A stretch of DNA of 64,000 nt from the NCBI GenBank assembly GCA_009694185.1, contig SHVR01000007.1, forward strand, positions 1 to 64,000, written 5' to 3'. Below are positions 1-64,000 of this stretch, one piece after another (the stretch's first letter is position 1; each line of letters begins with the position of its first letter). The notes under the pieces were generated by a model. It did no database searches. It saw only the letters and a list, made by a program, of their open reading frames with translations, and had not been told where the DNA came from. The translations under genes were made by a program, and so were the position numbers. The DNA comes from Alphaproteobacteria bacterium. GTDB lineage: Bacteria > Pseudomonadota > Alphaproteobacteria > SHVR01.

Positions 1-152
1 CAAGAAGGGTATCGTCAGTCATGGCGGGTGTGGCGCTTTCGGTGATCGGGGAGAAGCTCGCTTCGACAACGAATTTCTACACGATTTCAACGAATTAAGC
101 TACATCCGCCAGCCTGAAATCAGACCCACCATCAATAATCCGGGTTAAGGGC
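1..152. other. Left-edge region with possible start of a minus-strand gene
   Basis: No complete gene fits here. On the minus strand an ATG at position 22 opens a frame reading MTDDTLL that leaves the window at once, so a gene may begin here, but seven codons cannot establish it and no clear ribosome binding site precedes it. The remaining bases (about 23-152) are more AT-rich than the surroundings and would be the upstream region of that gene. I see no terminator hairpin. Confidence 0.2.
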
Positions 153-986
153 CTACGCCGTCCGGGGTGGACCCCAGAGCGTGGCCGGGTTCTGCTTGAA
201 CTGGTGATCCTCGGTCAGGTTGTCCAGCACATTCTGGGGTGTGACGCCGAACTTCCGCGACAGATCCCACGCAATTCTCAAATTGGTCTTCTGGCTCTGG
301 CTCATGTCGGTGGTCAGGATCGGCTTGGTGCTGCCGAAGTTGCCGTCCAGCGGCTGGACGGTATTGGTGTTGAAGTCATAGATCGACGTCCAGGGGCTCA
401 GGATTCCGGTTGGCGGTGTCAAGGCATAGCGCTCGTTGCCGAGGTCGCGAAACAGCCATGTGACGGGCTGGCAATCCGGCCCGATGCTGGGCCCGCCTTC
501 CGAGTTGCGGACGAAGGGGTCGAACGAGCCCATGTCGAGCTTGTGCTCGGAGATGAAGTTGGTGGCCGGCTGCATCGGGAAATTGCCGAGCAGGCGGTCG
601 TGCGGCGTGACGCCGTCGGGTGGCGGCGCCGCCGCTGCCTGCCAGGTAGTCTGGATCTGCTGGCCAAACACCATATCGAAGGCGGCTTGGGCGCGCCCCA
701 GTGTGTTGGGAAGGATAACGCCCATGTTGGGCGTGGCGCCGCTCGTCGTTGTCGCCGGGGCCGTATCGGCCGATTCGAGGGCGGACGTTATCATGGCGAT
801 GCCGGCTTGCGGTTTGGCCGTCGGCGGCGCGACGCGCGCTTCGATCGTGCCGCTTGAGGGCGGCTTGATCGACGCAAGTGCGTTCGCGAAGCTTGGCGGC
901 GTATCGCTTTGTGCCTTCGACCATTTGGGTCTCGTCCAGCCGGCGGCGAGGGGCTGTACCACGGCATTGGCGTTGTTCGTCGGCAT
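153..986 (-). CDS. Hypothetical protein, 277 aa
   Basis: I do not recognise this protein. The start is supported by an AGGAGG ribosome binding site about 8 bases upstream of the ATG. The first 130 or so residues are rich in Ala, Pro, Thr and Ser and look disordered. The second half is more ordered-looking, with aromatic residues and motifs such as TWLFRDLGNERYAL and WDLSRKFGVTPQNVLDNL near residues 180-260. There is no signal peptide, membrane segment or obvious catalytic motif. It reads in the same direction as the glycosyltransferase/methyltransferase genes, but 162 bp of non-coding DNA separate them, so membership of that unit is doubtful. That it is a gene is fairly safe; its function is unknown. 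Confidence 0.65.
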   Translation of the reverse strand: MPTNNANAVVQPLAAGWTRPKWSKAQSDTPPSFANALASIKPPSSGTIEARVAPPTAKPQAGIAMITSALESADTAPATTTSGATPNMGVILPNTLGRAQAAFDMVFGQQIQTTWQAAAAPPPDGVTPHDRLLGNFPMQPATNFISEHKLDMGSFDPFVRNSEGGPSIGPDCQPVTWLFRDLGNERYALTPPTGILSPWTSIYDFNTNTVQPLDGNFGSTKPILTTDMSQSQKTNLRIAWDLSRKFGVTPQNVLDNLTEDHQFKQNPATLWGPPRTA

Positions 987-1148
987 CGGGGACCATCCTC
1001 CTGACAGAGCCAGCGCTCATCATGCCGAGCAAGAAGCAAGCGCCGGGCCAACGGAAAAGCCCGGCAATCCCGCATTTTTCGCGAACCCCGCTGGATGCTC
1101 CCGGCAGGTTTTGCCGGCAAGTCTTGCCGCGGGGCAGCGCGGGCTCGG

Positions 1149-2474
1149 TCAGCGGCGGCGCCGGCCGTGCTGGCGAGGCGGCTGGCGAGCCGCCTTGAGC
1201 TCCAGGGCGCGCCGCATCGAGTGACCCAGATCGACCGGCTGATCCGGGGTCCGTCCGGTTGCCAGCGCCTGGATGAGCGCCAGGTATTGCGGCAGGCAGA
1301 CTGTTTCGAGGTCGTAATGCTCGACCACCGTCTGGCGCGCCCGGTCGCGGATCGCCTGCATGCGGTCGGGGTGGTCGAGGACTTCGTCGACCCGGTCCAC
1401 GATCTGTTCGCGCGAAAAGAAGTCGATCAACAGGCCGTTTTCCCGGTCGCGGATCACTTCCTGCACGGGCGGGGTCGCCGAACCCACGATCAGGCAGCCC
1501 GACGCCATGGCTTCCAGCATCGACCAGGACAGCACGAAGGGGTAGGTCAGGTAGACATGCGCCGACGACACCGCCAGGACCGACAGGAACTGGTCATAGG
1601 GGATGCGCCCGAGAAAGTGAATTCGGCTCATGTCGAGGCGATCGCCAAGCTCGGCCAGCATCTTGGCGCGCCAGCTTTCGCCGGGCGGCAGCTTGCGGCC
1701 GTAACTCACCCCGTCGGCGCCGACGATCAGCACCCGCGCCTTCGGCCGGCGCCGCAGCAGTTCGGGCAGAGCCCGCATGAAGATGTGGAAGCCGCGATAG
1801 GGCTCCAGATTGCGCGACACGAAGGTGATCACCTCGTCGGCGCGGGTTAGCGTCACGCCGACATCGCCGAGTGTCACACTGATATCCGGTTTGGGTCGGA
1901 TTTCCTCGGTGTCGATGCCTTCGTGAATGATCGATATCTTGGGCACATGGACGCCGGGATAGAGATTGCGCTGCCAGGCGGTCGGCGACTGTCCCCAATC
2001 CGAGGCGTCAAGGCCGAGAAGGTTGATGCTGTTCTTCATGCGCACGCGCGGAAAGTCGTCGAAAGTCGCCGGGAACTCCGGATCGAAATTCAGATCGCGC
2101 GCGCGCGAGCCGTAGAAATACTCGAAATATCCCAGCAGCGGCACGTCGCGCCAGATGTCCTTCAGGAACAATGTTTCGCCCCAGCCATTGTGGCCGATCA
2201 TGATGTCGGGCCGGAAGCCTTCGCGTTGCAGTTCCTGGCAAACACGAGCGACCGCCTGGGCATTGAGGGTGCCGCGCTCGAGTTCGCGGATGTAATGGTG
2301 TGTCTCCTTGGCCGGCTCGCGGCCGGGCGCGTACTCGATCTTGCGGACGTTGGAGAGCCGGTTCTCGTTCTTGTGGGTCAGGAAGACGACCTCGTTGCCG
2401 GGTTGTCGCGCAAGATGGCGGACGGCGTGTTTGTACTGGCCTGGGAAATTCTGGTGCAGGAATAGGTAGCGCAT
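1149..2474 (-). CDS. Glycosyltransferase family 4 (group 1), 441 aa
   Basis: Predicted cytoplasmic GT-B fold glycosyltransferase moving a sugar from a nucleotide-activated donor to an unknown acceptor. The N-terminus MRYLFLHQNFPGQYKH is characteristic of the Glyco_trans_4_3 family. The C-terminal donor-binding domain contains HEGIDTEEIRP near residues 183-193, VGADGVSYG, and YPFVLSWSMLEAMASGC around residue 335, where the E of LLEAMA-type motifs contacts the nucleotide sugar. The start was set at this ATG because the open frame extending upstream overlaps the preceding methyltransferase gene, which ends only 8 bases before. Linkage to two methyltransferases suggests synthesis of a methylated glycan or glycolipid; the substrate cannot be told from sequence. 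Confidence 0.88.
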   Translation of the reverse strand: MRYLFLHQNFPGQYKHAVRHLARQPGNEVVFLTHKNENRLSNVRKIEYAPGREPAKETHHYIRELERGTLNAQAVARVCQELQREGFRPDIMIGHNGWGETLFLKDIWRDVPLLGYFEYFYGSRARDLNFDPEFPATFDDFPRVRMKNSINLLGLDASDWGQSPTAWQRNLYPGVHVPKISIIHEGIDTEEIRPKPDISVTLGDVGVTLTRADEVITFVSRNLEPYRGFHIFMRALPELLRRRPKARVLIVGADGVSYGRKLPPGESWRAKMLAELGDRLDMSRIHFLGRIPYDQFLSVLAVSSAHVYLTYPFVLSWSMLEAMASGCLIVGSATPPVQEVIRDRENGLLIDFFSREQIVDRVDEVLDHPDRMQAIRDRARQTVVEHYDLETVCLPQYLALIQALATGRTPDQPVDLGHSMRRALELKAARQPPRQHGRRRR

Positions 2475-2482
2475 GGTTTGTC

Positions 2483-3121
2483 TTATCCGGGCAATAGATC
2501 GGGGGGCTTGTAGGAGGTCTCGCTCGGGCCGGGCAGCGGGGCGCGCTTGTGGGCGATGACCAGGAGCTCGAATAGATTGCCGCGATTGATTTTCACATGG
2601 CCGAAGCCCGCCGCCGTCAGCATCTGGGTGATGGTCTTGGCCGTGAACCCGGTGTGGTGCGCCAGCGCCAACCGGCCGCGCGCCATGCCATCGCGGAACC
2701 CGAACATCATGTCGAGCGGCGCGATCGGGCCGGCGGGGGTCGCGTAGGCCGCTTCGTCGAGCAGGTCCTTGGCGATGAGCGCCGCGATGCGCTGCAGGTC
2801 CGGCACCAGCGCCATGAAGACGCCGTCCTCGCTCAGCACCCTCGCGCACTCCCTGAATACCGCCGGCACTTCGTGCGCCCAGAGATGCTCGAGCGTGTTC
2901 ATCGTCCAGACGGCCTGGACGGCCCCCGAGACGACCTGCGTCAGATCGGTCGGCGGTGCCACGATATGCGGCTTGAGCGCGGCATCGGCATCGACCCGGA
3001 CCACCCGCCAACCGGGACCGTGAAACATGCCATGTAGGCGATGCGGCTCGCCCGCGCCCGCGCCCAAATGCAGCACGTTGCGCGGTGGTGGTGGTGGCGC
3101 GAGCGGCGGCGTATCAGCCAT
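2483..3121 (-). CDS. Class I SAM-dependent methyltransferase, copy B (212 aa)
   Basis: Small Rossmann-fold methyltransferase. Motif I (VLHLGAGAG) sits near residues 16-24, an acidic residue ends the second strand (VVRVDAD), and the NTLEHLWAHEVPAVFRE segment is typical of the Methyltransf_11 group. It is clearly paralogous to the gene immediately upstream: both share PDLQRIA, an AP(L/I)DM(M/I)(F/Y)GFR segment and an AH(H/R)TGFT(A/Q)KT segment. The start codon lies inside the end of that paralogue (8-bp overlap) and the glycosyltransferase starts 8 bases after its stop, so the three are almost certainly one transcript. Probable role: methylation of a sugar or lipid in the same pathway; the acceptor is unknown. 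Confidence 0.85.
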   Translation of the reverse strand: MADTPPLAPPPPPRNVLHLGAGAGEPHRLHGMFHGPGWRVVRVDADAALKPHIVAPPTDLTQVVSGAVQAVWTMNTLEHLWAHEVPAVFRECARVLSEDGVFMALVPDLQRIAALIAKDLLDEAAYATPAGPIAPLDMMFGFRDGMARGRLALAHHTGFTAKTITQMLTAAGFGHVKINRGNLFELLVIAHKRAPLPGPSETSYKPPDLLPG

Positions 3122-3761
3122 TGCTTGCCGGCGGGACCGTCTTCAGCGCGAAGGCCCAGAGATCGAAATTCTTGCCCCGTTGCAGGCGCACCTGCCGGAA
3201 GCCCGCCACCGCGAGCGCCCGCACCAGCGTCTTCTGGGTGAAGCCGGTGCGGTGCGCCATGAAGAAATTGCCGCGCGCGATCGCCGTCCTGAAGCCGTAA
3301 ATCATGTCGATGGGTGCGATCGGCCCGGCGGGTGCCACATAGGCCGTGTCGTCGAGCTTGTCGTTGGCGACCAGTTCGGCGATGCGCTGCAAATCGGGGA
3401 GGGTGATCAGCAAGTGGCCGGCCGGCTTGATCACCCGGCAGAATTCGCCGAGCGCCAACGGCACGTCGTGCGGATAGAGATGTTCGAGATTGTGCGACGA
3501 CCAGACCGCGTCGACCGATTCGCTGGCCACCATGGCCATGTCGGTGATCGAGGCGACAATGTCCGGCTGGACCGTCGGGTCGATGTCGAGGCGCACCTCG
3601 CGCCACTCGGGCCCTCGATAGCTGACATGCAGCTTGTCCGGGTTGGGGTCGCCGCAGCCGACATGCAGTACCGTCTTGGCGGCTGTGACGGCCGTGGCGG
3701 CGACGGGGGCGATGGGGGCGATGGGGGCGATGGGGGCAGTGATCAGAAGGTCGTCGCTCAT
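3114..3761 (-). CDS. Class I SAM-dependent methyltransferase, copy A (215 aa)
   Basis: First gene of the three-gene methyltransferase/glycosyltransferase unit. Motif I is VLHVGCGDPN near residues 31-40, followed by the conserved acidic LDID and a SSHNLEHLYPHDVP segment. Compared with its downstream paralogue it has an extra N-terminal tail of about 20 residues containing the repeat IAP-IAP-IAP, encoded by four 9-bp units. The tail is low-complexity and precedes the catalytic fold, so it probably does not affect catalysis. The two copies have diverged well beyond recent duplication, which suggests distinct acceptor positions or a heterodimer; both ideas are inference. Confidence 0.85.
   Translation of the reverse strand: MSDDLLITAPIAPIAPIAPVAATAVTAAKTVLHVGCGDPNPDKLHVSYRGPEWREVRLDIDPTVQPDIVASITDMAMVASESVDAVWSSHNLEHLYPHDVPLALGEFCRVIKPAGHLLITLPDLQRIAELVANDKLDDTAYVAPAGPIAPIDMIYGFRTAIARGNFFMAHRTGFTQKTLVRALAVAGFRQVRLQRGKNFDLWAFALKTVPPASNG
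3705..3740. repeat. 9-bp tandem repeat, four units, in methyltransferase copy A
   Basis: Units of GGGGGCGAT begin at 3705, 3714 and 3723, and a variant unit GGGGGCAGT ends at 3740. The period is a multiple of three, so on the minus strand it encodes repeated Ile-Ala-Pro near the N-terminus of the methyltransferase. Copy-number changes would lengthen or shorten the tail without a frameshift. Confidence 0.9.
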
Positions 3762-3879
3762 GGCTGCTCATGGCGCGGGGATGACGGATAGGTCATACAC
3801 AGAGGTGCCGCGCCTAACAAGCCCTGGGGCGGTTGCGAGCCGGCGCGGCTCGGGCGCGAATCGAGGGGGAAAATTCACC

Positions 3880-4782
3880 ATGGCCAAGCAATCGACAGTA
3901 GGCTTTATCGGCCTGGGCGTCATGGGCGAGCCCATGTGCCGCAATCTGGCGCGGAAATCGGGTCATCCGGTGCTGGCCTACGACACCCGGCGGGAGCCGT
4001 TGCAGGCACTTAGCCGCGACGGGGTCGAGAGCGCCAACTCGGTGGCCGATCTGGCCGCCCGCGCCGATATCGTCATTCTGTCGCTGCCGGGCGAGCCCGA
4101 AGTGCGGGCGGTGTGCCTCGGCCCGGGCGGGCTCGCGGCGCATGCGCGGCCCGGCCAGATCCTGGTCGATGCCAGCACCTGCCCAGTGTCGCTCGCCCGG
4201 GAACTGGCGGCGGCCTTCGCCCTCAAGGGTGCCCGCTTCGCGGACGCGCCGGTCGCGCGTACCGCCAAGGCGGCCGTCGACGGCACCCTCAGCATCATGG
4301 TGGGTGGCGACGCGGCGGTGTTCGAGACCATCCAACCGCTGCTTGCCTGCATGGGCAATGAGGTGACCCATTGCGGCAAGGTGGGCGCCGGCCAGGCGGT
4401 CAAGCTCATGAACAACATGGTGGTGGCCCAGACCGTGGTCGCCATCGCCGAGGCGCTCGCGACGGCGCGCGCCTCGGGCGCCGTCGATGGCAAGGTCTTG
4501 TTCGAGACCCTGACCAAGGGCTCGGCCGACAGTTTCGTGTTGCGTAATCACGGCCTCAAATTCATGGAGCCCGGCAACCACCCGACCCAGGCGGCGTTCC
4601 CCACCACCTACATCCTGAAGGACCTCTCCTATGCCATCCGCCTGGCCGCGGAGGCGGGCGTCACCATGGCCCAGGCGGAAACGACGCTCCGCCTCCTGGA
4701 ACGAACCAAGGCGGCGGGCTATGGCGACAATTACTACACCGCCGTCATCGACATGATCGAGGGGCGGGCGAAGGGCCGCTAG
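3880..4782 (+). CDS. NAD(P)-dependent 3-hydroxyisobutyrate dehydrogenase-family oxidoreductase, 300 aa
   Basis: Member of the beta-hydroxyacid dehydrogenase family (3-hydroxyisobutyrate, tartronate semialdehyde and succinic semialdehyde reductases). The Rossmann motif GFIGLGVMG occupies residues 8-16, and the catalytic-lysine motif GAGQAVKLMNNM lies near residue 170. The start was chosen at MAKQST, which has a GAGGGGGA ribosome binding site; the open frame extends further upstream but without support. The usual DAPVSGG substrate loop reads DAPVARTAKAAVDG here, so the serine-glycine-glycine that binds the carboxylate is changed and the substrate may differ from classical members. It is a single gene, divergent from the methyltransferase unit. 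Confidence 0.88.
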   Translation: MAKQSTVGFIGLGVMGEPMCRNLARKSGHPVLAYDTRREPLQALSRDGVESANSVADLAARADIVILSLPGEPEVRAVCLGPGGLAAHARPGQILVDASTCPVSLARELAAAFALKGARFADAPVARTAKAAVDGTLSIMVGGDAAVFETIQPLLACMGNEVTHCGKVGAGQAVKLMNNMVVAQTVVAIAEALATARASGAVDGKVLFETLTKGSADSFVLRNHGLKFMEPGNHPTQAAFPTTYILKDLSYAIRLAAEAGVTMAQAETTLRLLERTKAAGYGDNYYTAVIDMIEGRAKGR

Positions 4783-4872
4783 GGCGGCTTGTCACGCGCC
4801 GCGGCGCGCCCGCCCGATGTCGCTATCCCGTTTCCCGTGTGCTTTAATATTTCCAGGTCTTAATATTGGGCA

Positions 4873-6051
4873 GTGAAGCCCGAACTGGCTGGTATGTCGC
4901 GCACCGCGGGAACACCCGTCACCCTCGCCAAGGCCCAGGCGCGGCGCATCTGGCTTCACGCCCAGCGACTCGACGAGCCCGCACCCTTCGGCGACGGGCC
5001 TCAGGCGACCCAGGCCGCGGTGGAGCATCTGGGCTATGTCCAGATCGACACCATCAACGTGATCGAACGCTGCCATCACCATATCCTCCAGACGCGCATT
5101 CCGGGATATGAGCGGGCCCATCTGGCCCAAGCCCAGAGCATTGACAAGACGGTGTTCGAATACTGGACCCATGCGCTTTCCTATGTGCCGGCCCGGGACA
5201 TGCGGTTCTATGTCTCGGCCATGCGGCGGGACTGGCGGCGGCGGAGCGCCTGGTTCGCGGCCGTGCCCGCGGCGGATTTGCGCCGGGTGCTGGCCCGCAT
5301 TCGGCGCCATGGCGCGCTCACGATTCGCGACATCGACGACGATGTGCTGGTGGAAAAGGACCATGCGTGGGCGAGCCGCAAGCCCTCGAAGCGGGCTTTG
5401 CAGCTCGCCTTCTACAAGGGCCTGGTCACCGTCAGCCAGCGCGCCGGCATGCTCAAGACCTATGAGCTCGCGGGCCGGCATTTCGGCTGGCAGAGGCCGC
5501 CGAAACCCGCTTCGCAGGGCGAGGTCCTGGCCCATCTCCTCGACCGCGCATTGCGGGCGCAGGGTATCGTCAGCCTCGACTCGGTCTGCCATCTGGATGC
5601 CAGGCGGAAGCCCGCCATGGGGCGCCTGATCGAGACGCGCCAGCGCCGGAAGGAGCTGCTGCCCGTCACGATCAGGGGTGCGGAAAAACTGGCGCATTGG
5701 GCCCGGCCCGAGACGCTTGATCGTCCGCCGGAGCCCAAGGCGGAGTTGGTGCACATCCTCTCGCCCTTCGACCCGCTGGTCATTCAGCGCAAGCGGCTCG
5801 AACTTTTCTTCGATTATGCGCACCGCTTCGAGGCCTATCTGCCCAAGGAGAAGCGGCAGTTCGGCTATTTCGCCCTGCCGGTGCTGGTTGATAACGAGAT
5901 CGTCGCGGCCATCGATCTCAAGACCGACCGCGCCCGGCGCCAGCTGCTGATGCGGCAATTCACCTGGCTTGGCGGCGGTTCAAAGCGCTTGCACAAGCGG
6001 CGGATCGAGGAAGCCTTGCATCGCTTCGAACGCTTCCAGCTCGCTACCTGA
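4873..6051 (+). CDS. ycaQ: YcaQ/AlkZ-type DNA glycosylase (HTH_42 winged-helix protein), about 392 aa
   Basis: Belongs to the YcaQ family of winged-helix DNA glycosylases that unhook interstrand crosslinks and remove bulky N-alkylpurines. The catalytic QxD motif of YcaQ is visible as Gln57-Ile58-Asp59 in YVQIDTINV, followed by the family hallmark ERCHHHIL. The C-terminal LSPFDPLVIQRKR and RRQLLMRQFTWLGGG segments also fit the family. The longest frame starts at a GTG; an ATG seven codons later (4894) is an equally plausible start because neither has a good ribosome binding site. Upstream is a short AT-rich stretch (TTTAATATTTCC, TTAATATT) that could hold its promoter. It converges with the M20 peptidase gene. 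Confidence 0.85.
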   Translation: MKPELAGMSRTAGTPVTLAKAQARRIWLHAQRLDEPAPFGDGPQATQAAVEHLGYVQIDTINVIERCHHHILQTRIPGYERAHLAQAQSIDKTVFEYWTHALSYVPARDMRFYVSAMRRDWRRRSAWFAAVPAADLRRVLARIRRHGALTIRDIDDDVLVEKDHAWASRKPSKRALQLAFYKGLVTVSQRAGMLKTYELAGRHFGWQRPPKPASQGEVLAHLLDRALRAQGIVSLDSVCHLDARRKPAMGRLIETRQRRKELLPVTIRGAEKLAHWARPETLDRPPEPKAELVHILSPFDPLVIQRKRLELFFDYAHRFEAYLPKEKRQFGYFALPVLVDNEIVAAIDLKTDRARRQLLMRQFTWLGGGSKRLHKRRIEEALHRFERFQLAT

Positions 6052-6056
6052 CGCCA

Positions 6057-6073
6057 TAATGTCCCCGACATTA
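6057..6073. terminator. Short inverted repeat between convergent ycaQ and M20 genes
   Basis: TAATGTC and GACATTA form a perfect 7-bp stem around a CCC loop, six bases after the ycaQ stop and nine before the M20 stop. The stem is AT-rich and lacks a long U tract, so as a factor-independent terminator it would be weak; its placement between convergent stops is the main argument. Confidence 0.35.
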
Positions 6074-6081
6074 GTTGGCAC

Positions 6082-7248
6082 CTACCCGTCCAGTCGGATG
6101 ATCGCCAGTGCCAGCGCCTTGGCCCGCGGCACCAGGGTGTCGAGGTTGCAATATTCCTCGGGGCTGTGGGCGCCGCCGCCGACCGGCCCGGTGGCGCAGA
6201 GGGTGGGGGCGCCGACATGGGCGGTGAAGCCCGAATCGGCCGAGCCGCCGGTGAACTCGCCCGCCACCTGGAAGCCCACTTCCTTGGCCACACCCCGATA
6301 GAGGTCGAACACCGCCTTGCTGTCGGCGCTCTGGTTGAGGGGCAGGAATTCGCGCCGCTGGGTGATCTGGGTGGTGGTGCCGGGCAAGTGAGTGGTGGCG
6401 AGGATGCGGCCGATGGCGGCCATGGCCTGGTCGCGCTGGGCGAGGGTCATGAACCGGAGATCGACTTCGGCCGAGGCGTGGGGGGCCACGGTGTTGACCG
6501 AACTGCCGCCGGCGATCAGGCCCACATTGACCGTAATGCCGGTCGCGAAATCGGTCAGCGCGTGGAGTGCCCGGATCTTGGCCGCCAGCTCCTCAATGGC
6601 GCTGACCCCGTCCTGGGGCCGACCGCCGGAATGGGCCGCCTTGCCGGCGATCTCGAACTTGAAGAAGACGGCACCCTTGCGGCCGGTCACCACATTGCCG
6701 CTGATCCGGCCGGGCTCGGAATTGAACACCACGCGGGCGTTGCGCGCCTCCGCCTCGATCACCGGCCGGGACGACGGTGAGGCAATCTCCTCGTCCGAGG
6801 TGTAGAGCCCGACCAGGGGAAAGCGGGCGCCGCCATGGCGCTTGAAGGCGGCCAAGACGAAGGTGTTGAGCACCAGGCCGCTCTTCATGTCGGCGACGCC
6901 GGGACCATAGGCCACGTCGCCCTCCACCCGGAACGGCCGTTCGGCCACCGTGCCGTCGGGAAAGACTGTGTCGCGATGGCCCATCAGCATGACGTGGCGG
7001 TTGCCGCCGCCCGCCGCCGCCGGCACCATCGCCCGGATGCAGTCGCCAAACCGGTCATGGCGGACGCGTTCGGTGGGGATGGCGCGTTCGGCCAGATGCG
7101 CTTCGATCACCGCGCCCACCTGGTCGACGCCGGCCTTGTTGTAGCTCCCCGAATCGATGTTCACGAGGTCGCGCAACAGCTCGACCATGGCATCCCGCTG
7201 GCCGTCCAGCCAGCCCAATATGTCGCGTTCGTCGGCATTGGCCGCCAT
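6082..7248 (-). CDS. M20 family metallopeptidase (glutamate carboxypeptidase type), 388 aa
   Basis: Di-zinc exopeptidase or amidohydrolase resembling carboxypeptidase G2. Metal and catalytic motifs are in order: GHRDTV at residues 90-95 (His91 and Asp93), GVADMKSG at 117-124 (bridging Asp120), SDEE at 151-154 and SEPG at 177-180. The dimerisation domain begins near KAAHSGGRPQDG. The start was set at MAANADE because a GAGGAG ribosome binding site precedes it. There is no signal peptide, so the substrate is probably a cytoplasmic peptide or acyl-amino acid. It is divergent from the CoA transferase gene, with 125 bp between them. Confidence 0.87.
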   Translation of the reverse strand: MAANADERDILGWLDGQRDAMVELLRDLVNIDSGSYNKAGVDQVGAVIEAHLAERAIPTERVRHDRFGDCIRAMVPAAAGGGNRHVMLMGHRDTVFPDGTVAERPFRVEGDVAYGPGVADMKSGLVLNTFVLAAFKRHGGARFPLVGLYTSDEEIASPSSRPVIEAEARNARVVFNSEPGRISGNVVTGRKGAVFFKFEIAGKAAHSGGRPQDGVSAIEELAAKIRALHALTDFATGITVNVGLIAGGSSVNTVAPHASAEVDLRFMTLAQRDQAMAAIGRILATTHLPGTTTQITQRREFLPLNQSADSKAVFDLYRGVAKEVGFQVAGEFTGGSADSGFTAHVGAPTLCATGPVGGGAHSPEEYCNLDTLVPRAKALALAIIRLDG

Positions 7249-7373
7249 GGTGAAAGGCTCCTCGCTCGTTGACCGCCGGGACAGTAGCAGTTTCGGGGCG
7301 GCGGTGAAGTGCCCGCCGAGAGTTGCGCCGGGACCGGTTCCCGTCGAGACTTCGCCCATTCGGGAGGACAAGT

Positions 7374-8582
7374 ATGAGCCAGTCGTTCGACGGCGTCCGC
7401 GTGGTCGACTTCACCCAGGTCCTGTCGGGGCCCTTTGCCTCGATGCAGTTGGCGTTCGAGGGGGCCGATGTCATCAAGATCGAGCAGCCGGGCGCCGGCG
7501 ACCAGTCGCGCCAGATGCTGCTGCCCGATGGCGTCTTCGCCGAGGCCGGCCTCTCGGCCATGTATATCAGCGTCAACGCCGGCAAGCGCTCGCTCACCCT
7601 CGATTTGAAGCAAGCCAAGGCGCGTGAGATCGTGCACCGCCTGGTCGGCTCCGCCGACGTGCTGGTCGAGAATTTCAAGTCGGGCACCCTGGAGCGCATG
7701 GGCTTCGGTTACGCAGCCATGCAGGCGGTCAATCCCCGGCTCGTCTATTGCTCGATATCGGGCTACGGCCAAGGGGGCCCGCGCGCCGGGGCGGCCGCCT
7801 ACGATCCGGCGATCCAGGCGGCCTCGGGCATGATGTCGATCACCGGCTATGAGGAGACCGGGCCGACCAAGGCGGGCTATTGGGTCAGCGACATGGCGAC
7901 CGGCATCACGGCGGCTTATTCGATCGCGAGCGCCCTGTTCCGGCGCGAGCGCACGGGCGAGGGCCAGCATATCGACGTCTCCATGCTGGACACGGCGGTC
8001 GGTTTCATCGCGCCCATCGTCTCCAACTTCGTCAATTGCGGGGTGACGCCGTTCCTCCCCGGCAATGGCACCCAAGGTGGCACGTCGGTCTCCAGCGTCT
8101 ACCCGACCAAGGCCGGCTATCTCCAGGTGGCGCCCGCGACCCAGAGCCAGTTCGAGGCCTATTGCCGCGAGCTCGGCCGGCCCGATATCGCGGCGGACCC
8201 GCGCTTTAGGGAACGCCAGGGTCGGCTCGCCAACGCGGCGGCGCTGCGCGAGGAATATGTCAAGGCGCTCGCCAGCGACGCGGCACGCGACTGGGAGGCG
8301 CGTCTCGGCCGCGCGGGTGTACCGGCCGCCGCCGTCCAGAGTGTCGCCGAGATGACCCAGGATCCACAGATTCGCCATCGCAAGCTGCTGGTCGAATTGC
8401 CGGCGCCGGAGAGCCTGGGCCGGAAGGTGACGGTGGTGGGGCCGGGCTTTCGCTGTCAGAGCGACGGACCAGCCACGGACCTGCCGCCGCCCGGCCTCGG
8501 TCAGCACACGGCGGAAATTCTGGCCGAAATCGGCTATAGCGTTGGCGAAATCCAGGCGCTCCGGACGGCCGGGGTCGTTTGA
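7374..8582 (+). CDS. CaiB/BaiF (family III) CoA transferase, 402 aa
   Basis: Family III CoA transferase exchanging CoA between an acyl-CoA and a free carboxylate. The N-terminus is diagnostic: VRVVDFTQVLSGPFASMQLAFEGADVIKIEQPG, followed by NAGKRSLTLDLK and DVLVENFKSG. The full family length is present. The start is supported by a GGGAGGA ribosome binding site. The MDR oxidoreductase follows after 18 bp, then an HSL-type hydrolase and a Sel1-repeat protein, suggesting one catabolic transcript for a carboxylic acid or ester. The actual CoA donor and acceptor cannot be read from sequence. Confidence 0.9.
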   Translation: MSQSFDGVRVVDFTQVLSGPFASMQLAFEGADVIKIEQPGAGDQSRQMLLPDGVFAEAGLSAMYISVNAGKRSLTLDLKQAKAREIVHRLVGSADVLVENFKSGTLERMGFGYAAMQAVNPRLVYCSISGYGQGGPRAGAAAYDPAIQAASGMMSITGYEETGPTKAGYWVSDMATGITAAYSIASALFRRERTGEGQHIDVSMLDTAVGFIAPIVSNFVNCGVTPFLPGNGTQGGTSVSSVYPTKAGYLQVAPATQSQFEAYCRELGRPDIAADPRFRERQGRLANAAALREEYVKALASDAARDWEARLGRAGVPAAAVQSVAEMTQDPQIRHRKLLVELPAPESLGRKVTVVGPGFRCQSDGPATDLPPPGLGQHTAEILAEIGYSVGEIQALRTAGVV

Positions 8583-8600
8583 TGGTGAAGGCGTGAGTTC

Positions 8601-9629
8601 ATGACAAGCAATCGCATCGGTCGCGAGGTTCACCTGGCGAGCCGCCCCATAACCCTGCCGACGGCCGAGAATTTCCGCCTGGTCGAGGTGCCGGTCGCCG
8701 ACCCGAAGCCCGGCCAGATGCTGCTGCGCACGGTCTGGATGTCGGTCGATCCCTATATGCGCGGCCGCATGAGCGACCGGCCAAGCTATGTCCCGCCCTT
8801 CGCCATCGGCCAGCCACTCGACGGGCATTTCATCGGCCGCGTCGAGGAATCGCCCGGCGGCAAGTTCGCCCAAGGCGACTATGTGACCGGGCGAGGCGGC
8901 GGCTGGCGCGAATGGCATGTCAGCGATGGGGCGGCGCTCACTCAAGTCGATCCCGGTCCGGTGCCTTTGCAGGCCTATCTCGGGGTCATGGGCATGCCGG
9001 GCCAGACGGCGCATGTCGGCCTCCTGCATATCGGCCGCCCGAAGCCGGGCGAGACGGTGTTCGTTTCCGCCGCCTCGGGTGCCGTCGGCGCCATCGTTTG
9101 CCAGATCGCCAAGCTCAAGGGCTGTCGCGTGGTCGGCTCCGCCGGCAGCGACGCCAAGGTCGCCTGGCTCGGGGACGCCCTCAAGCTCGATGGCGCCATC
9201 AATTACAAGACCTGCGGATCGCTTGGCGAAGCTGTCGCCCGCCTCTGCCCCAAGGGCGTCGACGTGTATTTCGAGAATGTGGGCGGCGCTCATCTCGAAG
9301 CCGCCATCGACGCCATGAACCCGTTCGGGCGAATAGCACTCTGCGGCATGATCGCCCAGTACAACGCGGCGACACCGATGCCGGGGCCGGTCAATCTGCC
9401 GCTCGCCGTGCGCAAGCGCCTGACGTTGCAGGGCTTCATTGTGAGCGACCATCAGGACAAGCTGGTGCAGTTCCGCTCCGACATGAGCTCTTGGATCAGG
9501 GCCGGCCACGTCCAGTGGCGGGAGAGCGTGGTCGATGGCCTGGAGCGCGCGCCCGAGGCGCTGATCCGCCTCTTCACCGGCGAGAATTTCGGCAAGATGC
9601 TGGTCCGGGTCGGACCCGATATGCTGTAG
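8601..9629 (+). CDS. NADP-dependent MDR-family oxidoreductase (CurA/leukotriene reductase type), 342 aa
   Basis: Medium-chain reductase of the zinc-independent enone/alkenal double-bond reductase branch, which reduces alpha,beta-unsaturated ketones or aldehydes with NADPH. Hallmarks are SVDPYMRGRMSD near residues 48-60, LGVMGMPGQTAH, and the nucleotide-binding AASGAVG segment. The ADH zinc-ligand cysteines are absent, as expected in this branch. It is the second gene in a CoA transferase-MDR-hydrolase-Sel1 run. No regulator is adjacent. Confidence 0.88.
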   Translation: MTSNRIGREVHLASRPITLPTAENFRLVEVPVADPKPGQMLLRTVWMSVDPYMRGRMSDRPSYVPPFAIGQPLDGHFIGRVEESPGGKFAQGDYVTGRGGGWREWHVSDGAALTQVDPGPVPLQAYLGVMGMPGQTAHVGLLHIGRPKPGETVFVSAASGAVGAIVCQIAKLKGCRVVGSAGSDAKVAWLGDALKLDGAINYKTCGSLGEAVARLCPKGVDVYFENVGGAHLEAAIDAMNPFGRIALCGMIAQYNAATPMPGPVNLPLAVRKRLTLQGFIVSDHQDKLVQFRSDMSSWIRAGHVQWRESVVDGLERAPEALIRLFTGENFGKMLVRVGPDML

Positions 9630-9647
9630 CAAAAAAGGGAGAAACGA

Positions 9648-10538
9648 ATGAGCTGGGTAGAGTTGGCTATCCTCGAAGATCTGATGCGCTCCAGGCCCAG
9701 GCCGGCGAACCCGACGCCGGAGTTTCTGCGCCAGCGGTTCCGGACCATGGCCGGGCTGTTTCCCTTGGCGGCCGACGCCAGCATCGAGCCGGTGACGGCC
9801 CATGGTGTCAAAGCCGAGTTCCTCGCCGCACCCGGCGCCGACAAGGGACGCACCATCTTCTATCTGCATGGCGGCGGCTATGTGATCGGCTCGCCCGAGA
9901 CCCATCGCAGCCTCGCCTACGATCTCTCCAAGGCGGCCGCCGCCCGGGTGCTGTCGGTGGATTATGGCTTGGCGCCGGAGCGGCCGTTCCCGGCGGCGGT
10001 GGAGGATTCACTCGCCGCTTATGGCTGGCTCATGGCCAATGGCGGCAGCGCCAAACGCACCGTGATCGCCGGGGATTCGGCGGGCGGCGGGCTGACCATT
10101 GCCGCCCTGGTGGCACTCCGCGATCAGGGCCAGCCCCTGCCGGCGGCCGGCGTCTGCTTCTCGCCCTGGACCGATCTCGAGGGTCTGGGTGACAGCATCA
10201 AGAGTCGTGCCGCGGTCGATCCCATGGTGGCACTTGAGGGCCTGACTTGGATGGCCGGCCTCTATCTCGGCGGCGCCGATGCGAAGGCCCCCTTGGCGGC
10301 GCCACTTTATGCCGATCTCAAGGGCCTGCCGCCGCTCCTCATCCAGGTGGGCGATAGCGAGATCCTGCGCGATGACGCAACGCGCTTGGCGGCGCGCGCC
10401 ACAGCGGCGGGCGTCGAGGTGAGCCTCGAAGTCTGGCCCGATATGATCCACATCTGGCACTATTTCGCGGCCATGCTGTCGGAGGGCCGGGAGGCGGTCG
10501 AGCGGGCCGGCGGCTTCATCCGGGCCAAGACCGGGTGA
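9648..10538 (+). CDS. Alpha/beta hydrolase, hormone-sensitive lipase family, 296 aa
   Basis: Carboxylesterase of bacterial family IV. The oxyanion motif HGGG is at residues 74-77 and the nucleophile elbow GDSAGG has Ser144; VGDSEILRDDA probably supplies the catalytic Asp and DMIHIWH the catalytic His. It has no signal peptide, so it is cytoplasmic and acts on short-chain esters or lactones. The ribosome binding site GGGAGAAA is clear. It is third in the CoA transferase run and its stop overlaps the start of the next gene (GTGA). Confidence 0.9.
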   Translation: MSWVELAILEDLMRSRPRPANPTPEFLRQRFRTMAGLFPLAADASIEPVTAHGVKAEFLAAPGADKGRTIFYLHGGGYVIGSPETHRSLAYDLSKAAAARVLSVDYGLAPERPFPAAVEDSLAAYGWLMANGGSAKRTVIAGDSAGGGLTIAALVALRDQGQPLPAAGVCFSPWTDLEGLGDSIKSRAAVDPMVALEGLTWMAGLYLGGADAKAPLAAPLYADLKGLPPLLIQVGDSEILRDDATRLAARATAAGVEVSLEVWPDMIHIWHYFAAMLSEGREAVERAGGFIRAKTG

Positions 10539-11140
10539 GGCTTACCCGCCAGGCGCTGCTGCTGGCGGGCGGTTTGCTGCTGCTCGTCGCGGCGCCGGCG
10601 ATCGCCGATATGGCGGCCGGCCGGCGGGCCTATGAAGCGGGCATGTTCGCGCGCGCCCTCGACTTGTTGTTGCCCGCCGCCGAAAAAGGCGATGCCGAGG
10701 CGCAATTCCTGCTGGGCGCCATCTACAGCGAAGGTGCCCGCGAGGTGAAGGCCGAGCCGGCGCGGGCCGTTGCCTGGTACCGGAAGGCCGCCGAGCAGGG
10801 CAACCCGTCGGCCCAATATGAGTTATTCGTGTTGGCTGGCGACCGGGCGGGCGCGGCAGCCGGGCGGCGCGACGAATGGGCGCGGCGCTTGGCCGAACAG
10901 GGCCGCCGCCTCGCTGGCCATGCCCGCTCCCAGGCGGCATTTTGCGCGGAATATCTGGGTCTTCTGCATGGGCGCGGACAGTTGCTGCCGCGCGATACCG
11001 TTGCCGGCTATGCGTGGCTCGCGCTGGCGCTCCAACTCGGGCGCCAGGAGGCGCAAGCCGCGCACGACATGCTGGCGGCCGACATGAGTCCGGCCGAACT
11101 CGCCGCCGCCCGGGTGCTGGCCGCTACTCTGGGCCGTTAG
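10535..11140 (+). CDS. Secreted Sel1-repeat protein, 201 aa
   Basis: A hydrophobic N-terminal segment (LLLAGGLLLLVAAPAIA) is a Sec signal peptide with a likely cleavage after AIA or nearby, so the mature protein is periplasmic. It then carries Sel1/TPR-like repeats: AAEKGDAEAQFLLGAIYSEG near residues 48-67, AVAWYRKAAEQGNPSAQYEL near 80-97, and a last unit with VAGYAWLALALQLG. Such repeats are protein-interaction scaffolds. The GTG start overlaps the hydrolase stop by 4 bp, implying translational coupling. A perfect palindrome begins at the last base of its stop codon. Confidence 0.8.
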   Translation: MRLTRQALLLAGGLLLLVAAPAIADMAAGRRAYEAGMFARALDLLLPAAEKGDAEAQFLLGAIYSEGAREVKAEPARAVAWYRKAAEQGNPSAQYELFVLAGDRAGAAAGRRDEWARRLAEQGRRLAGHARSQAAFCAEYLGLLHGRGQLLPRDTVAGYAWLALALQLGRQEAQAAHDMLAADMSPAELAAARVLAATLGR

Positions 11141-11155
11141 TAATTCCGGAATTAC
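11140..11155. repeat. Perfect 16-bp palindrome between convergent stops
   Basis: GTAATTCCGGAATTAC is a perfect palindrome spanning the gap between the Sel1 gene stop (ends 11140) and the convergent gene's stop (11152). It is AT-rich, in contrast with its surroundings. It could be a weak bidirectional terminator or a protein-binding site; without a loop it is not a classical terminator. Confidence 0.5.
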
Positions 11156-11649
11156 AGATTGCCCTGGTTACCCGGCCGGATGTCGCCCCTGACCATGACA
11201 TGGAGACCCACCCCTTCGGCGAAGAAGGCGCGTGGGCCGATGATGTTCATGAGCGTGCAAAGCGGCTTGCCGGCGAGGCCGAAATCCGGCGCATTGAGAC
11301 AGAGCACGTCGCCCTCGATGGTATAGCGGGTCGTCTGCACCGGCCGGTCCCGGCCGCTCGCCTGGTCCCATACCCTGACACGCGCCGTGCCGTCGCTACC
11401 GAGCCAGGCCATGAAGATCAGGGTCTTGACCGACTCGGCACCGCGCCCCGGCTGGTCCTTGGGCTCGCTTTGCGGCATGTGCGCCCTGACGGCAATGGTG
11501 TTGCCCACCAGCGCTTGGCGGACGTCGATCTTGGGCGCCGGCTGGCGGACTGAGCCATGGCCGCCTTCGGATGCCGCATCGGCCGGTCCCCAAGGCCCCA
11601 CCAGCAGAACCGACGCAAAGAGCGCCAGAAAAATCCTCATCCCGCGCAT
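11152..11649 (-). CDS. Hypothetical secreted protein, 165 aa
   Basis: Unrecognised family. The N-terminus (MRGMRIFLALFASVLLVGPWGPADA) is a good Sec signal peptide, with cleavage likely after ADA near residue 25. The mature part has IDVRQALVGNTIAVR, VRVWDQ, TTRYTIEGDVLCLNAP and a central GKPLCTLM; two cysteines could form a disulfide. The start was placed at this ATG because of the GGGTGGGGGGTTGGA Shine-Dalgarno region and the signal peptide; the frame extends upstream without support. A strong -10 sequence lies just upstream. Confidence 0.65.
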   Translation of the reverse strand: MRGMRIFLALFASVLLVGPWGPADAASEGGHGSVRQPAPKIDVRQALVGNTIAVRAHMPQSEPKDQPGRGAESVKTLIFMAWLGSDGTARVRVWDQASGRDRPVQTTRYTIEGDVLCLNAPDFGLAGKPLCTLMNIIGPRAFFAEGVGLHVMVRGDIRPGNQGNL

Positions 11650-11677
11650 TCCAACCCCCCACCCGATCACATTAGAA

Positions 11678-11683
11678 ACTATA
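11678..11683 (-). promoter_or_regulatory. Predicted -10 element (TATAGT) for the 165-aa secreted protein gene
   Basis: On the minus strand the sequence GGCGTGCTATAGTT places a near-consensus TATAGT about 30 bases before the start codon. The identical 14-mer occurs upstream of bamD, which supports a shared promoter core. No good -35 (TTGAC-like) is visible at the right distance. Confidence 0.5.
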
Positions 11684-11714
11684 GCACGCCCTCGGCCATC
11701 GGCGGATACCACCC

Positions 11715-12992
11715 TCAATCGCCATTTCCCGCCGCCATGCCGGCCATCTCCGGCAGCCCATCGACCAGCGTGGTATAGATGCGATCGAATTCCGGGTGGC
11801 AGTTCTCGAAAATCCGGAGGAGTTCCGGATCGAAATGACTGGCCGGGTCGATCCTGGCGTCGCCCTTCAACATGATGTCGCAGGCTTCGAGATGACCGAA
11901 GCCCGGCTTGTAGGCACGTGGCGAACGCAGCGCGTCATAGACGTCGCCAACCGTGACGATGCGGGCCGCGATCGGAATGGCCGTGCCGGCAAGGCCCTGG
12001 GGGTAGCCGGCGCCGTCCCATTTCTCGTGATGGCCATGGGCGATCTCCGCCGCCATCTTGAGGCGCGCGGAACGGACCAGGATTTCGCGGCCATAGGTGG
12101 TGTGACGCTCCATCTCCAGGCGTTCTTCGTCGGTGAGGCGGCCGGGCTTCTTCAGGATCGCCGAATTGACGCTCATCTTGCCGACGTCATGCAGGGCCGC
12201 GCTGTAATGGATCTCGTCGCAGAAGTCGCTCGCCATGCCGACCCGCCGGGCGAGGGCGAAGGCATATTCGTCGACCCTGAGAATGTGATTGCCGGTGTCG
12301 GCATCGTTGAGTTCGGCCGCTTTCGCCAGCAGGCGGACCGAGGTCATGAACGCATCCTCGGTCTGGTCCTGGAGGCCGGCGATCTGGAGGCGTTGCTGGC
12401 GCAAGAGGCGATTGCGTTCGCGCAGCTCCCTGTTTTGCCGGGTAATTCGCTCGATCATAGCGGCGCGGTCGAGTGCCGTGCCGATGATCGCGTTGACCGG
12501 CGCGATCAGGCCGAGTTCCCGCTCGCTGAAGACCTCGACGCGCGACTGGTCGCCGGTCCGGCGGTTGATCAGCTGGACGACGCCGATCACCTCGCCTTCG
12601 TAACTGATCAGGGGAAAAGCCAGCATGGACTGGCTGCGATAGCCGTTCTGCAGGTCGAAGGTCCGGTTGAACCGATAGGGCAGCTCCAGTGATAGCTGGT
12701 AGAGGTCGTCGACGAACACCGGTTTGGCGTTTTGCGCCACCCAGCTCGCGATCGAGGCGCTGTCGATCGCCACATGATAGCTCTGGGCGCGCAGCTGGAT
12801 GACGTCGTTCTGGAAGGACATGGGCACCAGTTCGCGCCGGCGGCCGGACTTGCCGAGGACGAAGATGGTGCCGGCCTCGGCCCCGGTCAATTCGCGGCAC
12901 CGGGTCAGCACCTGGTCGGCAAGGCGCTGCAACGGCATGCCGGCGCGGCGGTCGATGAACTCCATGAACGCAAGGATCAACTCAGCCGCCAT
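11715..12992 (-). CDS. GAF and HD-GYP domain regulator (predicted cyclic-di-GMP phosphodiesterase), 425 aa
   Basis: An N-terminal GAF sensor domain occupies about residues 20-175, followed by a short coiled-coil (residues 180-212, rich in Arg, Glu, Gln and Leu), then an HD-GYP domain. The metal-binding HD pair is His268-Asp269 in ALHDVGK. The signature [11 protein letters not shown] at residues 321-331 keeps the GYP triad, so the enzyme should be active in hydrolysing cyclic-di-GMP. It has no membrane segment or receiver domain, so the GAF domain probably senses an intracellular ligand. It is divergent from the UbiD gene, 136 bp away. Confidence 0.92.
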
Positions 12993-13128
12993 CGGTTTGC
13001 CTCCCGATCGCCGGAACCCAAGTACCCTATGGCATATTACTATGTTGGCGACAGATGTCTTAACGTCTCGTGCCCGGGTGGGTTCGCCCCCGGCGGGATT
13101 GCCCGGCAGAATCGGTGGTGACTCGGCG

Positions 13129-14637
13129 ATGGCTTACGACTCCTTGCGCGACTTCATCGACCGGCTGGAACGGGCCGGCCGCCTGGTTCGGGTATCGGCG
13201 CCCGTGTCGCCGGTCCTCGAGATGACCGAGATCCAGACCCGCCTCTTGGACGAGGGCGGCCCGGCGGTGTTGTTCGACCGCGTGCTCCGGCCCGATGGCC
13301 AGCCCTATGGCATGGCCATGCTGGTCAATCTCTTCGGCACCGTGGAGCGGGTCGCCTGGGGCATGAACCGCGAGCCGGGTGGTCTCGGCCAAGTGGGTGA
13401 GACCCTGGCGTATCTCCGCCAACCGGAGCCCCCAGGCGGCTGGCGCGAGGCGTTCGAGTTGCTGCCGCTTCTCAAAACCGTCATGGCGATGAAGCCGCGC
13501 GCCGTCGCCAGCGCCCCGTGCCAGGAAGTGGTATTGACTGGAGACGATATCGACCTCGGCCTACTGCCTATCCAGACCTGCTGGCCGGGCGAGCCGGCGC
13601 CGCTCATCACCTGGCCGCTGGTGGTCACGCGCGGTCCCGGCAAGCGGCGCGAGGACGATTACAATCTTGGCATCTACCGCATGCAGGTGACCGGCCGCGA
13701 TACCACCTTGATGCGCTGGCTCCGCCATCGGGGCGGCGCCCAGCACCATGCCCGCTGGAAGCAGGAGAAGCGCGAGCCCTTGCCGGCGGCCGTGGTGATC
13801 GGCGCCGATCCGGGCACCATCCTGGCCGCCGTGACGCCGGTGCCGGACACGCTCTCGGAATATCAGTTCGCCGGGCTTCTGCGCGGCAAGCGGGTCGATC
13901 TGGTGGATTGCCGGACGGTGCCCCTCAAGGTACCGGCGACCGCCGAGATCGTGCTCGAGGGCCATGTCTCGCTCGACGAGCAAGGTGACGAAGGGCCTTA
14001 CGGCGATCACACGGGCTATTACAACGCCGTCGAGCGGTTCCCGGTCTTTCGCCTGAGTGCCATGACCATGCGCCGCCAGCCGATCTATCTCTCGACCTTC
14101 ACCGGCCGGCCGCCCGACGAGCCCTCGGTGCTCGGCCAGGCGCTTAACGAGGTCTTCATTCCGCTTCTGCGCCAGCAATTTCCGGAGATCGTCGATTTCT
14201 GGCTGCCGCCCGAGGGGTGCTCCTATCGCATCGCCGTGGTCGCGATGCGCAAGGCCTATCCGGGCCACGCCAAGCGGGTGATGTTCGGGGTTTGGTCGTA
14301 TCTGCGCCAATTCATGTACACGAAATGGGTGATCGTGGTGGACGACGACATCGACGCCCGCAATTGGCAAGACGTGATGTGGGCGATCTCGACCCGCATG
14401 GACCCGGCCCGCGACATCACCCTGGTCGAGAACACGCCCATCGACTATCTCGATTTCGCGGCGCCCGAATCCGGTCTCGGCAGCAAGATCGGCCTGGATG
14501 CCACCGACAAATGGCCGCCCGAGACCAAGCGCGAATGGGGCCGCAAGATACGCATGGCGGACGATGTGGTGGAGAAAGTCACCAAGCGCTGGGCCGAATA
14601 TGGCCTGCCCGGCTCCGGCAAGCCGATCTGGAAGTGA
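13129..14637 (+). CDS. ubiD: UbiD family decarboxylase, 502 aa
   Basis: Prenylated-FMN-dependent (de)carboxylase of the UbiD superfamily, matching the usual length of about 490-510 residues. Recognisable segments are the N-terminal [40 protein letters not shown] and the late [15 protein letters not shown]. Members include UbiD of ubiquinone synthesis and many aromatic-acid decarboxylases; the sequence alone does not separate these, so the symbol marks the family. No ubiX (the prenyl-FMN synthase) is adjacent. The start was chosen at MAYDSL, where the conserved domain begins, although an in-frame ATG lies further upstream. Confidence 0.85.
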
Positions 14638-14742
14638 GGGCGATTCAGTGGCGGCCCGGGCCCTTGGTCGTTAGTTGACTCTTCACGGTTGAAATCACAC
14701 ATTCCGTGCACGGGATACGGCTGATGCGGGAGGCAGTTGCCC

Positions 14743-14985
14743 ATGCGGGAGCGCTACGACATACGGGCCTTCTGGGACGAGGAGTCCAAGACCTGGTACA
14801 CGAACGGCGAGGACTTTCCGGGCCTCTGCGTCGAGGCCGCGACCTTCGAGGAATTGGTCCAGCTCGTGTTCGACCTCATTCCCGAACTCGTCGCGGCCGG
14901 TGCCCCGGTTAACCCCGGCACGATGGTCGACATTCCGATCACCGTCACGGCTGAGCGTCACGGCGTCGCGCACCTTGTTGCCTGA
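14743..14985 (+). CDS. DUF1902/HicB-like antitoxin, 80 aa
   Basis: Small acidic protein of the DUF1902 (HicB-like) family: YDIRAFWDEESKTWYT, then FPGLCVEAATFEELVQLVFDLIPEL. This is the partial RNase H-like fold used by HicB antitoxins, here without the C-terminal DNA-binding domain. The start is the ATG with a GGGAGG site 9 bases upstream; an in-frame TTG two codons earlier is less likely. It precedes and overlaps the HicA-like toxin gene, so it should act as its antitoxin. Confidence 0.8.
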   Translation: MRERYDIRAFWDEESKTWYTNGEDFPGLCVEAATFEELVQLVFDLIPELVAAGAPVNPGTMVDIPITVTAERHGVAHLVA

Positions 14986-15179
14986 TGGCGACCCTCTATC
15001 GGCAGCTCGCCGAGCTGCTGCGCGACGCGGGTTGCGTCTTCGTCCGTCAGGGAAAGGGCAGCCACGAGGTTTGGCATAGCCCGATCACCAGACGGCCGGT
15101 CACTCTCCCATCGAACATTACGAGCCGACATCTTGCCAACGCCATCCTCAAGCAGGCTGGCGTTGACAAGCGAGTTTGA
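14985..15179 (+). CDS. HicA-like mRNA interferase toxin, 64 aa
   Basis: Matches the HicA toxin fold (double-stranded RNA-binding type): LAELLRDAGCVFVRQGKGSHEVWHSP with the catalytic His27 in GSHEVW, then PVTLPSNITSRHLANAILKQAG. HicA toxins cleave mRNA during translation. Its ATG shares one base with the antitoxin's TGA (TGATG), which implies coupled translation. The gene order antitoxin-toxin is the reverse of classical hicAB but usual for DUF1902 pairs. Confidence 0.85.
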   Translation: MATLYRQLAELLRDAGCVFVRQGKGSHEVWHSPITRRPVTLPSNITSRHLANAILKQAGVDKRV

Positions 15180-15234
15180 GCGCGGGGTATGCCGCCGGTC
15201 TTAAAGCCGATCGGGAAGTGAGGGGCGGTCTTTC

Positions 15235-15891
15235 TCAGCGCCGGATCGCGGCGAGGTAGATGCCGACCGCCGAGTCCATGTAGTAGAGCTCTTGCAGCCA
15301 ATCCACATAGCGGTCGCGCGCCGCCATGAAGAGATTGAGTTCCTCCGCGACTTTGGGGCGCGCCAGGCCGCCCACCAGATGCGCCATTAAATCGCTGCCG
15401 CGCGCGAGCGAGTTCAAGATCCGATAGGGGCGTTCGGGAACCATGGCCGGGTCGACGGCGCGCACGTCGTCAAGTGTCGCGAGAGTATTCATCAGGACGA
15501 TGGCGACATGGCCGACGGCGCGTTCCCAATTCTCGTCGCTCGCCGCCCTGAGATAGCCCAGCAGCGGATCGCCGGGGCCCGCCCGGCCATCCGCCTGGCG
15601 GTCGGTGCGCGCCACCAGAGCGTCGAGCAACCCCTTCAGCCGGGAACCCGCCACTTCGCCATAGCGCCGGTCGCGCAGCTTGGAGAATTGTTCGAACCGC
15701 CCGCCCGCGTGGGCGAGGGCATCGCGGGCGGCACCCAGCCCAGCCACCATGTCGGCCCAGACATCGACCGTGTCGTCGGTCCGCCGCTCGACTTTGTCGG
15801 CTGGCGCCGTCTGGCCGAGCGCGGGCGGCGCCGGCGACAGCAGCGCCAGGGCCAGAAGGCCAGCCACGGCCAAGCCGGAGAATGGCGACAT
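15235..15891 (-). CDS. Hypothetical secreted helical protein, 218 aa
   Basis: Not recognised. The N-terminus is a Sec signal peptide (LAVAGLLALALLSPAPPALG, cleavage probably near residue 26). The rest looks largely alpha-helical, with few aromatics until the C-terminal RDRYVDWLQELYYMDSAVGIYLAAIRR, which could pack against a membrane or partner. There are no cysteines in the mature part and no catalytic motif. It stands alone and converges on the HicA gene; about 540 bp upstream is apparently non-coding. Confidence 0.65.
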   Translation of the reverse strand: MSPFSGLAVAGLLALALLSPAPPALGQTAPADKVERRTDDTVDVWADMVAGLGAARDALAHAGGRFEQFSKLRDRRYGEVAGSRLKGLLDALVARTDRQADGRAGPGDPLLGYLRAASDENWERAVGHVAIVLMNTLATLDDVRAVDPAMVPERPYRILNSLARGSDLMAHLVGGLARPKVAEELNLFMAARDRYVDWLQELYYMDSAVGIYLAAIRR

Positions 15892-16430
15892 GGGGTGCTC
15901 CTATCGGCTCGCCCGCCTCGTTCACCAGCCACGCCGCTGGCCGGTGCGACGCGGGTCGCGCCTATTGTGGCGAAGCTTATCGAATACCTTTTGCCCGAGC
16001 CGTCCAGGGAGCATACCAAAGGTCCACTCGTCCGGCCCGAGGTGCCGAGCGACCTTTTGGGGAATCTCGACGGCCTGCTTTTCAATGAGCGGCGGCGAGT
16101 GCGTGATCGCACAGACCGCGCCAGGCGGTTCCCGTTATCCCGTGGCTTCGCTACCGGCACAACGGCGCATGGCCGGTCTTCGAGCCCGTATTCCAGCCCG
16201 GCGTGTATCGTAGCGTTTGAGGCGTTCGTATTCATTGATGTCGATCAGTACGCGGACGGGCCGGTCCAAAAATATTTTGGATCGTCCGCGTATAGCCCGG
16301 CCGGGTCGCGCCCTCTAGGGTTGTGCGCTTCACGGGCGCCCGCGGCGTGCTCTAGCCGCCGGGCTGGCGTGCTGGTCAAGGCGGGTTGGTTTCGTTAAGA
16401 GTTGGCGGGTCGCTGCCGGGAGTTGCCGCC
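15892..16430. other. Non-coding stretch of about 540 bp before pmbA
   Basis: No open frame here has a credible start, ribosome binding site or recognisable protein; candidate frames on both strands are arginine- and serine-rich artefacts. The composition is mixed, with AT-rich patches near 16205-16240 and 16265-16280. The outstanding element is the long imperfect hairpin at 16251-16290. The stretch could hold divergent promoters, a small RNA or the relic of a decayed gene. Confidence 0.5.
16251..16290. repeat. Nested 40-bp inverted repeat
   Basis: An outer 8-bp stem CGCGGACG/CGTCCGCG (16251-16258 with 16283-16290) encloses an inner 7-bp stem TCCAAAA/TTTTGGA (16265-16271 with 16275-16281) with a 3-base loop. 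The six bases between stems on the left and one on the right leave an asymmetric bulge. No U tract follows on either strand, so a terminator is unlikely. It could be an operator palindrome or part of a structured RNA. Confidence 0.8.
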
Positions 16431-17768
16431 ATGAGCGGAAACCATTTGGATTTTCTCACGGACCTGATCGCCAAGGCGCGTGCCGCCGGCGCCGATGCGG
16501 CCGATGCGCTCTATGTGGAGAGCCGGTCGCTTTCGGTCGCCCAGCGCCTCGGCAAGCTCGAACGCCTGGAGCGGGCCGAGGGCGCCGATCTGGGCTTGCG
16601 GGTGTTCGTCGGCCGGCGGAGCGCTATCGTCTCCAGTACCGACCGGAGCGCGCGCGCCGTGGCGGACCTGGTCGGCCGCGCCATCGCCATGGCGAGCGTG
16701 GCGCCGGAGGACCCGTTCGCCGGCCTGGCCGAGCCGGGCGCCGTGGCTCGAACGATTCCCGCGCTCGACATGTGCGATCCGGATGAGCCCGTGGTCGAGA
16801 CGCTGACCGAGCGGGCTCGCGTGGCCGAGGATGCGGCACTCGCGGTGTCGGGTGTGACGAATTCCGAGGGCGGCGAGGCAAGCTGGGGTCTCAGCGACAT
16901 ACATCTGGTGGCGAGCAACGGCTTCCAGGGCAGCTATCGGCGTTCGAACCATTCGGTGAGCGCCTCCGCCTTGGCCGGCACCGGCACGGGCATGGAGCGG
17001 GACTACGATTATTCGAGCACCGTCCACGGCGCCGACCTGGGCGATGCGGCCGCGATCGGCCGGAACGCGGGCGAGCGGGCGGTGCGCCGTCTCAACCCTC
17101 GCAAGGCCCTGACGGCGAAGCTGCCGGTCGTCTATGAACAGCGCCTGGCGGGCGGCCTGATCCGCAACCTGGCGGGCGCCATCAATGGGGCGGCGATCGC
17201 GCGCGGCACCAGCTTCCTCAAGGACAAGCTGGGCACGCGAATTCTGCCGGTGGGTGTCACCGTCATCGACGATCCGCTGCGCGCGCGCGGCCTGGCGTCG
17301 AAGCCTTTCGACGGCGAGGGCTTGGCGACCCAACGGCGCCATGTCGTGGAGGATGGCGTTCTCACCACCTGGTTCCTCGACTTGCGTTCGGCCCGCCAGC
17401 TCGGCCTCGCCAGCACGGCGCATGCTTCTCGGGGCACCGCCTCGCCGCCATCGCCAAGCTCGACCAACCTCTATCTGGCACCGGGCGGCCAGAGCCCCGA
17501 GGCGCTCATCGGTGCCATCGAGCAAGGCTTGTTCGTGACCGAACTGATGGGCATGGGCGTCAACCAGATCACCGGCGATTACAGCCAGGGTGCCGCCGGT
17601 TTCTGGATCGAGGGGGGCCGGATCGCCTATCCGGTCAGTGAAGTGACCGTGGCCGGCAACCTTGCCGACATGTTCCTGGCGCTGGCCGCGGCCGACGATC
17701 TGGTGTTTCGCGCGGGCGTCAACGCACCCACGCTGCGCATCGACGGCATGACGGTGGCGGGCCGCTAG
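16431..17768 (+). CDS. pmbA: PmbA/TldE metalloprotease subunit, 445 aa
   Basis: TldE/PmbA family. With TldD it forms a protease that degrades unfolded peptides and matures some modified peptides (microcin B17 and CcdA in E. coli). Diagnostic stretches include SRSLSVAQRLGKLERLERAEG, GLRVFVGRRSA, a central SSTVHGADLGD, and the C-terminal TGDYSQGAAGFWIEGG (near residue 383) plus NAPTLRIDGMTVAG. PmbA subunits lack the HExxxH zinc site of TldD, and none is seen here. tldD is not in the window. The start has a GGGAG site. The stop overlaps the convergent fur stop in a shared CTAG. Confidence 0.9.
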   Translation: MSGNHLDFLTDLIAKARAAGADAADALYVESRSLSVAQRLGKLERLERAEGADLGLRVFVGRRSAIVSSTDRSARAVADLVGRAIAMASVAPEDPFAGLAEPGAVARTIPALDMCDPDEPVVETLTERARVAEDAALAVSGVTNSEGGEASWGLSDIHLVASNGFQGSYRRSNHSVSASALAGTGTGMERDYDYSSTVHGADLGDAAAIGRNAGERAVRRLNPRKALTAKLPVVYEQRLAGGLIRNLAGAINGAAIARGTSFLKDKLGTRILPVGVTVIDDPLRARGLASKPFDGEGLATQRRHVVEDGVLTTWFLDLRSARQLGLASTAHASRGTASPPSPSSTNLYLAPGGQSPEALIGAIEQGLFVTELMGMGVNQITGDYSQGAAGFWIEGGRIAYPVSEVTVAGNLADMFLALAAADDLVFRAGVNAPTLRIDGMTVAGR

Positions 17769-18214
17769 CCGGTTTTTTTTCGGCCATGGAGTTCCAGCTT
17801 GTAGTCCACCAGCTCATAGCCGAGCGCGGCGGCGATCCGCTCGATCGAGGCTTCGAGCTTGCGGTCCTGAAATTCCTGGACCTCGCCGGTGGCCACGTCG
17901 ATGACATGGTAGTGATGGTCGAGGTTGGTCTCGAAACGGGCGTAGTTGTCGTTGAACTCGTGCCGGCGCACCAGGTTCATGTCGTCGAGGATATTGAGCG
18001 TGCGATACACCGTCGCGATGCTGATGCTGGAATCGAACTCCTTGGCCCGCTGATGCACGGTCTCGACCGAGGGATGGTCGCCCGCCTCGCGCAAGACTTG
18101 CAGGATGATCCGCCTGGGCCCCGTCATCTTGAGGCCGGCGTCGATGCAGCGCCGCTCCAGATCGGCCAGCATCGCCGCCTGTCCCGCCTGGATTGCCCCC
18201 GCCTGGATTACCAT
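17765..18214 (-). CDS. fur: Fur/Mur family metal-responsive repressor, 149 aa
   Basis: Ferric uptake regulator family. The winged-helix part covers residues 20-85 (AGLKMTGPRRIILQVL, SISIATVYRTLNIL); the dimerisation part has the metal-site motif DHHYHVIDVATGEVQEF at 99-115 and ends GYELVDYKLELHG. It lacks the CxxC structural-zinc motifs, as many alphaproteobacterial Fur/Mur proteins do, so it may sense manganese or iron. The start was placed at MVIQAG, with a GGAAGGGA site; an ATG 12 codons upstream (18250) also has a strong GGGGGGAG site and could be the true start. It is divergent from msbA. Confidence 0.88.
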   Translation of the reverse strand: MVIQAGAIQAGQAAMLADLERRCIDAGLKMTGPRRIILQVLREAGDHPSVETVHQRAKEFDSSISIATVYRTLNILDDMNLVRRHEFNDNYARFETNLDHHYHVIDVATGEVQEFQDRKLEASIERIAAALGYELVDYKLELHGRKKTG

Positions 18215-18303
18215 GGTCCCTTCCGCCGGTTTTCCCCTTGCCGCCACCATAGCGCTCCCCCCATATCCGGCACAATCGACGAAAGGCCCCGCCCGCTGCC
18301 ATC

Positions 18304-18373
18304 GCCCGCTCGGCATTGCCCGCTCGGCATTGCCCGCCCGGCATTGCCCGCCCGGCATTGCCCGCCCGGCATT
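18304..18373. repeat. 14-bp minisatellite, five copies
   Basis: Five adjacent 14-bp units, GCCCGCTCGGCATT twice then GCCCGCCCGGCATT three times, fill 18304-18373 with no spacers. The period is not a multiple of three, and the array lies between fur and msbA, outside the coding part of both. Its right end touches the predicted msbA -35 element. Near-identity of units suggests recent slippage. Confidence 0.92.
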
Positions 18374-18401
18374 GGTTGAGCGGGTGCCCGTATGCTATGG
18401 T
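18373..18401 (+). promoter_or_regulatory. Predicted msbA promoter
   Basis: TTGGTT (18373-18378), a 17-bp spacer and TATGGT (18396-18401) give a plausible housekeeping promoter in a GCTATGG context similar to the GCTATAG -10 elements elsewhere in the window. Transcription would begin only a few bases before the msbA ATG at 18411, so the leader would be very short or absent. Confidence 0.4.
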
Positions 18402-18410
18402 CCGGCCCTC

Positions 18411-20234
18411 ATGACCAAGGATCGGAATAGGCCGGCGGTGGCGCCCGGGACTGGCGATGGCGCGAGCTGGCCCCTGGTGCGGCGCCTGCTGGCGGGCTAT
18501 GTGCGCCCGCATGCCGGGCGCATTTGGGGCGCCTCGCTGTGCATGGCGTTTGCCGCCGCCGCGACGGCCGGCAATGCCTGGATGATGCAGCCCGCCCTTG
18601 ACGAGGTCTTCCTCAAACGCGACGCGACGCTGCTCCTCCTGGTGCCCGCGGCCGTGATCGCGCTCGCACTGGTCAAGGGCTTGGCGAGTTATGCCGACGA
18701 GGTGCTGATGACCCATGTCGGCCAGCGCATCGTGGCCGTCATGCAGCAGCGCATGTTTGCCCATTTGATGGGCGCCGATCTTGCCTTTTTCCACGCGAGT
18801 TCGACCGGCACCCTGATCTCGCGTTTCACCAACGACGTGCAGCTACTGCGCGGCGTGCTCGCCCGTACGCTGACCGGAATCGCCAAGGACTCGTTGACCG
18901 TGGCCGGTCTTGTCGGCGTGATGGTCTACCAGGACTGGCGGCTCGCGGCGGTCAGCTTGGTGGTCTTTCCCTTGGCCGTGCTGCCAGTGCTTGGCATCGG
19001 CCGGCGCATGCGTGGGGTCTCAACCGCGACGCAAGATGAAATGGGGAATTTTACCACTTTGCTCGATCAAACCTTCCAGGGTGCCCGCCATGTCAAGGCT
19101 TACGGCATGGAAGGTTACGAGAGCGCGCGCGCCGGCGCCTCAATCGAACGCTTGTTCAAACTCGTCTATCGGGCGGCCAAGGTGCGCGCCGCCATGCGAC
19201 CCATCATGGAGACGCTCGGCGGTATCGCGGTCGCCATCGCGATCCTCTATGGCGGCAGTCAGGTGATCGAGGGCACGACCACGCCGGGCGCTTTTTTCTC
19301 GTTCGTCACCGCGCTGTTGCTGGCCTATCAGCCGGTCAAGAACCTCGCCAACCTCTATGCGAGCTTGCAGGAAGGCTTGGCCGCGGCGGCCCGGGTGTTT
19401 GCCATGCTCGACCTCGAGCCCACGATCCGCGACCTGCCGGGGGTTCCCGATCTGGTTCCCACGCGCGGCGAAATCACCTTCGCCGACGTGGCTTTCACAT
19501 ACGGGGGCGAGCGGCGGGCGCTGGCCGGGGTGACCTTGAGCGTGCCGCCCGGCGGCACGGCGGCGCTGGTCGGCCCGTCGGGGGCCGGCAAGTCGACGAT
19601 CCTCAATCTCATTCCGCGTTTCTATGACGTGGCGGCAGGCCGTGTCGCCATCGATGGGGTGGATGTGCGCGACGTCACGCTGGCCTCGCTGCGGCGCTCG
19701 ATTTCCCTGGTCAGCCAGGAGACGAGCCTCTTCGACGATTCGGTCGCCGCCAATATCGCCTATGGCCGCCCCGACGCCAGCGAGCGGGAGATCATCCAGG
19801 CGGCGCGAGACGCGGCGGCGCATGATTTCATCATCGGCCTGCCGCGGGGCTATGACACCGAGGTAGGCGAGCATGGCGTGCGGCTCTCGGGCGGCCAGCG
19901 GCAGCGCATCGCCATTGCCCGCGCCATGCTGAAGAATGCGCCGATCCTCCTCCTCGACGAGGCGACCTCGGCGCTCGACAATGAATCCGAGCGGCAGGTT
20001 CAGGTGGCGCTCCAGCGCTTGATGGTGGGGCGAACGACGCTCATCATCGCCCATCGCTTGTCCACGATCCGGAATGCGGACGTGATCTATGTGGTCGAGG
20101 ATGGGCGGGTTGTCGAATCGGGCAGCCACGGGGCGCTCCTCCAGCGTGGCGGTCCTTATGCGCGCCTGCATGCCGTCGAGGCACGGGGCGAGCCGGCCGC
20201 CGACGCGGGCGAGGCCATGAGGGTGCGGGCATAA
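18411..20234 (+). CDS. msbA: MsbA-type lipid A/lipid ABC exporter, 607 aa
   Basis: Half-transporter with the membrane domain first and the ATPase second. Six membrane helices fill about residues 30-320. The ATPase has Walker A GPSGAGKST (388-396), signature LSGGQ (492-496), Walker B ILLLDEATS (512-520) and H-loop His548, so it should be active as a homodimer. MsbA flips core-lipid A from the inner to the outer leaflet of the inner membrane. Assignment rests on fold and on the genes that follow, which make or modify Kdo-lipid A. The start is the first ATG after a promoter-like sequence; the frame also reads through the minisatellite, but that part is not credible protein. Confidence 0.9.
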   Translation: MTKDRNRPAVAPGTGDGASWPLVRRLLAGYVRPHAGRIWGASLCMAFAAAATAGNAWMMQPALDEVFLKRDATLLLLVPAAVIALALVKGLASYADEVLMTHVGQRIVAVMQQRMFAHLMGADLAFFHASSTGTLISRFTNDVQLLRGVLARTLTGIAKDSLTVAGLVGVMVYQDWRLAAVSLVVFPLAVLPVLGIGRRMRGVSTATQDEMGNFTTLLDQTFQGARHVKAYGMEGYESARAGASIERLFKLVYRAAKVRAAMRPIMETLGGIAVAIAILYGGSQVIEGTTTPGAFFSFVTALLLAYQPVKNLANLYASLQEGLAAAARVFAMLDLEPTIRDLPGVPDLVPTRGEITFADVAFTYGGERRALAGVTLSVPPGGTAALVGPSGAGKSTILNLIPRFYDVAAGRVAIDGVDVRDVTLASLRRSISLVSQETSLFDDSVAANIAYGRPDASEREIIQAARDAAAHDFIIGLPRGYDTEVGEHGVRLSGGQRQRIAIARAMLKNAPILLLDEATSALDNESERQVQVALQRLMVGRTTLIIAHRLSTIRNADVIYVVEDGRVVESGSHGALLQRGGPYARLHAVEARGEPAADAGEAMRVRA

Positions 20235-20237
20235 CCC

Positions 20238-20993
20238 ATGCGGCTCTGGAAACGCGCCGTTCGCCGGTCGGGGGTGCGGGCATTTCTCGCTTGGCTCGGT
20301 GCCGCCTATATCCGTGCCGTGTACATGACCACGCGCTGGCAGCGCCATGGCGACGCGCGGTTCCAGGCGTTACACGCCGTCGGTCGGCCGGCCGTGTTGT
20401 GCCTCTGGCATAGCCGTTTCACGATGTTGCCGCCGGCCTTCGATGCTCGCCACAGAACCCACATGCTCATTTCCCAGCATGCCGACGGCCTGCTTGTCGC
20501 GGCGATCGCCGCCCATTTTGCCATCCGCACCATCCCGGGCTCGACCCGAAAAGGTGGCGGCGCCGCGTTCCGCGCCATGCTGAAGGTGCTGGGCGCGGGC
20601 GACTATGTGGCCGTTACACCCGACGGACCGCGCGGGCCGCGCATGCGGGCATCCCCGGGCGCCGTGACCCTGGCGCGCTTGGGCGGCGCCGTCCTGCTGC
20701 CCATGACCTATTCAACCAGTCGGCGCCGGCTGCTGGGGAGTTGGGATCGTTTTCTGCTGCCCTTGCCCTTCGGCCGGGGCGTCTATGCGATCGGCGAGCC
20801 GATCGAGGTTCCGCGCCAGGCCGATGACGACATGCAAGAAGATTTCCGGCTCCGGCTCGAGCAGGCGTTGAACGCGCTCACGGCCGAGGCGGATCGCCTC
20901 TGCGGTCATCCGCCCGTTGAGCCCGCACCGGTCGAGCCCGCGCCCGCGAATGCCGTTACGCCCGGTTTGGCGGCGAAAGCGGCGCGACCATGA
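20238..20993 (+). CDS. DUF374 lysophospholipid acyltransferase-like protein, 251 aa
   Basis: DUF374 family, related to the PlsC/LpxL acyltransferases. Conserved blocks are LCLWHSRF with His58, ISQHADG (79-84), GSTRKGG (101-107) and TPDGPRGP (127-134). The N-terminus has an amphipathic, membrane-associating segment. In alphaproteobacteria it commonly sits between msbA and waaA, so it probably acylates lipid A or a related lipid at the inner membrane. The tail contains a short VEPAP repeat (VEPAPVEPAP). It starts 3 bp after msbA and overlaps waaA by 4 bp. Confidence 0.82.
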   Translation: MRLWKRAVRRSGVRAFLAWLGAAYIRAVYMTTRWQRHGDARFQALHAVGRPAVLCLWHSRFTMLPPAFDARHRTHMLISQHADGLLVAAIAAHFAIRTIPGSTRKGGGAAFRAMLKVLGAGDYVAVTPDGPRGPRMRASPGAVTLARLGGAVLLPMTYSTSRRRLLGSWDRFLLPLPFGRGVYAIGEPIEVPRQADDDMQEDFRLRLEQALNALTAEADRLCGHPPVEPAPVEPAPANAVTPGLAAKAARP

Positions 20994-22282
20994 TGCTGGC
21001 GCTCTATCGCGGCCTGACCGGTATCGCCGGACCCCTGATCGAGTTCTATCTCAGGCGCCGCGTGTTGGCGGGCAAGGAGGATGCGGCACGGCTCGCCGAG
21101 AGGCGCGGGGTGGCGCGCTTGCCAAGGCCGGTGGGGCCGCTGGTGTGGCTGCATGCGGCGAGCGTTGGCGAAGCCATGTCGATCATCGGCTTGACCCAGC
21201 GCCTCCGCCGGGAATATCCGGCGGCGAGCCTCTTGGTCACCACGGGCACGGTGACATCGGCGGCACTGCTGGCGGAGCGTCTGCCGGCCGGCGCCATCCA
21301 TCACTACGCGCCGGTAGACCTGCCAGCCTATGTCGACCGCTTTCTCGCCCAATGGCGACCGGATCTGGCGCTTTGGGTCGAGTCCGAGCTGTGGCCCAAT
21401 CTGGTGATGGCGACGGCGGCGGCGGGCATTCCGATGCTGCTTCTCAATGCCCGCATGTCGACCCGTTCCTATGCCCGATGGCAACGCTGGCCCGGCCTGG
21501 CGAAGGCGCTTCTCGGCCGTTTCGCCGTGTGCCTCGCCCAGAGTGCCACCCATGCCGAGCGCTTGGCCAATCTGGGCGCCAGGCGTGTCGTCCAGGCGGG
21601 AAACCTGAAATTCACCGCCGAACCGCTGCCGGTCGATGCCATCGAACTTGCCGGGCTTGAAGGTGCTATCGGCGCGCGCCCCCGCTGGCTCGCGGCGAGT
21701 ACGCATGCGGGCGAGGAGGCGATGGTGGCGGCGGCCCATCGTCGCCTGGTGGCGCGCCATCCGGGCCTCCTCACCATGATCGCGCCACGCCACCCCGCGC
21801 GCGGGCCGGCGCTCGAAGCGGAATTGGCCGGCAGCCTCAAAGTCAGGCGCCGGGCGACAGGGGCCTTGCCACTGGCGGACACGGACATCTATCTGGCCGA
21901 CACGCTCGGCGAGCTTGGTCTCTTTTATCGTGCGGCGGGAATTGCTTTTATCGGTGGCTCGCTGGTGCCGCATGGCGGCCAGAACCTCCTCGAGCCGGCG
22001 CGCCTCGGTTGCGCGCTGCTGCATGGACCCTATGTCGAGAATTTCGCCGAGGTGGCGGAGGGGCTTAGGGCCCAGTGTGCCGCCGAACAAGTCGGCGATC
22101 TGGAGGAGCTGGTGGGGGCGGTCGATCACCTGCTGGCGGACCCAGGCTTGGCAACCGCCCGCGCCGCCGCCGCCGCCGAATTTGCCCAGCGCCAGGCCGA
22201 CGTCATCGACCGGGTACTGGCTGAGTTGGCACCGTTTCTCGCTCGCCTTCCGGGCGTGGAGCCGAGCCATGCGCGCGCCTGA
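20990..22282 (+). CDS. waaA: 3-deoxy-D-manno-octulosonic acid (Kdo) transferase, 430 aa
   Basis: WaaA/KdtA adds Kdo from CMP-Kdo to the lipid IVA precursor at the cytoplasmic face of the inner membrane. The GT30 catalytic base lies in HAASVGE (55-61, Glu61), followed by TTGTVTSA (84-91), HHYAPVD and ESELWPN (131-137). The C-terminal domain contains GGSLVPHGGQNLLEPARLG. Length is normal. The first residues form a membrane anchor helix. The ATG overlaps the preceding stop and lpxK begins 14 bp before the end, so the operon is tightly coupled. Confidence 0.95.
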   Translation: MMLALYRGLTGIAGPLIEFYLRRRVLAGKEDAARLAERRGVARLPRPVGPLVWLHAASVGEAMSIIGLTQRLRREYPAASLLVTTGTVTSAALLAERLPAGAIHHYAPVDLPAYVDRFLAQWRPDLALWVESELWPNLVMATAAAGIPMLLLNARMSTRSYARWQRWPGLAKALLGRFAVCLAQSATHAERLANLGARRVVQAGNLKFTAEPLPVDAIELAGLEGAIGARPRWLAASTHAGEEAMVAAAHRRLVARHPGLLTMIAPRHPARGPALEAELAGSLKVRRRATGALPLADTDIYLADTLGELGLFYRAAGIAFIGGSLVPHGGQNLLEPARLGCALLHGPYVENFAEVAEGLRAQCAAEQVGDLEELVGAVDHLLADPGLATARAAAAAEFAQRQADVIDRVLAELAPFLARLPGVEPSHARA

Positions 22283-23261
22283 ATTCTGGACCAGCGGGCG
22301 AGGGCCCGGGCCGGTGCTGCTGGCGCCGGCCGCCCGCTTGGTGGCGGCCTTCGGCCGGGAGCGACGGCGGCTCGCCCGGCCATGGCGGGCGCCGGTGCCG
22401 GTCGTTTGCGTCGGCAATGTGGTGGTGGGTGGCGCCGGCAAGACGCCCATTGCCCTGGCGATCGTGGCGGCCCTTCGGCTCGCCGGCATCAATGCCCATT
22501 GTCTTACCCGGGGCTATGGCGGGCAGGAGCGGGGACCTGTGGCCGTCGATTTGGCGCGGCACGATGCGGCCGGAGTCGGCGACGAGGCGCTGCTGTTGGC
22601 GCGCGCGGGACCCACCTGGGTCGCGCGCGATCGGCGGCGGGCGGCCGAGGCGGCGACGGCGGCCGGCGCCGAGATACTCCTCCTCGATGACGGCTTGCAG
22701 AACCTGGCACTGGTCCATGATCTGGCGCTCTTCGTGATCGACGGCGGCTATGGTTTCGGCAATGGCCTTGTGCTGCCGGCGGGGCCCTTGCGCGAGCCGG
22801 TCGAGGCGGCCCTCGAGCGTTGTCATGCGGTCGTGCTGGTCGGCCGCGATACTTGCGGAGTCCAACCGGCGATCGGCCGGCGCCGACCGCTCTTCCGCGC
22901 CCGCCTGGAGGCGGGACCGGAAGCCGCGCGGCTCGCCGGCGAGCGGGTGTTCGCCTTCGCTGGCATCGGCCGGCCGGAAAAATTCTTCGCGACGGTCGAA
23001 GAGGTGGGCGCCGTCATGGTGGGCGCCAAAACCTTTCCCGACCATCATCCCTATGCGCCCGAGGAAATCATGGCGATCTGCGAGGCGGCCGACCGGGCCA
23101 ATGCCCTGCCGCTCACGACGGCGAAGGATCATGTTCGCCTGCCGGCGTCGGCCCGGGCGATGATCCGAGTGCTCGACGTGCATATTGCCTGGGACGATCC
23201 CAGCACCCTCGACCGCCTGCTTCAGCCCTTGGTGCGGCGCGTCATGGATCGCCGTGGCTGA
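22269..23261 (+). CDS. lpxK: Tetraacyldisaccharide 4'-kinase, 330 aa
   Basis: LpxK phosphorylates the 4' position of the disaccharide lipid A precursor. Family features are MRAPEFWTSG at the N-terminus, the P-loop GNVVVGGAGKTP (49-60), LTRGYGG, DEALLLA and the LLLDDGLQN motif. FPDHHPYAPEE and TTAKDHVRLP in the C-terminal lobe also match. The start lies inside the end of waaA (14-bp overlap), and the next gene's GTG lies inside its last codons. Membrane-associated at the cytoplasmic face. Confidence 0.95.
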   Translation: MRAPEFWTSGRGPGPVLLAPAARLVAAFGRERRRLARPWRAPVPVVCVGNVVVGGAGKTPIALAIVAALRLAGINAHCLTRGYGGQERGPVAVDLARHDAAGVGDEALLLARAGPTWVARDRRRAAEAATAAGAEILLLDDGLQNLALVHDLALFVIDGGYGFGNGLVLPAGPLREPVEAALERCHAVVLVGRDTCGVQPAIGRRRPLFRARLEAGPEAARLAGERVFAFAGIGRPEKFFATVEEVGAVMVGAKTFPDHHPYAPEEIMAICEAADRANALPLTTAKDHVRLPASARAMIRVLDVHIAWDDPSTLDRLLQPLVRRVMDRRG

Positions 23262-24147
23262 GCCTCCAACCCGGCGGGTGCCGCCAACGCGCTCGCTTCG
23301 CCATGCGCTCGAAGCCCTCGGCCTGCTATTGTTCTGGGCGCTTTGCCGGGCGCTTCCTCTCGATTGGGCCTCGGCCCTCGGTGGCTGGCTGGCGCGGCTG
23401 ATCGGGCCGTCCTTGCCGGTCACGGGGCGGGCGAGAAAAAACCTGAGGCTGAGTTTCCCCGATCTCCCAGCTACCGAACTGGCCCGTATGGTGGCATCCA
23501 TGTGGGACAATCTCGGCCGTGTCGCCGCCGAATACCCACATCTCGGCCGTGCCGTCATGGCGGGGCGGGTCGAACTCGTGGGCGAGGCGCATCTGGCGGC
23601 ACTCCGCGACCAGGCACGGACCACCATCCTTGTTGGCGGCCACCTTGCCAATTGGGAGATCCTGGCGATCGTCGCCCGGGCGCGCGCCATTCCACTCGCG
23701 GGTGTCTACCGGCGGCCGAACAACCCGCTCGTCGATCGGCTGCTGCGCCGGGCGCGGGGCGACGCGGCAGAGTTGTTACCCAAGGGCTCGCAAGGTGCCC
23801 GGGGGACGATCGCGGTTCTCGGCCGGGGCGGCAATCTCGGCATGCTGGTCGACCAGAAGATGAACGACGGCATCGCCGTGCCGTTTTTCGGCCGACCCGC
23901 CATGACGGCGCCGGCGGCGGCCGAGTTGGCGCTCCGCTATGGGGCCGCCATCGTCCCGGCCCGGGTCGAGCGGCTCCGGGGTGCCCGGTTCCGCCTGACG
24001 CTCCATGCCCCGCTTGCCATGCCTGACGCGACCGACCGCAAGGCGGCGGTGCTCTCGCTCATGACGCGCATCAACGGTGAGCTGGAGGAGTGGATACGGG
24101 CGCGACCGGACCAGTGGTTGTGGCTGCATCGGCGCTGGCCGGATTGA
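23254..24147 (+). CDS. lpxL: LpxL/HtrB-type lipid A acyltransferase, 297 aa
   Basis: Late acyltransferase that transfers a secondary acyl chain from acyl-ACP to Kdo2-lipid IVA. The catalytic His and acidic residue are seen in GGHLANWE (His130, Glu135). Also present are a hydrophobic N-terminal anchor (residues 18-55), GVYRRPNNPLVDRL, LGMLVDQKMNDGIAVPFFGRPA and a C-terminal RPDQWLWLHRRWP typical of the family. The GTG start overlaps lpxK by 8 bp; it was chosen because the anchor helix follows immediately. The last 77 bp overlap the opposite-strand M23 peptidase gene. Chain specificity (lauroyl or other) is not readable, so the symbol is family-level. Confidence 0.87.
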   Translation: MAEPPTRRVPPTRSLRHALEALGLLLFWALCRALPLDWASALGGWLARLIGPSLPVTGRARKNLRLSFPDLPATELARMVASMWDNLGRVAAEYPHLGRAVMAGRVELVGEAHLAALRDQARTTILVGGHLANWEILAIVARARAIPLAGVYRRPNNPLVDRLLRRARGDAAELLPKGSQGARGTIAVLGRGGNLGMLVDQKMNDGIAVPFFGRPAMTAPAAAELALRYGAAIVPARVERLRGARFRLTLHAPLAMPDATDRKAAVLSLMTRINGELEEWIRARPDQWLWLHRRWPD

Positions 24148-24970
24148 GGGGTTCCTCCGGCATGGGTCCAACGATCAGCATGGCGTCGAGGGCCATGTCG
24201 AAGAGGTTGAACTGCCAGTGGAGGTGCGCGCCGGTCACGCGGCCCGTGGCACCGATGGCGCCGATCGGCTCGCCCCGGCCGACCGCTTGGCCCCTGGCCA
24301 CGTCGACCCGCGAGAGATGCAGGTAGCTACTGGTCAGGCCATGGCCATGATCGAGGATGACGATGCCGCCCGCGAAATACATGGCCGTATGGGCGAGGGC
24401 GACCGTCGCATCGGCCGTGGCGACGACAGGCGTGCCGGCCGGTGCCGCCACGTCGACGCCGACATGCGGCCGGCGCGGCTCGCCGTTCAGGATACGCTGG
24501 CTGCCATAGACGCCGGAGATCGGCCCGGTGGCCGGCCAGACGAAGCCGCTGGCGAAGCCGGCTCGCTCGCTCGCTTCGCCGCGGGCCGCCTGAACGAGCG
24601 CCGCCTCCGCCCGGATGCGCGCCATTTCCTCGGGCGGTGGCGTCACCTGGGTGGGCGGCAGGCCGTCGATGCGCTGGATGTCGTATTGGCGCTGGGTGAC
24701 GGCAAGCTCGCGACGCAAGCGCTCGCCCGAGGGCAGGGTCACGTCGAGGCTGGCGGTGGACGGCGCATCGCGGCCAAAGCCCAGCAGGAAGCGGCCTTGG
24801 CCGTCGACCGGCACCGGTCGGCCGTCGAGCGCCACGCTGGCACCCGGCGCCGTTTGACCGATCGTCAGGCCGCCCTGGGCGAGGCTGCCCGATAGGCTCA
24901 GCGGCTCGGCGGCGGCCGGCATAACCAACGCCGGCCCGAGGAGAAAGGCGAGCAGAAGCCGGCGTCTCAC
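24071..24970 (-). CDS. M23 family peptidoglycan metallopeptidase, 299 aa
   Basis: Periplasmic LytM-type endopeptidase. A signal peptide (MRRRLLLAFLLGPALVMPAAA) is followed by a beta-rich domain (residues 25-95) and a catalytic domain. Zinc ligands are visible: His169 and Asp173 in RRPHVGVD and His251 in HLH (249-251), with His249 the usual catalytic partner, so the enzyme is predicted active on peptide crosslinks. The start is GTG and overlaps the xseA stop (GTGA), suggesting coupling. The 3' end overlaps the convergent lpxL gene by 77 bp, so the Pro/Ala/Thr-rich tail is coded opposite lpxL. Confidence 0.9.
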   Translation of the reverse strand: MRRRLLLAFLLGPALVMPAAAEPLSLSGSLAQGGLTIGQTAPGASVALDGRPVPVDGQGRFLLGFGRDAPSTASLDVTLPSGERLRRELAVTQRQYDIQRIDGLPPTQVTPPPEEMARIRAEAALVQAARGEASERAGFASGFVWPATGPISGVYGSQRILNGEPRRPHVGVDVAAPAGTPVVATADATVALAHTAMYFAGGIVILDHGHGLTSSYLHLSRVDVARGQAVGRGEPIGAIGATGRVTGAHLHWQFNLFDMALDAMLIVGPMPEEPLNPASADAATTTGPVAPVSTPPAHR

Positions 24971-26469
24971 AGCAGACTCCCCTGGTCGCCGCCACTCGAT
25001 CGGCGCGGGCGGCGAGCGGGCGGTTTCGCGTCCTCCGTTCCGGGTGGGTCGATGGTGGCACCCACCTGGCCATCCTGGAAGACCAGTTGAATGGCAAGCC
25101 CCGGTGCGGTTTGTGCCACGGCCGTGATCGGCTCGCCCGCATGGCGCACGAGGGCAAAGCCGCGCCGCAGCACCGCCCGATAGGAGACGCTGTCGAGCAG
25201 GTTCGCGACATGGCCGAGCCGCGTTCGGGCATCGGTGAGCCGCCGCCGGGTACCGGCCTCGAGTCGCTCGCCGGCGGCTAGGCGCGTGAAGGTCCCTCGT
25301 TTGTTCGCTTCGATCTTGTGCAGTTCGAGGACGGCCGCCTGCCAGGCGCGGGCGAGGGCATGGCGTTTCTCGGCGATCTGTTCGCGGGGATGGCGCAAGA
25401 GCGCGCCGAGCCGGTCGACTTTCGCCCGATGGCGATCCAAGAGGGTCCCGATCGCCGTCACCTGCCGTTCGGCGCGGCCGTCGAGGCGCTGGGCCGCCGT
25501 TTCGATCAGGGCGCGTGGATCGGGCAGGCCGCGGGCCAGGCCTTCGATGCGGTGGCGGCGCTCAACGACCAGGCGCTCGGTCGCGCCCACGAGGCGCCGT
25601 GCCCGGTCGAGCACTTGCGCCACCAGTTCGGCGCGCACGGGCACCGCCATTTCCGCCGCGGCACTCGGCGTGGGCGCCCGCCGGTCGGCGGCATGGTCGA
25701 TCAGCGTGGTGTCGGTCTCATGCCCGACGGCGGCGATCAGGGGGATGGTCGAGCCGGCGGCGGCGCGCACCACGATTTCCTCGTTGAAGGCCATCAGATC
25801 CTCGAGGCTGCCGCCGCCGCGCGCGACGATCAGCAGGTCGGGCCGTGGCACGGGACCGCCTGGTGTCAAGCGGTTGAAGCCGTCGATGGCGGCCGCCACC
25901 TGCTCGGCGGCACCCTGGCCCTGGACGAGCACCGGCCAGATCAGGACATGGCGCGGGAAGCGGTCGCGCAAGCGGTGCAGGATGTCGCGGATGACGGCGC
26001 CGGTCGGCGAGGTGACGACGCCGATGACATCCGGGAGGAAGGGCAGCGGGCGCTTGCGCGCGGTATCGAACAGGCCCTCGCCGGCGAGTCGTTTGCGGCG
26101 CTCTTCGAGGAGCTTGAGGAGTGCGCCTTCGCCCGCGAGTTCGATCGACTCGACCACGATCTGATAGGACGAGCGCCCGGCATAGGCGGTGATGCGCCCC
26201 GTCACCACCACGTCGAGGCCGTCTTCGGGCTGGATGGCGAGCTTGCTCGCGGCACCGCGCCAGGCGACGGCGTCGAGCACGGCCTCGCTATCCTTCAGGC
26301 GGAAATAGGCATGGCCGGAGCCGGCGCGCTTATAGCCGGTGATCTCGCCGCGCACGCGCACTTGCGCGAAGTCGGTTTCGAGCGCGCGGCGGATCGCATG
26401 GCTGATCTCGCCGACCGTGTATTCGGCGAGGTTCGGTCGGGAGACGGGCGCGGAATCTAAATCGGCCAT
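24967..26469 (-). CDS. xseA: Exodeoxyribonuclease VII large subunit, 500 aa
   Basis: XseA, the catalytic subunit of exonuclease VII, degrades single-stranded DNA. It has an N-terminal OB-fold (EYTVGEISHAIRRALE, VRVRGEITG, YFRLKDSEA), then the catalytic core with RPLPFLPDVIGVVTSPTGA, ARGGGSLEDLMAFNEE and PLIAAVGHETDTTLIDHAADRRAPTPSAAAE, followed by a long coiled-coil region. The start MADLDS was taken because the conserved domain begins about 10 residues later; an ATG four codons upstream is possible. xseB is not nearby. It is divergent from purD (80 bp) and coupled to the M23 peptidase. Confidence 0.95.
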   Translation of the reverse strand: MADLDSAPVSRPNLAEYTVGEISHAIRRALETDFAQVRVRGEITGYKRAGSGHAYFRLKDSEAVLDAVAWRGAASKLAIQPEDGLDVVVTGRITAYAGRSSYQIVVESIELAGEGALLKLLEERRKRLAGEGLFDTARKRPLPFLPDVIGVVTSPTGAVIRDILHRLRDRFPRHVLIWPVLVQGQGAAEQVAAAIDGFNRLTPGGPVPRPDLLIVARGGGSLEDLMAFNEEIVVRAAAGSTIPLIAAVGHETDTTLIDHAADRRAPTPSAAAEMAVPVRAELVAQVLDRARRLVGATERLVVERRHRIEGLARGLPDPRALIETAAQRLDGRAERQVTAIGTLLDRHRAKVDRLGALLRHPREQIAEKRHALARAWQAAVLELHKIEANKRGTFTRLAAGERLEAGTRRRLTDARTRLGHVANLLDSVSYRAVLRRGFALVRHAGEPITAVAQTAPGLAIQLVFQDGQVGATIDPPGTEDAKPPARRPRRSSGGDQGSLL

Positions 26470-26549
26470 GACGCGCCGCATGTTACAAGGTGGCGGCCCA
26501 GGCGGCCAGCGATGGTCGCCAAGGATTCGTAAAGCGTCGGAGTGACGAT

Positions 26550-27824
26550 ATGCGCGTTCTCGTGGTGGGCTCGGGTGGCCGGGAACATGCGCTCTGCTGG
26601 GCGATCGGGGCATCGCCGCTCTGCACGGCGCTGTTCGCGGCACCGGGCAATGCCGGCATCGCCCGCGAAGCGACTCTGGTGCCGATCGAAGCGGACGATC
26701 TTGATGGTCTCGTCGCCTTTGCCCGGCGCGAACGGATCGATTTCGTGGTGGTTGGGCCCGAGGCGCCGCTGGTGGCGGGTCTCGCGGACCAGTTGAGAGC
26801 CGCCGGCATCAAGACATTCGGGCCGAGTGCGGCGGCCGCCAGGCTCGAAGGCTCGAAGGCCTTCACCAAGGACATTTGCGACCGTTATGGCATTCCGACC
26901 GCCGGCTATCGCCGCTTTAGCGACCATGGCGAAGCGGTGGCCCATGTCCGGGCGCAGGGCGCCCCCATCGTCGTCAAGGCGGATGGCCTCACGGCGGGCA
27001 AGGGCGTCACCGTGGCCATGACCGAGAGAGACGCCCTCGCTGCTATCGACGAGGCGCTGCTGGGTGGCCGCTTTGGGGCGGCCGGCACCGAACTCGTCAT
27101 CGAGGATTATCTGGAAGGCGAAGAAGTCAGCTTCTTTGCCTTAGTCGACGGCAAGACGATCCTGCCGCTCGCCGCGGCGCAAGATCACAAGCGGGTGGGC
27201 GACGGCGATACCGGCCCCAACACCGGCGGTATGGGCGCCTATTCGCCCACACCCGCCATGACCCCGGCGCTGGAGCAGGAGGTGATGGCGCGGATCGTCG
27301 AGCCCATCGTCCGCGCCATGGCGGCCGAGGGTTCGCCATTCACGGGCGTCCTCTATGCCGGGCTGATGCTGACCAAGACCGGGCCGCAACTGGTGGAGAT
27401 CAATGTCAGGTTCGGCGACCCGGAATGCCAGGTGCTGATGGCGCGGCTCAGATCCGATCCGCTGCCCGCCTTCATCGCCGCCGCCGACGGTGTGCTCGAC
27501 CGATTCGATCTCCGCTGGTCGCCCGAGGCGGCGCTCACGGTGGTGATGGCGAGCAAGGGTTATCCCGGCGCCTATGGCAAGGGCAGCGCCATCGCCGGCC
27601 TCGACCGGGCGGCCGCGGTTCCGGGCGTCACCATCTTTCATGCCGCCACCAAGGCCGAGGCGGGCCGAGTCCTCGCCGTGGGCGGCCGGGTGCTCGGCGT
27701 CACCGCGCTCGGCGCCGACATCGCCGAAGCCCGCGCCCGGGCCTATGCCGCCGTCGATCTGATCGACTGGCCCGCGGGCTTCTGCCGTCGCGACATCGCG
27801 GCCGGGGCCTTGGAGCCCCGTTGA
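26550..27824 (+). CDS. purD: Phosphoribosylamine-glycine ligase, 424 aa
   Basis: PurD (GAR synthetase) catalyses the second step of purine synthesis with ATP. The N-terminus MRVLVVGSGGREHAL is diagnostic. The ATP-grasp domain shows EGSKAFTKDICDRYGIPTAGY, VKADGLTAGKGV, LEGEEVSFFALVDG, AAQDHKRVGDGDTGPNTGGMGAYSP and VEINVRFGDPECQ (the last with metal-binding Glu and Asn). Length is normal. The start was chosen at MRVLVV, where the domain begins and a GGAGTG site precedes. Monocistronic; its stop almost meets the convergent hydrolase stop. Confidence 0.96.
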   Translation: MRVLVVGSGGREHALCWAIGASPLCTALFAAPGNAGIAREATLVPIEADDLDGLVAFARRERIDFVVVGPEAPLVAGLADQLRAAGIKTFGPSAAAARLEGSKAFTKDICDRYGIPTAGYRRFSDHGEAVAHVRAQGAPIVVKADGLTAGKGVTVAMTERDALAAIDEALLGGRFGAAGTELVIEDYLEGEEVSFFALVDGKTILPLAAAQDHKRVGDGDTGPNTGGMGAYSPTPAMTPALEQEVMARIVEPIVRAMAAEGSPFTGVLYAGLMLTKTGPQLVEINVRFGDPECQVLMARLRSDPLPAFIAAADGVLDRFDLRWSPEAALTVVMASKGYPGAYGKGSAIAGLDRAAAVPGVTIFHAATKAEAGRVLAVGGRVLGVTALGADIAEARARAYAAVDLIDWPAGFCRRDIAAGALEPR

Positions 27825-27825
27825 G

Positions 27826-28827
27826 CTAGCGGCGCTCGGCGCGCACGCGCGTCACCACTTCCAGGATGGCCGCCGCCGTGACCTCGGCATGCTTGCGGTC
27901 GGTCAGGAGCCCGACATGGCCGGCACCTGGGACGGTGCGCTGTTCGCCCTGGCTGGAGAGTGCCGCGATCTCTTGGTGCAGGAGGGCGATGGTGGGCAAC
28001 AGCCTGGCATCGGCCATGCCCGCCGTCAGCACGATGACCGGCCGGTCGCCGAGCGTGCCGGCGCCACCGGCCGCCCGGCTGGTCGCGTCCCATTGTTCGA
28101 GTTCGGCGAGGCTCGCCGCCAGGTGACCGGTCGTGGCGTAGGCCGCCTCGGTGGCCATTCGCGCCTCCTCGGGAAGGCCATGGGCGAGGGCGGCAAGCGG
28201 GCTATGGAGGCGCGTGCCGCCGAGGCGCGCATAAGCCGGCAACCAGGCGAGCAGGCGGAAGAAGGCGAGATATTCCGCGCGCGCCTCGGCGGGGATGCGG
28301 GCGAACTGGTCCGGGTGGCTCGGGTCGACGAAGACCAGCCCGGCGACCCGATCGGGTGCCGCCGCGGCATATATGCGTATGGTGAGCCCGCCCATGGAGT
28401 GGCCGGCGAGCACATAGGGTCCGGCTATCTCGCCCGCTTCCAGAAGCCGGGCCAGTTCCCCCGCGAGGCGCGGGCCATCGCGCGGTGCCGGCCCCGGTTC
28501 GCTCCAGCCGAGGCCGGCCCGGTCATAGGCGCAAACCCGGGTGTGTTCCGCGACCAGCACCTGCACCCAAGCCCAGCCCGCCGACCAGGCGGTCGCACCC
28601 GCCTCCAGAAGGACGGTCGGTTGGCCTTCGCCGAGGCAGAGCAAATGCAGGCGGTGGCCGCCCACGTCGACCAGCCGGCCGGGTGCCGGAAAGTGGCGCC
28701 GATCGGCCTCGCTCGCGCGGTCCTGCCAGAGCGCGCCCATAGCCGCGAGCGCCGCGAGGCCGATCGCAAGCGTCGCCAGAATCGTCCGCCAGCGCCGAGG
28801 GCGCCTTCGGGGAGGCTGTCTTGCCAT
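27826..28827 (-). CDS. Alpha/beta hydrolase with N-terminal membrane anchor, 333 aa
   Basis: A basic tail (RRRPRRWR) and one hydrophobic helix (residues 15-33) anchor the protein, presumably with the hydrolase domain in the periplasm. The nucleophile elbow is GHSMGG with Ser144. Flanking motifs are CAYDRAGLGWSEPG and VFVDPSHPDQF, with the catalytic His probably in PGAGHVGLL. The substrate is unknown; this branch includes many annotated haloalkane dehalogenase-like and ester hydrolases. It is divergent from the metallo-beta-lactamase-fold gene. Confidence 0.85.
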   Translation of the reverse strand: MARQPPRRRPRRWRTILATLAIGLAALAAMGALWQDRASEADRRHFPAPGRLVDVGGHRLHLLCLGEGQPTVLLEAGATAWSAGWAWVQVLVAEHTRVCAYDRAGLGWSEPGPAPRDGPRLAGELARLLEAGEIAGPYVLAGHSMGGLTIRIYAAAAPDRVAGLVFVDPSHPDQFARIPAEARAEYLAFFRLLAWLPAYARLGGTRLHSPLAALAHGLPEEARMATEAAYATTGHLAASLAELEQWDATSRAAGGAGTLGDRPVIVLTAGMADARLLPTIALLHQEIAALSSQGEQRTVPGAGHVGLLTDRKHAEVTAAAILEVVTRVRAERR

Positions 28828-28894
28828 GGCCGTGAAAACCCCTTATGGCCCGATCCAGGTCCCACTTTCCCGGGGCCAAGGGAGGACCCTCAGC

Positions 28895-29932
28895 ATGGCG
28901 GAAGCGTCGAAGATCGTCGTGCAATATCCTTGGACCGAGCTGCCGCCGCCGGGTACCTCGATCGAAGTCATGCCGGGTATCCATTGGGTTCGTCTGCCGC
29001 TACCCTTCGTGCTCGATCACATCAACGTCTACCTCATCGAGGATGGCGACGGCTGGACCGTGATCGATACCGGCCTCAACCGCGAGGAGGTCAAGGACAT
29101 CTGGCAGCAGGTGTTCGCCAGCATCTGTCGCGGCCGGCCGATCACCCGCGTCATCGTGACCCACTTCCACCCCGACCATATGGGCCTGGGCGGCTGGTTC
29201 GCGGAGCGTTGGCGGACCGACCTCTGGATGAGCACGGCGGAATGGCTCTGGTCGCATTATGCCTTCCGCGCCCGCGAGAAGGAGATGGACGCCATGCTCG
29301 ACTTCTGGCGGGCCAACGGCCTCGGGCGCGAGACCATCGACGACATGCGCGGGCGCGGGCACTTTTATCCGGCCAATGTGACCCGGCCGCCAGTGCGCTA
29401 TCGGCGCATGATCGAGGGTGACGCGATCGAGATCAATGGCATGCCCTGGCAGGTGATCGTGGGTCGCGGCCACGCGCCCGAGCATGTCTGCCTCTATTGC
29501 GAGCCGCTGCGCCTGCTCCTGGCGGGCGACCAGGTGCTGCCGCGCATCACCACCAACGTCTCGGTGCAGTTTCACGAGCCGGACGGCGACCCGCTCAAGC
29601 TATTTCTCGCCAGCACCCATCTGTTTGCCCATTGCGACCCGGACACCCTGGTTCTCTGCTCCCATGACCGGCCGTTCCGGCGGTTGCATGAGCGCTTGGC
29701 GCAGCTTCGCGAGCATCACGAAGTGCGGCTTGACGACGCGGCGGCGGCCTGTACCGCTCCCCGCACCCCCGTCGATTTGATGCCGGTCCTCTTTAAGCGG
29801 CCCCTCAACCTGCATCAGCAGTCCTTCGCCATCGGCGAGGCCGTGGCGCATTGCCATTGGCTGCTCTATGAGGGCCGAGTCGACCGCATATTGGGTCAGG
29901 ACGGGCTGTACCGCTTCCTTCGCGCCGAGTGA
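28895..29932 (+). CDS. Metallo-beta-lactamase fold hydrolase, 345 aa
   Basis: The MBL zinc motif HFHPDH is at residues 90-95, preceded by VIDTGL and followed by a GRGHAPEHVCLY metal-ligand loop and AGDQVLPRITTNV. The C-terminal portion (from about residue 240) contains CSHDRPFRRLHERLAQL, typical of a large MBL group with an added helical domain. Many such proteins are lactonases or hydrolases of thioesters; the actual substrate is unclear. The start is fixed by a GGGAGGA site 8 bases upstream. No signal peptide, so cytoplasmic. Confidence 0.88.
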   Translation: MAEASKIVVQYPWTELPPPGTSIEVMPGIHWVRLPLPFVLDHINVYLIEDGDGWTVIDTGLNREEVKDIWQQVFASICRGRPITRVIVTHFHPDHMGLGGWFAERWRTDLWMSTAEWLWSHYAFRAREKEMDAMLDFWRANGLGRETIDDMRGRGHFYPANVTRPPVRYRRMIEGDAIEINGMPWQVIVGRGHAPEHVCLYCEPLRLLLAGDQVLPRITTNVSVQFHEPDGDPLKLFLASTHLFAHCDPDTLVLCSHDRPFRRLHERLAQLREHHEVRLDDAAAACTAPRTPVDLMPVLFKRPLNLHQQSFAIGEAVAHCHWLLYEGRVDRILGQDGLYRFLRAE

Positions 29933-29942
29933 ATCCACAATT

Positions 29943-29963
29943 CATATGCATCATACGCATATG
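29943..29963. repeat. Inverted repeat CATATGC-N7-GCATATG
   Basis: Two perfect 7-bp arms separated by 7 bases, starting 11 bases after the metallo-hydrolase stop, in an AT-rich patch unlike the surroundings. It could be a binding site for a dimeric regulator or a weak terminator; the arms are AT-rich and not followed by a clean U tract. Confidence 0.6.
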
Positions 29964-29997
29964 TCTTATTTGTTATCCAATAAGTTTCTAAGGCATT

Positions 29998-30029
29998 GAA
30001 AACAAAACCGGCGGCCCTGAGGCCGCCGG
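29998..30029 (-). terminator. Rho-independent terminator for the DUF1127 gene
   Basis: A perfect 9-bp GC stem, CCGGCGGCC/GGCCGCCGG, with a CTGA loop lies at 30008-30029. On the minus strand it is followed directly by TTTTGTTTTC. This is a textbook intrinsic terminator positioned about 40 bases after the DUF1127 stop codon. Confidence 0.88.
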
Positions 30030-30067
30030 ATCGAGAAAGACTATTACGGTTTGAACTGGATTGCCGG

Positions 30068-30391
30068 TTAGGCGATCCGTTGGGGCCGATTGCTGTTGGC
30101 CGGCAGCGCGGTCGGCCGCCGCTTGGCGGCTGTGAGCGCGTCGGAGCGGGTGAGGCCGATGTCCTTCAGCATGCGATCATCGAGATCCATCAAACTCGGC
30201 TCGCGCGGCCGGGACAACCAGTCGAGCGCTTTGTCGACAGCGCGGACAATCTCTGTAAATCTGTTTTGAAACATAGTGATAATGGCTATATTGCGGGCGT
30301 GCCGGGCGGCGGCCTGGAGCGCATGAATCTCATCCATGCTCGGGGTCCGAACTGTCGGCACGGGCTGCCGGGGGTTGTTGTCATTACTCAT
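30068..30391 (-). CDS. DUF1127 domain protein (YjiS-like), 107 aa
   Basis: Small basic protein with the DUF1127 motif near residues 57-85: ALDWLSRPREPSLMDL followed by DDRMLKDIGLTRSDAL. Arg-rich DUF1127 proteins in alphaproteobacteria are often highly expressed in stationary phase or under stress, and some bind RNA; direct evidence for this copy is absent. It has an N-terminal extension of about 45 residues beyond the minimal domain. The start ATG has an AAGGA site 9 bases upstream; a GTG two codons earlier is less likely. A separate transcript is indicated by its own terminator. Confidence 0.82.
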   Translation of the reverse strand: MSNDNNPRQPVPTVRTPSMDEIHALQAAARHARNIAIITMFQNRFTEIVRAVDKALDWLSRPREPSLMDLDDRMLKDIGLTRSDALTAAKRRPTALPANSNRPQRIA

Positions 30392-30644
30392 GATCACTTT
30401 TCCTTTCGTTTGCCTTGCTGGCCCCGGGGTCTCGAACCCGCTGGTTCCGGCATCGGCAGAAGCGAAACATAAGCGCTTTCAGGGAAATCCAAATCCGGTT
30501 TTATTGCAGTGCACCAATGCGTACGTAGCATAGATAAAAACAAGCCATGTCATAATTTTGTCGCAAACCGGCATTGCATAAGCGGTTCCACCCGAGGGCT
30601 GGCCTTCGCTATGCTGCTGGGTGGGTGATTATCGGGTGGAGCCG

Positions 30645-32672
30645 ATGAACGACGGGTCAAGCTATGGTGGCGACGAGGCCTTGGGCGGTTTGCTCGGGGC
30701 GGCCGGCTGCCGGTTAGGGGTGGCCGAGGTGCGGGCGCTCTTGGCCGGGTTGCTGGCGGCACCGGCGACCGGCACGGCGGGCGACGAGGCGCTCTGGCTG
30801 TCGCTCGTCCATCCCGACATGGCCGAGGCGCTCCGGAGCCAGCTCCGGGCGCTCAAGGCGGCGCTCGCCGCGGCGGGCGGGGGCGGCGACGTCCCGGCGA
30901 CGCGGCCCGCCCGCTTGCGCGCCGAATTGGCTGGGCGCGGCCTCGATGGCTGCATCGTTCCCCATGGCGACGAGTATCGCAGCGAATATCTGCCGAAATG
31001 CGGCGCCCGGCTCGCCTGGCTGACGGGGTTCAAGGGCTCCGCCGGGCTTGCCGTGCTGCTCGCCGACCGGGCCGCGATCTTCGTCGACGGCCGCTATACG
31101 CTCCAGGTGCGGGACCAGGTGGATCTGGCCGTCTTCACGCCCCACCACCTGGTCGACGAGCCGCCGGCCGACTGGCTCGCGGCCCACGCGGCGAAGGGCA
31201 ACCGCATCAGCTACGACCCGAAGCTGCACGGCCTCGACGAGGTGGCGCGCTTGCGGGCGGCGGTGGAGAAGGCAGGCGCCAGCCTGGTGAGCGTGGCCGA
31301 TAATCCGCTCGACGCCGTCTGGCGGGACCGGCCGCCGGCGCCGCTCGCGCCCGTGGGGCCGCACGACATCGCGTTTACCGGCGAGAGTGCGGCGGAGAAG
31401 CGCCGCCGCATGGCCGAGACGTTGACCGAGGCCGGTGCCGCCGCCGCCGTGATTGCGGCACCGGACTCGATCGCCTGGCTGCTCAACATCCGGGGCGGCG
31501 ACGTGCCGCACACACCCTTGGCACTGGCGTTTGCGATCCTGTTCGCCGACGGCCGGGTCGACCTCTTCACCGACCCGCGTAAGCTGACGCCGGGTCTCGC
31601 TGGCCATCTCGGCAATGGGGTGGCCGTGCGCCCACCCGACGATTTCGCGGCTGGCCTCGATGCGCTCAAGGGCATGACCGTCTCCATCGACCCACAAGCC
31701 GCAACCGCCTGGGTGTTCGACCGCCTCGAGGCGGCCGGTGCCACGATCGTCAAGGCGGCCGACCCGTGCGCGCTCCCCAAGGCACGCAAGAACGCCGTGG
31801 AGCTGGCGGGAAGCCGCCAGGCGCATCGCCGCGACGGCGTTGCCATGACCCGCTTCCTCGCCTGGTTCGCCCGAGCGGCACCCCAGGGCGGGCTCACCGA
31901 AATTGCCGCCGCCGACCGGCTCGCCGCGTTCAGGGCCGAGGGCAAGCATTTTCGCGACCTCAGCTTTCGCACCATTTCGGGCGCCGGCCCGAACGGCGCC
32001 ATCGTCCATTATGCGGTAACGCCCGAGAGCAATCGGGAAATCGAGCCCGGCTCGCTCTATCTGGTCGACTCGGGTGCCCAATATCTCGATGGCACCACCG
32101 ACATTACGCGCACGGTCGCCGTCGGCCGGCCGAGCCCGGCCATGCGCGCGCATTTCACCCGCGTCCTCAAGGGTCATATCGCGCTGGCTTTGGCGCGCTT
32201 TCCCAAGGGTACGACGGGCAGCCAGCTCGACAGCCTGGCGCGCATGGCCCTCTGGCAGGCGGGGCTCGACTATGACCATGGCACGGGCCATGGCGTCGGC
32301 AGTTATCTCGGCGTGCATGAAGGCCCGCAACGCTTCTCGAAACAGCCGAACAGTGTCGCCCTGGAGCCGGGCATGATCATCTCCAACGAGCCCGGCTATT
32401 ACCGGACCGGGGAATATGGCATCCGCATCGAGAATTTGCTGATCGTCCAGCCGGCGAGCGAACTGGCGGGCGGCGAGCGGGCGATGCTGGGCTTCGAGAC
32501 CCTGACGCTGGTACCCATCGACCTGGCGCTGGTCGATCCGGGCCTCATGACGGCGGCCGAGATCGCCTGGCTCGACGATTATCACACCAGGGTGCGCACC
32601 CTCATCGCCCCCGGCCTCGATCCCGAATCGGCGCTCTGGCTGATCGGCGCCACCCGGCCGGTCGGCGGATAG
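30645..32672 (+). CDS. M24 family aminopeptidase P-like metallopeptidase, 675 aa
   Basis: Xaa-Pro aminopeptidase of the three-domain APP type (creatinase N, middle and M24 domains). The catalytic part near residues 480-620 shows the metal ligands: Asp in VDSGAQYLDGTTDITRT (two), His in GTGHGVGSYLG, and Glu in SNEPGYY and RIENLL. The last 60 residues (LVPIDLALVDPGLM, WLDDYHTRV) match the C-terminal extension of long APPs. Compared with typical members of about 600 residues it carries roughly 80 extra residues at the N-terminus, rich in Ala and Leu, before the usual RLRAELA start. The chosen ATG follows GGTGGAG; an in-frame GTG lies eight codons upstream. Confidence 0.88.
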   Translation: MNDGSSYGGDEALGGLLGAAGCRLGVAEVRALLAGLLAAPATGTAGDEALWLSLVHPDMAEALRSQLRALKAALAAAGGGGDVPATRPARLRAELAGRGLDGCIVPHGDEYRSEYLPKCGARLAWLTGFKGSAGLAVLLADRAAIFVDGRYTLQVRDQVDLAVFTPHHLVDEPPADWLAAHAAKGNRISYDPKLHGLDEVARLRAAVEKAGASLVSVADNPLDAVWRDRPPAPLAPVGPHDIAFTGESAAEKRRRMAETLTEAGAAAAVIAAPDSIAWLLNIRGGDVPHTPLALAFAILFADGRVDLFTDPRKLTPGLAGHLGNGVAVRPPDDFAAGLDALKGMTVSIDPQAATAWVFDRLEAAGATIVKAADPCALPKARKNAVELAGSRQAHRRDGVAMTRFLAWFARAAPQGGLTEIAAADRLAAFRAEGKHFRDLSFRTISGAGPNGAIVHYAVTPESNREIEPGSLYLVDSGAQYLDGTTDITRTVAVGRPSPAMRAHFTRVLKGHIALALARFPKGTTGSQLDSLARMALWQAGLDYDHGTGHGVGSYLGVHEGPQRFSKQPNSVALEPGMIISNEPGYYRTGEYGIRIENLLIVQPASELAGGERAMLGFETLTLVPIDLALVDPGLMTAAEIAWLDDYHTRVRTLIAPGLDPESALWLIGATRPVGG

Positions 32673-32717
32673 GGCGGCATCCGGGCACTGGCGCGCATCG
32701 CCGTCCTGCTTCGTCGT

Positions 32718-33056
32718 TTATGCCGCGTCAGCCGGCTTCACGCGCCGCGTTATATCCGCGCCGCGCTCGCCCTCGGCCTCGCGAATCACGTCGTCGCGGA
32801 AGTAGCGGCTCAGATCCTCCCGGGTGCGCGGGTCCACGCGCCGGCCGGCGAGCAGGGCCGACAGCGCCTGCTCGATGTCCACCATGTCGAAGAGGCTGGG
32901 TCTGGCGCCTGGCTCGAATTCGACCAGCAAGTCGATGTCGCTGTCGGGCCGCGCATTGCCCTTGAGCGTCGAGCCAAACAATGACCGCCGCCGAATACGA
33001 TGCCGTCGGCACAGCGAGGCGAGCGCTCCTGGATCGAGCGGCAGCGGATCGGTCAC
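32718..33056 (-). CDS. MNT-type nucleotidyltransferase, 112 aa
   Basis: Minimal nucleotidyltransferase of the MntA/KNTase-like group. The catalytic GS motif (LFGSTLKGN, Gly28-Ser29) and the acidic SDIDLLVEF (39-47, Asp40 and Asp42) are intact, so it should bind NTP and metal. MNT proteins are usually encoded next to a HEPN-domain partner, which they can AMPylate as an antitoxin. No HEPN gene is visible on either side, so this copy is an orphan. The start is GTG. It lies 43 bp after the dehydratase gene in the same direction. Confidence 0.82.
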
Positions 33057-33099
33057 GATGCGACCTGCTCACCGGAACGCGGCGTGGGCGGGCTCGACA

Positions 33100-37873
<4,774 letters not shown>

Positions 37874-37894
37874 CGACGCCCATTGTACGCTCGC

Positions 37895-38743
37895 TTAGAA
37901 GATCGATCCCAGCGCCCGGCGGAACCAGCCGCGCTCGCCGATGTCGCCGTCCAGGCGGTTCTTCTCCACCAACTGGTAGCTGTCGTCATACCACTCGCTG
38001 CCCGGGTAATTATGGCCGAGCACCGCCGCCACTTTCCGCGCCTCGTCCAGCATGCCGAGTGCCCGATAACATTCGGCGAGGCGATGCAGGGCTTCCGGCG
38101 CATGGCTGGTGGTCTGGTACTGGTCGACGACGGCGCGGAAGCGGTTGATGGCGGCCAGATAATGCCGTTGCCGGAGATAGAATCGGCCGACGTCCATCTC
38201 CTTGCCCGCCAGATGGTCGTAGGTCAGGTCGATCTTGAGGCGCGCGTCGCGGGAAAATTCGCTATCGGGGAACCGGCGCACCACTTCGTCGAGAGCCTTG
38301 AGCGCCAGTTGAGTGGAGCGCTGGTCCCGGCCGACGTCGGAGATCTGTTCGTAGTAGCAAAGCCCTTTTAGGTAATAGGCATAGGCCGCGTCGGGATTGC
38401 TCGGATGGAGCTGGATGAAGCGGTCGAGCGCCAGGATGGCGTCGGAATATTTCTCGCTCTGATAGAGGCTGTAGGCCGCCATGAGCTGCGCCTTGGTGGC
38501 CCAGACGGAATAGGGGTGCTGGCGTTCGACCTCGTCGAACAGCTTGGCGGCTTGCAGGGTGCGGCCATCGAGGAGGGCATCCATGGCCGTGTTGTAGAGG
38601 ACGCCGACCGGACGCTCGACATAGGCCGCTTCGCGGTCGCTGCCACAGCCTGCGAGGCCGATGACGGCGGCCAGCATCAAGGTGAGCACGGCGCGCTGGC
38701 GTCGCCGTGCGCGCCGCCCCCCGAGACTAGCCTTACTGGACAT
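37895..38743 (-). CDS. bamD: Outer membrane assembly lipoprotein BamD, 282 aa
   Basis: BamD is the essential lipoprotein of the BAM complex that inserts beta-barrel proteins. The signal peptide ends in a lipobox LAGC, with acylated Cys33. Five TPR-like units follow: YNTAMDALLDGRTLQAAKLFDEVERQHPYS and QLMAAYSLYQSEKYSDAILALDRFI near residues 50-110, then YYEQISDVGRDQRSTQLALKAL and FYLRQRHYLAAINRF. A hairpin containing a -10 sequence lies upstream, so bamD probably has its own promoter between lpxC and itself. Confidence 0.95.
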   Translation of the reverse strand: MSSKASLGGRRARRRQRAVLTLMLAAVIGLAGCGSDREAAYVERPVGVLYNTAMDALLDGRTLQAAKLFDEVERQHPYSVWATKAQLMAAYSLYQSEKYSDAILALDRFIQLHPSNPDAAYAYYLKGLCYYEQISDVGRDQRSTQLALKALDEVVRRFPDSEFSRDARLKIDLTYDHLAGKEMDVGRFYLRQRHYLAAINRFRAVVDQYQTTSHAPEALHRLAECYRALGMLDEARKVAAVLGHNYPGSEWYDDSYQLVEKNRLDGDIGERGWFRRALGSIF

Positions 38744-38777
38744 GGTTTGGGTCCGACTTCGCCACTCGTTGGAAGCA

Positions 38778-38802
38778 ACCCGGCAACTATAGCACGCCGG
38801 GT
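38778..38802 (-). promoter_or_regulatory. Hairpin with -10 element in its loop, upstream of bamD
   Basis: Stem ACCCGGC/GCCGGGT (38778-38784 with 38796-38802) encloses an 11-base loop. On the minus strand the loop reads GTGCTATAGTT, containing TATAGT at 38791-38786. With CTGCGA 17 bases upstream it forms a plausible promoter for bamD about 45 bases before the ATG. The hairpin lies 12 bp from the lpxC stop and may also act as a weak lpxC terminator. Confidence 0.5.
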
Positions 38803-38814
38803 GCGTCGTCGCAG

Positions 38815-39744
38815 CTAGGCGAGGGCCGCCGCCCGCCGGTCGACGGGCGACGGGGCGGCTTCATCAGGGACCCGGACATGGCACCACGCGGTGGGATCGG
38901 CGAACAGCGCGCGCAGAACCGCATTGTTCAGCCGATGACCGGATCGCATGCCCACAAAGCGACCGATGATCGGCGCGCCCGCCAGATAGAGATCGCCCAG
39001 CGCGTCCAGCATCTTGTGCCGCACGAATTCGTCCGGATAGCGCAACCCCTCTTCGTTCAGGATGCGGTCGCCGCTGACCACCACCGCATTGTCGAGAGAG
39101 CCGCCCCGGGCCAGGCCGGCCGAGCGTAGCCGGTCAATCTCGTGAGCGAAGCCGAAGGTGCGCGCCCCGGCGATTTCGCGCTTGAAGGTACCGTTGACAA
39201 GCTTGAGACAGCGTTGCTGGCGCGCCACGGCTTCGGCGTCGAACTCGATCTCGAAATCCACCGTGAATCCGTCGCCTGGCTCCAGCGTCGCATTCTGGAC
39301 CGAGTCGCCGACCGTGACGGCGCGGAGCAGCATGATGGCACGGCGGAACGTGGTTTGTTCCACGACGCCGGCCGCTTCGATCAGGGCCACGAACGGCGCG
39401 GCGCTGCCATCCATCGCGGGGACTTCGTCGCCATCGAGCCGGACGTTGGCATTGTCGATCCCGCAGCCGGCGAAGGCGGCCATCAGATGCTCGATGGTGC
39501 CGACCCGCACGCCCCGGTCGTTGATCAGGGCGGTGCAAAGCTGGGTATCGCCTACCAGATCCCAGCGCGCCGGCAGATGGCCGGCCGGCCCCGGGATATC
39601 GGTACGTTGGAAGTGGATACCACTATCGTCATGGGCCGGCGCCAGCGTCATGGTCACCGGCTTGCCGCTGTGCAGTCCGATGCCGGCAACGGCAACGGCC
39701 CGTCCCAGCGTCTTTTGCCGCGCGGCTCCGCTCCGGGCGATCAT
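38815..39744 (-). CDS. lpxC: UDP-3-O-acyl-N-acetylglucosamine deacetylase, 309 aa
   Basis: LpxC, the committed zinc-dependent step of lipid A synthesis. Predicted zinc ligands are His86 (TIEHLMAAFAG), His243 and Asp247 (RHKMLDALGD), with catalytic His270 in RSGHRLNN. The N-terminus carries AGIGLHSGKPV. I placed the start at MIARSG because a GGGCGGGTGG site lies 5 bases upstream and the length then matches the family; an in-frame ATG 16 codons earlier (39792) cannot be excluded. It follows ftsZ after a hairpin/promoter element, the usual alphaproteobacterial arrangement. Confidence 0.94.
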   Translation of the reverse strand: MIARSGAARQKTLGRAVAVAGIGLHSGKPVTMTLAPAHDDSGIHFQRTDIPGPAGHLPARWDLVGDTQLCTALINDRGVRVGTIEHLMAAFAGCGIDNANVRLDGDEVPAMDGSAAPFVALIEAAGVVEQTTFRRAIMLLRAVTVGDSVQNATLEPGDGFTVDFEIEFDAEAVARQQRCLKLVNGTFKREIAGARTFGFAHEIDRLRSAGLARGGSLDNAVVVSGDRILNEEGLRYPDEFVRHKMLDALGDLYLAGAPIIGRFVGMRSGHRLNNAVLRALFADPTAWCHVRVPDEAAPSPVDRRAAALA

Positions 39745-39878
39745 GTCGACCACCCGCCCCGCGGCAAGCCCGTTTTCATTGCGATGGCGCATGATGTTCT
39801 GTCTTAATCCCCGACCTGTCGGCGTCCGTATCGCCCGCGCGATTGGAACGACGCCCTTGCCCCGGACGCGGCGACAAA

Positions 39879-39914
39879 CGCCCCTTGGGTTAACTATAGA
39901 GAACCCAGGGGGCG
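39879..39914 (-). terminator. ftsZ terminator hairpin with -10-like loop (lpxC promoter)
   Basis: CGCCCCTTGGGTT and AACCCAGGGGGCG form a 13-bp stem with one mismatch around a 10-base loop. On the minus strand the stem ends with GGGGCG followed by TTTGTC, a modest U tract about 70 bases after the ftsZ stop. The loop reads CTCTATAGTT, holding TATAGT (39898-39893) with TTTGAG 16 bases upstream. The element may therefore terminate dcw transcripts and also start lpxC transcription. Confidence 0.65.
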
Positions 39915-39983
39915 CTCAAATCACTCTTTGTTACCGAATGTTACACCGCAATATTTCGTCCGCACGCGAACTCTCGTCGACAC

Positions 39984-41585
39984 TCAATTCGCCTGGCGAC
40001 GAAGGAAGGCGGGGATGTCCAACAGATCCTCCTCGGGCTTGGACATGGCCAGGCGATCGGCGGGGTTAACGCCGCCAACGCGCAATTCGGCGGGCGGGTC
40101 GGCCTGGCGCTCGACCCTGGGTTCGGCGTCGGCGCGTCGGCGCTGACCGCGCCCGACCCCTGTCACGCGCTCGAAGAGACCCGGCAGCCCCGAACGACGC
40201 CGGGGCTCGACCGGCTGGGCGGCGGGCGGATGGGATGATTCGGCCCTGAGCGGTGGCGCCTGGATGGCTGAGCGCTCCGGTTCGGCATATTCGCCACTCG
40301 CCTCGGGGTAAGCGGTGGCCGGCGGCGCCGGCTCGGCGGGCGCGGCGCTCAATGGCGGCTGGCGAACCGCTTGCGGCTCGGCGAATTGTTGTTCGAGGGC
40401 GAGCGAGCCTTCCGATTGCGGCGCCATGGCGGGACGGCCGAATTCGGAGGCGTGGGCGACCGGTTGCGACGCGGCCGGGATCGGCGTGGCCGGGATCGGC
40501 GTGGCCGGCACGAACGGAAAACCGCCACTCATCTGGTTCGCGCCCGACACACCGGCGGTGGAAACGACCCGGAGACGGCCGATCGACTCGATCGTCGGCC
40601 GCGCCATGGTGTTCGGTTGGGCGTCGATCCCCGTCGCTACCACCGAAACGCGCATTTTTCCCACAAGAGACTCATCGAAAGTCGCGCCAAAGATGATGTT
40701 CGCATCCGGTTCGACTTCCTCGCGCACCCGGTTGGCCGCTTCGTCGGCCTCGAACAAGGTCATGTCCGGGCCGCCCGTGATGTTGATCAGCATGCCGCGG
40801 GCACCCTTCATCGACATGTCGTCGAGCAGCGGGTTGGAAATCGCCGCCTCGGCCGCGCGTTTCGCCCGATTATCGCCTTCGGCCTCGCCCGTACCCATCA
40901 TCGCCTTGCCCATCTCGCTCATCACCGCGCGGATGTCGGCAAAGTCGAGGTTGATGAGGCCAGGCATCAGCATCAAGTCCGTGACGCCCCGCACGCCCGC
41001 ATACAGCACGTCGTCCGCCATCTTGAAGGCGTCGGCGAACGTGGTCTTTTCATTAGCCACGCGAAACAGATTCTGGTTGGGCACGATGATCAATGTGTCA
41101 ACGAATCGCGAGAGTTCCTCGATGCCCTGTTCGGCGAGGCGCATGCGGTTCGAGCCTTCGAAATGGAAGGGCTTGGTCACCACGCCGACCGTGAGCACGC
41201 CATGCTCGCGGGCGGCCCGCGCGATGACGGGTGCCGCTCCGGTGCCGGTGCCACCGCCCATGCCGGCCGTAATGAACGCCATGTGGCTACCGGCCAGCCG
41301 CTCCATGATGTCGTCGAGGGCTTCCTCGGCCGCGGCGCGGCCGATGTCGGGCCTGGAGCCGGCGCCGAGACCATGGGTCAAGTTCAGCCCAAGCTGGATG
41401 CGGCAATCCGACTGCGACATCTGTAGCGACTGGGCGTCGGTGTTCGCCACCATGAATTCGACGCCGGCCAAATTCGACCGGATCATGTTATTCACGGCAT
41501 TGCCCCCGGCGCCGCCGATGCCGACGACCACGATGCGTGGCTTCAAATCCTTTTGATGATCCGCGATCCCGATTTTGATCGTCAT
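39984..41585 (-). CDS. ftsZ: Cell division protein FtsZ, 533 aa
   Basis: Tubulin-like GTPase that forms the Z ring at midcell. The GTP-binding signature GGGTGTG is at residues 110-116, with [15 protein letters not shown] at 21-35 and [11 protein letters not shown] for the T7 synergy loop. The globular core ends near residue 325; a linker of about 190 residues rich in Pro, Ala and Glu follows, and the conserved C-terminal peptide [14 protein letters not shown] (FtsA/ZipA-type binding) closes the protein. The linker contains [12 protein letters not shown], encoded by a 15-bp tandem repeat. A GGAGGGCGG site supports the start. Confidence 0.97.
40471..40508. repeat. 15-bp tandem repeat in the FtsZ linker
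   Basis: Two 15-bp units, GCGGCCGGGATCGGC and GTGGCCGGGATCGGC, followed by a partial third, encode PATPI repeats in the disordered linker of FtsZ. The period keeps the frame. Confidence 0.85.
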
Positions 41586-41683
41586 GTCCGCCCTCCTGAA
41601 CAGGTTAACTCGTGACGCGACAGTTTGCCCCTGTCAACGCCACTGAAATTTGCCACGTGTTTCCCCGCATTCACCGCGCGTCC

Positions 41684-42937
41684 TCATAGATGTTCGCGAA
41701 GCCAACTGCCGACTCGGCCGAGCATGCCCGTCTGCTCCGGCCGCATGAATGACTGGCTCGGCAGTTCGGCTCGGTTCTGATGGGCATAGGCCAGCAGACC
41801 GGCACAAGTGGCGAACGCGGGGCCGCTCACCGCGTCGGCGAGGCCGGTCACGCGCACCGGCCGGCCCATGCGCACCTGCTTGTCGAGCACCAACTGGGCG
41901 AGCTCCCGGAGACCTTGAAGCTGGCTCGCGCCACCGGTCAGCACGACGCGCCGCCCGGCGACGCGGTCGAACCCGCTGGCCTCGAGCCGCTGGCGAACGA
42001 GCTCAAGCGTCTCCTCGATCCTGGGTTGGATGATGCCAACCAGGATCGACTTCGGCACATGATTGGCGCTCGCCGGGTCGTCCTCGCCGATGGGCGGCAC
42101 GTCGATGACATCGCGCTGGTCGCTCTGCTGACTGAGGCAACTCCCGTAGAGCGTCTTTAAGCGTTCGGCATGCGGGAGCGGCGTCGACAGGCCGCGCGCC
42201 ACGTCGCTGGTTACATGCCCGCCACCGATGGGCAGGCTGTCCGTGAAGATGACGCTGCCGTCATAGAAGACCGCGATGCTGGTCGACCCGCCCCCCAGGT
42301 CGATGAGCGTCACACCGAGGTCGGTCTCGTCCTCCACCAGCGTCGAGAGGCCCGCCGCGTACGGTGAGACGACGAAGGCGTCGATGTCGAGGTGACCGCG
42401 CGCCGCGCAAGTCGCCAGGTTGCGCACGGGGCCCGAATCGGCGGTGATCACATGCATGTCGACGCCGAGACGCCGTCCGAACATGCCGCGCGGATCGCGA
42501 ATGCCGCGATTGCCGTCCAGGGTGTAGCCGAGCGGAATGAAATGCAGCAGCTCGCGGTCGTTGGGATCGCAGAGCGAGCGACCTTGGGCAAGTGCCCGGC
42601 GGACGTCGTTATCGGCCACTTCCGGACTGGCGATCTCGACTTCGACATGGATGCTCTGCGACAGCGGCCGGCCGCTGGTCACGTTCAGTACCACATGGCG
42701 AACTGTCTCGCCCGCCATCTGCTCGGCGGCGCTGACCGTGTTGACGATCGTCGCCTCGGCCGCGTCCATGTCAACGATGAGGCCGCCGCGCACGCCTTTC
42801 GATTCCTGGTAGCCGATGCCAATAACCCGCAAGTGGCCGCCGCCGTCGGCCTGGGCGATGAAACAGCAGCATTTCGTCGAGCCCACATCGAGTGCCGCGA
42901 TCACGCCGTTCCACGGTTTAGTCAAAGCCTTGTTCAC
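41684..42937 (-). CDS. ftsA: Cell division protein FtsA, 417 aa
   Basis: Actin-like ATPase that anchors FtsZ to the membrane and recruits late division proteins. Actin-fold motifs are visible: phosphate 1 AALDVGSTKCCCFIA near residues 14-28, phosphate 2 LIDLGGGSTSIAVF and the adenosine motif VVLTGGASQLQGL. A C-terminal amphipathic helix (MLGRVGSWLREHL) is the membrane-targeting sequence. The start is GTG with a GGGGGAG site. ftsQ ends 28 bp upstream; 98 bp separate it from ftsZ. Confidence 0.96.
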   Translation of the reverse strand: MNKALTKPWNGVIAALDVGSTKCCCFIAQADGGGHLRVIGIGYQESKGVRGGLIVDMDAAEATIVNTVSAAEQMAGETVRHVVLNVTSGRPLSQSIHVEVEIASPEVADNDVRRALAQGRSLCDPNDRELLHFIPLGYTLDGNRGIRDPRGMFGRRLGVDMHVITADSGPVRNLATCAARGHLDIDAFVVSPYAAGLSTLVEDETDLGVTLIDLGGGSTSIAVFYDGSVIFTDSLPIGGGHVTSDVARGLSTPLPHAERLKTLYGSCLSQQSDQRDVIDVPPIGEDDPASANHVPKSILVGIIQPRIEETLELVRQRLEASGFDRVAGRRVVLTGGASQLQGLRELAQLVLDKQVRMGRPVRVTGLADAVSGPAFATCAGLLAYAHQNRAELPSQSFMRPEQTGMLGRVGSWLREHL

Positions 42938-42965
42938 AATTCGCTCCCCCGCTCCCGCATCCGCG

Positions 42966-43811
42966 TCACGTCGGCTTGCCCGGCGTTTTGGGCTTCTTAA
43001 TCCCGGTCCCGGACGGCTCGATCACCAGGCGATCCGGCAGGCGGAAGTCGATCACCGTCAGGTTCCGCGATAGGAGGCCTTGCGCCCGTTCGAGGCGGGC
43101 GAAACGATGCCACGCACCGGCTGGATCGGCGGCCGGCAGGCGCAGCTCGACCCGGTCCTCGAAACGGATATTCCAGCGCCGGCCCGAGACGCGAATGGCC
43201 GCCGTCACTCGCAATGCCAGTTCCGGCTCGCTCGCCAGCATGGCGAGCAGCGTGGCGGCGTGCTGCGGCGCGTCGTCGCCGACGAGGATCGGCAAATGAT
43301 GGAAAGGCCGAACGTCGCCGACCGGGATCACCACGCCATCCATGTCGATGACCCGGAAGCGGCCGCGCTCCTGCCAGAGCGCAAGCGCCACGCGCTCCTC
43401 GATCCGAACGCGCACAGTCCCCGGCAGACTTCGCTCCACGGTGGCCGACCGGATCCAGGGCGATGCCTCGAGGGCCGCGCGCGCGCCGGCGGGACTGAAG
43501 GCGAGGATCGGGTCGCCCCGCTTCACATCGAGCGCGGCCAGCACGGTGGCGGATGGGGTCGTGTGGCGGCCGGAGACAATGACCTCGTCGACCCTGAGGC
43601 CGAGGGTGGCGGTCGTCTCCAAGAGTGCCGCCATGCCGGTCCGCGCGACCGCGCCAAAAATATTCGACTGCATGCCGACATAGGCGGCACCCGCCGAACC
43701 GGCGAGACATGCGACGGCAATCGCGGCGCCCAGGGCGCGGCGCACTCGAGCGCCGAGGAAGACGCGGCGCTGGCGTCCGTTGGGCGTCGCTCGCTCGGTC
43801 ACCGGTCGCAT
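42966..43811 (-). CDS. ftsQ: Cell division protein FtsQ, 281 aa
   Basis: Bitopic membrane protein linking early and late division proteins (with FtsB and FtsL). A basic cytoplasmic tail (residues 1-25) precedes one membrane helix (about 26-46), then a POTRA domain with LRVDEVIVSGRHTTPSATVLAAL and a beta-domain ending in RLPDRLVIEPSG. Length and layout match the family. It overlaps the ddl 3' end by 13 bp. Confidence 0.94.
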   Translation of the reverse strand: MRPVTERATPNGRQRRVFLGARVRRALGAAIAVACLAGSAGAAYVGMQSNIFGAVARTGMAALLETTATLGLRVDEVIVSGRHTTPSATVLAALDVKRGDPILAFSPAGARAALEASPWIRSATVERSLPGTVRVRIEERVALALWQERGRFRVIDMDGVVIPVGDVRPFHHLPILVGDDAPQHAATLLAMLASEPELALRVTAAIRVSGRRWNIRFEDRVELRLPAADPAGAWHRFARLERAQGLLSRNLTVIDFRLPDRLVIEPSGTGIKKPKTPGKPT

Positions 43812-44710
43812 TCGGCGTGCTCCACCATCCAGTTCACCAGCTCGGTAAAGGAATAGCCGGCATGGGCCGCGATCTCGGGCACCAGCGACAAGGGCGTCAT
43901 GCCCGGCTGGGTGTTGATTTCGAGGAGATAAAGCGTCCCCGGATTGCCACTAATATCGTCATAGCGCAGGTCCGAGCGCGTGATGCCGCGACAGCCGAGG
44001 GTGCGATGCGCCAGCAGCGACATATGTTCGGCTTCGGCGTAGATGCCCGGCGGCAGCGGCGCCGGGCACAGGTGATCGGCCTTGCCCTCGGTATATTTTG
44101 CCGCGTAGTCGTAGAAGCCCTGGCGCGGCCGGATCTCGAGCACGCCGAGCGCCATGTCGTCCATCACCGCGACCGTAAGCTCGCGGCCGGGAATGTAGCG
44201 CTCGACCATCACCTGCTCGCCATAAGGCCAGGTGGCGGCATCGATCGGCGGGCGATTGTCGCCTTCGAATACGATCCTGACACCGACGCTCGAGCCTTCA
44301 TAAGGCGGTTTGACGACATAGGGCGCCGGCATCTGGCGGGCCGCCTCGCCAAGGGCAACGGTGACACCCTCGGGGCAGCGGATTCCGGCATCCGCAAAGA
44401 GACGCTTCGCCATGGGCTTGTCGATAGCCAAGGCGGACGCGCGCCGGCCGGAGTGGGTATAGGGGATGGCCAACGTGTCGAGCAGGCCCTGCACCGTGCC
44501 GTCTTCGCCAAAGGGTCCGTGCAAGGCGTTGAAGACGGCATCGGGGCGAGGGGTGAGTGCCTGAATGAGGGCGATCAGGTCCGGCGTGACGTCGATGGTG
44601 ACGACCTCGTGACCAAGCTCGCGGAGTGCGGCCGTGACGGCGTCGCCCGTTACCAGCGAGACGGCGCGTTCGGCCGACCACCCCCCCATGAGCACGGCAA
44701 CCCGCTTCAT
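43799..44710 (-). CDS. ddl: D-alanine-D-alanine ligase, 303 aa
   Basis: ATP-grasp ligase making the D-Ala-D-Ala dipeptide for peptidoglycan. The N-terminus VAVLMGGWSAERAVSL is typical of DdlB; NALHGPFGEDGTVQGLLD, GSSVGV and the metal-binding LLEINTQPGMTPLSLVP follow. The start was placed at MKRVAV, whose ATG overlaps the murB stop (ATGA); the frame upstream overlaps murB. Length is normal. Confidence 0.96.
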   Translation of the reverse strand: MKRVAVLMGGWSAERAVSLVTGDAVTAALRELGHEVVTIDVTPDLIALIQALTPRPDAVFNALHGPFGEDGTVQGLLDTLAIPYTHSGRRASALAIDKPMAKRLFADAGIRCPEGVTVALGEAARQMPAPYVVKPPYEGSSVGVRIVFEGDNRPPIDAATWPYGEQVMVERYIPGRELTVAVMDDMALGVLEIRPRQGFYDYAAKYTEGKADHLCPAPLPPGIYAEAEHMSLLAHRTLGCRGITRSDLRYDDISGNPGTLYLLEINTQPGMTPLSLVPEIAAHAGYSFTELVNWMVEHAECDR

Positions 44711-45645
44711 GCCGCGTCTCCGCCGGGCAAGCACACACCGATGCGGCGGATTTCCCACTCCAGGGCGATGCCGGTCCGGGCCAATACCCGACGCTGTACC
44801 TCCTTGCCAAGTGCCTCCACGTCGGCGGCCGAGGCGTCGCCGGTATTGATCAGGAAGTTGCAGTGCTTTTCCGAAACCATCGCCCCGCCGATCCGAAGCC
44901 CCCGGCAACCGGCACGCTCGATCAGCTCCCAGGCCTTTTCACCGGGTGGGTTCTTGAAGGTGCTGCCGCCGGTCCGGGTGCGAAGCGGTTGGCTCGCCTC
45001 GCGGGCCTGGGCGATCTCGCTCATCCGGCGACGCACCGCCGTCGGATCGTCGGGCCGACCGCGAAACGTCGCCGCGACCACGATCCAGTCGTCGCGGAGC
45101 GCGCTCCGGCGATAGGCGAGGCCGAGTTCGCTCGGACCCAGCCCGTGCCGCTCGCCCCGCCCGTCGAGAGCTTCGGCCGTCACCAGCACGTCCTTGACCT
45201 CGACGCCATAGGCACCGGCGTTCATACGCACCGCGCCGCCGACCGTGCCCGGCACGCCAGAGAAGAATTCGAGGCCGCCGAGGCCGGCTTCGGCCGCGGT
45301 CAGGGCGACATTGAGTGCGAGCGCCCCGGCGCCCGCGCGGATGGCGCCATCGGCGCTGGATATCGGGGCGAAGCCTTTGCCGAGCCGCACAACGACCCCG
45401 GGCACGCCGCCGTCGCGCACCAAGAGGTTGGAGCCGACGCCGATCACCGTCACCGGTACCTCGGCCGGCTTCGACGCCAGGAAGTGCCGCAGATCGTCGA
45501 CGTCGGCCGGCCGGAACATGACCTCGGCCGACCCGCCGACGCGGAACCAGGTGACGGGTGCCAGCGGTGCCTCCGGCGTGTAGCGGCCCGCGACCGGCGG
45601 CAACCGCTCGATGAGGCCGGTGACGGCGCGCCTTGCGGTGATCAT
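44707..45645 (-). CDS. murB: UDP-N-acetylenolpyruvoylglucosamine reductase, 312 aa
   Basis: MurB, an FAD enzyme reducing UDP-GlcNAc-enolpyruvate to UDP-MurNAc. FAD-binding residues lie in [25 protein letters not shown] near residues 60-84; the catalytic Ser lies in [12 protein letters not shown], with YRRSALRDD characteristic of type I/IIa enzymes. ATGA overlaps join it to murC upstream and ddl downstream. Confidence 0.96.
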
Positions 45646-47063
45646 CGCCTTGCCTCCGCCGCTAGACGGTCAAGCTCGTCGGGGAGCGCGTGAGCCCAGT
45701 TGGTAATGCTGCCGGCGCCGAGGCAAACCACCATGTCGCCCGACTGAGCAAGGCCGCGCACCGTTTCGGCGAGCCGCTCGGGTCCCGGTAGCGCCACGAC
45801 GTGACGATGACCATGGGCGCGCAGCCCATCGACCAGCCGCTCGCGATCGACGCCCTGGATAGGCTGTTCTCCGGCCGCATAAACCTCGGCGACGATCACC
45901 GCGTCCGCGTCGTTGAAGCAGGTGCAGAATTCTTCCAAGAGATCGGCGAGCCGCGAGTAGCGGTGCGGTTGGACGACGGCGATGACGCGGTTCCGGCCGG
46001 CGAAGCGGGCGGCCTTGAGGACCGCCCTGATCTCGACGGGGTGGTGGCCGTAATCGTCGATGACGGTGATGCCCTGCGCCACGCCGGTGCGGGTAAAGCG
46101 GCGCTTGACGCCACGAAAACCGCCGAGCGCCCGGCGTAGCACCCGGTCCGCGACGCCCATCTCCTGGCCGATCGCGACGGCGACAAGGGAGTTCTCAACA
46201 TTGTGCTCGCCCAGCATCGGCAGCCTGAGCGCGGTGATCGTGCGCGCCTGGCCGCCAGACCGCCCGCCGAGCACCACATCGTAGGTGGCACCGTCAGGGT
46301 CCATTCTCACATTGAGCGCGCGCACATCCGCCTGGGGGCTGAACCCATAGGTGACGATACGCCGATCGCTGACGCGCGCGACCAGGGCCCGGACTTCCGG
46401 ATGGTCGATGCAAAGCGCCGCGAAACCGTAGAAAGGGATGTTCTCCACGAAACGCAGGAAGGCGTCACGCAGGGCATCGAAACTGCCATAATGGTCGAGG
46501 TGCTCGCGGTCGATGTTGGTCACGACGGCGATCGTCGCCGGCAGGCGCACGAAGGTGCCATCGGATTCGTCCGCCTCGACCACCATCCAGTCGCCGGTGC
46601 CGAGCCTTGTATTGCTGCCATAGGCGTTGATGATGCCGCCGTTGATCACCGTCGGATCGAGTTCGGCTGCCTCCAGCAACGCCGCGACGAGCGAGGTGGT
46701 CGTGGTCTTGCCATGGGTCCCGCCAACGGCGATCGACCATTTGAGCCGCATGAGTTCGGCCAGCATCTCGGCCCGCCGGACGATCGGCAGGAAGCGCTGG
46801 CGCGCGGCGACCAGTTCCGGGTTGTCGGGCTGGACCGCCGAGGAGAAGACGACCACCTGGCCGTCGCCCAGATTCTCCGCGGCATGTCCGACTTTGACGT
46901 CGATCCCAAGCTCGCTGAGGCGTTTGACGTTGGCGCCGTCGGCCTTGTCGCTGCCTTGCACCTGGTAGCCGAGATTGTGCATCACCTCGGCAATGCCGCT
47001 CATGCCGATGCCGCCAATACCGACAAAGTGAATGGGTCCGATGCTGAGCGGCAGGCCCTTCAT
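45642..47063 (-). CDS. murC: UDP-N-acetylmuramate-L-alanine ligase, 473 aa
   Basis: MurC adds L-Ala to UDP-MurNAc. The N-terminal Rossmann motif [17 protein letters not shown] is at residues 11-27; the ATP loop GTHGKTTT is at 115-122; EADESDGTF and [11 protein letters not shown] follow, with the C-terminal [14 protein letters not shown]. The start MKGLPL overlaps the murG stop (ATGA); the frame extends upstream into murG, which is not coding here. Normal length. Confidence 0.97.
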
Positions 47064-48193
47064 GCGGCGAGGTTCCTTGGCCCGTCGGCGGCACCCGTTC
47101 CGGGCCTGCTCCGAGCGAGTGCCAGCGCCAGTTCGGCCAAACGATGGGTGGCGTCCGGCTGCCCGAGGCCGGCCATGCGCGCGGCGGCCTGGCTCAAGCG
47201 CGCCGGCGCGGCCAGCACCGACTCGAGGCGGGCAACCAGAGCCTCGGCGTGGAATGCCGCCTCGGGTATCAGCCAGCCGGCGCCCGCCTCGTCGATGGCG
47301 CCGGCGTTGGCCGTCTGATGGTCGTCGGTGGCGAAGGGGTAGGGCACGAGAATGGCCGGCCGGCCGGCCACGGTCAGCTCCGCCACGGTCGAGGCGCCGG
47401 CGCGGGCAATGACCAAGTGGGTGCCGGCCAGCCGCTGGGGTACGTCGTCGAAGAAATTGGCGAGTTCGCCATCGACGCCGGCGGCCCTGACCGCCGCCCG
47501 GGTAGCCGCCAAGTCCTCCGGTCGACACTGCTGAGTGAGTTTGATCCGGGCCCGCAACGCCGGCGGCAGCAGAGCCAGGGCCTCGGGCAGGACTCGGCTG
47601 AACACGCGCGCCCCTTGGCTGCCGCCCAGCACCAGGATGGCAAGCGTTCCGTCGGCGACCGGTGCCGTGTAGGGCGTCTCTCGGAGTAATGCGAACGCGG
47701 GCCTGACGGGGTTGCCGGTCTGGACGGTCTTCGCCCGGTCGGCCGGGCGAATGAAACGGACCTCGGCAAAGGATGTGGCGATCCGATCGACCCGCCCGGC
47801 CAGCACCCGGTTGGCGCGGCCGAGAACGGCATTCTGCTCGTGCACGAGTGTGGGAATACCGGCCCAGCTCGCGGCCAGCATGGTGGGGAAGGACGGGTAG
47901 CCACCGAAGCCGATGACCGCGGCCGGCTTCAGGCGTTGCAGCCAGCGCCGCGCCTGGCAGATGCCGAGGGCGATCGTCGTGGCGCCGCCGACCCGGGCAC
48001 CGAAGCCGCCGGACAGAGTGGCGGCGGCAATGGCATGGCTGTCGATGCCGGTGCCAAAGGCGGCGCCGCGGCGATCGGTCACCACACTGACTTCGGCGCC
48101 CGCGGCCAACAGTGCTTCGGCGAGCGCCTGAGCGGGATAGATGTGGCCGCCGGTTCCGCCGGTTGCCAGCACGATGCGGGGGCGGACACTCAT
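47060..48193 (-). CDS. murG: Undecaprenyldiphospho-muramoylpentapeptide N-acetylglucosaminyltransferase, 377 aa
   Basis: MurG makes lipid II from lipid I at the cytoplasmic membrane surface. G loops of the GT28 family are present: [20 protein letters not shown] near residues 9-28 and [16 protein letters not shown]; the donor site has [13 protein letters not shown] and [13 protein letters not shown]. Peripheral membrane protein. It overlaps murC downstream by 4 bp (ATGA) and meets ftsW through the same type of overlap. Confidence 0.96.
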
Positions 48194-49314
48194 GGCAGGC
48201 TACTCGTCTCGGCCCGGCGGCGCGTCAGCGCCAGCACCATGCCCATGGCGAGGGCGAGCGCCAACAGCGACGAGCCGCCATAGCTCACGAGCGGCAGGGT
48301 CATGCCCTTGGTCGGGATCAGGTGCAGGGACGAGGCCATATTGACGAACGCTTGCAGGCCGAAAACGGTCAGCAGGCCACCGACCGCCAGGAGCACGAAC
48401 AGGCTGCGCTCGTCGAGCAGCCGCAGGAAGCCGCGCAGCACGATGAAGGCGAACAGGGCGACGATGATTAGGCAAGCGAATAGCCCCATCTCCTCGCCGA
48501 TCACGGCGAAAATGAAGTCGGCATGGGCGTCCGGCAGCAAAGCCTTGATCCGGCCCTCGGCCGGCCCCTGGCCGAACAGCCCGCCATTCACGAACGCCTC
48601 GCGCGAACGGTCGACCTGGTAGCTGTCGCCCGACGCTGGGTCGAGGAAACGGTCCACCCGGCTCGCGACATGCGGAAAAACGAAATAGGCGCCAACGGCA
48701 CCGAACACGGCCGCCGTCGCGAGCACCGCGACCAGCCAGCCCGACAGTCCGGCGAGAAAGAACTGCGAGAGCCACGCGGTCGCGACGATCAACACGGTGC
48801 CAAGGTCGGGCTGCTTGATAATGAGGCCGAGCGTGACGGCGCACAGTAGAAACGCGATCAGCCAGCCGGCCATGTTCCCATTGCTCCGCCACTCCGCGAA
48901 CAGCCAGGCGGACACCACGATGAGCGACACCTTGGCGAACTCCGAGGCTTGCAGGGAAAAGCCGCCGATACTCAGCCAGCGCCGGGCGCCCTTGATCTCG
49001 ACACCGGTCGACAGCGTGAGGGCCAGGAGCACCAGGGATACGAAAAACACCAGCAGCGCCAGGCGATTCACATCCTTGGGTGCCAACAGCGATGTGCCGA
49101 CCATGATCGCGATGGCGGGCCCGAGCAGGAGCAAGTGCCGCTTGACGAAGTGCAAGGGCTCCGCGCCGATGTTCTTGGCCACCGCCGGGCTCGCGGCCAG
49201 CACCAGCACGGCGCCGATGGCGACGAGCGAGAGCAGGGCGAGCAGCATCCAACGGTCGACGGTCCACCACCAGCGGCCGAAGATGCTGGTATCGCTGCGC
49301 GCGACCGCCATCAT
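48190..49314 (-). CDS. ftsW: SEDS family peptidoglycan glycosyltransferase FtsW, 374 aa
   Basis: Septal peptidoglycan polymerase working with FtsI. About ten membrane helices are visible. Signature segments include [39 protein letters not shown], the loop with [14 protein letters not shown], and [24 protein letters not shown]. The start MMAVARSD was set because its ATG overlaps the murD stop (ATGA). Typical length. Confidence 0.95.
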
Positions 49315-50699
49315 GACGTCATTTCGATGGCGATAGGCGCCCTTCGCAGGGCCAGAACCATCTGGCGGAAGGCGTTGCCGCGCGCCTCGAACCCCGGCCA
49401 TTGGTCGAAAGACGCGCAAGCCGGCGACAACAGCACGACGGCGCCGTCTCGGCCGTCCCGCCGCGACCGCGCATGCGCCATGGCGACGGCGGTCGCGAGA
49501 TTGCCGGCGTTGCGGTGCGGCACATGACCGTCGAGCGCCTGGGCGAACGGCTCGGCGGCGGCACCCACCAGATAGGCCTCGACGATCCGCGCGTACCAGG
49601 GCTCTAGACCGCCGAGTCCGCCCGCTTTCGCAATGCCGCCGGCAATCCAATAGATGTTCTCGTAACAGTCGAGCGCTCGGGCGGTGGCCTCGGCATTCGT
49701 CGCCTTGCTGTCGTTGACGAACCGGACACCGTCGATGTTCGCCACCAATTCCTGGCGATGCGGCAGGCCCGGATAAGTGGCGAGATATTTGGCGATCGTC
49801 TCCGACGACAGGCCGAGCCGCCGGGCGATGGCATAGGCCATCGCGGCGTTCTGCCAATTGTGGCGGCCTGGCAGCGTCGCCACGCCGTTGAGGTCCATGG
49901 CTGGCTTGCCCCGGTCGTGCAGGATGCCGCCGGTCACGGTCACGTCCGCGGGCCCGCCCCCAACCGCGACGCGGGTGAGGTGCCGGCCGCCCGCCTGGCC
50001 GAGTGCCTCGGCGATGGCGCGTGTGTGGTCGTCGTCGGTCGCGATAATCGCCTCGCTTTGGCGACCCGCGCCCGCGAAGATCCGGCGCTTGGCCGTCACA
50101 TAACTCGCCATGCCGCCGTGCCGGTCCAGATGATCCGGGCTGATGTTGATCAGGCAAGCCATGTCGAACGAGGCCGTGGCGAGCAGCTCGAGCTGATAGG
50201 AGGAGAGTTCCAGAACGTAGATCTCGCCTTCGCCGAGCGGGCTGAGGCTGAGCGCGGGTGGCCCGAGATTGCCGCCGGCGGCGGCGCGCACGCCGCTGGC
50301 GATGAGAATATGGGCGGCCAATGCCGTCGTGGTGGACTTGCCATTGGTGCCGGTAATGGCGACGAAGGTTGCCGCCGGTTGCGCCTGCGCCAGCAGTTCG
50401 ATGTCGCAAATGACCTCGGCTCCGGCTCGCCGGGCGGCCACCGCGACGGGATGGGGCGTCGGCAATGTGTGCGAAATGCCGGGACTCCAGACCAGGGTCT
50501 TGCTGGTCGCCCACGCGCATGTCCCTAAATCGACGAGGGGGATGTTCTCGGCCGCGGCCGCCTGGCGGCGCGGCGGATCGTCGTCCCAGGCCCAAACCTC
50601 GGCGCCGGTCGCCATCAGCGCCTTGGCGGTGGCCAAGCCCGACCGGCCAAGACCCATGACCGCGACACGCAAGCCGGAATATGCCGTGAGGTCGATCAC
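49311..50699 (-). CDS. murD: UDP-N-acetylmuramoylalanine-D-glutamate ligase, 462 aa
   Basis: MurD adds D-Glu. VAVMGLGRSGLATAKAL near residues 12-28 binds the substrate nucleotide; ATP loop GTNGKSTT is at 117-124; LELSSYQLE, NISPDHLDRHGG, and VRFVNDSKATNAEA follow. Translation is assigned to a GTG start (MIDLTAYSG) preceded by a GAGGTGAG site; an extension upstream would run into mraY. It is linked to ftsW by an ATGA overlap. Confidence 0.95.
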   Translation of the reverse strand: MIDLTAYSGLRVAVMGLGRSGLATAKALMATGAEVWAWDDDPPRRQAAAAENIPLVDLGTCAWATSKTLVWSPGISHTLPTPHPVAVAARRAGAEVICDIELLAQAQPAATFVAITGTNGKSTTTALAAHILIASGVRAAAGGNLGPPALSLSPLGEGEIYVLELSSYQLELLATASFDMACLINISPDHLDRHGGMASYVTAKRRIFAGAGRQSEAIIATDDDHTRAIAEALGQAGGRHLTRVAVGGGPADVTVTGGILHDRGKPAMDLNGVATLPGRHNWQNAAMAYAIARRLGLSSETIAKYLATYPGLPHRQELVANIDGVRFVNDSKATNAEATARALDCYENIYWIAGGIAKAGGLGGLEPWYARIVEAYLVGAAAEPFAQALDGHVPHRNAGNLATAVAMAHARSRRDGRDGAVVLLSPACASFDQWPGFEARGNAFRQMVLALRRAPIAIEMTS

Positions 50700-50704
50700 C
50701 GGGC

Positions 50705-51793
50705 TCACCTCAGCTTGAGCGTGGAAAGCCCGGCGAGCGCCAGCACCATGGCGATGATCCAGAAGCGGATCACGATGGTCGGCTCGGCCCAGCCTTTCTG
50801 TTCGAAATGATGATGCAACGGCGCCATGCGGAAGACACGCTTGCCGGTCAGCTTGAACGACAGCACCTGCACGATCACCGAGACGGTCTCGAGCACGAAC
50901 AACCCGCCGATGATCGGCAGGACCAGCTCGTGCTTGGTCACGACGCTGATCGCGCCGATCGCGCCGCCAACGGAGAGCGATCCGGTATCGCCCATGAATA
51001 TCATGGCGGGCGGCGCGTTGAACCAGAGGAAGCCGAGGCTCGCGCCGACGAGTGCCCCACAGAAGACCGCCAGCTCGCCGGAGCCGGGCACATGATGGAT
51101 CTGAAGATAATTGGCGAAGATGGCATTGCCGACCAGATAGGCGATCAGCGCGAAGGAGCCGGCGACGATCATCACCGGCACGATGGCGAGACCGTCTAAC
51201 CCGTCGGTCAGGTTCACGGCGTTCGATGCCCCGGTCATCACCAATATGGCGAGCGGCAGGAACATCCAACCGAGGTCGATCAGGACCGACTTGAAGAACG
51301 GCACGGCGAGGCTGGTCGAGAGCGGTTCGCGCATGATCCAGACGATCAGCACGCTCGCCACCAGGCTGATCGCGACCTGGGCGGCGAGCTTGACGCGGCC
51401 CGACAGCCCCTTGCTGTCGCGCTTGGTCACCTTGAGGTAATCGTCCGCGAAGCCGATGGCGCCGAATCCCAGTGTGACGAGCAGCACCGTCCAGATATAG
51501 CCGTTGGCAAGATCCGCCCAGAGCAGCGTGCTCACCACCAGCGCCAGAAGAATAAGCGCGCCGCCCATGGTCGGCGTGCCGGATTTGCGCACAATATGAT
51601 CGGCGGGGCCGTCGATCCGGATCGGCTGGCCGCCCTGCTGGCGGGCGCGCAGCAGGCCAATGAGGCGCGGGCCGAGAAGGAAGCTGACGAACAGCGCGGT
51701 CACCACGGCGCCGCCCGAGCGGAATGTTAGATAACGGAACAGGTTCAGGAAACCAAGTTCGTCGGACAGCGGGAACAGCAGGTTATAGAGCAT
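50705..51793 (-). CDS. mraY: Phospho-N-acetylmuramoyl-pentapeptide transferase, 362 aa
   Basis: MraY forms lipid I by moving phospho-MurNAc-pentapeptide to undecaprenyl phosphate. About ten membrane helices; catalytic Asp motifs in GFADDYLKV, with [14 protein letters not shown] and the [18 protein letters not shown] segment near the C-terminus, all family-specific. The start MLYNLLFPL is standard for this family. The murF stop is 3 bp away. Confidence 0.97.
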
Positions 51794-51796
51794 GCT

Positions 51797-53221
51797 CTAG
51801 CCCCCGTTCGCCGCGTGGCGAAGCGGCGGTCTGGGCTGGGCCTGCGTCTGGACGATGTGGTGCATGCCCGTGCCAAGCGAGCCCTTGACCATGACCACGT
51901 CACCCGGACGCAGGGCGTCGAGCAGCAACGGGGCGAGGATCTTGGCGTTGCCCGCGTGCCCGCCGCGTTGGCGGGCCGGCAATACGCCATAGAGCGATGC
52001 CATCAGCGGGCCGGCCGCGTAGACGAGGTCGATCGGCCGGGCCGCGAGATCGCGGCCCAGTTCCATATGGAGCGCCGGGCCATGCTCGCCGAGCTCCAGC
52101 ATGTCGCCAAGAACGGCGATGCGCCGGCCGTTCCCGGTCGGCCGCGACAAGGCGAGCACGTCGAAGGCCGCGCGCATGGACGCGGGATTGGCATTGTAGC
52201 TCTCGTCGATCACCTCGATCGTGCCTCCGTTCAGCGGCACCGGGAGGCGGCGCCCGCGCCCCGGCATCACTTCCAGGTCGCCAAGCTCGCGGGCAGCCCG
52301 TTCGACATCGCCCCCGAGCGCCTCGACGGTGGCGAGTGCCGCAAGGCTGTTGATGACCCAGTGGCGACCCGGGGGGCCCAATCGGTAGTCGATGGGCCGG
52401 CCCCGGATGGCGGCCCGTACACGGCTTCCGTCCGGGCCGAGGTCGCAATCGACGAGCCGGAAATCCGCATCGACTTCGGTGCCGAACGTGATCAGGTTCG
52501 CGATGTGGCGGCGGCTGGCGGCGGCGAGGCGCATAAAATGCGGGTTATCGGCGTTCAAGATCGCCGTTCCGCCCGCCTCGACGCCGGCGAAGATCTCGGC
52601 CTTGGCGTCGGCGATCTCCTCGACCGAGGCGAAGAACGCCAAATGCACCGGATCGACGGTGGTAATGACCGCGACGTGCGGCCTGACGAGGCGCGCGAGA
52701 GGCGTAATTTCGCCCGCATGGTTCATGCCGATTTCGAAGATGCCGTATCGCGCCGCCGGTGGCAGGCGGGCGAGGCTCTGCGGCACACCCCACTGATTGT
52801 TGAGACTACCCCGGCTCGCCGACGTAACACCCTGGCGCTCCAGCATGTGGCGGAGCGCTTCCTTGGTGCCGGTCTTGCCGACGCTGCCGGTCACGGCCAC
52901 GATCCGAGCCTCGGAGCGCGCCCGTGCGTCGGCGCCGAGGGCGCGTAAGGCCGCGAGGGTGTCGGCCACGATCAAGAGGGGGGCGCCGGCCGGCAGGTCC
53001 GGCGGGACGGTCGAGACCAAGGCGGCGCCGGCGCCCGCCGCGAAGGCCATGGCGACGAAGTCGTGTCCGTCGCCTTTATCGCCGGCGATGGCAACGAACA
53101 GATCGCCCGGCTCGATGGTCCGACTGTCGATCGAAACGCCCGTGGCACGCCACGCGGCCGTGCCGCGTCCACCCGTGGCGAGGGCCGCCTCCCGGTCGGT
53201 CCAGAGCGCGGGTTTCGTCAT
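51797..53221 (-). CDS. murF: UDP-N-acetylmuramoyl-tripeptide-D-alanyl-D-alanine ligase, 474 aa
   Basis: MurF adds D-Ala-D-Ala to the UDP-MurNAc tripeptide. The ATP loop reads TGSVGKTGTKE (111-121), a variant of the common SxGKTTTKE; the N-terminal substrate domain has GVSIDSRTIEPGDLFVAI; GIFEIGMNHAGEI and IDESYNANPASMRAA follow. Length is typical. Its ATG overlaps the murE stop (ATGA). Confidence 0.96.
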   Translation of the reverse strand: MTKPALWTDREAALATGGRGTAAWRATGVSIDSRTIEPGDLFVAIAGDKGDGHDFVAMAFAAGAGAALVSTVPPDLPAGAPLLIVADTLAALRALGADARARSEARIVAVTGSVGKTGTKEALRHMLERQGVTSASRGSLNNQWGVPQSLARLPPAARYGIFEIGMNHAGEITPLARLVRPHVAVITTVDPVHLAFFASVEEIADAKAEIFAGVEAGGTAILNADNPHFMRLAAASRRHIANLITFGTEVDADFRLVDCDLGPDGSRVRAAIRGRPIDYRLGPPGRHWVINSLAALATVEALGGDVERAARELGDLEVMPGRGRRLPVPLNGGTIEVIDESYNANPASMRAAFDVLALSRPTGNGRRIAVLGDMLELGEHGPALHMELGRDLAARPIDLVYAAGPLMASLYGVLPARQRGGHAGNAKILAPLLLDALRPGDVVMVKGSLGTGMHHIVQTQAQPRPPLRHAANGG

Positions 53222-54690
53222 GGCCCGCGATCCTCGGCACGGATCGCGGCGTCGACCCGCTGGATGGCGGCGCGGGCCTCGGTGGCATCGTCGAAGGGGC
53301 GCGTCTTGGCGCCGATGATTTGGCCCTGCTCATGTCCCTTGCCGGCGATCAGCAGGATGTCGCCCAGCCGGAGCCGGGCCACGGCGTCCTCGATCGCGGT
53401 CGCGCGATCGGCAATCTCCTCGGCTTCCGGGCAGGCGGCGCGAATGGCGGCGCGAATGACGGCCGGATCCTCGCCGCGCGGATTGTCGTCGGTCACGATC
53501 ACTTGGTCGGCGAGGCGCCGGGCGATCTCGCCCATCATCGGCCGCTTGCCCTGGTCCCGGTCGCCGCCACAACCGAACAGCGCGATCAGTCGTCCGCGAC
53601 AGTGTGGGCGCAAGGTTTCGAGGACCGCCGCCAGGGCATCGGGCTTATGGGCATAGTCGACGAAGACCGCCGCCCCGTTGGTCAGGCGGCCGACCAGTTC
53701 GAGGCGGCCGCGCACGCCGGAAAGCATCTCGACCTGGGCGAAGGCGTCGTCGATCGACCCGCCGGTGGCCGCCACGATCCCCACTGCCGCAAGCGCGTTC
53801 TGGGCCTGAAACACGCCGAGCAGCGGCAGGCGCACTTGGCGGCGATGGCCGAACAGCGTGGCGGACATCACTTGGCCGTCCGCGTCCGGCAGCAACGCCT
53901 CGAGGCGAAGCTCGGCGCCCTTCCAGCCATAGCTCCACACCTGGTGCCCGGCCCGCCGGCACAGATCGGCGGCGCCTGCGACGGCGACGTTGTCGGCGTT
54001 CAAGAGGGCGATGCCGCCAGGCGCCATGACGGTGTGGAAGAGGCGGAGCTTGGCGGCAAGATAGGCGTCGGCGTCGGTGTGATAGTCGAGATGGTCGCGG
54101 CCGAGCCCGGTAAAGGCAGCGGCGGCGAGTGTCACGGCATCCAAGCGGCATTGGTCGAGCCCGTGGCTCGACGCTTCGATCGCCACATGGTCGATGCCAT
54201 GCGCCGCGAGCCGGGCCAGATCGCGATGCAGGGCGACGGGATCCGGCGTGGTGAGCGCGCCGTCGCGCTGAAAGCCCGGGCCGACGGCACCGAGCGTGCC
54301 GAGGCTCGCGGCCGGGCAGCCCAACGCTTCCCAGAGCCGCCGGGCGAATGTCACGACCGAGGTCTTGCCGCTGGTTCCCGTGACGGCGGCGATGCGGCGT
54401 GGCTGGTGGCCGTAGAACGCGGCCGCGAGCAAGGCAAGCCGGCGGCGCGGATTGGCGTCTTCGATCAGGGCGACGTGAGGCGGCAGGTCTTGGCGATGCG
54501 GCCCCGGCGCCAGAAGCACGGCCGAAGCGCCCCGCCGGACGGCATCTTGGATATAGCTTCGCCCATCCCGCGCCTTGCCGGTGAGGGCGGCGAATAGATA
54601 ACCCGGCCGGACGGCGCGCGAATCCGCGGTGAGACCGAGCAGCGCCGGCTCGGCGGGCGTTGGATGGGTCGTCGCCAGGTGCGCGCTCAT
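53218..54690 (-). CDS. murE: UDP-MurNAc-L-alanyl-D-glutamate-2,6-diaminopimelate ligase, 490 aa
   Basis: MurE adds meso-diaminopimelate, as expected for a Gram-negative wall. The specificity motif DNPRGEDP (the DNPR type used for meso-DAP) is present near residue 395; the ATP loop TGTSGKTS is at 104-111; TADSRAVRPGYLFAAL and EASSHGLDQ are also visible. The start was set at MSAHLATT, 4 bases after the ftsI stop; an ATG ten codons earlier would overlap ftsI by 26 bp and is less likely. Confidence 0.94.
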   Translation of the reverse strand: MSAHLATTHPTPAEPALLGLTADSRAVRPGYLFAALTGKARDGRSYIQDAVRRGASAVLLAPGPHRQDLPPHVALIEDANPRRRLALLAAAFYGHQPRRIAAVTGTSGKTSVVTFARRLWEALGCPAASLGTLGAVGPGFQRDGALTTPDPVALHRDLARLAAHGIDHVAIEASSHGLDQCRLDAVTLAAAAFTGLGRDHLDYHTDADAYLAAKLRLFHTVMAPGGIALLNADNVAVAGAADLCRRAGHQVWSYGWKGAELRLEALLPDADGQVMSATLFGHRRQVRLPLLGVFQAQNALAAVGIVAATGGSIDDAFAQVEMLSGVRGRLELVGRLTNGAAVFVDYAHKPDALAAVLETLRPHCRGRLIALFGCGGDRDQGKRPMMGEIARRLADQVIVTDDNPRGEDPAVIRAAIRAACPEAEEIADRATAIEDAVARLRLGDILLIAGKGHEQGQIIGAKTRPFDDATEARAAIQRVDAAIRAEDRGP

Positions 54691-54694
54691 GCCG

Positions 54695-56446
54695 TTACCG
54701 TCCCGCGCCAGGCCGGCCATTCGCCGCCATCAGCGCGCCGCCCCGGTCCGGTACGGCGTCGAGAGGCGCCGGCTCGATGCCGAGCAGCGGCGCCATGCGG
54801 GCGATGACCTGGTGAATGATTGGCGCCGCCACCCAGCCACCGGTCGCGTAGCCCATGGTTTCCTTGATGCCGTGTGGTTCGTCGACCATGACCAGGACGA
54901 CATAGCGCGGCGCCTGGGCCGGGAAGGCACCGACGAACGACGACAACAGCGCCTTGCGCTTGTAACCGCCATGGGCACCCACCTTCTCGGCGGTGCCGGT
55001 CTTGCCGGCGACGAAATAGCCCGGTACCTCGGCCTTCTTGCCGGTCCCTTGCGTGACGACAAGCCGCATCAGGGTCCGCATCTGCTCCGAGGTCTGGGCC
55101 TTGAGGACTTGCCGGCCAGCCACCGGCCCGTCCGGAGCGCGCTTGAGGAGCGTCGCCGGGCGCAATATGCCGCCATTGACCAGGGCGGCAACACCGTTCG
55201 CCATCTGCAGCGGACTGACCGACAGGCCGTGTCCGAAGGCGATGGTCATGGTGTTGATTTCGCGCCAGGGCGACGGCACCAGCGGCGCGCCCACCTCCGG
55301 CAGCTCGATGCTTGGCGCTTGGAGCATCTGGAAACGCTTGAGAAACGCTTTCTGCCCTTCGGTGCCCACGTCGAGGGCCATGCGCACGGCGCCGATATTG
55401 GAGGAATAGACGATGATCTCCGGCACCGTGAGCCAGCGATTCTTGCCCTTGTAGTCGCTGATGGTGAAGCGGCCGATCTGGATCGGGCGGCTCGCGTCGT
55501 AACCACGCGACAGCGTCGTGGTTCCGGCATCGAGCGCCATCGCCGCCGTAAACAGCTTGAAGGTCGACCCTTGCTCGTAGACGCCGAGCGTGATGCGATT
55601 GAAGCGGGCCTCCGGCGTTGCCGTCGCGGGTTCGTTCGGTTCGAAGTCGGGCAGCGAGACCAATGCCAGCACCTCGCCGGTCTCGGCGTCCAACACCAGG
55701 CCCGCCGCGCCCTCGGCGCTGAAGCGCCGCTGGGCGGCCAGCAATTCCTCACGCAGAACATGCTGAACACGAATATCAAGCGATAGCTCGACCGGCTCGC
55801 CCTTGGTCTTCAGCCGATCGTCGAGTTTCAACTCGACGCCGCCGAGGCCCTTATTGTCGATATCGGTGAAGCCCACCACATGCGCCGCCAGGCTGCCTTG
55901 CGGATAGACCCGTTGATCCTCGCGGCGGAAATAGAAACCGGGCAGCCCCAGGCGGTTGACCTCATATTGCTGTTGCGGCGTGAGCTTGCGGCGCACCCAG
56001 ATGAAGGTGCGGCCGGATTGCAGGTTGAGGGTGAGCGCTGGGGCGTTGATCTCCGGTAGGACCCGGGCAAGCTTGCGGGCGTCGGCGTCGGCGTCGTCAA
56101 CTTCATGGGGATGGGCATAGAGCGACTGGGTTGCGAGGCTGGTGGCGAGCAAGTGGCCGTTGCGGTCGACGATGGCGGCCCGGTCGACCGCCCTGACAGG
56201 CGCCCCCACGATACGGCTACCGCGCGGCTCGTCGGCCGGCTGCAGGACGACCACCTCGAGAAGCTTGAAGGCGAGCGCCGCAAACGCGATGACGAACAAT
56301 GCCACGCCAAGCACGACGCGATTGTGGGCCACTTCCAACGCTTGATTGTTGCGACGCGGTGGCTCCACCCGACCCGGGGCCGCGGGATGCAGCACCGTCG
56401 GCAAGGGTGACCGTTGCGGCTTGTCCTTGCGGCGCAGGCGGATCAT
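54695..56446 (-). CDS. ftsI: Septal peptidoglycan transpeptidase FtsI (PBP3), 583 aa
   Basis: Class B penicillin-binding protein, the septal transpeptidase. Active-site motifs are in order: STFK at 294-297 (nucleophile Ser294), SSN at 348-350 and KTGT at 482-485. One N-terminal membrane helix (about 43-68) follows a basic, Pro-rich cytoplasmic tail. The pedestal domain shows RAAIVDRNGHLLATS. It overlaps ftsL by 4 bp (ATGA) and is followed by murE after 4 bp. Confidence 0.96.
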   Translation of the reverse strand: MIRLRRKDKPQRSPLPTVLHPAAPGRVEPPRRNNQALEVAHNRVVLGVALFVIAFAALAFKLLEVVVLQPADEPRGSRIVGAPVRAVDRAAIVDRNGHLLATSLATQSLYAHPHEVDDADADARKLARVLPEINAPALTLNLQSGRTFIWVRRKLTPQQQYEVNRLGLPGFYFRREDQRVYPQGSLAAHVVGFTDIDNKGLGGVELKLDDRLKTKGEPVELSLDIRVQHVLREELLAAQRRFSAEGAAGLVLDAETGEVLALVSLPDFEPNEPATATPEARFNRITLGVYEQGSTFKLFTAAMALDAGTTTLSRGYDASRPIQIGRFTISDYKGKNRWLTVPEIIVYSSNIGAVRMALDVGTEGQKAFLKRFQMLQAPSIELPEVGAPLVPSPWREINTMTIAFGHGLSVSPLQMANGVAALVNGGILRPATLLKRAPDGPVAGRQVLKAQTSEQMRTLMRLVVTQGTGKKAEVPGYFVAGKTGTAEKVGAHGGYKRKALLSSFVGAFPAQAPRYVVLVMVDEPHGIKETMGYATGGWVAAPIIHQVIARMAPLLGIEPAPLDAVPDRGGALMAANGRPGAGR

Positions 56447-56883
56447 CGCACCGCCTGCCCCCGGGGCGGGGCCCGGGTGTAGGTGAGCGGCGGACTATCG
56501 TTGGGCGCGGTCGCGCCCGGCGGGAGGGCCTTGAGCGCGGTCGCGCCCGGCGGGAGGGCCTTGGCGGCGGGCGTGGGCGGCAACTCCGGCGCCGCCTGAT
56601 AGGCCCCCAAGCGCGCCGGCAGGTCGTCCGGTTTGATCATGCGGCCGGACTCGACCGGCACCAGGTGCAGATGGCGCGCATTCAGCGCCTGGATGCGGAC
56701 CGGCTGGGTCAAATAGGCCCATTCGGCCGTCAACACATGAATGGCGGCTTGGTCGGTGAGGATCGCCTGGCGGAGACGCCGGAGCTCGCGCTCGCGCTCT
56801 TCGGTCTGGTAGGCGATGCCGAACATGGCGGCCACGATCATGGCGGCGGCGACCAGCCAAAAGACGGTCATGCCGCGGATCAT
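56443..56883 (-). CDS. ftsL: Cell division protein FtsL, 146 aa
   Basis: Short bitopic protein of the FtsQLB complex. One membrane helix (TVFWLVAAAMIVAAMFGIAY, about residues 5-24) is followed by a coiled-coil (EERERELRRLRQAI, residues 27-65) and the conserved tail start AEWAYLTQPVRIQALNARHL. The C-terminal third is Pro/Ala-rich and contains a tandem KALPPGATA duplication. The start MIRGMTV overlaps the rsmH stop (ATGA). Position between rsmH and ftsI makes the identification firm despite low family conservation. Confidence 0.9.
   Translation of the reverse strand: MIRGMTVFWLVAAAMIVAAMFGIAYQTEERERELRRLRQAILTDQAAIHVLTAEWAYLTQPVRIQALNARHLHLVPVESGRMIKPDDLPARLGAYQAAPELPPTPAAKALPPGATALKALPPGATAPNDSPPLTYTRAPPRGQAVR
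56505..56564. repeat. 30-bp tandem duplication in the ftsL 3' end
   Basis: Two adjacent 30-bp units starting GCGCGGTCGCGCCCGG (56505 and 56535) are identical except for the last base. In frame they encode two copies of KALPPGATAL-like residues in the disordered FtsL tail. Confidence 0.92.
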
Positions 56884-57845
56884 GCCGCACCTGCCAGCAT
56901 GGCCGGCCAAGCGGGCTGGGCGGTGCGCGTGCCAACGCGCAAGCGCGCCGACCTGGCCCGGGGATTGCGGGTGATCTCGCCGGCACTCGGGCGTTGGGCG
57001 CGGCGGAACGGCAGCGTGAAGGAAGCGGGACGGCCCTCGGCCGCCGCGGGCAGATGGCGATAGCTTTCCAGCACCTCGCCCGAGCGTTCGCGCAGGAACG
57101 CTTTGACGACGCGATCCTCGAGCGAGTGAAAGGAGACGACGGCGAGCCGGCCACCCGGCGCCAGCAGCCGCTCGGCGGCGCCCAGGCCCGCCCGCAACTC
57201 GTCGATTTCCTCGTTCACGCTGATGCGGAGTGCCTGGAAGGTGCGGGTCGCGGGGTCGATGCCGTCACGGCTGCCGCCGGCGGCGCGCCGGACGATGTCG
57301 GCGAGTGCCAGGGTCCGTGTGATGGGCTGGGCGTCGCGCGCCTGCACGATGGCGCGCGCGATGCGGCGCGAGTGCCGTTCTTCGCCATGGCGCCAGACGA
57401 TGTCGGCGAGGGTCGTCTCGTCGAGGTTGTTGACCAGATCGGCGGCACTCGGCCCACTCGCGTCCATGCGCATGTCGAGCGGCCCGTCGAGACGGAACGA
57501 AAAGCCGCGCGCCGGATCGTCGAGTTGCGGCGAGGATACGCCGATGTCGAGCGCCACGCCGTCCACCTGCTCGACCCCACCCTCCCGAAGAATCCGGTCC
57601 ATGCTGCCGAAACGGCCGTGGCGCAAGGTCAGTCTGCCTTCAGCGGCGTCGGCGAGCGCTGTTCCCCGGGCAATCGCGGCCGGATCGCGGTCGATGCCCC
57701 AGACCCGGCAGCCAGCGGCGTCGAGGAGCGCCCGGCTGTAGCCGCCGGCGCCGAACGTGGCATCGACATAAATGCCGCCATCCTTGGCGCCGAGTGCGGC
57801 GACCACCTCATTCAGCATGACCGGGACATGGCGCTGGGCCGTCAT
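56880..57845 (-). CDS. rsmH: 16S rRNA (cytosine1402-N4)-methyltransferase, 321 aa
   Basis: RsmH (MraW) methylates N4 of C1402 in 16S rRNA. The N-terminus HVPVMLNEVVAALG, SAM motif DATFGAGGYSRALLDAAG near residues 28-45, GIDRDPAAI, GVSSPQLDDPARGFSF and the C-terminal RPSAGEITRNPRARSARLRVG are all family hallmarks. It lies second in the dcw operon, overlapping mraZ and ftsL by ATGA junctions. Confidence 0.97.
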   Translation of the reverse strand: MTAQRHVPVMLNEVVAALGAKDGGIYVDATFGAGGYSRALLDAAGCRVWGIDRDPAAIARGTALADAAEGRLTLRHGRFGSMDRILREGGVEQVDGVALDIGVSSPQLDDPARGFSFRLDGPLDMRMDASGPSAADLVNNLDETTLADIVWRHGEERHSRRIARAIVQARDAQPITRTLALADIVRRAAGGSRDGIDPATRTFQALRISVNEEIDELRAGLGAAERLLAPGGRLAVVSFHSLEDRVVKAFLRERSGEVLESYRHLPAAAEGRPASFTLPFRRAQRPSAGEITRNPRARSARLRVGTRTAQPAWPAMLAGAA

Positions 57846-58309
57846 GCGTGCCCCCCATTGCGGGCGGCGGGCAGAACGGTCAGGGTCAGCTTGTTCTCCC
57901 GGGCCCGGTCCAGAATGGTCCGCGAATGGCTGTCGTATCGCTGGGGGGCCCAGATCTGGAATGTCTTGCCTTGGCCGACGAAGACCGCCGTATCGACAAT
58001 GCCGGCATGTTGGCGGAGCCGTTCCGGCAGCAGGATGCGCCCCGTGCTGTCGAAGGCGAGCTCGACCGAGAGGGCGAACAAAGTGTTGTTCAGCAGGCGT
58101 TGCTGCTCCGAGAAACGGTCGAGTGCGGCGACCTGATCGCTCAATTCCTGCATATAGTCGGGTCCGCAGGCCTCGATGGCGGGGTCGGCGAACGACGGAA
58201 ACGCGACGATCCCCTGGTCGCGATGCTCACCCAGGGCCGCACGGAAGCGGGCCGGCAGGGATACCCGGCCCTTGCCATCTACTTTGTTGATAACGCTCGA
58301 CAAAAACAT
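57842..58309 (-). CDS. mraZ: Transcriptional regulator MraZ, 155 aa
   Basis: MraZ, first gene of the dcw operon, has two SpoVT/AbrB-like DNA-binding halves: VDGKGRVSLPARFR near residues 9-22 and FDSTGRILLPERLRQHAGI near 90-108. It forms ring-shaped oligomers and represses its own operon by binding TGGGN repeats. The start MFLSSVINK was chosen since it is the standard N-terminus; the frame extends 33 codons upstream without conservation. Confidence 0.95.
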   Translation of the reverse strand: MFLSSVINKVDGKGRVSLPARFRAALGEHRDQGIVAFPSFADPAIEACGPDYMQELSDQVAALDRFSEQQRLLNNTLFALSVELAFDSTGRILLPERLRQHAGIVDTAVFVGQGKTFQIWAPQRYDSHSRTILDRARENKLTLTVLPAARNGGHA

Positions 58310-58387
58310 CGCCACTGCGGCTAACCCATATGCCCGTCGTGGTTTTTCGCCGTCGGCCCAAATCATGGCCTTGCGGCCTCTCGAATT

Positions 58388-58428
58388 TGGGATTGAATGG
58401 GATAACATGGTATCTCATGCCTGGTCAA
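58388..58428 (-). promoter_or_regulatory. mraZ promoter with overlapping TGGGA repeats
   Basis: On the minus strand, TTGACC (58428-58423), a 17-bp spacer and TTATCC (58405-58400) form a promoter about 90 bases before mraZ. Overlapping it, the plus strand reads TGGGATTGAA, TGGGATAACA, TGGTATCTCA: three TGGNA units with exact 10-bp spacing at 58388, 58398 and 58408. This matches the TGGGN-N5 array bound by MraZ, though the motif strand here is opposite the mraZ coding strand. Confidence 0.6.
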
Positions 58429-58778
58429 CCCGCTGGAGGTTATTTTTAAGACGGCTCCAAATGTTCGCGGGGTATCCGGCGGCTCTCATTTACCAATACC
58501 AGGGTCAAGCAACAGTGTTCGCGCTAGACCTTTTGCTGGAACCATGCGGCAACAATGTGGCGAAGTAATTGTTCTTAATTTGTTCTAGATTGTAGCAAGT
58601 GTGCCGCTTGCGACCGGCTCGGCCGAAAAACCCGACCCCCGCGTTGCGAAAGTCGTTTCTACCGATCGAAGCCAATTTTGGGAGCGGGCAATTTTGGAAG
58701 CGGGATTGTCGACGGCGCGAGGGACGATTCCGCTGCCGCGGACAACGGTCGCGAGGGCGGCCGAACGGGAGGCAGACC
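58429..58778. other. Intergenic region between mraZ promoter and TauD gene
   Basis: About 350 bp with no convincing gene. It is relatively AT-rich between 58435 and 58610 (for example TTGTTCTTAATTTGTTCTAGATTG), which fits divergent upstream regions: the far part of the dcw promoter on one side and the TauD-family promoter on the other. No terminator-like hairpin was recognised. Confidence 0.5.
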
Positions 58779-59624
58779 ATGCATTACGAACACATCGAGG
58801 TGCGGCCGATCGCCGGTGCCCTGGGTGCCGAGATCAGCGGCGTCGATCTCGCCAAGCCGCTCGACAACCGGACGTTCGCCGAAATCCACCAAGCGCTCTT
58901 GGACAATCTCGTCATCTTCTTCCGCGACCAAACCCTGACGCCCGACCAGCACAAGGCCTTCGGCCGGCGCTTCGGCGGGCTGGACATCCACGACTATGTG
59001 GGCGGCGTCGACGGCCATCCCGAGATCATCCCGGTCATCAAGGAGGCCGAGGAACGCGGCAAGAATTTTGGCGGCATCTGGCATTCCGATGTGACATACC
59101 AGGAGAAGCCGGCCCTCGGCTCGGTGCTCTACGCCCATGAGACGCCCCCCTATGGCGGCGATACCCTGTTCGCCAACCAATATCTCGCTTACGAGACCTT
59201 GTCCGACGGCATGAAGGCGATGCTCGGTGGCTTGCAAGCGGTGCACAGCGCGGTCAAGGCCTATGGGCCCGAGCGCGAGCGCGGCCGCTACAAGTCGATC
59301 CAGGTGGCTGCGCGCGAGGAAGCCAAGCAGGAGATGGTGCACCCCGTGGTGCGCACCCATCCGGAAAGCGGCCGCAAGGGTCTCTTCGTCAATGGCGTCT
59401 TTACGCTCCGCTTCGCCGGTTGGACCGAGGCCGAAAGCCAGCCGCTGCTGCAATTCCTCTACCAGCATTCGGTCAGACCGGAATTCACCTGCCGGTTCCC
59501 GTGGCGGGATAAGTCGGTCGCGTTCTGGGACAATCGCTGTACCCAGCATTTCGCCTTGAACGACTATCACGGCCATCGCCGCGCCATGCACCGGGTGACG
59601 GTGTCGGGCGACCGGCCATTCTGA
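58779..59624 (+). CDS. TauD/TfdA family Fe(II)/2-oxoglutarate dioxygenase, 281 aa
   Basis: The facial triad begins with HSD (His102, Asp104) in IWHSDVTYQ; the distal His is in CTQHFALNDY and the 2-oxoglutarate arginine in HRAMHRVTVSG. Length matches taurine or alkylsulfonate dioxygenases and TfdA. These oxidise sulfonates, phenoxyacetates or similar; the substrate here is unknown and no transporter is adjacent. The start is supported by a GGGAGG site. It converges on rnpB. Confidence 0.9.
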   Translation: MHYEHIEVRPIAGALGAEISGVDLAKPLDNRTFAEIHQALLDNLVIFFRDQTLTPDQHKAFGRRFGGLDIHDYVGGVDGHPEIIPVIKEAEERGKNFGGIWHSDVTYQEKPALGSVLYAHETPPYGGDTLFANQYLAYETLSDGMKAMLGGLQAVHSAVKAYGPERERGRYKSIQVAAREEAKQEMVHPVVRTHPESGRKGLFVNGVFTLRFAGWTEAESQPLLQFLYQHSVRPEFTCRFPWRDKSVAFWDNRCTQHFALNDYHGHRRAMHRVTVSGDRPF

Positions 59625-59640
59625 GGGCTCAGGGCAAGAA

Positions 59641-60033
<393 letters not shown>

Positions 60034-60062
60034 CCCAGATGTAAGCGCCGCCGCCGCCGAGA

Positions 60063-60821
60063 TCAATGGCCGTTACGTGAGTGCGCGAGTGCCACCAGCA
60101 AGGCGCCGGTCTCGCCGTCGAGCGCGCCGTCGACGCGCGAGGGCCGGAAATGGCGCTGGAACGCGGCGATGACGGCCATGGTCTCGGCGTCGAGGCGGCC
60201 ATGGCTGGGTACGCCAAAGCCGATGCCAGCCAAGAGACGCTGCGCCTCGGCCACGGCCAGATCGGCCGGCACGCCCACGGCCCCCGGCCAGCGGCCGATG
60301 CCGGCCCCAGCGAGGCGCCGCCAGTCGAACAGCTCGCCAGGGTCTTGCTTGCGCAGGGGTGCCACGTCCGAATGGCCGAGAACTCGCCCCGGGGGAATCG
60401 GCCAGCGGGCGAGGATGGCGCGCGCCAATTCCTCGAGTGCTGCCATCTGGGCCTTGGGAAACGGCCGGTAGCCCCATTCATGGCCCGGATTGACCAGTTC
60501 GATGCCGATCGAGATGTCATTGAGGTTGCCGCGCCCGGCCCACATCGATCGGCCGGCATGCCAGGCGCGGTGGGCTTCGGCGACCAGACGGTAGATTTGG
60601 CCGTCTTCGTCGACGACATAGTGGGCGCTCACCCGGGCGGCGGGATCGCGAAGCCGGTCGAGGGCCGCCTCGGCGCCCGCCATGCCGGTGTAATGCAGGA
60701 TCAGCATGTCGATATTGCCGTCGGGCGGCCGCGGGTCGTGGTTCGGGGATGGCAGATCGATGACGGGCAAGGCGGCATCGCACTCCGGGTTGACGGTTGG
60801 CGGCGTTGACGGCTGGCCCAC
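60063..60821 (-). CDS. N-acetylmuramoyl-L-alanine amidase (AmpD/amidase_2 type), 252 aa
   Basis: Zinc amidase that cleaves the MurNAc-L-Ala bond. Zinc ligands are expected at His43 in LILHYTGM and in the later GHSDVAPLRKQDPGELFDW motif; ISIGIELVNPG is conserved. A C-terminal peptidoglycan-binding domain (about residues 175-245, LLAGIGFGVPSHGRLDAETMAVIAAFQRHF) is present. No signal peptide is seen, so it may recycle anhydro-muropeptides in the cytoplasm as AmpD does. The start is GTG with an AGGA site. It lies just upstream of rnpB on the same strand. Confidence 0.9.
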   Translation of the reverse strand: MGQPSTPPTVNPECDAALPVIDLPSPNHDPRPPDGNIDMLILHYTGMAGAEAALDRLRDPAARVSAHYVVDEDGQIYRLVAEAHRAWHAGRSMWAGRGNLNDISIGIELVNPGHEWGYRPFPKAQMAALEELARAILARWPIPPGRVLGHSDVAPLRKQDPGELFDWRRLAGAGIGRWPGAVGVPADLAVAEAQRLLAGIGFGVPSHGRLDAETMAVIAAFQRHFRPSRVDGALDGETGALLVALAHSRNGH

Positions 60822-60863
60822 TCTATCCTACCGCTGGCCGCTCCGGCAGATGGCGGGTCCCCG

Positions 60864-63800
60864 ATGCGCGACGCGAAATGGCAGTTCTGGATCGACCGTG
60901 GCGGCACCTTCACGGACGTGGTGGCGCGGGCACCCGACGGCCGCATCGTGACCCACAAGCTGTTGTCGGAAAATCCGGAGCGCTATGCCGACGCCGCCCT
61001 TCAGGGTATGCGCGACCTGCTTGGCCTCGATGCCGGCGCACACCTGCCGGCAGGCGCCATCGAGGCGGTCAAGATGGGCACCACCGTCGGCACCAACGCG
61101 CTGCTCGAACGCAAGGGCGAGCGCACGCTCCTGGCCATCACGGCGGGTTTCGCCGACCAGCTCCGCATCGGCTACCAGAACCGGCCGCGCCTCTTCGATC
61201 GCGCGGTCAAGCTTCCCGAACTGCTCTATGACCGGGTCGTCGAGATCGCCGAGCGGCTCGACGCGGAGGGCCGGGTGGTGACCCCGCTCGACGCGGCGGC
61301 GGCCCGCCTTGGGTTGCAAGCGGCGTATGACGACGGCATCCGATGTGTGGCCATCGTACTCATGCATGGCTATCGCCACACCGATCACGAGGACCGGGTA
61401 GGGGCGATCGCCCGCGCCATTGGCTTTACCCAGATATCGTTGAGCCATCGGGTGAGCCCCCTCATGAAGATCGTGGGTCGCGGCGATACCACGGTGGTCG
61501 ATGCCTATCTGTCGCCGATCTTGCGCCGCTATGTCGACCGCGTGCGGGCGGCACTCGGCGGCACGCGGCTGATGTTCATGCAGTCGAATGGCGGCCTCGT
61601 CGATGCCAGCTTCTTCCAGGGCAAGGACTGCATCCTCTCCGGTCCGGCGGGCGGCGTCGTTGGGGCGGCACGCGCGAGTGCGATTGCCGGCTTCGAGCGC
61701 ATCATCGGTTTCGACATGGGCGGCACCTCCACCGACGTTTCGCACTTTGCCGGAGAGTATGAACGCACCAACGAGACCCTGGTCGCGGGCGTGCGCATGC
61801 GGGCGCCGATGATGCAGATACACACCGTGGCGGCGGGCGGCGGCTCGATCCTGGTTTTCGACGGCAGCCGCTACCGGGTGGGACCGGAATCGGCGGGCGC
61901 CAATCCGGGGCCGGCTTGTTATCGCCGCGGCGGGCCGCTCGCCGTGACCGACGCCAACCTCATGCTGGGCCGCATCCAGCCGGATTTCTTCCCGCGCGTC
62001 TTCGGGCCCGGGGGCGACCAGCCCTTGGACGATGGCGTGGTCCGCCGGCGTTTCGCCGATCTGGCCCAGTCCATCGGGAAGGCCACGGGCGATGCTCGCC
62101 CGGCCGAAGAGGTGGCACTCGGGTTCCTGCGTATCGCGGTCGAAAACATGGCCAACGCCATCAAGGAAATCTCCATCCGCCGCGGCTATGACGTGACGCA
62201 ATACACGCTCTGCTGTTTCGGCGGTGCCGGCGGCCAGCACGCCTGCATGGTCGCCGACGCACTCGGCATGCGGCGCATCTTCATCCACCCCTTGGCGGGC
62301 GTCTTGTCCGCCTATGGCATGGGTCTGGCGGACTTGCGCCTGGTGCGCGAGGCAGCGGTGACGGCACCCCTCGACCCAGGGCTGGTGCCGGCGCTCACGG
62401 CGCAATTCGCGGCCCTTGACGCTGAAGGCCGGTCGGAGATGGGTCGCCAGGGTGTCGAGGCGGCGCTGATCCAAACCGTCTGGCGCGCCCACGTCCGCTA
62501 TGACGGCACCGATTCGCCGCTGGCCATCGCCATGCCCGATTCGAGCGTCGGCGCGGCGGTGGTCGATGGCCTGCGCGCCGGCTTCGAGACGGCGCACCGC
62601 CAGCGTTACGGCTTCGTCATGACGGATAAGGCGCTGGTGGTGGAATCCGCCTCGGTCGAGGCGATCGGCCACACCGGCGCGCCGGAAGAAGCGATGCTGC
62701 CGCTCACGGGTGGCGAGCCGGTGCCGGTCGCGCGCCGGCCGGCCTATCTGGCGGGCCAGCCGACAGGCGGCTGGGCGGAGCTACCCCTCTATGAGCGCGA
62801 GCGACTGCAACCGGGCCAGGTGGTGACGGGTCCGGCGCTCATCCTGGAGAAGACCGGCAGCAATCTGGTGGAGCCCGGCTGGGAAGCGGAGATCACGGCG
62901 CGCAATCACCTGGTCATGACGCGCGCCCACGCACTCGTGCGCCAGGAGGCGATCGGCACGCGGGTCGATCCCGTGATGCTCGAAGTGTTCAACAATCTCT
63001 TCATGTCCATCGCCGAGCAGATGGGCGCCGTGCTGGAGAACACGGCCTATTCGGTGAACATCAAGGAGCGGCTCGATTTCTCCTGCGCGATCTTCGATCC
63101 GGAGGGCCATCTGGTGGCCAACGCGCCGCATATTCCGGTGCATCTGGGTTCCATGGGCGAGAGCGTTCAGACGATCATCCGCCAGCGCCAGGGGACCATG
63201 CGGCCCGGCGACGTCTATGCCATCAACGCGCCCTATAACGGCGGCACCCACCTGCCGGACGTGACCTTGATCGCGCCGGTGTTCGACGCGGCGGATAAGC
63301 CGCCGATCTTCTTCACCGCCGCGCGCGGCCATCATGCCGACATCGGCGGCACCACCCCGGGGTCCATGCCGCCGGATAGTGTCCACATCGAGGAGGAGGG
63401 GGTCGTCTTCGACGATTTCTCGCTCGTCGAGGCCGGCCGCTTCCGCGAGGCGGAGCTGGTGGCACAACTCCAGTCCGGTCCCTATCCCTCGCGCAACGTC
63501 TATCAGAACATCGCCGACCTCAATGCCCAGATCGCGGCCTGCGAGAAGGGCGTTCAGGAACTCAGCCGCCTGGTCCAGCGCTACGGTCTCGATGTGGTGC
63601 ATGCGTATATGGGCCATGTCCAGGACAATGCCGAGGAATGCGTGCGCCGCGCCATCGCCGGACTGGCGGGCGGCACCTTCGCCTATGGCATGGACAATGG
63701 CGCGGTCGTCCAAGTGGCGGTCGAGGTCGACCGCGCCCGGCGCCAGGCGACCATCGACTTCACCGGCACCAGCGGTCAGCAGGCGAATAATTTCAACGCG

Positions 63801-64000
63801 CCGACCGCCATCTGCCGAGCCGCCGTCCTCTATGTCTTCCGCACGCTCATCGGCGACGAGATTCCGCTCAATGACGGCAGCCTGAAACCCATTCTCCTGA
63901 TCGTGCCGGCCGGCTCCATGTTGGCGCCCCGCTATCCGGCGGCCGTGGTGGCGGGCAATGTGGAAACCTCGCAAGTCATCACCGACACGCTGTTTGGGGC
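60864..64000 (+). CDS. 5-oxoprolinase/hydantoinase A-B fusion (partial, runs off right edge)
   Basis: An uninterrupted frame of 1045 codons reaches the window edge. The N-terminal half is the hydantoinase A/oxoprolinase part: [19 protein letters not shown] at residues 8-26, [42 protein letters not shown] and [13 protein letters not shown]. From about residue 700 it is the hydantoinase B part: [53 protein letters not shown] and [12 protein letters not shown]. The fusion order and size match ATP-dependent 5-oxoprolinase (about 1200-1290 residues), so some 150-250 residues lie outside. It opens glutathione-derived 5-oxoproline or a related lactam. Divergent from the amidase, 42 bp apart. Confidence 0.9.

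Follow-up and report, generated by a model that had tools for sequence, protein, structure and literature searches.

Bacterial intergenic minisatellites, tandem repeats with a unit of about 10–60 bp, and VNTR loci consist of short units in few copies, with variant units at one end. Tandem repeats close to promoters have been described in two systems that are closest to the case considered here. Repeats in the promoters of dop, lpdA and cysG of Mycobacterium tuberculosis vary at rates of 10^-2 to 10^-3 per chromosome, and two of them lie just upstream of leaderless promoters, as reported in PMC12817950. For hmw1A of Haemophilus influenzae, which carries heptanucleotide repeats in its promoter region, more repeat copies are reported to go along with lower expression (PMC8262952).

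The locus described here is an array of 14-bp units between divergent genes for a Fur-family regulator and an MsbA-type lipid A exporter (fur and msbA in the following), found in a window of 64,000 nucleotides, by which we mean the whole stretch of DNA that was analysed. Like the M. tuberculosis repeats it is built head-to-tail and lies close upstream of a promoter, albeit a putative one, and the msbA leader may be a few bases long, recalling the leaderless promoters of lpdA and cysG. It differs in that the M. tuberculosis repeats, as far as described in PMC12817950, hold promoter sequence themselves (57 bp for dop), whereas the unit of the array is 14 bp long with only the TTG of one hexamer inside; those repeats also vary between isolates and within populations, whereas the fur–msbA array is known from one genome. 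With hmw1A the array shares the promoter-region setting and a period that is not divisible by three, but the account of hmw1A gives 20–24 copies in the tested strains, against 5.4 in the array, and places the repeats between P2 and P1, two predicted promoters of the same gene, not between divergent genes (PMC8262952). In unit length, copy number and variant end the array is like other bacterial intergenic minisatellites and VNTR loci; nothing found sets it apart, and it is an intergenic minisatellite, a member of an already known class. The locus itself was not met in the published literature, with queries that were not aimed at fur–msbA spacers as such, and the phrase “msbA promoter” occurred in none among the matches listed.

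The tandem array in the fur–msbA spacer

The features of the locus are as follows.

17765–18214, minus strand: Fur-family regulator (PF01475, 118.5 bits)
18246–18275, minus strand: putative fur core promoter, TTGTGC-18-TATGGT (two-block model score 6.52)
18287–18299, no strand: degenerate 13-bp pre-unit on the fur side of the array (direct reading; TRF rows start at 18290 and 18291)
18300–18374, no strand: 14-bp tandem array, unit CATTGCCCGCCCGG (direct reading, TRF, shuffle control)
18300 (start): unit 1, CATCGCCCGCTCGG (direct reading)
18314 (start): unit 2, CATTGCCCGCTCGG (direct reading)
18328, 18342 and 18356 (starts): units 3–5, identical, CATTGCCCGCCCGG (direct reading)
18370–18374: partial sixth unit, CATTG (direct reading)
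18372–18400, plus strand: putative msbA core promoter, TTGGTT-17-CTATGG (direct reading; weak, score near random)
18411–20234, plus strand: MsbA-type lipid A ABC exporter (PF00664 and PF00005; TIGR02203)

The spacer measures 196 bp at 70% GC, and the array inside it comprises five units plus five bases at 75% GC. An earlier note on this DNA had placed five near-identical 14-bp units at 18304–18410, between fur and msbA. Direct reading, TRF and the shuffle control bear out the units, and the protein matches on opposite strands bear out the divergent setting, while the range has to be redrawn: the array ends at 18374, and a putative promoter and leader occupy the remainder up to 18410. The variant units are the two on the fur side, where CTC replaces CCC in both and the first also has C for T, so that differences from the consensus number two and then one before three identical copies follow on the msbA side. 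This gradient suggests the msbA-side units to be the most recent ones.

TRF assigned the array a score of 129 with the 14-bp unit, at 5.4 copies, and of 133 in a 28-bp reading. These are the two top scores of the window; among 100 dinucleotide-preserving shuffles of it, the top score was 54 in the median and never exceeded 85, its maximum. Near-identical head-to-tail units are thus present well above chance, and they lie outside coding sequence, between the predicted start codons of fur (18214) and msbA (18411). On balance we favour the view that the array is a nearly neutral, short, GC-rich minisatellite that has grown by replication slippage in the fur–msbA spacer, and we would call this probable rather than secure.

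A 463.5-kb sample of the genome (the window and 20 further stretches, about one sixth of the genome) provides a wider frame. Arrays scoring at least 80 in this sample have periods divisible by three, except for the array at 18300–18374 and one at L109:7772–7840. The latter has a TRF period of 23, a printed consensus of 24 letters and 2.9 copies. It sits in a called intergenic gap between two genes, and intergenic arrays are therefore not confined to msbA in the sampled sixth.

Elsewhere in the window, a 30-bp repeat in 2.1 copies (56501–56563) encodes a repeated ALPPGATA motif at the C-terminal end of the minus-strand ORF 56443–56883. This ORF, which has no Pfam match, appears FtsL-like and lies ahead of an apparently FtsI-like gene.

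Gene neighbourhood

The Fur-family gene is one of two in the draft genome, and its product stays below the cut-off of all ten NCBIfam models listed. The MsbA-type exporter falls just under the equivalog cut-off of TIGR02203 (585 bits vs 602); genes beside it that code for DUF374, kdotransferase (WaaA-type) and LpxK domains support a function in lipid A export. Beyond fur follows a PmbA-type gene.

This arrangement was compared with 23 related msbA loci (50% identity or more, with roughly 0.6–1.5 kb upstream covered) and with 29 related fur loci including 1.5 kb on either flank. None of the former has a Fur match beside msbA, and in six of them (L011, L013, L016, L023, L028 and L031) PmbA lies upstream of msbA on the same strand. 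No MsbA orthologue was found near fur in the 29 fur loci, one of which (L130) matches the ATPase half of a different ABC protein at 33%. Among the loci examined, the fur–msbA neighbourhood is seen only in the window's genome. A scan of genome contigs, which may omit records belonging to the window's own genome, found no near genome; the MsbA relatives that it returned reach 44% identity at most.

Two further observations concern genes of the surrounding region. ARAGORN calls a tRNA-Ser (CGA) at 22770–22853 on the plus strand, the sole tRNA call of the window, inside the same-strand lpxK (22314–23261); it is perhaps a false positive. On the plus strand at 14743–15179, a gene for a DUF1902 protein is followed, with a one-base overlap, by one for a HicA-family protein, likely a HicB/HicA-type toxin-antitoxin pair judging from this arrangement.

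Reading frames across the array

The earlier note had argued that the array is non-coding as its period is not a multiple of three. The conclusion probably holds, but the argument is weak, since the array interrupts neither the msbA nor the fur frame. It is nevertheless extremely unlikely that the array extends the coding sequence of MsbA or Fur at the N terminus. A simple codon-model gene caller does start msbA at 18105 and drops fur, but such a start would fall inside fur. In 14 of the 23 MsbA relatives the alignment starts at residue 16–19, and in six of the 23 an in-frame stop lies 6–24 codons before the aligned part of msbA, closer than the expected position of the array; in the remaining 17 the frame is open further upstream. 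For Fur, the matches of relatives mostly start at residue 13–19 of the 149-residue protein, and any change by one 14-bp unit would shift the frame. As the gene caller counted the array as coding, the coding and non-coding tallies of motifs given below are approximate.

Predicted promoters and the expected effect of unit number

Because fur and msbA diverge, gene order leads one to expect the msbA promoter in or near the spacer. A plausible candidate combines TTGGTT (18372–18377) as the –35 element with CTATGG (18395–18400), ahead of the ATG at 18411. Transcription from this predicted promoter would give msbA a leader of no more than a few bases. Leaderless mRNAs are known from Sinorhizobium meliloti, for which 171 such starts are reported (PMC3616915). 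The TTG with which the candidate begins also closes the array, and to this extent the earlier statement that the last unit touches the –35 element of the predicted promoter is correct, the partial unit overlapping TTGGTT by three bases. The evidence for the promoter itself is weak: its score is near random and a consensus promoter scan found none.

The score comes from a two-block model built on 222 upstream regions, none longer than 150 bp, from the 463.5-kb sample, with the fur–msbA locus left out, which learned a TTG--17--GCTA-like pattern. At 8.58 the putative msbA promoter is the best-scoring plus-strand site in the spacer, sites inside the array reach 8.3, and the best scores of 300 random 196-bp stretches have a median of 7.98 and a 95th percentile of 11.35. 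The upstream regions are themselves not separated from the random stretches (median best score 7.84 vs 7.98, the random stretches being longer), so that the model neither proves nor excludes an msbA promoter. The pattern TTG-20-CTAT is not enriched upstream of genes (one match, and one on the reverse strand). For fur, an alternative overlapping alignment (GTGCCG, spacer 16) scores 8.41, and both alignments are near or below the random level.

Reading from the sequence, loss of one identical unit leaves 33 bp above the –35 element unchanged before the first single-base difference, and gain of one unit leaves 47 bp unchanged; beyond this stretch only the distance to the fur side shifts, by 14 bp per unit. 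Since the repeat is self-similar, one unit more or less would leave the –35 element and the sequence just above it unaltered, which speaks mildly against the proposal of the earlier note that copy-number change shifts the upstream contacts of the promoter.

The same argument bears on the idea, also raised in that note, of a contingency locus, where slippage alters the number of units and thereby the transcription of msbA (or fur), giving rise to envelope or iron-response variants within a population. The idea draws on the array abutting the putative –35 element, on the three identical units, which fit a recent expansion, and on the precedents of the M. tuberculosis promoter repeats (PMC12817950) and hmw1A (PMC8262952). 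With a core promoter that scores near the random level and that stays constant, together with the next 33–47 bp, when one unit is gained or lost, the locus lends this role no support, and the sequence argument is mildly against it. Moreover msbA is essential and as such an unlikely target for on/off switching. We therefore regard a contingency locus as unlikely, and promoter tuning by the array as possible.

Copies of the unit elsewhere

A search of the draft genome with the 14-mer (at most one mismatch), a check put forward in the earlier note, gave 15 matches, five in the array and ten outside, all of the latter single copies and equal in number to the ten of a reversed control. At this control level a dispersed repeat or regulon is not supported. 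The 17-mer TTGCCCGCYCGGCATTG, which spans the unit, has ten matches with at most two mismatches, five in the array and five outside, against one for its control; this small excess speaks against a total lack of dispersed sites. No second array of the 14-bp unit was found in the draft genome, which, being 77% complete, may lack a further copy. Within the window the unit has 41 matches with up to three mismatches, the array included, and eight of 100 shuffles reach as many.

Beyond this genome, a two-unit pattern (at most three mismatches) occurs in one of 385 genomes of the class, namely the window's own, which is the sole representative of its order in the set, and in none of the other 384. 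It has no exact match in viral contigs, and the spacer (18200–18420) has no match among plasmid records. Upstream of msbA in the 23 related loci, repeats with a TRF score of at least 40 are present in two, with periods of 15 and 12 bp that are unrelated to the array.

The repeat contains the dyads GGCA-T-TGCC and TGCC-N5-GGCA, and the array might accordingly be read as a row of operators bound by a transcription factor. At the unit junctions GGCATTGCC is present in four perfect copies, and the five outside matches of the 17-mer against a single one in the reversed control point the same way. We consider this reading very unlikely all the same, as the 14-mer does not exceed its control and 20 of the 24 copies of GGCANTGCC outside the array in the sample fall in called genes (the array's four copies having been subtracted by hand). 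Short dyads would in any case arise easily in a GC-rich repeat of 14 bp.

Folding and quadruplex potential

No unusual fold was found for 18287–18377 on either strand, as RNA or DNA and with or without quadruplexes (z from –1.26 to +0.51 relative to shuffles). The sole match to a known RNA family in 17700–18700, mir-879 at 17799–17872, reaches 23.2 bits against a gathering score of 90 and is taken as chance.

The G-rich minus strand carries GGG-C-GGG in three of the five units, the two variant units having one triplet only. Paired G-triplets with a short loop recall hCEB1, whose instability in yeast is reported to require two such triplets and a short loop (PMC5491262). A quadruplex formed on this strand during replication or transcription might make the repeat less stable and either impede or assist RNA polymerase at msbA or fur. 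There is a quadruplex motif at 18347–18367 on the minus strand, and the G4Hunter peak of –1.48 is equalled or exceeded by 0.2% of 25-nt windows; this peak starts at 18287, however, on the side of the pre-unit and away from the three identical units, and the 463.5 kb contain 317 regions with a value of at least 1.4. Nor is the motif rare, with 34 occurrences in the sample, nine of them outside called genes (the array's own sits among the 25 counted as coding), and with three in the window compared to a mean of 8.2 in its 50 shuffles. As quadruplex-aware folding brings no gain over shuffles either, we think such a role quite unlikely.

Origin and significance

The nearly neutral minisatellite that we favour would have arisen as follows. 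Replication slippage of the 14-bp unit would build the array in the spacer where, in this lineage, fur precedes msbA. Situated upstream of both divergent genes, it would probably be transcribed into neither mRNA, and its last bases would overlap the probable msbA –35 element, with the promoter meeting the same neighbouring sequence whether four, five or six units are present. As the repeat is self-similar, copy number is expected to be nearly neutral save for the distance between the divergent promoters. The slippage origin and the transcription start sites assumed here are what we infer, as is the near-neutrality, which is argued from the sequence. Against it stands that the array adjoins the very stretch expected, from the divergent orientation of fur, to hold the msbA promoter. 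The three identical units might also be a product of selection, and similar promoter repeats in other bacteria are reported to have a function (PMC12817950, PMC8262952).

A more elaborate scenario would make the array, slippage-prone and quadruplex-capable, the element that sets the spacing between the promoter of the metal regulator and a near-leaderless msbA promoter at a new fur–msbA junction in a sparsely sampled lineage. The number of units would then adjust how lipid A export is coupled to metal status. We regard this scenario as highly improbable. If copy number did tune msbA, a contingency mechanism would act on a core envelope gene instead of a dispensable surface antigen. As the case stands, it is mainly an example of a small repeat that has no evident role and sits in a spacer where two genes are joined in an unusual way.
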